This document shows, one piece after another, positions 1 to 30,085 of a stretch of DNA of 30,085 nt. The notes beneath the pieces were generated by a model. It saw only the letters and a program-made list of their open reading frames with translations, did not search any database and was not told the origin of the DNA. A program made the position numbers and the translations under genes. Each line of letters begins with the position of its first letter. The stretch's first letter is position 1. The stretch is from positions 1 to 30,085 of the IMG/VR virus record IMGVR_UViG_3300030419_001027, one strand, 5' to 3'. Source of the DNA: a virus.

Positions 1-14
1 TTATCAAAACTAGG

Positions 15-22
15 AAGGAGGT
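15..22 (+). promoter_or_regulatory. Strong Shine-Dalgarno sequence
   Basis: AAGGAGGT lies about ten bases before the ATG at 32. It is the best ribosome binding site in the window and fixes the start of the first gene. Many other genes here have weak or no such site. Confidence 0.8.
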
Positions 23-31
23 AATTACAAC

Positions 32-256
32 ATGACAGTAGCTGAAAGCCAGTTTTTTACAACAGAGCAACTGGCTTCAAGATATGGCAAGACAGAAAAA
101 ACCATCAGGAACTGGCGATACAAAGGTTATGGCCCTGAGTTCTATGAACTTCCTGTCTTTGCTGTCTCTTATGGTAATCCTAGAGTCAGATATGACCTTC
201 ACAAAGTCCTTGCTTGGGAAGAAGCAAACGGCATTACACCCATTGAACCCTTTTAA
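32..256 (+). CDS. Excisionase/MerR-like helix-turn-helix protein
   Basis: A 74-residue DNA-binding protein. Residues 8-31 (FFTTEQLASRYG, then KTIRNWRYKG) have the pattern of the HTH_17/excisionase family: a short helix, a turn, and a recognition helix with KTIRNW. The following GNPRVRY...VLAWEE resembles the wing and last helix of this fold. Such proteins act as small transcription regulators or recombination directionality factors. No integrase is visible, so regulation is the safer guess. The start is fixed by a strong Shine-Dalgarno sequence, and the next gene begins five bases after its stop. The family call is from pattern; the target is unknown. Confidence 0.75.
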   Translation: MTVAESQFFTTEQLASRYGKTEKTIRNWRYKGYGPEFYELPVFAVSYGNPRVRYDLHKVLAWEEANGITPIEPF

Positions 257-261
257 TTATT

Positions 262-657
262 ATGGCTTACGAACCCTTTGAACCAGCTTTACCCATTCCT
301 GTAAATTTTTCAGTACAGGATAACAAATATGAAGGTAAAGAAAAATACCCTAAAAAACTACGTTTATTTATTCCTCTCGAATCTGCTCCAGATTTTGTCA
401 CTCATGTGATGAACATGGTAGAACAAAAAAAATATCATAAAACTGGAAAAGTATATGATATGCGAACAGGTGAAAGAGAAGAAGTTGAAGGTATTTACAT
501 CTATGGCAACGGAAAGGTCGGTACTTTCGACTCAGATGAATATGGTGCTTATGGCACTATAAACCCTAAAAAAGTAAAATTAGAGGCATCTGAGGCCACT
601 GTAGATGTCCCTGCTAATCAAGCTGAACTATCTGCCTCTGAAGATTTACCTTTTTGA
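262..657 (+). CDS. Putative ssDNA-binding-like protein
   Basis: A 131-residue protein of unknown family. It has a beta-rich body (KLRLFIPLES, EGIYIYGNGKVGTF), a low-complexity Ala/Glu/Ser linker from about residue 108, and the C-terminal tip SEDLPF. An acidic tail ending in LPF or IPF is the hallmark of bacterial and phage single-stranded DNA-binding proteins, where the tip recruits replication and repair partners. The body does not show an OB fold that I can prove by eye, so the role rests on the tail, the length and the placement in a small early-type operon. It could equally be an unrelated acidic-tail protein. Confidence 0.45.
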   Translation: MAYEPFEPALPIPVNFSVQDNKYEGKEKYPKKLRLFIPLESAPDFVTHVMNMVEQKKYHKTGKVYDMRTGEREEVEGIYIYGNGKVGTFDSDEYGAYGTINPKKVKLEASEATVDVPANQAELSASEDLPF

Positions 658-659
658 TT

Positions 660-830
660 ATGTACTTAGTAACTTTTCCAAACAATCCCTATGTAGGTCA
701 GATTTTTTATCACCCAGAATCTGAAAGAACTTATGAGTTTTGTGAAACAACAAAAACAGATCACGAAACTGGAAATGTCATTGAGTCCGCCAGTTGGTTT
801 GATATTACAGAAAAGGATCTAGTTCCTTAA
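660..830 (+). CDS. Hypothetical 56-residue protein
   Basis: This short frame starts with ATG two bases after the preceding stop and ends TAA at 830. The product begins MYLVTFPNNPYVGQIFYHPE and ends TEKDLVP. It is acidic and aromatic-rich, with no membrane segment. I recognise no family. Tight spacing and compatible codon use support it as the third gene of the leftmost plus-strand operon. Confidence 0.6.
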   Translation: MYLVTFPNNPYVGQIFYHPESERTYEFCETTKTDHETGNVIESASWFDITEKDLVP

Positions 831-1022
831 CTAAGAGGCATGACAACTTATTTCCTGTTAAGTGTATAGCTGCTCTTTTGTAATTTTGTGAACACTTGCC
901 CATCATGTTCTTACAAACAACTTTATAAAAAGATATGAGTTCCCTTCGAGGATTGTTAAGGGGCAAAAGGTGAGATCCCTTCCATATTGCTTGACAATAA
1001 GCGATACAGTCAGTAAGTCCTC
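831..1022. other. Non-coding stretch between convergent genes
   Basis: These 192 bases carry no open frame of useful length. They lie between the ends of a plus-strand and a minus-strand gene. A perfect TTGACA hexamer is at 991-996, but no good -10 box sits at the right distance. A short hairpin (AGTAAG, loop TCCT, CTTACT) is at 1012-1027, overlapping the stop of the minus-strand gene. It lacks a clean U tract, so I do not call it a terminator. Confidence 0.4.
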
Positions 1023-1307
1023 TTACTTCTTTCCAAATATAACAAATTTAAAGCGATCCCAAAGGGTCGTTTTTTTCTTGCGTAATTTATTTTCTAACTT
1101 AAGAACATAGGCTTGTTGTGAAGCAATTAGATCAAGTGAAGTACTTATAAAATGAGCTTGCTTTGCATTTGTCTGCAAAAGCTTTACTGCATAGGGTTTT
1201 AGTAAATTTATGTCCTCTAAGTTATTTATAAAAGTTATAGACTTCTGCACTTCAAACTCACCTTCAAGGCTGTAGGTAGAAGTTAAAGCCTTGATGATAT
1301 CTCTCAT
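1023..1307 (-). CDS. Hypothetical 94-residue protein
   Basis: I do not recognise this protein. It is mostly helical, with a basic C-terminal end (LENKLRKKKTTLWDRFKFVIFGKK) that could form an amphipathic or membrane-peripheral helix. Its ATG at 1307 overlaps the TGA of the 53-residue gene upstream as ATGA, so the two are probably translationally coupled. It is last in a three-gene minus-strand operon. The setting, next to a gene with a membrane helix, is compatible with a lysis or membrane role, but nothing in the sequence proves this. Confidence 0.5.
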   Translation of the reverse strand: MRDIIKALTSTYSLEGEFEVQKSITFINNLEDINLLKPYAVKLLQTNAKQAHFISTSLDLIASQQAYVLKLENKLRKKKTTLWDRFKFVIFGKK

Positions 1308-1465
1308 TTCTTTGGAAATAATTGTTTTTCTAAAATATCAACTGCACGATCATCAAGATTATTTGAAGTCTGTTGGCAAATTGATCTGAGCAAGTCCACA
1401 ATTAGTCTCTTGCAAGTTGTCGTTGTGAGGAAGCGTAATAGTATAGGCTTTAAAATTTTAACCAT
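1304..1465 (-). CDS. Hypothetical 53-residue protein
   Basis: A short frame beginning MVKILKPILLRFLTTTTCKR and ending EKQLFPKK. The first 14 residues are basic and hydrophobic and could associate with the membrane; the rest looks helical and polar. The gene overlaps the next one by four bases (ATGA), which supports it as real. I recognise no family. Confidence 0.55.
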   Translation of the reverse strand: MVKILKPILLRFLTTTTCKRLIVDLLRSICQQTSNNLDDRAVDILEKQLFPKK

Positions 1466-1496
1466 GATTTGTCCGTTTTTTCAAACATAGCAGAAA

Positions 1497-1658
1497 TTAC
1501 TGGATCTTGCCTTCTAACCTACTAACCGCCTGTGATAGCTTATTTAATCTGTTATAAATATCTATTATAGTTTTTTCTCTTCTGTTGCTCATATTAGATA
1601 GCACCATAACAAAAGCGGTAGCTGCCGCCCCAATTAATGCTGCGTAAACCTCTGGCAT
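1497..1658 (-). CDS. Small single-span membrane protein, holin-like
   Basis: A 53-residue frame: a short N-terminus (MPEV), one hydrophobic segment (residues 5-21, YAALIGAAATAFVMVLS), then a polar helix with heptad spacing (IIDIYNRLNKLSQAVSRLEG) that may form a coiled coil. This N-out, one-span plan is found in small phage holins and in unrelated membrane proteins. It is the first gene of the leftward trio and starts 46 bases from a divergent plus-strand gene. Holin is only one option; no lysin is seen beside it. Confidence 0.55.
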   Translation of the reverse strand: MPEVYAALIGAAATAFVMVLSNMSNRREKTIIDIYNRLNKLSQAVSRLEGKIQ

Positions 1659-1704
1659 TGCTTTAATTAGTAATTATGCTTAGTATGACTAATAAAACTT
1701 AATT
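1659..1704. promoter_or_regulatory. Divergent intergenic region, possible back-to-back promoters
   Basis: Only 46 AT-rich bases separate the starts of two oppositely directed operons, so any promoters must overlap here or lie within the coding ends. No convincing -35/-10 pair and no Shine-Dalgarno sequence was found for either gene. Confidence 0.3.
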
Positions 1705-2124
1705 ATGGCAGAGAAAACAGTTGAAAAGAAAAAAGAATTAGAAGATGACAAACCTGACTATCAGGAGAAAATCACCTTTTTAGTTTCTACTGTGGCTCAA
1801 GCGTTTATCTTGACTTGGTGTTTATTAGTCTTATCTCTTGGATATATAAAATTACCCAATAAATTATTTGGTATAGATATTCCAGACCAACCAAGAGTGG
1901 ACAGCACTTTTGCTGCTGGTTTACTTGGTAATATTTTAGGGGGGCTAGGTATTAGTGTTAATGCTGCTCAAGGAGCAAAGAAGAAAAAGAAAGAAGATGG
2001 AGATAACGGTGTCAACACTAACAACTCTGGAGGTTATCAAACAATTATTATAAAACAACCTATTGAACTAATCACACAAAAACCTGATGTTATCAGGGCT
2101 GATCGCACTCCTCCAAAACAATGA
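1705..2124 (+). CDS. Membrane protein of unknown function
   Basis: A 139-residue protein. A charged cytoplasmic-type N-terminus (MAEKTVEKKKELEDDKPDYQ) is followed by a membrane segment at about residues 25-48 (FLVSTVAQAFILTWCLLVLS) and a Gly-rich hydrophobic stretch near residues 70-87 (AAGLLGNILGGLGISVNAA). A lysine run (AKKKKKEDGD) and a polar tail come next. The two-segment layout could be holin-like, but this is unproven. Its stop overlaps the next ATG (ATGA at 2121), tying it to three exported proteins in one operon. I do not recognise the family. Confidence 0.6.
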   Translation: MAEKTVEKKKELEDDKPDYQEKITFLVSTVAQAFILTWCLLVLSLGYIKLPNKLFGIDIPDQPRVDSTFAAGLLGNILGGLGISVNAAQGAKKKKKEDGDNGVNTNNSGGYQTIIIKQPIELITQKPDVIRADRTPPKQ

Positions 2125-2642
2125 AAAAACTTTTACCTTTTATTATTTTTCTTTTCCCATCTAGTGCTTTTGCCGAGATCACAGCAAAATATGTGACCTC
2201 TGCACAAATTTCCATAGACTCGCCTTATGTAATTACTAATGCGGCTCCAAATAGTTACAGCATAAGCGGTAATAATGTCACGACCTCTACAGGATCAGGG
2301 GATAGTATTGTTACTAATGGAATTGGTGGTCTTAACCTATCAAGTATCACCAACGGCCTTGCTGGAGTAACCGCCACAAATACCACAGTTACAACTGCTG
2401 GTTCAGCATTTTCTCTAAGTGAGTCATACCAAGCTGGGGATGCTACACAATCAGCAATCACTCCATCAAGTGGCATAGCGACATTACCAGTATTAGGTGG
2501 ACAAACAACAGTGATTTCTGGGGGGACTCTGGGATCTGGAAGCATTAGCAGTTTATCTAGTGGGGTTCATTCTTGCTCTGGAGCATTTGGATCTGGTACT
2601 AGCTGCATTGCCTCCACTACTGTCCAAATCGAAATAGATTGA
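2121..2642 (+). CDS. Exported Ser/Thr/Gly-rich protein
   Basis: A 173-residue protein with a clear Sec signal peptide: KK, a hydrophobic core (LLPFIIFLFP), then SSAFA as an AxA-type cleavage site near residue 18. The mature part is beta-prone and rich in Ser, Thr, Gly and Asn, with SYSISGNNV and later SFSLSESYQAGD. From memory this resembles a conserved unknown of T4-like cyanophages (ISGN, then SYxxGD). The ATG overlaps the upstream TGA and the stop overlaps the next start. It probably acts in the periplasm, in the outer membrane or on the virion, but the function is unknown. Confidence 0.65.
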   Translation: MKKLLPFIIFLFPSSAFAEITAKYVTSAQISIDSPYVITNAAPNSYSISGNNVTTSTGSGDSIVTNGIGGLNLSSITNGLAGVTATNTTVTTAGSAFSLSESYQAGDATQSAITPSSGIATLPVLGGQTTVISGGTLGSGSISSLSSGVHSCSGAFGSGTSCIASTTVQIEID

Positions 2643-3082
2643 ATTTAACTAGATTTTGGCTATTATTAATAATATTATTACCTCTGAGAACCCTTGCTAC
2701 ACCTGTGGTTCCCCAGTTCCGTAGCGGATCATCTACTCAGTCCAGTACTTCGCAATCAGTAATTAATGAGACAATCACTTCGCACCAATACAATTCTGGA
2801 TTTTCTTACTCGGCATCAGGCCACAATATTGAATCAGCAGATGTTGATGGCTACATCAACCCTTCGACAGTTGCTGGTGAAACTCAAACTCTTAATGGTG
2901 TCCAGTTTAGTTGGACAAGCCCTTCACTTGAGGCAGTTCCAAGATGGAAAATAAAAGAGGCTGGGCAGAGCTTTTCTTTAGTCGAGTCACTGCAAGGTGC
3001 TGGCCTTTCCAATGTCACGACAATAAATCGGACTATAACAACAACTACTACAACCGAAACTCAAAGTATCTTTGGTCAGTAA
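2639..3082 (+). CDS. Exported protein, second of three
   Basis: A 147-residue frame with a TTG start that overlaps the previous TGA (TTGA). It has a signal peptide (MNLTRFWLLLIILLPLRTLA, cleavage after TLA), then a polar beta-rich mature part. That part contains SGFSYSASGHNIES, FSWTSPSLEAVPRW and a Thr-run end (TITTTTTTETQSIFGQ). The non-ATG start is favoured because it lies at the coupling overlap and directly precedes a good signal peptide. The phrases recall cyanophage proteins of unknown function. No enzyme motif is visible. It may work with its two exported neighbours. Confidence 0.6.
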   Translation: MNLTRFWLLLIILLPLRTLATPVVPQFRSGSSTQSSTSQSVINETITSHQYNSGFSYSASGHNIESADVDGYINPSTVAGETQTLNGVQFSWTSPSLEAVPRWKIKEAGQSFSLVESLQGAGLSNVTTINRTITTTTTTETQSIFGQ

Positions 3083-3654
3083 TTCTTGTAATCCTTTGTC
3101 CTGCAAGGGTTTTGGCTAATACAACAGTTGCTTCGCCGAATAGCTCGGCTCAAGGGGTAGTCAATAATAATGCAACAATGATAACTCCATCAAGCTTGCC
3201 CCAGAACCGCTACAGTCAAGGGATTGTTTGCACCTCGCCCAGTTTGACCATAACTCCTTATCTAACAGACGCATGGAGCTTTAACAGGCCAATAGAGACA
3301 GTCACTAGACAAAACATCTATGACGAGGACACAGGAGCAATAAAATATATCCAAGAAACACCAAGATTTGAAAAAGATAATTATAACTTAAATTATGGAA
3401 TATCTATGCAATTTAATATTCCTTTGGGCAATGGTGGGGAGCTATGTAAGAAAGCTGCGGCTGTAAATATTGAAGCTCAAGAGTTGTTAATCAAAAAAAC
3501 AAAATTAGAAATGGCTCTTTATAGGCTAGAGGTATGCGGCAAACAAGCTAAACTCGGAATAGTCCTGACAGGTGAACACGCAGTAACTTGTAAAGATGTA
3601 AAGCTTATACCTTTACCTAATCAAGTATTACCTCATACTCACAAAATAAAATAA
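2944..3654 (+). CDS. Exported cysteine-containing protein, third of three
   Basis: The conserved-looking part begins with the hydrophobic segment LWSVILVILCPARVLA, read here as a signal peptide, then NTTVASPNSSAQG. The body has IVCTSPSLTITPYLTDAW, NLNYGISMQFNIPLGNGG, ELCKKAA and VTCKDVKLIP, with about four Cys in the mature part that could form disulfides. From memory this matches a conserved unknown of T4-like cyanophages. The start is doubtful. The ATG at 2944 adds about 42 out-of-character residues and overlaps the upstream gene by 139 bases. An ATT at 3082, overlapping the previous TAA, would put the start just before the signal segment but is a rare codon. I report the ATG form and consider a start near 3082 biologically likely. 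Confidence 0.6.
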   Translation: MENKRGWAELFFSRVTARCWPFQCHDNKSDYNNNYYNRNSKYLWSVILVILCPARVLANTTVASPNSSAQGVVNNNATMITPSSLPQNRYSQGIVCTSPSLTITPYLTDAWSFNRPIETVTRQNIYDEDTGAIKYIQETPRFEKDNYNLNYGISMQFNIPLGNGGELCKKAAAVNIEAQELLIKKTKLEMALYRLEVCGKQAKLGIVLTGEHAVTCKDVKLIPLPNQVLPHTHKIK

Positions 3655-3718
3655 GTTTACATTGACTAATACAGAGCGGTGGCTGTTTTATCAGCACGTT
3701 GTAAAAGTTGTAAACTTA
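3652..3718. terminator. Inverted repeat between convergent operons, possible bidirectional terminator
   Basis: A perfect ten-base inverted repeat (TAAGTTTACA at 3652-3661, TGTAAACTTA at 3709-3718) encloses a small hairpin (GCTG, TTTTAT, CAGC at 3682-3695). AT-rich tracts flank both sides: U-rich after the right arm on the plus strand, and U-rich after the left arm on the minus strand. Its place between two gene ends suggests a terminator for both units. The stem is AT-rich and the loop is long, so confidence is limited. Confidence 0.45.
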
Positions 3719-3730
3719 AATTTATTATAT

Positions 3731-4381
3731 CTATTTTTCTTTTTTTGTAAAACGCTTAGTTATTTGCTTAATACCAGCCTTCGCAGCCCCTTGTATTAGG
3801 GGAACAAGAACAGCAGAGCCACCCGCAACCAGACCAATAACAGCAGTAGATACGAGAACTTCAGGAGTACCAATAAAACTTTCTCGGAATGGTACATCTT
3901 CCCAGATCGGGTCACAGGAGCCTCCTATGGTTTTTTCATATTTTACTAATCTCTGGATTTTTTTATCATTTCTGTAATCACCAGCCATAAATGGGGCATC
4001 TTTTGGTGGACATGGTTCTATTTTTATTTCTTCTTTTTCTTTTGGTGTTTTAGTTTCTGGCAAATCTGACTCTGGCATGGGTGGGGCATCATTTGTAATC
4101 GGCAAATCTTCAGTAATCACCAACTGATCTGGTCTGTAGTCCATAGGGTAAAAGCTAGGAAACAAAGATTCACCACAAGTCAAAAACACTCCGCTTGGGT
4201 CATCAAGCAAAAGCTGTGTATTACCAGTGTTTTTTATATCTCTATGCTGATAAGTACAACCTACAACATCTATTTCTAAATTTGTTATTACAGGTAATAC
4301 AGGATCTGGCTTGTATATCTCAGGAATATAGACCTCTGGAATATTAATTTGTTTGATACCGATTTCTGGTATCTCCATCAA
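3731..4381 (-). CDS. Cyanophage-type protein of unknown function, C-terminal membrane segment
   Basis: A 216-residue protein. The N-terminus is built of short IPE repeats (EIPEIG, INIPEVYIPEIYKPD). A central domain follows with VVGCTYQHRDIKNTGN, DDPSGVFLTCGE and PSFYPMDYRPDQL, then an acidic/Pro linker and CPPKDAPFMAGDYRND. A hydrophobic segment (about residues 176-196) precedes a basic tail (KQITKRFTKKEK). From memory very similar proteins occur in T4-like cyanophages, without known function. The tail-anchor topology suggests a membrane-attached protein. Its start overlaps the stop of the 76-residue membrane protein upstream. It is the last gene of the long leftward block. Confidence 0.65.
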   Translation of the reverse strand: MMEIPEIGIKQINIPEVYIPEIYKPDPVLPVITNLEIDVVGCTYQHRDIKNTGNTQLLLDDPSGVFLTCGESLFPSFYPMDYRPDQLVITEDLPITNDAPPMPESDLPETKTPKEKEEIKIEPCPPKDAPFMAGDYRNDKKIQRLVKYEKTIGGSCDPIWEDVPFRESFIGTPEVLVSTAVIGLVAGGSAVLVPLIQGAAKAGIKQITKRFTKKEK

Positions 4382-4608
4382 CTCTTAGGTTTTATATACT
4401 CTGGAACTGTTGGCCCTGTCACATCAGGTAAGGCATTATCCAAGACTTTGGGCATTAGTCCTTGTACATTAGAAAGCACTTCATTCATTAATTTTGCCTT
4501 GAATTGTTCAGAGCTAAGATATTTATAACCCATGTAACTTGCACCCAAAGTGCTGGTGATAAGAATAAATGAGGCTATACTTAAAATGTTAGCGACTTTT
4601 TGAAACAT
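4378..4608 (-). CDS. Small membrane protein, cyanophage type
   Basis: A 76-residue protein: one membrane segment (residues 7-30, NILSIASFILITSTLGASYMG), an amphipathic helix, and a Pro-rich end (ALPDVTGPTVPEYIKP). Proteins with this plan, starting MF and ending in LPDxTGP, are familiar from T4-like cyanophages, where they are also uncharacterised. It overlaps the following gene by four bases, so the two are probably co-translated and may form one membrane complex. A holin role is conceivable but unsupported. Confidence 0.6.
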   Translation of the reverse strand: MFQKVANILSIASFILITSTLGASYMGYKYLSSEQFKAKLMNEVLSNVQGLMPKVLDNALPDVTGPTVPEYIKPKS

Positions 4609-4637
4609 AATGCTAAAAGAAATTTTGAGTAAATTGG

Positions 4638-4838
4638 CTATACCTTTGACTTTGATGACATTTTGTCTAATTCTTGGCTTGATGCCTTTGTATTTGGTGG
4701 CTGGACTGCTTCGGGTGTCGCTTGAGTCTCGAGAATCTGCTGTTCCAAAAGCTTCATTGCACCGTTAGTCTCATGCAAAGCAATCCATAGTTGCTCTCTT
4801 TGTTGAGCAAGTTGTTGTAATCTTTCTTGTAAATTCAT
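4638..4838 (-). CDS. Small coiled-coil protein
   Basis: A 66-residue protein whose first 37 residues form a predicted helix with heptad spacing (LQERLQQLAQQREQLW, then AMKLLEQQILE), followed by a disordered polar tail. It starts three bases after the previous gene. Similar short glutamine-rich coiled coils lie beside tail-fibre genes in cyanophages; a fibre-assembly or attachment role is a guess. Confidence 0.55.
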   Translation of the reverse strand: MNLQERLQQLAQQREQLWIALHETNGAMKLLEQQILETQATPEAVQPPNTKASSQELDKMSSKSKV

Positions 4839-4841
4839 AAT

Positions 4842-5090
4842 TTAATAGAGTTTTTTACCATCAGTGATAGCTTTATCAATATCTGTAAAATCTTCTGATG
4901 TCCAGATAGAAGTTTTTTCATCTACTTTTTTGTAGGTTTTGATTAGTTCAAGATGCTCTACATTACGCTTGATTTTGTCTTTAAAATCATCATCAGTTTC
5001 ATCTGATGTTTGAGCAGTACCTATTAGAGTTACGCTATCACCAGCAGCAGAATAAATTGCTGCGATTTCATCTGCGGTTCTTTCTTCCAT
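4842..5090 (-). CDS. Small post-fibre protein, cyanophage type
   Basis: An 82-residue protein starting MEERTADEIAAIYSAAGDSV, with a helical middle (KIKRNVEHLELIKTY) and the end DIDKAITDGKKLY. The arrangement of DSVTLI, KRNVEHLE and a final AITxGKxY recalls small unknown genes found just downstream of fibre genes in cyanophages. It starts 25 bases after the fibre gene, so it may be a fibre-associated factor. No motif gives a function. Confidence 0.6.
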   Translation of the reverse strand: MEERTADEIAAIYSAAGDSVTLIGTAQTSDETDDDFKDKIKRNVEHLELIKTYKKVDEKTSIWTSEDFTDIDKAITDGKKLY

Positions 5091-5115
5091 AATAAAAAAT
5101 AAGGTTACTTTTAGT

Positions 5116-7680
5116 TTACCCTGCTTGGAGGGCTGTGACTTTTGCTGATAATTCTTTTATTGCATTTACAAGAATTGGAACAAGTCTTTCGTATTTCATA
5201 CCATAAGACATACCATCATCTGTAAGGTTACAAAGTAACATGTCATCATTTGATGCACCATATCCATGACTTTTCTCAATATCTAAAACTTCTTGAGCAA
5301 TAAATCCCAATTGTATTGCTGGTCTTTTCTTTGATCCGTCAGGTGTTCCATAAGGCTCTTTTTCTGTCCCATACCATGTCCTTCTGTCCCATCTATAAGT
5401 GACAGGTCTTAGTGCTTCAATCCAAGCTAACCCAATATCAAAATTTGCTATATCTGTTTTATCTCTTAGATCTGAAGTGTTAATTGTACTTGTAGCACAA
5501 AATAAATTGCTAATACTATTATTACCTAAACATACATTATTGTCTCCAGTTGTGATATTTCCTGATGGTGCATTTGCTCTACCAGCATCAACCCCTAATA
5601 ATAAATTATTGTCTCCTGTAGTAACACCATCACCCGCATTTTTTCCCACCGCAGTATTAGAAGCTCCACTTGTGGTTGCTGTTAAAGCACTACGACCAAC
5701 AGCAGTGTTGTCACTTGCACTACTCTGTACTAAAGCATTACAACCAACTGCTGTATTATTTGAAGCGGTGGAAATTGTAGCTAACGCCCCATAACCTAAA
5801 CCTGTATTTTCACTACCAGTCGTTGCTGTTTCAAGGGCTTGAGTTCCTAAAGCTGTTTGTTTTGTTCCAGTTGTATTTACTGGTAAGGCTGATTTACCCA
5901 CAGCAACATTATTTGCCCCAGTGGTGTTTGCCTGTAGTGCTGAAGCACCCACAGCAGTATTGTTTGATGCAGTAGTATTTGAATTTAATGCAGCAGAACC
6001 TAAAGCTGTATTTGTTGCACCTTCAGTATTTGCTGATAGAGAATTATATCCTACACTTGTATTATAACTTGCTGTCGTATTTGCATCCAAAGCAGCATGA
6101 CCCACAGCTACATTATAAGCTCCAGTCGTATTAACTGCCAATGCGTAATAACCAACAGCAGTGTTATTACTTGCCGTTGTATTATCTGTTAAGGCGTATG
6201 CACCCAAAGCAGTATTTTCGATTCCAGTTGAATTAGCATCTAAAGAATATGTGCCAATACTTGTGTTATTAGCTCCAGTTGTGTTTGCTCCTAAAGCTGC
6301 ATATCCTACCCCAGTATTATTATTAGCAGTGGTATTAGCATCTAAACACGCTGAACCTATTGCCACATTGCGTGTTCCAGTAGTGTTTGTAGTTAAGGCA
6401 TTATGTCCAACTCCTACATTATCACTAGCTGTGGTATTAGCATCTAACACAAAAGTACCTAATGCTACATTATTACCTCCAGTTGTGTTAGCAAATAAAG
6501 CATTATTACCAACACCAACATTGTTAGATGCTGTTGTGTTATTTTTTAAAGCATCTTTACCAACGGCTGAATTACTTGCCCCTGTAGTAGTAAGGTGTAA
6601 AGCTGCATGACCTACCGCAGTGTTATTATCTGCTGTTGTGGCAACTGTTAAACTTCCTTGTCCAAGAGCAGTATTAGAATCTCCTGTAGTATTAGCATCT
6701 AAGGCATAAGCACCGACAGAAGTGTTATTAGTTCCAGTTGTGTTTGCTTTTAAAGCATTATGTCCAACACCAGTGTTATTTGAAGCACTAGTGTTTTGTT
6801 GTAAAGCTTCTTGACCGATTCCAACATTATTACTGCCTGTAGTATTTAACTTTAATGCTTCAAGACCTACAGCAACACTAGAATTACCAGTTGTGTTTGT
6901 TGTTAAAGCATCTTTACCAACAGCAACAAGATTTGCTCCAGTTGTGTTTGCTCCAAGTGCATCAAGACCCACAGCAGTATTGTTAGAGGCTGTTGTGTTT
7001 GCGTCTAAGGCATTTTTCCCAACAGCAGTATTTGAGTCTCCTGTGGTATTTGCACCTAAAGCACCTCTACCAATGCCTGTATTATTATTTCCAGAACTAT
7101 TAGCATCTAACGCTGCAAAACCTACAGCTGTATTACCACCAGAAGAAACATTTGCCTCTAAAGCTAAATAACCAACAGCTGTATTTTCTGTGCCTGTCGT
7201 ATTACTATCAAGAGTATAAGCACCCAAAGCAGTATTATTTGAAGCTGTTGTGTTAGCAGCTAAAGCCTGTCTGCCAATTGCTGTGTTGTTAGCACCAGAA
7301 GTTAAAGCTGTTAAAGAATTTTTACCAATCGCTGTATTGCCTTCGCCAGACACAGAAGCATCTAAAGCACTCTCTCCAAGAACAGTATTATTAGCAACAG
7401 AGTTTGCACCTTTTCCTATATTTACTGAATTTATTGTTCCATCAACAGCAAAAGCTGGGCCACCAGCAAGAGTAAATAAATTTATAAACGCATTTCCAGA
7501 TGTATTATTGATCTGCATAATACCAGTTGAGGTATTAGCAAAAAATTGACTTACATAATTTGTAGATGGGGCAGAGGATCCAGAACTATTATTTGCTAAA
7601 GATTTAAAAGCATCTGTTAAATCTGCTCTAACGGCAGAACCAGTGCCGTTATCTATAATCATATCATTCTGAAAACTCAT
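5116..7680 (-). CDS. Tail fibre with 17-residue repeats and S74 chaperone domain
   Basis: An 854-residue receptor-binding fibre candidate. Residues 1-96 form a short, probably virion-attaching N-terminus. From residue 97 to 690 runs a YadA-head-like shaft of about 35 units of 17 residues with consensus NNTAVGxxALxANTTGx. Residues 736-854 are an intramolecular chaperone (Peptidase S74, endosialidase type), seen from SDLRDK at 736-741, then LGFIAQEV and YERLVPILVNAIKEL. In this family the C-terminal domain trimerises the fibre and then cuts itself off at the conserved Ser (here S736, with K741 in the motif), so a mature fibre of about 735 residues is expected. It follows the J-like tip gene, consistent with host recognition. 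The exact receptor is unknown. Confidence 0.88.
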   Translation of the reverse strand: MSFQNDMIIDNGTGSAVRADLTDAFKSLANNSSGSSAPSTNYVSQFFANTSTGIMQINNTSGNAFINLFTLAGGPAFAVDGTINSVNIGKGANSVANNTVLGESALDASVSGEGNTAIGKNSLTALTSGANNTAIGRQALAANTTASNNTALGAYTLDSNTTGTENTAVGYLALEANVSSGGNTAVGFAALDANSSGNNNTGIGRGALGANTTGDSNTAVGKNALDANTTASNNTAVGLDALGANTTGANLVAVGKDALTTNTTGNSSVAVGLEALKLNTTGSNNVGIGQEALQQNTSASNNTGVGHNALKANTTGTNNTSVGAYALDANTTGDSNTALGQGSLTVATTADNNTAVGHAALHLTTTGASNSAVGKDALKNNTTASNNVGVGNNALFANTTGGNNVALGTFVLDANTTASDNVGVGHNALTTNTTGTRNVAIGSACLDANTTANNNTGVGYAALGANTTGANNTSIGTYSLDANSTGIENTALGAYALTDNTTASNNTAVGYYALAVNTTGAYNVAVGHAALDANTTASYNTSVGYNSLSANTEGATNTALGSAALNSNTTASNNTAVGASALQANTTGANNVAVGKSALPVNTTGTKQTALGTQALETATTGSENTGLGYGALATISTASNNTAVGCNALVQSSASDNTAVGRSALTATTSGASNTAVGKNAGDGVTTGDNNLLLGVDAGRANAPSGNITTGDNNVCLGNNSISNLFCATSTINTSDLRDKTDIANFDIGLAWIEALRPVTYRWDRRTWYGTEKEPYGTPDGSKKRPAIQLGFIAQEVLDIEKSHGYGASNDDMLLCNLTDDGMSYGMKYERLVPILVNAIKELSAKVTALQAG
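5611..7392 (-). repeat. Tandem 51-bp (17-residue) repeats in the fibre gene
   Basis: About 35 units encode NN(T/V)(A/G)(V/I/L)Gxx(A/S)LxxNTTxx. The first 32 keep exactly 17 residues with no insertion or deletion; unit 33 is one residue short. DNA has diverged more than protein, so units are not recent identical copies. GAYxLDxNTTG-type units recur at intervals, hinting at older multi-unit duplications. Confidence 0.88.
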
Positions 7681-7722
7681 CTGTTAATCCAAAATTTTAT
7701 TTAAGTATATCCTACTTTAAAA

Positions 7723-10700
7723 TTAACTACCACGCCCGAATCCAGTTGCAGCATATTTGAAATCTCTATTAACATGACTTGATCCATTCTTTACATCTAT
7801 ATCGAATCCTGTCGAACTAATATTTGATAAGGCAAAGAAATCACCTGATTGTGCATTTTCTATAGTAATTCCTACTGATGGCAAAACAGTATTATCTGGA
7901 ACCCCTGTACCAGTAGAACCTGTGAAGAAACTATTAGTGAATGTGACAGATTTTGTAGACGTGCCTGATGCAATCAAGCCATTTGTTGCCCCTGCATTAC
8001 CAATACTTGTTTCTGTTCTGCTTTCAATCTCTGCTGTATATCCTAACTGATCTATTTCAATAGATTGTGCTGGGTCATCAGAATCCATTTCACATCTAAA
8101 TTTAAAACCTCTTGCAACATAAGTTCCATTTACAAAAGGATTAAATTGAGAAAATTCAGCACTATAGGTGCAATTTCCACTTGTATTCAATGAAGTTGCA
8201 GAAGTAAGTGTAAATGTGTTTGCACTTGGTACACTTTGGATTTCATAGTCACCATCAACACCTGTTCCAGAAGTAAAATCAACAGTGACAAAACTACCAG
8301 CAGAATATCCATGATCTGTTTTTGTAATTGTAATTATTGTGCCAGCACCACCAGAACCATCATTAATCGTGTAACCTGTTGCTGTCACTGATAAATCAGG
8401 GTCTTGGTCAGTGGTAGCTACCAATAATTTAGCCCCTACATTGAACGCAGTAGCAGCATCAAAATCAGTCCATGTATCAATATTTGCAGTTCTTTTGTCA
8501 AACAAATCATTGGGGTAGAAACCCTGTGTAACCATGTGTCTGCGTAATCTTAAAGGTTGTTTTCCACCTAAATCCAAAGTATTTGCAAACTCATAAGATC
8601 CTCCTGTTATATCTACAGCACCCAAGAAATCAAAATCAGCCATAGCATCAAAATCTGGCACATCATCAAGAGTTATTAAAGAACCAAGCACAAGCCCATC
8701 AACATCATCACTTACAAAACAATCAACTTTTGTTCCACTAAAAGGAGGGCTGTCTGTATCTTCTCTATCTTCTAAAACAGTTAGCTTTGGAAAAGCATTT
8801 GGTACTGTTTGAAGCATTACAACAGAAGCTTCACCAGCACTCAAACGACCTCCATCATCTTTGAACTTTAAAATATAAGTTCCATTTACAATATTTGGAA
8901 CAATCGACTCACTGACGTTTCCAGAAAGTTCTGGAAGCACGTCAACTGAATTAGTAAATGTCGCTCCAGATGTAAGGTTAGAACTACGAATTACCACGTT
9001 TCCACCATGTATTACATCAACATCTGTTGATTTATCAAAACGTATTCTTACAAATTCATCTGATAAAGGTTCAATCCTTACATTCTGTACATCTGCTGGT
9101 AATGCTGTTTTTCCTTCAGCTTCTATAGTTGTTGTTGTTGTTGTTGAGCTAAGTTTGCCTAAAGTATTATACGATTTGATTTTAAAAGTATATGAACCAA
9201 GTCTTGATTCAAAAAGTTCAAAACTAGGTCTTGAGATCCTTAATCTTTCTGGGTTGTCGTTTTCATATTGAAATTCAAGTAGATATTCTTTTACACCTTG
9301 TACTGGTTCCCATGAAACAAATATTTTAGAAACGGCTCTATTGTCAAGAGCAACAATTTGTTCTACGGCTGTGGCGTTATTAGGTGAAGGTTTTTCATCT
9401 AATAAGGTAGTTATTGTTCTTGGATTTGCTGGAACTGTTGTATCTTCTACTTGAGAATATTTGTTTGTGTCGTGAATAATTGCTGAAATATTATATTCAC
9501 AATGATTCTTCTCTTCTATTCCCAAAACTCTATAAGTTTGAAATTGTACAGATGGACTTTCAATCGCATAAATACTATTTGATTGAGGTGTTGAAGAAAA
9601 AGCTGAAGAAACAGTTATTGTAGTTCCATCAATCGTTGATATAGTTCTAGATTCAGTAGACCCATCAGACAAAATGACACTTAAAGTAGATCCAGCTTCA
9701 TGTGATAAATCGTTGCCATCAATAGTTCTTGCATCAACAATTATTTGTGTGGTAGATACGCCAGTTTTTATCTTGCCACCTTTTCTCACCCCAGCCTTCA
9801 AAGTATCAGCAATGCCTATTATCATTGAGGGTCTTACAACAACACCAGCTTCAAGAGTTGCTTTAAATGAACAAAGTTCAGCCTCTTTTAAATTTGTGTA
9901 CAAAAACCATCTTGCAAGACGATTTGCCTGACCTCTTGAAGTGCAAGCAAAAGATTTTAAAGTTTTTCTTATTTTTCCAAATTTTGTTGTATAGCCTGAT
10001 AAAGCAGTTATTTCATCAGCACTTACATACTCAAAATTTAAAGTTTGTGTATCATTGTCAAAATATGAAACTTCAACTTCAGTAAATTTTGTTTTTTGTC
10101 CAACACTTGTATATGTAAAACCTTGATCGCTTACATTTGCATTTGTAAAAATATATTGAGCATCAGATGTATTTGTAGTTGTATTTGTAGGTCTGTCCTG
10201 AGATATGGTAAGGGAACCAACGCTATAAAAAGGCATTGCTCTCATTACCGAGCAAAGATCATTTATTAAAGTAAAAGCATCATTTTTTTGGTTTAGAATT
10301 ACATTGCAGCTGAATCTTGGCTCTGTTGTTTGTGTTATGGGGTCAGTAATTAGTTCGCTATTATATGCACTTGCAGAATAAAAACTAAAAACATCTAAGG
10401 TATCTGCATCAATAACACCATCTGTACCACCAAAACCTTTATCTGTTGTTAACAAGTCATATAAAATCCAAGCTGGATCAGAACACCATTCTTTATCTGT
10501 TTTAAATGTGCCGTTAAAAGTATAATCTGATGGATATATTACTCTTCCATTGTCAACATCAATAGAGGTTCCGTGCGGAATGGAGATCTTGGTACCCTTG
10601 ACCCTGTACATACGCTTTGGATAGCTTTGAAATTCTTGAGCATTAAACCTCAAAGCAACATAAGCAAATCCAGCGTAAGCTTGTGATTCTGTAATTATTG

Positions 10701-11424
10701 TTGTAATAGAAAGAAGATTAGTGGCATTTTGCAATCTTGAACTTGTGCTGTCATCAGTATTTCTTATAACAGTCACAGTTAATGGAAATGATAAATTATC
10801 TTGCTGTAAATCAATTTCATAGTCCTTTATATAAGGACTTGTAGCTTTTCCACTAATAGAATTTTCAACAACAGGATTATGAACTGTACCATCATTTTCT
10901 GTAATTCGTATTGATATTTTTACCTCTGTTCCAACGATATCTCCATCTGTTTTAAACTCTTGCAGTGCTGGTATTTGGATTGTTACTCTTAAAAGTTTTA
11001 TAAGTTCATTGCCATCTGAATCTTGAACACCTGTGATAGACCTTGCAACAGATGTGTCCTTAAGAATTGGAACTCCAACAGGAATTGTATTTTCTACACG
11101 ATCAGGGCCAAAAGAATCAACTGAACTTAATGGGGTTTGAGTATCAGTGCCACTTCTAAAAAAAACCTCTACATTATCAAAATTTAAATCACCATTTGCA
11201 TTAACTAAGGGTGTGCCATCTAAAAAAATATCTTTTCTGAAGTCAAGTGAATCTGTTGTATCTGGATCTGTATTTGTTGGTTTCCTGAAGCCCTCTATTT
11301 CACCATATCCAAGCAAATCCACAACTGTTGCAAAACTTTTACTTCTTAACCCTCCATCTATTAAATCTGGATCCTCTAATTTTGGTTCTCTTCCGAATAA
11401 TTGATCGTCAACTAATCTTGGCAT
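7723..11424 (-). CDS. Tail tip/host specificity protein, lambda gpJ-like
   Basis: A 1233-residue protein, a little longer than lambda J (1132). The N-terminus (GGLRSKSFATVVDLLGYGEIEGF, FLDGTPL) has the typical gpJ opening. A tail-hub region follows with QKNDAFTLINDLCSVMRAMPFYS and later SRGQANRLARWFLYT. Fibronectin type III-like segments lie around residues 700-780 (KIFVSWEPVQGVKEYLLEF). The C-terminal third is beta-rich and carries a 70-80-residue insert (about 1012-1091) shared with the M, L and I homologues, then FSQFNPFVNGTYVARGFKFR. It forms the tail hub and central tip. It sits between the I-like gene and the fibre gene, as expected. Confidence 0.88.
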   Translation of the reverse strand: MPRLVDDQLFGREPKLEDPDLIDGGLRSKSFATVVDLLGYGEIEGFRKPTNTDPDTTDSLDFRKDIFLDGTPLVNANGDLNFDNVEVFFRSGTDTQTPLSSVDSFGPDRVENTIPVGVPILKDTSVARSITGVQDSDGNELIKLLRVTIQIPALQEFKTDGDIVGTEVKISIRITENDGTVHNPVVENSISGKATSPYIKDYEIDLQQDNLSFPLTVTVIRNTDDSTSSRLQNATNLLSITTIITESQAYAGFAYVALRFNAQEFQSYPKRMYRVKGTKISIPHGTSIDVDNGRVIYPSDYTFNGTFKTDKEWCSDPAWILYDLLTTDKGFGGTDGVIDADTLDVFSFYSASAYNSELITDPITQTTEPRFSCNVILNQKNDAFTLINDLCSVMRAMPFYSVGSLTISQDRPTNTTTNTSDAQYIFTNANVSDQGFTYTSVGQKTKFTEVEVSYFDNDTQTLNFEYVSADEITALSGYTTKFGKIRKTLKSFACTSRGQANRLARWFLYTNLKEAELCSFKATLEAGVVVRPSMIIGIADTLKAGVRKGGKIKTGVSTTQIIVDARTIDGNDLSHEAGSTLSVILSDGSTESRTISTIDGTTITVSSAFSSTPQSNSIYAIESPSVQFQTYRVLGIEEKNHCEYNISAIIHDTNKYSQVEDTTVPANPRTITTLLDEKPSPNNATAVEQIVALDNRAVSKIFVSWEPVQGVKEYLLEFQYENDNPERLRISRPSFELFESRLGSYTFKIKSYNTLGKLSSTTTTTTIEAEGKTALPADVQNVRIEPLSDEFVRIRFDKSTDVDVIHGGNVVIRSSNLTSGATFTNSVDVLPELSGNVSESIVPNIVNGTYILKFKDDGGRLSAGEASVVMLQTVPNAFPKLTVLEDREDTDSPPFSGTKVDCFVSDDVDGLVLGSLITLDDVPDFDAMADFDFLGAVDITGGSYEFANTLDLGGKQPLRLRRHMVTQGFYPNDLFDKRTANIDTWTDFDAATAFNVGAKLLVATTDQDPDLSVTATGYTINDGSGGAGTIITITKTDHGYSAGSFVTVDFTSGTGVDGDYEIQSVPSANTFTLTSATSLNTSGNCTYSAEFSQFNPFVNGTYVARGFKFRCEMDSDDPAQSIEIDQLGYTAEIESRTETSIGNAGATNGLIASGTSTKSVTFTNSFFTGSTGTGVPDNTVLPSVGITIENAQSGDFFALSNISSTGFDIDVKNGSSHVNRDFKYAATGFGRGS
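8152..8391 (-). repeat. Shared beta module, copy in J homologue
   Basis: About residues 1012-1091: TIITITKTDHGYSAG, DFTSGTGVDGDYEIQSV, NTFTLT and TSGN. Flanking residues (TDQDPD before, FSQFNPF after) read as one continuous domain if the module is removed. Confidence 0.75.
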
Positions 11425-11430
11425 GGCTAA

Positions 11431-12264
11431 TTAAGGTAGATTCCTCTCTAAAACTGTAACAGCGTTTCCAGAATTTGAATATGTTTGAGAGTTCCACCCA
11501 CCTGTACTCACTTTAAAACTATTAGTAGCAACATCTTGAACACCAAATACTGCTGGGTCTATATTTGAACCAGAAAGAGGGCCACTTGTAAAATCAAGTC
11601 TGATATTTTCTCCGTTTACATATTTATGATTATTAATGTTTATTGTTATAAGATCCCCAGATTGTGTATATGTTCCCTCATTCGTCAATATTTTAACTAT
11701 TTGGGCATTATCAACACCAGAACTTATCAAAATTGATCCGCTGTAAACATATCCATACAAAATAGGAATCGGAATACCACTAGAACTAACGTTTTGAATA
11801 CCAGTAAAAGAATATGACCCTCTTATATTTGGGTCTGTATCACCAACAGAAGAGATATTTCCTGATGGTAAATCAGGTGTTAATAAATCACTAGCAAGAG
11901 TTAAGGCTGCTGTTGTTAATAATTCACTTAAACCACCTGTAACAAAAGAAGTTACAAGAGGCACAATATTGCTAGTAACAAAATTAAAAACATCATCAAA
12001 AAAATCTTTAATAAAATCTGAACCGACTGCGACTGGAATAATTTGAATATCTCCTTGTCCTGTTGAAGCTACAAAGTCTTGAGTTATTAAACGACCTCCC
12101 ATTTTTATTTGATATATTTGGTTATTCATATGCTTTTCAAGTCCAGCAAAATTTGCTTTCAAAAAACTATACGCTTGTTGTGGTGAATTTACAGCAGCTT
12201 GAAATGTTGATTTACCTAAAAATTTTCTAAGATTCCCATATACTTTGATTGTTCTAAGCTGCAT
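11431..12264 (-). CDS. Tail assembly protein, lambda gpI-like
   Basis: A 277-residue protein. The first 80 residues have the ubiquitin-like look of lambda gpI (MQLRTIKVYGNLRKFLG, FVASTGQGDIQIIPVAVGS). A hydrophobic Gly/Ala region (about 95-130) and a segment SYSFTGIQNVSSSGIPIPILYG typical of I-like proteins follow. The remaining 80 residues are an added beta module also seen in neighbouring M, L and J genes. In lambda, I assists tip assembly together with K, L and J. It overlaps the K-like gene by 11 bases and ends six bases before J. Confidence 0.8.
   Translation of the reverse strand: MQLRTIKVYGNLRKFLGKSTFQAAVNSPQQAYSFLKANFAGLEKHMNNQIYQIKMGGRLITQDFVASTGQGDIQIIPVAVGSDFIKDFFDDVFNFVTSNIVPLVTSFVTGGLSELLTTAALTLASDLLTPDLPSGNISSVGDTDPNIRGSYSFTGIQNVSSSGIPIPILYGYVYSGSILISSGVDNAQIVKILTNEGTYTQSGDLITININNHKYVNGENIRLDFTSGPLSGSNIDPAVFGVQDVATNSFKVSTGGWNSQTYSNSGNAVTVLERNLP
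11452..11679 (-). repeat. Shared beta module, copy in I homologue
   Basis: Residues about 196-271: GTYTQSGDLITININNHKYVNG, LDFTSGPLSG, VQDVATNSFKVST. It is the most divergent copy and forms the protein's C-terminus. Confidence 0.7.
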
Positions 12265-12961
12265 ATCTATAAACTCCTTGTAATGCTTTTTGATAGCTTA
12301 GACTAAGTGGTTGTCTACAGCTTAAAGCTTTAAAGTTGTGATTTAATATCATACTATCACCGATATAAACAGCAACATGACTAGCCTTACCCTTCGCACC
12401 TGTAAAAAGTAAAACATCGCCCTCTTTAAATTTATTATTATTTTCTTGTTTTACAAAGTTTGATTCTGTAAGTACTTTCTCAAAGTATGGATTATTAGCA
12501 AAATCCATTAATGTCTTTGGTCTAGGCCAGTATCTAATATTTATACTTTTGTTTTCTTTTAGCCAATCCGTAACAATAGACCAGCAATCATATTTACCCC
12601 AGATAAATTTTCTCCCAATAAGTGAAGGTGCTTCCCAGCCTGTAGGCTCAATACAAGTCCAGTGATCTTGATTAATACTATAAATATAATATGGAAAGCC
12701 AATATGTTCACAAGATGCTTTATCTGCATCAGAAGCTATTGCAGCCCCTACAGGGTGACTATGTATTACACCGATAATTTCTCCAGTATCTTCACATTCT
12801 ACCCAATCTTCAGGATCAATCATAAAAAACTCATGCTTCCCCTCTGCTAAATTTTTACAAGGCCAAAAAGTTTCCTTGCCATCTATTATTGCAAGCAAAC
12901 CGCAAGCCTCATTAGGTGCTTGTTTTTGTGCATATTTTTTAAAAGATTCTTTCCAAGTCAT
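12254..12961 (-). CDS. Tail tip peptidase, JAMM plus NlpC/P60 (lambda gpK-like)
   Basis: A 235-residue two-domain enzyme. Residues 1-110 are a JAB1/MPN zinc-peptidase-like domain with a complete JAMM motif: H67-S-H69, then S77 and D80, with E18 as the likely catalytic Glu (NEACGLLA). Residues 115-235 are an NlpC/P60 cysteine peptidase with C126 in GKYDCWS, H195 in ASHVAVYIGD and H208. In lambda-type phages this tail-tip protein is thought to cut peptidoglycan during DNA entry and to process tip proteins. All visible catalytic residues are present, so both domains are probably active. It lies between L- and I-like genes, exactly the lambda order. Confidence 0.92.
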   Translation of the reverse strand: MTWKESFKKYAQKQAPNEACGLLAIIDGKETFWPCKNLAEGKHEFFMIDPEDWVECEDTGEIIGVIHSHPVGAAIASDADKASCEHIGFPYYIYSINQDHWTCIEPTGWEAPSLIGRKFIWGKYDCWSIVTDWLKENKSINIRYWPRPKTLMDFANNPYFEKVLTESNFVKQENNNKFKEGDVLLFTGAKGKASHVAVYIGDSMILNHNFKALSCRQPLSLSYQKALQGVYRYAA

Positions 12962-12963
12962 AT

Positions 12964-13782
12964 CTAAAAGTTAACAAAAGTTCCTACACCTTTAAAGTCA
13001 TCTCTCGTAACTAATTTTTTGGGTGCACCAACACCAGCCAAATCAAAACTGCTTACCATTTCAAACTCTACAATATTTCTATTTTCTGTTGTTTTCTTAT
13101 CTATGAAATACACTTCTCTTGGTAATTCTGCTGTTGGGTCTACTGAACCAACCTTAAAAGGGTTCACATTAGATGGAAAATTCTCCTCATCTAAAAATCT
13201 TGCGAGTGTTCTTCTCCTTGTTACTTTAGCCCTTTGCAAATCAATAAAAGGTGTCGTTTGATTTACTCTCAAAATAATTGTTGTTATTGTTCCTAACAAA
13301 TTTGAAAATGTAAGTGTAGGTCTTGGTAATAAACCTTTACCAGAATATTTAAAGCCCTCTGCCCTACATGGCATCCTTGTATATGTATTGGATTGCCAAA
13401 CAATGTCGCCACTATCTTTCATATTGTTGCCAGCATGAAAAAGAAAAACTGTTGCATCACTTAATGTTGTATTCACATTGAACGACACATTGCCACTTGT
13501 AGACTGTGAAGTAGTGCCTGTGACTGTAAAAGAGTCTGTAGCAACTGTTTGTATTGTATAAATCCCATCAATACCATTTCCAGAAGTAAAATCAAGACTT
13601 AAAATAAGACCAGTAGAAAATCCATGAGCAGTTAATGAAATAGTGATTGTTGTTCCTGACTGACTATATGTAGCTGTTTTTGCTGATTTTGTGTAATGAA
13701 GATCAGGTATCAGTTCAACAGAAAACAACTCAATTATAGATTTGTTTGTAAGTTGTTGTAACTCTGGTACAGGATTAGCCAT
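12964..13782 (-). CDS. Minor tail protein, lambda gpL-like, without Fe-S domain
   Basis: A 272-residue protein beginning LQQLTNKSIIELFSVELIP, with FLFHAGNN, IVWQSNTYTRMPCRAEGF and LPRPTLTFSN, the signature of phage tail L proteins. A beta module (residues about 36-103) is inserted between the first strand and the FHAG segment. The protein ends at APKKLVTRDDFKGVG, about where lambda L goes on into its four-cysteine 4Fe-4S domain; only one Cys is present here. It probably sits in the tail tip above J. It begins one base before the M-like stop. Confidence 0.85.
   Translation of the reverse strand: MANPVPELQQLTNKSIIELFSVELIPDLHYTKSAKTATYSQSGTTITISLTAHGFSTGLILSLDFTSGNGIDGIYTIQTVATDSFTVTGTTSQSTSGNVSFNVNTTLSDATVFLFHAGNNMKDSGDIVWQSNTYTRMPCRAEGFKYSGKGLLPRPTLTFSNLLGTITTIILRVNQTTPFIDLQRAKVTRRRTLARFLDEENFPSNVNPFKVGSVDPTAELPREVYFIDKKTTENRNIVEFEMVSSFDLAGVGAPKKLVTRDDFKGVGTFVNF
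13474..13677 (-). repeat. Shared beta module, copy in L homologue
   Basis: Residues about 36-103: ATYSQSGTTITISLTAHGFSTG, DFTSGNGIDGIYTIQTVATDSFTVT and STSGNVSF. The DNA run TCCAGAAGTAAAATCAA (plus-strand sense) is identical in the J copy. Confidence 0.75.
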
Positions 13783-14349
13783 TTATGGTTCAAATACCTC
13801 TCTAAAAGTACAGTTGATTATTGCTCTATTGTTATAAGGTATAATTTTTGTCCAAGAATCGCAAACATATTTGCCAGCACCAGAAAGAGTGATCGAAACA
13901 TTACCACTATTTGTTGCATCATCAGCAGCCGTTACTGTAAATACATCATCAGTTGTCACAGATGCAACGGAAAAAGTACCATCAGTTGCAGAACCAGAAG
14001 TATAATCAATAGTTAAAATATCACCAATAGCAACTCCATGCTGTGTGATTGTTATTGTCACAGTTGTTGTACTTTGACTATAAGTTCCTGTTTTTGTGAA
14101 CCCTTCTGCTGGTGGGGTAAACGAAAAGCTTGCCTGATCTGCAACCCTACTTCTTAAAAAGCCTTCAATAACATCTGATTCAGTCTCAGACACGTTGAAA
14201 GTAAGATCATATACTTTTGGGTCTTGGGACAAAGGAAGGCCATACAAAGCTCTAAACTCATAGCCATCACCAAGTTGAGTTGTCCTTATTTTTGGTGAAC
14301 TTGTTTTTCTCATCCCATAAGTGGGAGTGATTGATGGAAATGTAGCCAT
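13783..14349 (-). CDS. Minor tail protein, lambda gpM-like
   Basis: A 188-residue protein: MATFPSITPTYGMRKTSSPKI, QLGDGYEFRALYG, then VYDLTFNVS, FLRSR and FSFTPP. The end CDSWTKIIPYNNRAIINCTFREVFEP is typical of phage minor tail protein M. Between FTPPAEG (residue 83) and GKYVCDSW (about 159) lies an inserted beta module that also occurs in L, I and J. M forms part of the tail tip/initiator. It starts at the tape-measure stop and is followed at once by L. Confidence 0.88.
   Translation of the reverse strand: MATFPSITPTYGMRKTSSPKIRTTQLGDGYEFRALYGLPLSQDPKVYDLTFNVSETESDVIEGFLRSRVADQASFSFTPPAEGFTKTGTYSQSTTTVTITITQHGVAIGDILTIDYTSGSATDGTFSVASVTTDDVFTVTAADDATNSGNVSITLSGAGKYVCDSWTKIIPYNNRAIINCTFREVFEP
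13882..14097 (-). repeat. Shared beta module, copy in M homologue
   Basis: Residues about 85-156: GTYSQSTTTVTITITQHGVAIGD, DYTSGSATDGTFSVASV, DVFTVT and NSGNVSIT. It is placed in a loop before the conserved CDSW segment. Confidence 0.75.
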
Positions 14350-16226
14350 TATCTGTTAAGTAAACCTCCAGCCCTTTGTTCTTTTACAAGGGTTTGTTGA
14401 ACTATACCACCGATTAGCTGTCCTAGTTGGTCAGCCCCAGAACCATCACCAGCCACAGATGAGCCTTTTGCGTCTACATTTACAGTAACAACATTTGTAA
14501 CTCCTCCACCAGCTATCGCATTATTTGGAATTATATTCCCACCCTTTGAACCCATTTGCAAGATTTCAGGCCCTCGCTCACCTACAAGATATGCACCACC
14601 AGCAGATACTGGGCCACCATTTGCTCTTTTTGCAAATATATTGCCTAAAAACCCTCCTATTTTTCCACCTATACCTGAAACAGCCCTTTGAATGGCAACC
14701 TCAATAAGTTTCCTCTTCAGATTATCAAGAACACTTACTGCTGCTTGTGCTAATGTTTTTGTTCCCATAACTGCGTCAGTAAGATTTGTAACAATGCCAT
14801 CTTCTACACTTTGGCCAATTTCCATATACTTTTGTTTTAGTTCTTCTGCTTCTTCTTTAAGTTTTTTATCTTTATCAATAGACTTTTGTTTAAGTTTGTT
14901 TGCTTTATCTAATTCTGCATTTTCTTTAATTACTTCATTTAATCTATCTTTAATAGGTTTCATTTGTTTATGCAATAAACCAAGCCTTTTTTCTGCTGCA
15001 TTTATTGTCCTTTTATCATTTGATCTATTAAGTATTGCTATCTCTTTCGCCATTTTTATCCCAATATCAGCTTCTAAAGCTCGTAGCTGTGCGACTTCAC
15101 CTTTTTTTATTGCTTCAGTTACTTTGTCTTGTTCTTGTTTTTGTTTTATTAGTTGTGTTACTACTGCTCCTATACCTGTTGCAATAGCTACAAATGGTAA
15201 GGCATTAAAAGTTAAACTTAATGCACCTACTGAGATAGCTAATGCTTTTGTAGCTACTGATGCTGTGGCGGTTGCTTTTGCATAAGCGATAGCTCCTGCT
15301 TTTGTAGCAATAAATTTAGCTATTAAAACAGTTTTTGCCGCTACTAATAATGTTGTTGCAGTTGTGAAACCTTTAACAGCAATAGCAATTCCTGTAAATA
15401 TTCCAGCAGTCTGCACTATTGGTGAGTTAACAAGCTCAGTTATTGATTTTGTTAGTTGTGTTATTCCTCTAAGTGCATCTAAAACTGCTGGAGCAAGCAA
15501 ACTTCCAACAGCTATTGATAGTTTTTGTGTTTCATTACTTAAAACTTTAAACACCATTGTTGGGTCATTTTTTATTAATTCCTTCAGAGCCTTACTGCCT
15601 TCTTTTTCTATTTCTTTAAAAGCTTTAACAACTACATCTTTTGTGATTTTTCCTTGTGCAGCCATACTTCTTAAAGCACCAACATTTACCCCAAGCTGAT
15701 CTGCGATAGGTTTAAGAACAGCAGACATTTGCTCTGAAATACTATTAAATTCATCACCTCTTAAAACTCCAGAACCTAAAGCCTGTGTCAACTGACGCAT
15801 TGCCCCTGCCTGTTCTTGAGCAGAAGCACCAGACAAGATAGCTGCTGTATTAAATCCATTAAATATTGCGGTGATTTCATCCATAGATGAACCTAATGGG
15901 CCAAGTCTTGCCTGTAAATTTGTTACCCCTTCAAGAGCATCAATCGAACTTAAACCAAATTTTGTCTGAGCTTCTTCAGCTAATTTAAGAGATTCAGCAT
16001 AAGTGCCATTACCCTTAGTCAATATTTTTAATCTTTGATTTAATTTTTCAAAACTTGTTGCGGCAGTTATAGTTCTTTTTGCAAGCACTCCTATGCCAAT
16101 ACCAGCAATAGCAGTCTTGAGTCCACCAAATGACTTTTGTAGTGCGTTTGTTTTATTCTGTACTCCCTGTAAAGCCCTTGTCGCATTAGTGGCATCTACA
16201 GTAAGTTTTACATTCGCCTGTGCCAC
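14349..16226 (-). CDS. Tail tape measure protein
   Basis: A 625-residue protein that sets tail length. The N-terminal 200 residues match the tape-measure domain (EKLNQRLKILTKG, LQARLG, LRGDEFNSISEQMSAVLKPIADQLG). Hydrophobic helices lie at about residues 270-365, followed by a long charged coiled coil (about 370-475). The C-terminus has GGPVSAGGAYLVGERGPEILQMGSKG, a common end of tape measures. At about 1.5 angstrom per residue, a tail near 90-95 nm is predicted. The start is GTG at 16226, with AAAGG about 11 bases upstream. It follows the frameshifted tail chaperones and overlaps M by one base, as expected. Confidence 0.92.
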   Translation of the reverse strand: MAQANVKLTVDATNATRALQGVQNKTNALQKSFGGLKTAIAGIGIGVLAKRTITAATSFEKLNQRLKILTKGNGTYAESLKLAEEAQTKFGLSSIDALEGVTNLQARLGPLGSSMDEITAIFNGFNTAAILSGASAQEQAGAMRQLTQALGSGVLRGDEFNSISEQMSAVLKPIADQLGVNVGALRSMAAQGKITKDVVVKAFKEIEKEGSKALKELIKNDPTMVFKVLSNETQKLSIAVGSLLAPAVLDALRGITQLTKSITELVNSPIVQTAGIFTGIAIAVKGFTTATTLLVAAKTVLIAKFIATKAGAIAYAKATATASVATKALAISVGALSLTFNALPFVAIATGIGAVVTQLIKQKQEQDKVTEAIKKGEVAQLRALEADIGIKMAKEIAILNRSNDKRTINAAEKRLGLLHKQMKPIKDRLNEVIKENAELDKANKLKQKSIDKDKKLKEEAEELKQKYMEIGQSVEDGIVTNLTDAVMGTKTLAQAAVSVLDNLKRKLIEVAIQRAVSGIGGKIGGFLGNIFAKRANGGPVSAGGAYLVGERGPEILQMGSKGGNIIPNNAIAGGGVTNVVTVNVDAKGSSVAGDGSGADQLGQLIGGIVQQTLVKEQRAGGLLNR

Positions 16227-16251
16227 AAATAAAAAAAGCCTTTATTATATA

Positions 16252-16781
16252 TTACCTTGAATTGTGTTTTTGTCGTTGAACAGCTTTTCTTTCTTCGTCA
16301 AATTTATTCTCATAATATCCAGCCCAATATATTAACTCTTCTTGAGTTATTAATTTTCTTAATTCTTGTATTGTTTTGCCTAATTCTGTTGCGAGAAAAA
16401 ACTCAAAATTTAACCAGTTATCTCGCTTTAATCGTTTTTTGCTGTATCTACATCAAGTTTTATATCAAACAAAAATAATTCTATTTCATTCAACACATTC
16501 TCTGGCAATTCTCTTTGTAAGTTTGGTGCATCTGCAAGAGCAAAAGCTTTTGTGCCATCTTCTAGCTCTGCCATTTGACAAAGAAGTTGAGTAGATACTG
16601 TAAGAGCCTCATCAGTGCCAGCCATACTTTGGGCTCTTTGTCTATCAAATCTTGTTAATGGCTTAAAATATAAATCAACTACCTTTTCCCCTCTAGCATT
16701 TTTAAATTCATATTTCCTCCTAGTGGACATCTGATCCCCATAGGACTCAGTAATGAGATCAATAGTTCTTTTGCTTGGCAT
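16252..16781 (-). CDS. Tail chaperone fusion made by -1 frameshift (lambda gpGT-like)
   Basis: The first 116 codons are those of the G-like protein. At 16440-16434 the message reads gcA AAA AAC, a classic A AAA AAC slippery heptamer in the right frame. After a one-base slip back the frame stays open for 60 more codons and ends at TAA 16254-16252, just before the tape measure. The added part (RLKRDNWLNFEFFLATELGK, LITQEELIYWAGYYENKF) has the look of T proteins (DUF4035-like). The product is about 176 residues. In lambda the fusion coats the tape measure and recruits tail tube subunits. The frame and motif are seen; the use of the shift is inferred. Confidence 0.88.
16391..16440 (-). promoter_or_regulatory. 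Programmed -1 frameshift signal
   Basis: The heptamer AAAAAAC (16440-16434) is followed after seven bases by GCGAGA (16426-16421), which pairs perfectly with TCTCGC (16396-16391). Inside, AACT pairs with AGTT. Heptamer, spacer length and hairpin match known stimulators of -1 frameshifting. The zero-frame stop lies within the spacer. Confidence 0.82.
16428..16781 (-). CDS. Tail assembly chaperone, lambda gpG-like
   Basis: A 117-residue zero-frame product located between tail tube and tape measure. It begins MPSKRTIDLITESYG and has a helical centre (FDRQRAQSMAGTDEALTV, LLCQMAELEDGT). Its position, length and the frameshift site two codons before the stop identify it as the G-type chaperone that binds the tape measure during tail assembly and is absent from the mature tail. 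Sequence identity to lambda G is not obvious by eye, so the call rests on context and the frameshift. Confidence 0.85.
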   Translation of the reverse strand: MPSKRTIDLITESYGDQMSTRRKYEFKNARGEKVVDLYFKPLTRFDRQRAQSMAGTDEALTVSTQLLCQMAELEDGTKAFALADAPNLQRELPENVLNEIELFLFDIKLDVDTAKND

Positions 16782-16809
16782 AAATTAAGTGCGAAGTATT
16801 TTTAATTTA

Positions 16810-17229
16810 CTATATATCTGAAGTTATTGCACCTGTTGTCTGGAATGTGACGTTGATAAGCTGTATCTCACCAAGAGTTGCTCCGTATTCAGCATTAGTG
16901 ATTATTCCAGAAAAAGCTAATTTTTTAGAACTAGCTGAACTGTCAGGAAATAACTCAAACAATGCGTCACCAGCATCACCTGTTGTAAGTACATCTTCAA
17001 CAAATGCAAGGTAATCTGAGTTTCCAGCGTTGTCATAGATCAATTCTGCTGAACCTTCACCAGCAATAAGGCCGCCAACAAAAGTTTTTGATGTATTGCC
17101 CATTACTGTGGTTTCTTGGGTGTCTTTAGTTATAGATAAAGACCAGTTTCTAACACCTGATATATCAGCTTCTGTTCCAGCAGCATTATGGAACATTATT
17201 TTACCGACATCACCTTTTACAGCAGCCAT
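16810..17229 (-). CDS. Major tail tube protein
   Basis: A 139-residue protein: MAAVKGDVGKIMFHN, then ISGVRNWSLSITKDTQETTVMG and INVTFQTTGAI. These features (a first strand, VRNWSLSITKDTQE, and FVGGL) are typical of phage tail tube proteins of the gpV/gp17 type. It polymerises into the hollow tail. Its position, directly before the chaperones and tape measure, supports the call. A palindrome with a TATAAATA core lies just upstream and could be part of its promoter. Confidence 0.88.
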   Translation of the reverse strand: MAAVKGDVGKIMFHNAAGTEADISGVRNWSLSITKDTQETTVMGNTSKTFVGGLIAGEGSAELIYDNAGNSDYLAFVEDVLTTGDAGDALFELFPDSSASSKKLAFSGIITNAEYGATLGEIQLINVTFQTTGAITSDI

Positions 17230-17243
17230 AACAAAAAAAAGAA

Positions 17244-17257
17244 ATATTTATAAATAT
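17244..17257 (-). promoter_or_regulatory. AT palindrome upstream of the tail tube gene
   Basis: ATATTTATAAATAT is a perfect 14-base palindrome ending 15 bases before the tail tube ATG. It contains TATAAATA on both strands, the form of T4-type late promoters. No -35 element was identified, so a promoter role is only possible. Confidence 0.25.
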
Positions 17258-17258
17258 A

Positions 17259-17411
17259 TTAACTCTTTTCAGACTTTTTTACATCTTTTTTCGGATTTTG
17301 TTGATTCTCCATATATCTCTTACAGTTTGGGTCCCAATAATTAGCATCCCTTACACCTTTTACAGCTTCAATAGCGTCAAGCATTTCTTCAGTTATAACA
17401 AGTTTTGGCAT
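17259..17411 (-). CDS. Hypothetical 50-residue protein
   Basis: A short frame starting MPKLVITEEMLDAIEAVKGV, followed by RDANYWDPNCKRYMENQQ and a lysine-rich end. It begins two bases after the tail-terminator stop, so it fits the operon. I do not recognise the family; a role in tail assembly is a guess from position. Confidence 0.6.
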   Translation of the reverse strand: MPKLVITEEMLDAIEAVKGVRDANYWDPNCKRYMENQQNPKKDVKKSEKS

Positions 17412-17413
17412 GA

Positions 17414-17836
17414 TTAAAGATCCTCATAAATGTTAAAAGTAATTCTAAGTTGTGTTTGAAACTTACCTTCTGGACTTGATGTTAAGATCTCAGGCCCTAC
17501 AGGTGAATCAAAAATTACATTAGATACAGTCACTCTATTGTATAAGTCTCTAAGCCGTTTGCAAATTGTAAAATTAGACCCTGCCCCTAATCCTTCCTCT
17601 GTAAATACATTTAAAAGAATCAAACCAACAACATTATTATCTGAGTCAGTTGTTCCTCCCATTGTTAAATATTCACCAGCACCAAAGCTTGTAATGCACT
17701 GAACAAAAGTATCCTCAGCAGTTGAGTCAAAGGTCATATTGTTAAATACAACAGGGATCGCTGGGCTTGAAGCAAGCTCTGTGGCTAACCTAGCCTCTAT
17801 TGTTGATCTGACAGTGTTTAAATCAGTTGCAGCCAT
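17414..17836 (-). CDS. Tail terminator-like protein (gpU-like)
   Basis: A 140-residue protein: N-terminal helix (DLNTVRSTIEARLATELAS), IPVVFNNMTFD, a beta sheet (VVGLILLNVFTEEG) and RDLYNRV. The end is FQTQLRITFNIYEDL. This alpha/beta plan, with an early helix and a later helix after the sheet, is that of phage tail terminators and DUF4128-like proteins, which cap the tail tube and join it to the head. Its position, between a gp10-like and a tail tube gene, matches. Its ATG shares a base with the preceding stop (TAATG). Confidence 0.75.
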   Translation of the reverse strand: MAATDLNTVRSTIEARLATELASSPAIPVVFNNMTFDSTAEDTFVQCITSFGAGEYLTMGGTTDSDNNVVGLILLNVFTEEGLGAGSNFTICKRLRDLYNRVTVSNVIFDSPVGPEILTSSPEGKFQTQLRITFNIYEDL

Positions 17837-18213
17837 TAAATACCTCTTTTAATTCTTTCATACTCTTTTCTGGCATATTGTTCAAGTTCTTTTCCAATAA
17901 GCTCTGGAAAACCAGCAACAGTTTTTTGTCTAGTTCTATAAACTCCGCCCCATGATGGTGGTAGGTTTTCACCGAAACATACAGGTTCTGCATATACAAC
18001 ATTGTTGGTTACTGTGCCTTCAAATGGCTTTATATCTGTTTGCCAAGCTGCTCTAAGCTGACCACCTCCCTTTGGTTCGCCTTTATAAACAACTCTAACT
18101 GGTGTTGCTTTTTTTACTCTTTTCGTCCACTCCAAAGTAGTTGAAGCAACTAAATCCTCTACTGCTTCCCTCATTACATCATCTATTTGATCTAACCTTA
18201 TTTGTCTTGCCAT
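17836..18213 (-). CDS. HK97 gp10-like neck/tail completion protein
   Basis: A 125-residue protein. A long first helix (DQIDDVMREAVEDLVASTTLEWTK) is followed by KATPVRVVYKGEPKGGGQLRAAWQT, then NVVYAEPVCFGENLPPSWGGVYRTRQ. A helix before TPVxxGxLRxxW and later Y(A)xxxxxG is the pattern of HK97 gp10/lambda gpZ-type proteins, which act at the head-tail joint. The order stopper, gp10, terminator, tube is the usual one. Confidence 0.75.
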   Translation of the reverse strand: MARQIRLDQIDDVMREAVEDLVASTTLEWTKRVKKATPVRVVYKGEPKGGGQLRAAWQTDIKPFEGTVTNNVVYAEPVCFGENLPPSWGGVYRTRQKTVAGFPELIGKELEQYARKEYERIKRGI

Positions 18214-18215
18214 CT

Positions 18216-18569
18216 TTACCTCAAGATAAGATCAAAACTTACAGCAGTATTATTCTGCTCATTAGTAATAACCTGAATAATTTTAAATTCAACACTACTT
18301 ATAACAACTCTATCTTTTGTGGTTGGAACAAATGTAAGATCACCAGCAGATATAGTAAGCAATTTATCCTGTGATTCGATCAAATCGTTTACCTGATTTC
18401 TTGAAACATTACTCAATGCACCTTTAATAGTTGTATCAGATGTAGATTCTGTAATAGCTCCAGTAGTGGTATTGTATGCCCCTGCTGTTACTTGTCTGAT
18501 AGTCACATCACCTCCAAGCTTGCTCAGAGTTTTTGATGCTGCTTTTTTTAGTGCATTAGCAAGACTCAT
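18216..18569 (-). CDS. Putative head-tail stopper
   Basis: A 117-residue, beta-rich protein with an N-terminal helix (MSLANALKKAASKTLSKLGGDVTIRQ), AYNTTTGAITESTSDTTIKGALS, and DLTFVPTTKDRVVISSVEFKIIQV. The small beta barrel with a T/I-kG turn and late VEFKIIQV resembles phage head-closure (stopper) proteins. It is placed between adaptor and gp10-like genes, as for stoppers. Sequence alone is weak evidence. It overlaps the next upstream gene by four bases. Confidence 0.6.
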   Translation of the reverse strand: MSLANALKKAASKTLSKLGGDVTIRQVTAGAYNTTTGAITESTSDTTIKGALSNVSRNQVNDLIESQDKLLTISAGDLTFVPTTKDRVVISSVEFKIIQVITNEQNNTAVSFDLILR

Positions 18570-18805
18570 AATGAATAGGCTATGACCTGACCACTTGCAA
18601 GGGTGATACTTGTTATAACTCCTTCGATTTCAGATGATGATTTCATTTCAATTCCATTTATTGTTGAAGAACCATTTTCTGTTAAATTCTCAGCAACTAA
18701 AGTTACCTCTGCATTTGATAAACAATGCACCTTGCCAAATCTGCCTGTATGGGCATTTGTATCTGTAATGATTAACCCTGCTGGGTATTGGTAGCCGTAG
18801 CCCAT
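18566..18805 (-). CDS. Small beta-rich structural protein, possible decoration
   Basis: A 79-residue protein with THTGRFG-like NAHTGRFGKVHCLSN, LTENGSSTINGIEMKSSSEIEG, and ITSITLASGQVIAYSL. The ending SGxVIAY after a repeated-strand body is familiar to me from small virion-associated proteins of marine phages, possibly trimeric decoration or attachment proteins. It is in the connector gene block and probably structural. The function is not proven. Confidence 0.6.
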   Translation of the reverse strand: MGYGYQYPAGLIITDTNAHTGRFGKVHCLSNAEVTLVAENLTENGSSTINGIEMKSSSEIEGVITSITLASGQVIAYSL

Positions 18806-18807
18806 TT

Positions 18808-19368
18808 TTAAGACCTCTTGATTGATAAGTTTGCTCTTCCACCTATTCTAATACCCATTAAGTAGTGGTCAACGATTGGTGGAATACGATCAACCCCGAC
18901 TGCTCCATAAAATCTTGGAGTAACATTTATATTACCAATACTTACGGCAGCAAAATCCTCTAGACCGCTAAGCTCTAACCCATTTCTATTGTTATTTAAA
19001 TATACAGCCAAAATGACCTGTGCGTGTTTTACCCTGTCTGGGATTTCAGTATCAGTGTAATAATCAGCAACTAATCTATTTGGAAAGCTTAAGCCATACA
19101 AGTTGGTGTATGTGTCAGGCTTCCTTACTCCTGATCTTGGCCACTCCAAAGCTTGAGTATCAGCTACCCTAGCTCCTAAAAACTTCTCTCTGTCAATCCT
19201 TTGGGCTGCGGTAAATAAAGCTCTGTTTTTATTATCAGTACTAGATCCGTCCCAAGCAGCATTATCATCACTAAGGATTAAACCCTCGATAAAAGAGTTT
19301 GCATCAGCAAGAGTTATATAAGTGTTTGCGTTAGCACCGCCAACAGTAGCATCAAGAGTTATCGCCAT
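18808..19368 (-). CDS. Head-tail adaptor, DnaT-like family
   Basis: A 186-residue protein: GGANANTYITLADANSFIEG, then NKNRALFTAAQRIDREKFLG, ALEWPRSGV, IPDRVKHAQVILAVYLNNN and the late segment VDHYLMGI. This is the pattern of the so-called DnaT-like phage proteins (NAYxsxxeAdxYf, LixAtxxlD, WPRxG, iPxxVkxA), which are head-tail connector adaptors, not replication proteins. It follows the capsid/decoration genes, in keeping with that role. Confidence 0.8.
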   Translation of the reverse strand: MAITLDATVGGANANTYITLADANSFIEGLILSDDNAAWDGSSTDNKNRALFTAAQRIDREKFLGARVADTQALEWPRSGVRKPDTYTNLYGLSFPNRLVADYYTDTEIPDRVKHAQVILAVYLNNNRNGLELSGLEDFAAVSIGNINVTPRFYGAVGVDRIPPIVDHYLMGIRIGGRANLSIKRS

Positions 19369-19489
19369 TGAGTTTTACCTTTTTGGGCTTAGATTTTGGT
19401 TTTGGCTTTTCAAGAGTTTGAACAAGTGAAGCTGCCTTTTGAGCAGCCTCATTTTGTTCTCTCATTCGCCTAAAAGCGAACATTGCCAT
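19352..19489 (-). CDS. Hypothetical 45-residue basic protein
   Basis: A short frame starting MAMFAFRRMREQNEAAQKAA and ending in a Lys/Pro-rich run (EKPKPKSKPKKVK). Its ATG shares a base with the preceding stop (TAATG), and its end overlaps the adaptor gene by 17 bases. The basic Pro/Lys tail suggests binding to DNA or to an acidic capsid surface; unknown family. Confidence 0.6.
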   Translation of the reverse strand: MAMFAFRRMREQNEAAQKAASLVQTLEKPKPKSKPKKVKLNGDNS

Positions 19490-19854
19490 TAGCTTGATGC
19501 ACCCTTAAGAGCAACAAAGTTAATAACGATTGCTTCACTTAAAGATCCACCAGATACGTTAGAAACTGTGATCTTGAATGAACCGGCAGCGATTCCGTTA
19601 GCACTCACAATGTAAGCACCAGCAGTTCCAGCAGAACCATGACAAGCAACCACAACATCAGTTGCTGCGATCTTGTCGTTTGTTACTGTGAAAGATACTT
19701 CCGCAGCATCAGCTAATGCAGCGTTGTTCATTGTGATCTGTCCACTCTGAGTATTCAGAGTTACACCTGTTCCTTTGTTGGTGGCCTGAGTTACAGTGCC
19801 GCCTGTTGTTGGGCCGATAAGTGACCCTGCTGTTACGTCAAATAATGATGACAT
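19489..19854 (-). CDS. Putative capsid decoration protein
   Basis: A 121-residue beta-rich, Gly/Ala/Thr-rich protein: SLIGPTTGGTVTQATNKGTGV, SGQITMNNAALADAAEVSFTV, and FKITVSNVSGGSLSEAIVINF. Such a protein next to the major capsid gene is generally a head decoration protein that stabilises the shell, and its jelly-roll-like strand pattern (KGTGVTLN, then GQITMNNA) agrees. It begins two bases after the capsid stop. The assignment is by position and composition. Confidence 0.6.
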   Translation of the reverse strand: MSSLFDVTAGSLIGPTTGGTVTQATNKGTGVTLNTQSGQITMNNAALADAAEVSFTVTNDKIAATDVVVACHGSAGTAGAYIVSANGIAAGSFKITVSNVSGGSLSEAIVINFVALKGASS

Positions 19855-19856
19855 GA

Positions 19857-20894
19857 TTAATCCTGATTAGATACGTTAGTAGCTCTAACAATACCGATAT
19901 TCTTTGTCTCATACACTTTCGACCATGATGCAACTGTCTCCAAAACTGTTCTGTTTGGGTTGACTGTTGATACAGCGTACTTAAGACCTACTGGGTGATA
20001 GATGTAGTGAAGATCCACTGCCATTGCTTCCTCAAGAGCAAGAATGTCTCTATCTGTTTGTGTTCTGATTGGTGCTTGCTCACCTGTAACAACTGCTCCT
20101 TGTGTAAAGAAGAATGTTGAATACTCAGTTGAAGCTCCAGAGCCTGTTGTAGGAATATCATCAGAAACGATAATTCTTAAACCACCAAAGCTCTCAACAA
20201 CATTAGGGCCATCAAAAGCTCTTGCTGTACTACCAGCAGTTGCTCCTGTATCTGGTGCACCAGTGTTGTCATAGATGCGGTCAATCATATTACGCTCTAA
20301 CAAGTCTCCATAAACGTTGGAGTGCATTGCTATTGCTGTAAGCTTGCCACCTTGATCTCCTAGTAAAGACTTTGCCTTCGCAATATGTCTTGGACTTAGA
20401 ACTGTTGGGCTATCGCCAGACTCTGAATCAATAGTCAAACTAAATAAAGCTGAGTTGCTATCATTAGCGTTGATAGATCCAAATGCACCAGTTAAGCAAG
20501 AATATAAATCCTTTTGCTTTTGGTTATTTACATAAGCAGCCATTTTCTGAGCAATAGCAGCCATAGGATCTATGCCACCACCAACTGCAAGAGAAGCTAA
20601 ATCTCTTGAACTGAAAGCTCTACCTCTATGAAGAACAGCAGCAATCTGATTATCTGCTGTAATTTTTGATGGAGTTAAAGATGTTGAGTCTGTTAAAACT
20701 TCAAAATCACCTGTTAAGTTTGCTTTGTAGAAAGGGATTTTTACAAAGTCACCGCCTCTTTCTGCGGATAAATTTAATTCTGCCAAAGGTTGCACGACCC
20801 CACTTTGAAGAAAGCTATCAGTCTGTGTAGTAGCTTCGATCAAATAGGGTGTAAACACCTCAGGAATAATTAAATCACTGCGAACTGTCGCCAT
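19857..20894 (-). CDS. Major capsid protein
   Basis: A 345-residue protein of the HK97-fold Gp13-like group: IIPEVFTPYLIEATTQTDSFLQSGVV near the N-terminus, VKIPFYKANLTGDFEVL, AFSSRDLASLAVGGGIDPM and the helical segment IAQKMAAYVNNQKQKDLYSCL. Later come IAMHSNVYGDLLER and GLRIIVSDDIP. It follows a scaffold gene, is followed by a decoration gene, and its length fits. No protease gene is seen, so the shell probably matures without cleavage or by other means. Confidence 0.92.
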   Translation of the reverse strand: MATVRSDLIIPEVFTPYLIEATTQTDSFLQSGVVQPLAELNLSAERGGDFVKIPFYKANLTGDFEVLTDSTSLTPSKITADNQIAAVLHRGRAFSSRDLASLAVGGGIDPMAAIAQKMAAYVNNQKQKDLYSCLTGAFGSINANDSNSALFSLTIDSESGDSPTVLSPRHIAKAKSLLGDQGGKLTAIAMHSNVYGDLLERNMIDRIYDNTGAPDTGATAGSTARAFDGPNVVESFGGLRIIVSDDIPTTGSGASTEYSTFFFTQGAVVTGEQAPIRTQTDRDILALEEAMAVDLHYIYHPVGLKYAVSTVNPNRTVLETVASWSKVYETKNIGIVRATNVSNQD

Positions 20895-20961
20895 TAGAAT
20901 TTAATTAATATGTTTACCATCGGGTGCAAACCCTAGCCAGTGCAAACCAGATAAACCTATA
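20895..20961 (-). other. Scaffold-capsid intergenic region with direct repeats
   Basis: The nine-base GTGCAAACC (plus sense) occurs twice, at 20924-20932 and 20940-20948. GGGT-GCAA-ACCC at 20922-20933 could form a tetraloop hairpin. This could control capsid expression, but no promoter is recognisable. Confidence 0.35.
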
Positions 20962-21642
20962 TTAACCGCTAACTGCGTTTTTGAGCATATTATATTTATT
21001 TATATCTGTTCTAAACAACCTACTTTGCTCTGTAAGGTTGAAAGATTCCTTTGCAAAGGGGTTCTTGTCACCAGCAGCAACAAATTCTGTCTGTACTTTT
21101 GTTGTTGTAGCTCCACCACCTTGTGGTCTTGGGTTCTTCTGTACCCATTGAGGCATTTTAGACATTGCCCATTCTTTGACAGGTGTTCTGGTATAACCAT
21201 CAACCACAACTACAGTTCCATCTGCTTCCCTAGAAAGCTGATCCTTGCTTATACGAGATAAAACATATTGAGGATCGTGAACGACATCAGCTAACGCTGT
21301 TACTGCTGGGGCTTCAACTTCAAGCTGTCTCTGTCTAGCTTCTAGCTCTTGGATTCTTTTATTCTTTGCCTCTTCAGCATCACGATACTGCTGTGCTTGT
21401 TTAGCAATCGCCTCATCATATCTGCCCTTTGCTTCAAGCTCTTCCTGTTCTTTTTGTTGTTTAAAAGCTATTAAGGCATTTACATCAACATCTGGTGGTA
21501 CAGCTTTTGCAGTTTCTTGAGCTTTGACATATTGATCCATCAACTTCTTATTATTTGCCTCAAGCTTTCTAACGCTTTCCCTCAAAGCTTCAACTTCTGT
21601 TGTATCAACAGGTGGATTTGGTTTGATTGGTTCGTCAGCCAT
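20962..21642 (-). CDS. Capsid scaffold protein
   Basis: A 226-residue, highly charged protein. A Pro-rich start is followed by a long coiled coil (about residues 15-110, EVEALRESVRKLEANNKKL, QKEQEELEAKGRYDEA). The C-terminal tail has NLTEQSRLFRTDINKYNML, typical of scaffold C-termini that bind the coat protein. Scaffold proteins guide shell assembly and leave before packaging. It is located just before the capsid gene. Confidence 0.82.
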   Translation of the reverse strand: MADEPIKPNPPVDTTEVEALRESVRKLEANNKKLMDQYVKAQETAKAVPPDVDVNALIAFKQQKEQEELEAKGRYDEAIAKQAQQYRDAEEAKNKRIQELEARQRQLEVEAPAVTALADVVHDPQYVLSRISKDQLSREADGTVVVVDGYTRTPVKEWAMSKMPQWVQKNPRPQGGGATTTKVQTEFVAAGDKNPFAKESFNLTEQSRLFRTDINKYNMLKNAVSG

Positions 21643-21678
21643 AAATAAATTTTAACAATAATTAATATAAATAATAAC

Positions 21679-21957
21679 CTACCAACGTGTTTTGTCAGCC
21701 CAATAAGCCGCACTACTAGGGCCTTTCTTAATAAGTCTTGCAAATCTAGCCTTAAAAGCTGCTCTTTTATCTCTATCTCTTTGAGATTCTCCTTTTCTAG
21801 GTGGTTTATTATCTGCACCTTGCATACCAAATCTTATAAGCTTTTCTTTCCCAGAAACTTTGACAACAACTGCTCCAGCTTTTCCTGATTTGTGATTAGG
21901 TGTTTTTATTGGTTGGTTTAAACCTTTAAAAACATGACCGCCTTTTTTTATAGTCAT
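21679..21957 (-). CDS. Small basic protein, phage unknown
   Basis: A 92-residue, strongly basic protein with KGGHVFKGLNQPIKTPNH, then RKGESQRDRDKRAAFKARF and the end SSAAYWADKTRW. Tails of the form KARxxxx(K)GxxSxAYWAxKxxW are, from memory, common in small basic proteins of marine phages. It is coupled (ATGA) to the gene upstream. A nucleoid or capsid-internal role is possible. Confidence 0.6.
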   Translation of the reverse strand: MTIKKGGHVFKGLNQPIKTPNHKSGKAGAVVVKVSGKEKLIRFGMQGADNKPPRKGESQRDRDKRAAFKARFARLIKKGPSSAAYWADKTRW

Positions 21958-22109
21958 TTGCCCTTCCTCTTCATTGCCATATTGTGTGCTTCAGTAAATG
22001 AAACCCCTTCTCTCATCTTACGTTTCATATATTCCATATGTGCCTTTGTGTGACCATGAGCCTTTTGGTGCTTTGCAAGTGTGTTCTTTTGTCTGGTAGT
22101 TAGCTTCAT
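21954..22109 (-). CDS. Small basic protein (51 residues), phage unknown
   Basis: MKLTTRQKNTLAKHQKAHGH, then HMEYMKRKMREGVSFTEAHNMAMKRKGK. The His/Lys-rich helix and the ending SFTxAHNxAMKxxGK are familiar from small genes between portal and capsid in marine phages. It overlaps both neighbours by four bases. No function is known. Confidence 0.65.
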   Translation of the reverse strand: MKLTTRQKNTLAKHQKAHGHTKAHMEYMKRKMREGVSFTEAHNMAMKRKGK

Positions 22110-22363
22110 CTTTTTTTGTTGTACCTTGAATAGATTGCTGCGTCTGCTGTTCTTGCTTTGTCACCTCTCATATAGCTGTTTACTCTGCCCATAGCCCACG
22201 CTGCCATAGGAACATTTCTTGAACCACTAGACAAATAAGCACCTTGTCCTTTTCTATAAACAGCCGCAAGCTCTCCATAAAAAAACTTTGTGCCATCAGC
22301 TTTTTTCTTAAGACTATTTTTAACGCTTTCGCTTAGTGGTTTTCTTCTTCTTGCCTGTGACAT
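22106..22363 (-). CDS. DUF5824-like basic protein
   Basis: An 85-residue protein: MSQARRRKPLSESVKNSLKK, FFYGELAAVYRKGQGAYLSSGSRNVPMAAWAMGRVNSYMRG. The core VYRKGQGAYxSSGSRxxxMAAWAMxRVNS is the motif of DUF5824-like proteins found in phages and large DNA viruses, of unknown function. Its start lies 44 bases inside the previous gene. Strongly basic, so DNA contact is possible. Confidence 0.7.
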   Translation of the reverse strand: MSQARRRKPLSESVKNSLKKKADGTKFFYGELAAVYRKGQGAYLSSGSRNVPMAAWAMGRVNSYMRGDKARTADAAIYSRYNKKR

Positions 22364-22541
22364 TTTGTTTGGTGCGTGATTTTGATACAGCTTTTATATC
22401 AATATACTCTCCTTTTCTGTAAGCTTCGGCAGTTCTCTTGATCTCAGCAGCTTTCGCTGCCTTGTTCTTTGCTCCAGACAGATATTTTTTAGGAACACCT
22501 GTCTTTTTGTCCTTTGGAACTCGCCTTAGTTTTCTGGTCAC
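22320..22541 (-). CDS. Lysine/arginine-rich small protein
   Basis: A 73-residue protein with MTRKLRRVPKDKKTGVPKKYLSGAKN, AAEIKRTAEAYRKGEYID and a basic end (GKKKKTTKRKR). PKxYLSGAKxxAAxAxEI is a recurring pattern in small marine phage genes. The start is GTG at 22541, overlapping the previous stop as GTGA. Its end is read in two frames, with the DUF5824-like gene. Confidence 0.65.
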   Translation of the reverse strand: MTRKLRRVPKDKKTGVPKKYLSGAKNKAAKAAEIKRTAEAYRKGEYIDIKAVSKSRTKQNVTGKKKKTTKRKR

Positions 22542-22639
22542 TTTTTAGCTTTTTTCTTTGTTGTTTTAGGCTTTACTTCGCAGTTTTCAACCTTTGGCTT
22601 TGACTCATCATAAGTCTGAACTTTAAATGTATATCCCAT
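22538..22639 (-). CDS. Tiny basic protein (33 residues)
   Basis: MGYTFKVQTYDESKPKVENC, then a Lys/Thr tail. A good Shine-Dalgarno sequence (GGGAGGT) lies eight bases before the ATG, inside the previous tiny gene, which supports translation. Unknown family. Confidence 0.55.
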   Translation of the reverse strand: MGYTFKVQTYDESKPKVENCEVKPKTTKKKAKK

Positions 22640-22704
22640 TATTTTTTACCTCCCTTCTTTTTCTTTGTGCCTTTTGGCTTCATTGACCCATAGTGTGATG
22701 GCAT
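22639..22704 (-). CDS. Tiny basic protein (21 residues)
   Basis: MPSHYGSMKPKGTKKKKGGK and a final K. Starts MPxHYGxxKP are known to me from tiny genes of marine phages. The stop shares a base with the next ATG (TAATG). It is very short, but the pattern and coupling support it. Confidence 0.5.
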   Translation of the reverse strand: MPSHYGSMKPKGTKKKKGGKK

Positions 22705-22729
22705 GACAATAAAAGTAGCTGACTTTATC

Positions 22730-22861
22730 TTACTTCCTTTTGCGTTTTTTAGCAGTTGATAAAGCTATTGCTTGAGCTTGTTTTAATGTCTTGCCCTCTT
22801 TCATCAGAAGCCTAATGTTTGCAGAAATAGACTTCTGTGACTTTCCTTTCTTGAGTGGCAT
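22730..22861 (-). CDS. Small basic protein (43 residues), MPLKKGKS family
   Basis: MPLKKGKSQKSISANIRLLM, then KEGKTLKQAQAIALSTAKKRKRK. MPLKKGxSxKxIxxNIxxLxxEGKxxxQAxAIAL is one of the commonest small phage protein patterns, near head genes in many marine and other phages; function unknown. ATG overlaps the preceding TGA by one base. Confidence 0.75.
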   Translation of the reverse strand: MPLKKGKSQKSISANIRLLMKEGKTLKQAQAIALSTAKKRKRK

Positions 22862-23103
22862 CACAAATCCTTTGCTAGTGCTTGAGCTAAGTGTTGCAAA
22901 TAATTGTGAATATCGCCATTAAAGAAATCAATTTTAATCAATGTATCTTTGATCTTTGCTGCCTCTTGTCCTTTTGTATGTTTGATTGCATCTATAACAA
23001 CGGTAGATGGAATAAGGTTTGGAGTTCCGTTTGGTGAATTAACTGTGTAGTATTGGAAGTCTAAATTCTTTTCTTTGAAGAAGGTTGTAAAAAAGTTGTT
23101 CAT
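22861..23103 (-). CDS. Hypothetical 80-residue protein
   Basis: MNNFFTTFFKEKNLDFQYYT, then NGTPNLIPSTVVIDAIKHTKGQEAAKIKDTLIKIDFFNGDIHNYL. Mixed charge, unlike its basic neighbours. It looks like a compact alpha/beta or helical protein; regulator-like in size. No family recognised. It starts 56 bases downstream of the previous gene, in the AT-rich gap 23104-23159, which could hold a promoter. Confidence 0.6.
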   Translation of the reverse strand: MNNFFTTFFKEKNLDFQYYTVNSPNGTPNLIPSTVVIDAIKHTKGQEAAKIKDTLIKIDFFNGDIHNYLQHLAQALAKDL

Positions 23104-23159
23104 TGCGAAAGTTTGTATCTATTAAATATAATACACGCAATTTATAAAGTTGTCAATAA

Positions 23160-23321
23160 TTAACTAAAAGATATTTTGCCCTCATTAATATCTTTCACAA
23201 AAGATTCAAAATCCTTTGCTTTAGAGGCTTCTTCAATACATTTTCTTCTTTCTTTAATGTCCAAGTGCAGAGTTGTCATCAACTGTGCAAGCTTTCTTGA
23301 AAAGAAAACATCATCAATCAT
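23160..23321 (-). CDS. Hypothetical 53-residue protein
   Basis: MIDDVFFSRKLAQLMTTLHL, then KERRKCIEEASKAKDFESFV. Probably all helical. ATG overlaps the MuF stop as ATGA, so it is coupled to the MuF gene. Immunity to the MuF toxin-like domain is one idea because of the coupling, but nothing in the sequence demonstrates it. Confidence 0.6.
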   Translation of the reverse strand: MIDDVFFSRKLAQLMTTLHLDIKERRKCIEEASKAKDFESFVKDINEGKISFS

Positions 23322-25531
23322 AATTTAACTGTATCACTTACCACTATAGCTGATCTGTTGAGTATCACCCAGTAATCAGCATCAAAGTGTATTAATTCAG
23401 CACCACCTTCCACTAATTTATCTACTAAAGGCAAAGGCACTTGATATCCGTCAATGCCCAAAATAGTACAAGCTTCTCCCACTGACTCGATTTTATAGCC
23501 TGTTAGTTTTTCTGCTTTTGCAATGGTTTCATCTTCCCATTTCCCAAAGGTTTGCTTATACCAGTCGGAGTCTGGATGTGCGTGTTCATTTTTTAAATTT
23601 TTTGTACTTGAACCCTTTTTCCAAGTTTTGAAATTTGCATCTTTTTTTAATCCAAATGCAGTAATTCTTTTTTGCTTTTCAGCAACTGATAATTTAGGTG
23701 CAAAGGCATTACTCTGGGTATAATGTTCAGCTATTTCAATAGCATTTTTTGTACTCTTTGATAAACTTGCCTTTGTTCCATGAAAATTTCTTGCAGCAGC
23801 ATATGTTCCATTGCCATATATACCTTCACCAGCATAATAATTATCACCTCCCTTACCTATACCCTTAAACTGGTCATTCCATCTGTCATCAGAAACTCCT
23901 CGATATAAAACAAGGTTTTCACCATCAGCACCTTTTACTAAGTCTGTTCTATCTTTTAAAGCTTTGACATTTTTGACCCTATCTGGTCTTTTATTGAACC
24001 CTTGCTTCCAGAAAAGATAATCATTGTACATTGGTGAGCCTTTATCAACTGCTTTTTCTATACTTAGACCTTGCTCTAAAGATTGAATTTTAAAATCAAT
24101 CGGCCCAGTATATGGGTTTTTTACACCTCTTGCTGTTTGTATTTTTATTTCATGCTCTCTAAACTTCTTAAGATCAGCTAACAACTCTTTTTCAGTAAGT
24201 TTTTTAAGTGGTTTTGATTTAACAAAGTCAGATGCTTTAGCAGTTCCGACAACTGCTTTAGGCTTGGGTTTCGGTTTGATATTTGTAGGCTTGCCATAGA
24301 TTCTCTGTAAATCTTTCAAACTTCTTTCACTATCATCATCACGCACAAGCTTCTTTATTGCCTTCTGTCCAGATCCTTCCTTTTTAGCAAGACGCTTAAA
24401 ATAATTTACTTTCTTTTCGTTACCTAAAGTCTTAACCTGTAGCTTTTTATCTTGCTTCAATAACCACTCACCATAAGTTATATCTTGTGGAACTCTTCCT
24501 GTAGCACTTGGTCTTGTGTCAAACTGTGTTGCTGGTGGCTTTTCAAGGCTAGGGTATTTCTTTTGTAGTCCATCAAAATCAACAACAGGAACAGTGGTTG
24601 ATCTACAGTTAAAATGCTGCGGTGGTGTAGGGCCTCTGTTATATGCAAAAGTCTTGCCATCAAGATCCCTACAAACTGCACTTGTCCTGCTATCAAGCGT
24701 TGCAACATATTGATATTTTGGTGCAACCTTGCTGTTAGCTGCATAGACAGCCTGTGATGCCTGATTCTGTACTTGATTCACAGATGTTCTAACAATGGTT
24801 CTTATCTGATGATTAGCAAGCTTAGTAAGCTCACCACCAGCTAAGGCTTTTTGCCTAGAACTTAATGCCTTCTGTCCAAACTCTAATTTTCCTACCATGC
24901 GTCTTGCTATCTCTGCTGTTGACTCTCCACTAAACACACCTTGCCTTATATGTCTTGCTAAAGAGTCTTGCTGACGTTCTGCTATCCCTCTAAATGCTTT
25001 CTCGACTGTAACTCCATTTGGTAAGGTTTGCATTGCCCCTTGCCTTGCAGTAAGTTCAAATTTACCCTGACCAAACCTTTTAAAATCATCTTCTGTAAAT
25101 TCTTTGCTGGTAAAAATATTTATTTGTGTAGGATCTGTTGTTACAAAGGATTTTGCATATTTTGGGCTGACCGCTACTGAGTTGATGGGGATATTTCCTG
25201 ATTTTACTACTTTTTTAAGTTCATTCTCTATAAACCCTGCCTGTACATCAGCCAAACCTTCTATTTCTCTTATCATTTGCTTTGTTGATGTTTTTGACCA
25301 TGTATTCAAGCTTGCTTTTGATTGAGCAATGATAGCTCTAAGTCTTTTTCTTGTTTCTGGTGCTACAACAACCCCTGCCCCAGCTTCTGCCTGTCTTATA
25401 TTTAATTGCTTTAGTTTCTTTGCTGCAACAAGAATAATATCGTTATAAGTTGTCTGAAAGTTTGTAGCTACAGCATTACTGTACCTATTAAGATCAATAG
25501 TTTCCCTAAAAAATACCTCTGGAATACTCAT
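23318..25531 (-). CDS. Mu F-like minor head protein with ADP-ribosyltransferase-like domain
   Basis: A 737-residue fusion. Residues 245-320 are the phage Mu F domain (RTIVRTSVNQVQNQA, TLDSRTSAVCRDLDGK, PPQHFNCRST), part of a minor head protein carried inside or at the portal. A basic/Pro linker (about 415-430) follows. Residues 535-737 look like an ADP-ribosyltransferase fold: YRG with R544, GEGIYGNGTYAAA (Y577) and DYWVILNRSA (719-728). The usual catalytic Glu is not in the expected place in the last motif, where Y720 stands. The protein lies between portal and small basic genes. An injected enzyme, analogous to T4 Alt in delivery, is inferred. MuF is firm; the enzyme call is likely. Confidence 0.82.
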   Translation of the reverse strand: MSIPEVFFRETIDLNRYSNAVATNFQTTYNDIILVAAKKLKQLNIRQAEAGAGVVVAPETRKRLRAIIAQSKASLNTWSKTSTKQMIREIEGLADVQAGFIENELKKVVKSGNIPINSVAVSPKYAKSFVTTDPTQINIFTSKEFTEDDFKRFGQGKFELTARQGAMQTLPNGVTVEKAFRGIAERQQDSLARHIRQGVFSGESTAEIARRMVGKLEFGQKALSSRQKALAGGELTKLANHQIRTIVRTSVNQVQNQASQAVYAANSKVAPKYQYVATLDSRTSAVCRDLDGKTFAYNRGPTPPQHFNCRSTTVPVVDFDGLQKKYPSLEKPPATQFDTRPSATGRVPQDITYGEWLLKQDKKLQVKTLGNEKKVNYFKRLAKKEGSGQKAIKKLVRDDDSERSLKDLQRIYGKPTNIKPKPKPKAVVGTAKASDFVKSKPLKKLTEKELLADLKKFREHEIKIQTARGVKNPYTGPIDFKIQSLEQGLSIEKAVDKGSPMYNDYLFWKQGFNKRPDRVKNVKALKDRTDLVKGADGENLVLYRGVSDDRWNDQFKGIGKGGDNYYAGEGIYGNGTYAAARNFHGTKASLSKSTKNAIEIAEHYTQSNAFAPKLSVAEKQKRITAFGLKKDANFKTWKKGSSTKNLKNEHAHPDSDWYKQTFGKWEDETIAKAEKLTGYKIESVGEACTILGIDGYQVPLPLVDKLVEGGAELIHFDADYWVILNRSAIVVSDTVKL

Positions 25532-25534
25532 TTA

Positions 25535-26956
25535 TCATTCTTCCTCTTGTTCCTCCTCTGGCTCTGGGTCAGGTTCTTCTGGTGGCTCTACTTCTGTAAG
25601 ACCTCCCTGCTGTGTGCCTTCAATCTCCTCTTCGACATCAAAGTCATCACCAAGAACCTCACCAGCAGAAAGTTGATTTAACAATGTTTCCTGAGTGATA
25701 GTTCCAGCAGTAAATAATGTGAGCAATGATGTTATCTCTTGTGGTTCTAATCTTGCACTTACAAAGTCTCTATTCACAAAACTACTGCCAGCATTAGGTT
25801 CATTGAGATATTCGCTATGAAACTTCAAACAGTTGTCAATCAAATCTTGCATCTGCTGTGCAATAACCATCATTGTGCTGTCATTCTGTGATCTATCTAT
25901 CCTCTTGGCCTCTGCTGATTCTCCTACAAGTTTCTGTCCTAATACTGCGGCTAGTGAAAGTGTATTGATTTGCTCTGCAATATCTTTCAATCTTGTGAAC
26001 TGGCTGTCATAGCTATCACCAGAGGGGCTGATATATTCCATGCGTGACTCAGGTGGCAATGATAGTGCCTCATTAGGGCCTGTTGTTATCTCATCTGCAT
26101 TTGGATAGCCAAAAACTGCAAGCATAGGCACAGAACTGATATGCAAAATATTATCCAAGTCAGACTGTATCTGATAATGCTTGAGGTTTAGTTCTGCTAT
26201 GTCATACAAAGGACTGCGGCTTTCGTAGTATCCAACTCTGTTTGAGTAAGCAATAGCAAAAGGGATCTTGTCCTTTAAGCTCATTTCACCTTCATCAAAT
26301 AATTTATATTCACCTTTTTTTTCATCTTTTCTGTGGATCTCATATCTACCACGTTCAAGCACTCTGATCTGTTTAATAACCTTGTCACCATACTTTCCAT
26401 CTGGCTCAACAACCTGTTCCATCAAACGTAACTGTGTGAGTTGCCTTACACCATCTATCACCTCTGACCTCCAGCCTAATATATCTTTTGGTGTATATGT
26501 CACCCAGTATGGTCTGGTCTTGTCACCTTCCTTTGGTGCATCTACTAATACCCCAACATGACCAAAACTTATTGCTTGCCTTGCAGTCTGATATAACCAG
26601 ACATTGAGATCATTACCCTCAAGGTCTACATCAAACAACTGTTCTCTTACTAAGTCAGATACATCATCAAGTCTTACTGGTTTTCTAACTAACATACCTG
26701 AAAGCATCTTCTCAATACGCTGCAAATATGGCACAACTGTTGATCTTGAAAGTCTAACGTCATATGAATCATCAGTTTCTCTTGCCTCCTGTGGCAAGTA
26801 CTTTCTATGTTCACTCCTAATCTTGTATGTACCTTCCTTCAAATCTGTTATCAAATCCCAGAACTGACTCATACGCTGATAGGCCGCATTAGGGCTTGCA
26901 ACTGTGGTAGCAGCTTGTGTTATGGGCTGATTGTAAATATTCAGTGAGCTATACAC
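25535..26956 (-). CDS. Portal protein, DUF4055 family
   Basis: A 473-residue portal: YQRMSQFWDLITDLKEGTYKI, then RKYLPQEARETDDSYDVRLSR, VPYLQRIEKMLSGMLVRKPV, and the later SSVPMLAVFGYPNADEITTGP and ALSLPPESRMEYISPSG. These are characteristic of DUF4055 portals. Twelve copies form the DNA channel at one capsid vertex and dock the terminase. The C-terminus is very acidic (PEEPDPEPEEEQEEE). The start is GTG with GAGG upstream. It follows TerL by 26 bases and precedes MuF. Confidence 0.92.
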   Translation of the reverse strand: MYSSLNIYNQPITQAATTVASPNAAYQRMSQFWDLITDLKEGTYKIRSEHRKYLPQEARETDDSYDVRLSRSTVVPYLQRIEKMLSGMLVRKPVRLDDVSDLVREQLFDVDLEGNDLNVWLYQTARQAISFGHVGVLVDAPKEGDKTRPYWVTYTPKDILGWRSEVIDGVRQLTQLRLMEQVVEPDGKYGDKVIKQIRVLERGRYEIHRKDEKKGEYKLFDEGEMSLKDKIPFAIAYSNRVGYYESRSPLYDIAELNLKHYQIQSDLDNILHISSVPMLAVFGYPNADEITTGPNEALSLPPESRMEYISPSGDSYDSQFTRLKDIAEQINTLSLAAVLGQKLVGESAEAKRIDRSQNDSTMMVIAQQMQDLIDNCLKFHSEYLNEPNAGSSFVNRDFVSARLEPQEITSLLTLFTAGTITQETLLNQLSAGEVLGDDFDVEEEIEGTQQGGLTEVEPPEEPDPEPEEEQEEE

Positions 26957-26982
26957 AGTTTTGCCTCAATACTATCATGTTC

Positions 26983-28326
26983 TTAATATATTCTAATCCC
27001 TGTAGGTTTGCCCGACCTAGCAAATAATGGATTGAACTCACGCCATACAAGATAACCTAAAGCATCAGCCATATGGTCATAGCCTGACTCTTTATCTGGT
27101 TCTCCTTTTTCTGTGTATGACTGAAGTTCCATTGATTCAATTAGCTTTCTGCAACTGGCATGGATTTGTAAACGGCTTTCCCCTTTGCCGTTACATAATA
27201 AAGCCTGTACGGAAGAAATCCTGTCTCTGACTGGCGGGTTGCTGCGTGGGCTTTGATTGCTAAACCCATATCCTTCAAGAATTTGAATGTCCGTCTGGCT
27301 TGCATTAGTACTTCTGTTGCCTCCACTAGCATCTGGGTAAACATATATCTTGTTCATAGGATATCTGGATTGAATAGTTTGAGCAATAGAATCTGTATCG
27401 TGACTACCACTAATCTCATCAAATATTAACAATTTTTGATTTTGTACAATACCGATCACTGCGTTCATGTTTCCTATGTTGAAGTCCATGCCAACTCTCA
27501 AAGGTTCAAGGCCAATATCAGGCTTGACAGTAGTAACATTGTTTTCTCTGGTAAAGCGATCATAGACTTGGCCTGTAGTTAGATTGATAAACTCCCCATT
27601 GAGGTAGGCTTGCAACATTGATGGGTCATAGTTGGCTTGCATACGTTCTATAAAGTCATCAGGCAAATGTGGATTATCCTGAGTCCTCATCTTGATTAGC
27701 TGCCTATCTGTTCTCTCCTTTGCTTCATCCGTACCAAAGGTGTTATATAACCAGCGGAAGCCTTCTGGTGTACTAGCTGCACAAAACTGGCGAACATTAC
27801 CAGCCCTTAGTCGTCCCAGTATCTTTGGAAAAGCTTTGTCGGCAATAGTTGGTGATACAACATCTATTTCATCAACAAGTACATGGCTTAAGTTCAATCC
27901 AATAATTCTAGACCAGTTTTCAAAGGATCTGCATAATAGCTTGCTGTCACCTTCCTTAAAGTGCAAAGTATATTCTGGAAGTGGACTAGCTCTAAAGGTA
28001 TATGGGATTTCATACTGCTCAAGGAACATTTCAAAGTCTGTTTGCCAAATGTCTCTGATAAGTGGGGCAGTAGGTTCCATGACAGCACCAATAAAGCCTA
28101 TGTTCATTGCTGCAAGCTTTACAGCCATACTGCATAAGGCTCTTGTCTTACCAGCACCATATCCAGCAGACAATCCAACTATTTCAGATTTATTGTCATA
28201 GAACTGCTGTTGTGGTGGATGTAAGTCTGCCCTTATACGATCTAACAACTCATCAGTATTGATATCAGAGGTAGTCAACCCATGATCCAAAACATTACCA
28301 CTTATAACTGAATCTAGATAACTCAC
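26983..28326 (-). CDS. terL: Terminase large subunit
   Basis: A 447-residue DNA packaging motor. The ATPase domain has Walker A GYGAGKT (55-61) and Walker B HVLVDE (148-153), with STP (about 185-187) as coupling motif. The nuclease domain has acidic residues in GMDFN (D281), YPDASG (D332) and DHMADALGY (D417, D421). It cuts and pumps DNA into the prohead through the portal. The start is GTG overlapping the TerS stop (GTGA), so the subunits are coupled. The family call is firm; packaging type (cos or pac) cannot be read from it. Confidence 0.96.
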   Translation of the reverse strand: MSYLDSVISGNVLDHGLTTSDINTDELLDRIRADLHPPQQQFYDNKSEIVGLSAGYGAGKTRALCSMAVKLAAMNIGFIGAVMEPTAPLIRDIWQTDFEMFLEQYEIPYTFRASPLPEYTLHFKEGDSKLLCRSFENWSRIIGLNLSHVLVDEIDVVSPTIADKAFPKILGRLRAGNVRQFCAASTPEGFRWLYNTFGTDEAKERTDRQLIKMRTQDNPHLPDDFIERMQANYDPSMLQAYLNGEFINLTTGQVYDRFTRENNVTTVKPDIGLEPLRVGMDFNIGNMNAVIGIVQNQKLLIFDEISGSHDTDSIAQTIQSRYPMNKIYVYPDASGGNRSTNASQTDIQILEGYGFSNQSPRSNPPVRDRISSVQALLCNGKGESRLQIHASCRKLIESMELQSYTEKGEPDKESGYDHMADALGYLVWREFNPLFARSGKPTGIRIY

Positions 28327-28643
28327 GAACAGAGATGAGCTAATTTTGCTGCAGTATTGATTGCACCTAAAGCAATGTGATACTGACCAGACCTTCTAGC
28401 TTCCATCTGCAAGGTGCTACATTGAGCCAAAAGATCAGCTATCATTTGGGGTCGTTCCATATCCCAATCCTTCTTCAACTCGTCTCTAGCTATCTCTAAA
28501 TACTTATCTACACTTCTTTCTCCCACCCCCCAGTTTTCTGAAGCATAACGAACGCAGTCTGATCTACGACCACCATTTGCAATAATGCGAGCAAATTTCT
28601 GTGACCTTACTATTGTTTCAGCTTGAGTTCCTTTTTTACCCAT
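28323..28643 (-). CDS. terS: Terminase small subunit
   Basis: A 106-residue protein: an N-terminal DNA-binding region (FARIIANGGRRSDCVRYASENWGVGERSVDKYL), with an HTH-like helix-turn pattern, then a helical oligomerisation segment (IARDELKKDWDMERPQMI, LAQCSTLQMEARRSG). It recognises the packaging site and regulates TerL. Its stop overlaps the terL start, and its ATG overlaps the methyltransferase stop (TAATG). Confidence 0.85.
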   Translation of the reverse strand: MGKKGTQAETIVRSQKFARIIANGGRRSDCVRYASENWGVGERSVDKYLEIARDELKKDWDMERPQMIADLLAQCSTLQMEARRSGQYHIALGAINTAAKLAHLCS

Positions 28644-29827
28644 TACTTAGATGATACACGTTTTGCTTTATTACCTGTAAAATCCTCCCATCTTTTAACT
28701 ATTACATCACAGTATTTAGGATCTAACTCCATAAGATAAGCGTGTCTGTTTGTACGTTCAGCAGCTATTAAAGTTGACCCAGAACCGCCAAAAAAATCTA
28801 ATATCAAATTAATATTTTTATATTGATCAAATGACCATTCTGCTAATTTTACTGGTTTTTGTGTTGGGTGAACACGAGCTTGACCATGTTCTGAGGCTTT
28901 TATCATTCCATGCCATTGATGAGTAAACATTTTTATTCTGCCCTTTTGATTTGTCCAAGCTAGTTCAGCCGCACTATAATTGTCACCTACAACTTCTTTA
29001 TTCCAAACTATCCATGAGCAACCAGAGTTAATTTTTGAACAATAAAAATTTGCTCCCCAAAAAACTTGAAAAGGTATTTTTAAAGATTGAGACAATGCCC
29101 AAACATCTTGAGCAACTTGCGTATCAGTGTCATTTTTTATACTTCCAAAATTATTAGCTTTTGCTAATCCTTTCTGCCCTTTCCCTGTATATTTTATTCC
29201 ATAAGGTGGATCAGTAAAGACCATATCAGCCTTTTTATTATCCATAAGTTTTTCAACATGAAGAATGTTTGTGGAATCACCGCATAACAGGCGATGATTG
29301 CCAAGAATATATAAATCACCCTCTTTTGTTATTGGTTCCTCTGGTACTTCTGGAACATCATCAGGGTCTGTTAAACCTTCTGTTGGTAATACTTCTTTTT
29401 TAGAAAGTATGTCATCAAGCTCTTTTTTATCAAAAAAATCGTTTAAATCATGCTCTTTTGATAGTTGTTCAAGCATATCTATATCCCATTCTGACAAGTC
29501 ACCAGTTCTGTTGTCTGCTATTGCTAGTCCTACTTTTTGATCTTCTGTAAGGTTTGATCTTTTTACAGCAATTATTTCATCACCATCAGCTTCTATTATT
29601 TTTAAGTTTTTTATACCAGCGGCTTTTGCCCCTGCGATTGTTCCATTACCTGCAAGTATTCTGTTGTTTTCATCTATTACTATTGATCTTGCGGCACCAT
29701 ATTGCTCAAGACTTTGTTTTATTAATTTTGCAGATCGGTCTGTACGTTTACGAGCATTTTTAGGATCGTTTTGTAAATCGTTTATTGAAGCCACAAAAGT
29801 AAGTATTTTTTTTAAATGTAGCGTCAA
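28643..29827 (-). CDS. ParB-domain plus beta-class DNA methyltransferase
   Basis: A 394-residue fusion. The first 120 residues are a ParB/Srx-like domain (NDPKNARKR, ILAGNGTIAGAKAAG, LAIADNRTG). The rest is an amino-methyltransferase with catalytic DPPY (206-209), then HPTQKP (320-325) and the SAM-binding FFGGSG (345-350). Catalytic motif before SAM motif marks the beta class; products are N6-methyladenine or N4-methylcytosine. No restriction partner is nearby, so it is an orphan, perhaps protecting phage DNA or marking packaging sites. The TTG start overlaps the previous TGA; a GTG at 29794 is an alternative. Confidence 0.9.
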   Translation of the reverse strand: MTLHLKKILTFVASINDLQNDPKNARKRTDRSAKLIKQSLEQYGAARSIVIDENNRILAGNGTIAGAKAAGIKNLKIIEADGDEIIAVKRSNLTEDQKVGLAIADNRTGDLSEWDIDMLEQLSKEHDLNDFFDKKELDDILSKKEVLPTEGLTDPDDVPEVPEEPITKEGDLYILGNHRLLCGDSTNILHVEKLMDNKKADMVFTDPPYGIKYTGKGQKGLAKANNFGSIKNDTDTQVAQDVWALSQSLKIPFQVFWGANFYCSKINSGCSWIVWNKEVVGDNYSAAELAWTNQKGRIKMFTHQWHGMIKASEHGQARVHPTQKPVKLAEWSFDQYKNINLILDFFGGSGSTLIAAERTNRHAYLMELDPKYCDVIVKRWEDFTGNKAKRVSSK

Positions 29828-29952
29828 TCGGTGGTTTTTGTCGATTTCTGTTGTTTTTCCCAGCTTCCGACTAAGTATAAAAGTTCATCAATCCGTTTTT
29901 TAGCGGCTGCAATGCGGTCTGTGTTGAACTTGTCGTAGTCTTTGTTTTTCAT
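29824..29952 (-). CDS. Hypothetical 42-residue protein
   Basis: MKNKDYDKFNTDRIAAAKKR, then IDELLYLVGSWEKQQ and a polar end. A helical, basic product; family unknown. The stop overlaps the methyltransferase start (TTGA), and the start follows the AP2-like gene by two bases, so it belongs to the same operon. Confidence 0.55.
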   Translation of the reverse strand: MKNKDYDKFNTDRIAAAKKRIDELLYLVGSWEKQQKSTKTTD

Positions 29953-29954
29953 AG

Positions 29955-30085
29955 TTATGGCCTATAAAACTCACCATAAAGCTGTTTGCCTTTTATATCT
30001 CTGGCTTGAATGGCTTTTTCCAGTGTAGGAAAAGAACCTAGTGAGTGACTTTTGTTTTGTTGACTTATACAAACAGTGTAAGGAT
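29955..30085 (-). CDS. Partial AP2-like DNA-binding protein, cut by the window edge
   Basis: Only the last 42 codons are present; the gene continues past 30085. YTVCISQQNKSHSLGSFPTL, then EKAIQARDIKGKQLYGEFYRP, shows the AP2/ERF-type pattern: two strands, LGSF, then a helix xTLEEAIxAR. In phages this domain commonly sits at the end of HNH homing endonucleases or tyrosine-integrase-like proteins. Which one applies cannot be seen. Confidence 0.55.
   Translation of the reverse strand, partial: PYTVCISQQNKSHSLGSFPTLEKAIQARDIKGKQLYGEFYRP

Follow-up and report, generated by a model that had tools for sequence, protein, structure and literature searches.

How the same small beta-rich module came to lie in four different but neighbouring tail-tip genes of one virus, and what it may do there, is the question raised by a 30,085-base IMG/VR virus record, referred to at its full length as the window. 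On its minus strand the window has a block of structural genes of the lambda-type siphovirus kind. Its named relatives are the Prochlorococcus siphophages MED4-117, MED4-184 and P-HS2, with which it shares 84% identity at the DNA level across 2.8 kb in the head region and 56% at the protein level in M. The virus is marine and of the kind infecting ocean cyanobacteria, and its host is likely Prochlorococcus or a close relative.

The tail-tip gene block

Genes M, L, K, I and J were assigned via Pfam, PHROGs, NCBIfam and the solved lambda tail-tip chains, with the following results:

13783..14349, minus strand: gene M, minor tail protein / distal tail ring (PF05939, 2.8e-13; lambda gpM 8iyk, Z 13.5)
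12964..13782, minus strand: gene L, hub protein HDI (PF05100, 1.9e-28; TIGR01600, 9e-32; C-terminal 4Fe-4S motif absent)
12254..12961, minus strand: gene K, JAB + NlpC/P60 (Pfam)
11431..12264, minus strand: gene I, tail tip assembly/plug protein (phrog_32, 5.6e-22; lambda gpI, 0.01; F2-pyocin homologue, 7e-8)
7723..11424, minus strand: gene J, central tail fibre / tip attachment protein (phrog_31, 3e-156; lambda J, 9e-59)

Homologues of gpM, gpL, gpI and gpJ stand in the lambda-type order, which identifies the tail tip as lambda-type, and the match of J to lambda J in sequence reaches only about residue 760-780. The window also encodes an S74-chaperone fibre (5116-7680) of 854 aa with many NTTGxNNTAVG head-type repeats.

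Some features of L, I and K in the compared loci (denoted by L and a three-digit number) are recorded here in their own right. The 4Fe-4S cluster has been described as universal among gpL homologues (PMC10721106). The L protein of the window stops short of the Cys-rich 4Fe-4S domain of lambda gpL. The CxxYRGxxC-type motif of that domain is absent in 132 of 132 module-bearing L proteins and in 145 of 159 module-less ones, being present in 14 distant ones; a loss would be of interest in an ocean clade, given the scarcity of iron there. The I homologues of L001, L002, L065, L087 and L129 have ~331 aa, and their I part begins near residue 130-140, which suggests a K-like piece fused with I, and the K of L051 and L053 has only 132 aa.

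One domain in four tail-tip proteins

The module is ~67 residues long, with a motif rich in T, S and G, and its four copies lie as follows:

13882..14097, minus strand: module copy in M, the gpM-like distal tail ring protein (aa 85-156)
13474..13677, minus strand: module copy in L, the gpL-like hub protein (aa 36-103, N-terminal part of HDI)
11452..11679, minus strand: module copy in I, the gpI-like plug protein (aa 196-271, C-terminal extension)
8152..8391, minus strand: module copy in J, the central fibre (aa 1012-1091, C-terminal region after the FNIII part)

The sequence-only reading had placed the four segments at these same coordinates, correctly, and all four translate in frame there. 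Its proposal of one homologous domain in four different tail genes is borne out by the agreement of pairwise blastp and leave-one-out profiles. In blastp the strongest pairs were M/L (49%, 8e-21), L/J (50%, 4e-18) and M/J (1e-14), followed by the weaker pairs L/I (3e-11), M/I (3e-8) and I/J (2e-4). Profiles built from three copies recovered the fourth at 2e-17 for M, 6e-23 for L, 4e-12 for I and 3.5e-15 for J, the next best window ORF having an E of 0.14 or worse and the reversed ORFs at best 0.019. Among the window ORFs no module was found by blastp or profile in K, in the tape measure H or in the S74 fibre. K is the sole module-free gene between M and J, and 0 of 126 K proteins carry the module.

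DNA identity had also been noticed between the L and J copies, and it is real, going beyond what protein similarity and codon usage account for: 22 of the 31 codons for identical residues are themselves identical (expected 13.5 +- 2.6), and the L/J nucleotide identity was reached in 0 of 500 randomisations. A similar codon excess was found for M/J, and none in the same codon test for the I copy. The excess of identical codons in L/J and M/J is a trace of common DNA ancestry.

Host proteins without the module

The proposed comparison with related genomes lacking the insert found module-less versions of all four genes. In module-less relatives, TPPGE of M runs directly into the SxxKFV strand, the first strand of L leads directly into the hub domain (the copy being absent in L111, L121, L131, L140 and MED4-117), and VATTDxDPS of J continues to FNxF (absent in L030, L033 and L112). 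In I the module is added after the conserved protein end, as a C-terminal extension, and is absent in 85 of 118 relatives, the close ones L006 and L008 among them. Like virion decorations of the CBM type, the module is consequently a self-contained domain placed within, or at the end of, proteins that also occur without it. That it breaks a familiar host domain in M, L and J was accurate as to the interruption in all three, since the module-less relatives are continuous there; the word familiar fits M and L but not J, whose interrupted C-terminal part matches no solved lambda chain in sequence.

Another kind of insert was observed in L003 (Marine virus AG-345-A17), where the L protein at 3018-4010 lacks the module and carries ~110 other residues at a different site. 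This insert ends YYCSTHGNSMGN and is perhaps cupredoxin-like, with no Pfam match beyond Phage_tail_L.

Fold and family of the module

An AlphaFold2 model of M from 56 sequences had a mean pLDDT of 87.6, and of >90 over the module. The structure prediction that had been suggested as a check gave, for M, a body and a separate barrel that each match a different solved fold. All 109 residues of the body align with lambda gpM (8iyk; Z 13.5, 2.5 A), and the module (82-156) aligns with the beta-barrel of the phi92 endosialidase 4hiz (Z 10.2, rmsd 1.8 A, 75 residues) and with residues 424-506 of the K1F endosialidase (Z 9.1). The earlier remark on FCCH-like domains was right for the fold, as the M model matches the E1 FCCH of Uba6/Uba1 with Z 8.2-9.3 (rmsd 2.0-2.4 A over 72-75 residues, identity 10-21%). 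Endosialidase barrel and FCCH are the best structural matches of the M module among those listed; Ig is absent from these, which does not amount to its exclusion. The model of the J C-terminal region had a mean pLDDT of 79.7 with strands at the module position, and the structure matches listed for it are to FNIII at residues 1-105. The endosialidase beta-barrel fold is thus seen in predicted structure for the M copy only, and the J, L and I copies are predicted from sequence homology to share it.

In sequence searches M matches PF12195 at 1.4e-5 and the phi92 endosialidase 4hiz at 4e-7 (phmmer). The window copies score 25.4 (M), 21.8 (J) and 13.2 bits (L), with none for I, and so remain below the End_beta_barrel gathering cutoff of 35 bits; judged by score they appear as relatives of PF12195 and not as formal members. 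NCBIfam has no model for the module, and nothing relevant was found in the literature on FCCH domains in phage tails.

The likeness to the endosialidase barrel (PF12195; K1F, phi92) comprises the same fold, significant sequence similarity and a place within a virion protein, whereas the window modules differ from the endosialidase spikes in having no propeller, Asp for two Ser, and four copies in tail-tip proteins. With E1 FCCH the likeness is one of fold only: the hosts are tail proteins and the surroundings of a ubiquitin-like activating enzyme are missing in the window, so that the relation may be very remote or one of shape alone. The module is a transferable beta-barrel of endosialidase type (FCCH-like).

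Nested occupancy of the tail tip

Occupancy was scored in 307 related or comparison loci, and the pattern counts refer to loci where all four genes could be judged. Written in the order M, L, I, J, the patterns were 0000 in 29 loci, 0001 in 8, 1001 in 48, 1101 in 44 and 1111 in 13, and the exceptions to this nested series were 1110 in 4, 0101 in 2 and 1100 in 1. On the core tree, a quick tree made from core segments without the module that counts changes without direction, there was one change in M, one in L, five in I and five in J; the 0101 lineage, with its shortened K, lies outside this tree and adds one loss in M. The direction of the series was taken from the nesting and from module-less outgroups. 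The most likely history is therefore a build-up by one gene after another, in which the window represents a late, fully occupied state. J would have come first, followed by M, L and finally I, and in I and J the module was gained and lost repeatedly.

Within a genome the cross-gene identity of the M, L and J copies (~0.46-0.47) equals that between genomes, and same-gene copies from different genomes are 0.57-0.76 identical, the copies clustering by gene. The arrival of the four copies was therefore long ago and not simultaneous, and each has since evolved together with its gene; the same equality rejects recent gene conversion among them. The median dN/dS is 0.08-0.125 across the four copies, denoting purifying selection, and since the copies track their host genes under such selection the spread in the window is old. 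With 67 columns the module tree is not long enough to tell in which gene the ancestral copy lay, and only the I copies form one well-supported group in it. Prophage or host-genome relatives of M were not found among GTDB genome contigs at the sensitivity used.

Gain and loss of copies

In J alone the module occupies about seven sites: 20/24 (tandem), 122, 210, 288, 312, 933 and 1018. The two tandem modules near the J start, at about 20-24, were observed in L221, L223 and L225. At site 312, L169 has an in-frame addition of exactly one module where L155, L157 and L179 are empty. This copy is 87% identical in amino acids to M-type modules, and its DNA is about 82% identical to the M modules of L199 and L210 and about 70% to the M copy of L169 itself. 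Target-site repeats were not visible in the alignment of L169 with L155, L157 and L179, and no conserved flanking element was seen at module insertions. Site 312 of L169 is direct evidence of a bare domain copied between an M gene and a J gene, in a comparatively recent event; a new copy can thus be made when just the DNA that codes for the domain is duplicated into a different tail gene.

Two close pairs of loci bear on loss. L053 and L051 differ in the whole M allele, and L030 and L031 in the 3' part of J, both pairs being otherwise 94-98% identical in DNA. Module-less alleles were therefore swapped in by recombination. In these two closest pairs the gene or its end is replaced, and precise excision was not seen as a loss route.

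Spread by recombination within one tail had been suggested to explain the four copies. Spread within and between tail genes agrees with the nested occupancy and the M-type copy in a J gene, but recent recombination inside this one tail does not hold, as same-gene copies are closer to each other than same-genome copies.

The module in other phages

The module is not confined to tail-tip proteins: the same profile detects it in unrelated Prochlorococcus phages, in proteins of the capsid, nozzle, fibre and baseplate. The major capsid protein of the T7-like P-SSP2 and P-SSP3 carries it, with a PF12195 score for P-SSP2 of 36.4 bits, over the cutoff, and that of P-SSP7 lacks it. Among 80 related ocean major capsid proteins, 13 (cyanopodovirus contigs L309-L321) have the module, at one site, about residue 290. 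In L317 and L330 it was also observed in a downstream ORF. Further copies are in the nozzle of the podovirus NATL1A-7, in the fibre and baseplate wedge of the T4-like P-HM1 and MED4-213, and in a pectate-lyase-like spike of L103. All annotated phage records matched by the L-type module (17/17) were Prochlorococcus phages or cyanophages; the M-type consensus also matches E. coli K1 endosialidases and a few others, and the structure search returned many further phage proteins with a similar domain. The domain itself is widespread among phage proteins.

Putative function at the tail tip

We predict with moderate confidence that the modules most likely serve as auxiliary surface adhesion domains. 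The barrels would bind a repeating cell-surface ligand, probably a glycan, at low affinity and would raise avidity before J engages the receptor, much as the CBM modules of lactococcal siphophages do. Among the relatives of the module whose function is known, the barrel of K1F is the closest; it forms one of three sites for polysialic acid and is a hotspot of host discrimination (PMC12632334), and by analogy with it carbohydrate binding by the module is plausible. In the alignment, S460 and S468 of the K1F pocket fall on a conserved Asp pair in the module (in DFTSG and DG), which is present in 4/4 window copies and at 71% and 77% for the two positions in 77 non-redundant modules, so that the residues of a K1F-type sialic acid pocket are not those of the module. 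As the Asp pair replaces the serines that accommodate the sialic acid carboxylates in K1F, sialic acid is not to be assumed as ligand and is not favoured. A ligand site at the place of the K1F pocket with another specificity is plausible from the alignment, and the aligned Asp pocket could instead be structural.

The lambda tip contains 6 gpM, 3 gpL, 3 gpI and 3 gpJ (PMC11101478, PMC10721106), and by homology one virion would display about 15 barrels around its tip. Outward exposure of the modules would be expected from the homologous complexes. Lambda gpI lies largely inside the cone, with a part threading through gaps in gpJ (PMC10721106; PMC11101478); the C-terminal module of I could reach outside, its exposure being the least certain among the copies. 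Module and body have diverged equally in L and J, and in M and I the module is only moderately ahead; a hypervariable receptor-binding domain is rejected on this ground.

Other explanations of the four copies were weighed against adhesion. The modules might be structural spacers or clamps that have no ligand outside the virion but touch each other or the neighbours in their own trimer or hexamer, stiffening the tip or forming its rim; for this speak the concentration of copies in adjacent, interacting ring and hub proteins, the strong purifying selection, and the same fold in E1 enzymes, where FCCH does not bind glycans. We nevertheless consider this rather unlikely, because any of M, L, I and J is naturally without the module in some lineages, meaning that no fixed partner is needed, and because the module also occupies unrelated sites in a capsid protein and a podovirus nozzle as well as about seven positions in J. 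Less probable again is a neutral or selfish passenger domain, spread by recombination and tolerated in loops to no benefit. The low dN/dS in all four copies, the conservation of positions at the aligned K1F pocket and the fact that the M and L copies, each acquired once, have long been kept all count against such a passenger, even with the repeated gains and losses in I and J, the many insertion sites and the lack of any conserved flanking element seen. That the four segments are intrinsic to unrelated beta-rich folds and alike by convergent Thr/Ser/Gly-rich composition is hardly conceivable: tail proteins are indeed beta-rich and the motif has this composition, but the leave-one-out profiles recovered every copy with E values no higher than 4e-12, the next ORF being at 0.14, the body and module of M match different solved folds, and the empty sites in module-less relatives refute the segments being intrinsic to their host folds. 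Auxiliary adhesion is thus the reading carried forward.

Relation to known virion decorations

Ig-like domains are transferable beta domains common in virion proteins. BACON domains are presented in one published account as transferable beta domains of phage virion proteins too (PMC6949934). Both belong to fold families different from that of the window module, and BACON copies are in tandem in one protein. The lactococcal 936 siphophages carry CBM decorations in evolved Dit, TpeX/MTP and NPS, two of which bind host cells (PMC6669499). Like these, the window modules are small, lie on several structural proteins and are present or absent between close relatives; in the 936 phages, however, different modules decorate different proteins, rarely together, on neck, tube and Dit, whereas in the window homologous copies of a single module have accumulated in four tip genes that lie close together. 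The Dit protein pb9 of T5 has an OB-fold extension (PMC7291167) and is likewise a gpM-like ring protein with an added domain, Foldseek giving a nearly full-length alignment of the window M with T5-type pb9, but the added fold is a different one and no copies are described in neighbouring genes. The module system is modular virion decoration by a different domain.

Implications for Prochlorococcus phages

To our knowledge the receptors of Prochlorococcus phages are poorly known. If the barrels bind a cell-surface glycan, one domain of 67 residues would be a direct probe for that glycan, and natural relatives with and without modules would allow its effect on adsorption to be tested. Nested occupancy, together with the M-type copy in J and the allele swaps, gives an unusually clear gene-by-gene record of the gain and loss of an accessory domain. 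A more speculative reading, possible though we think it on the whole doubtful, is that the barrel is a shared currency circulating among Prochlorococcus siphoviruses, T4-like and T7-like phages, and that it has been fitted into their tail-tip, fibre, baseplate, nozzle and capsid proteins because it recognises one abundant ligand on the surface of that host. Should that be true, virions would be coated with the same binding unit, and the nested series J, M, L, I would represent a stepwise build-up of avidity.
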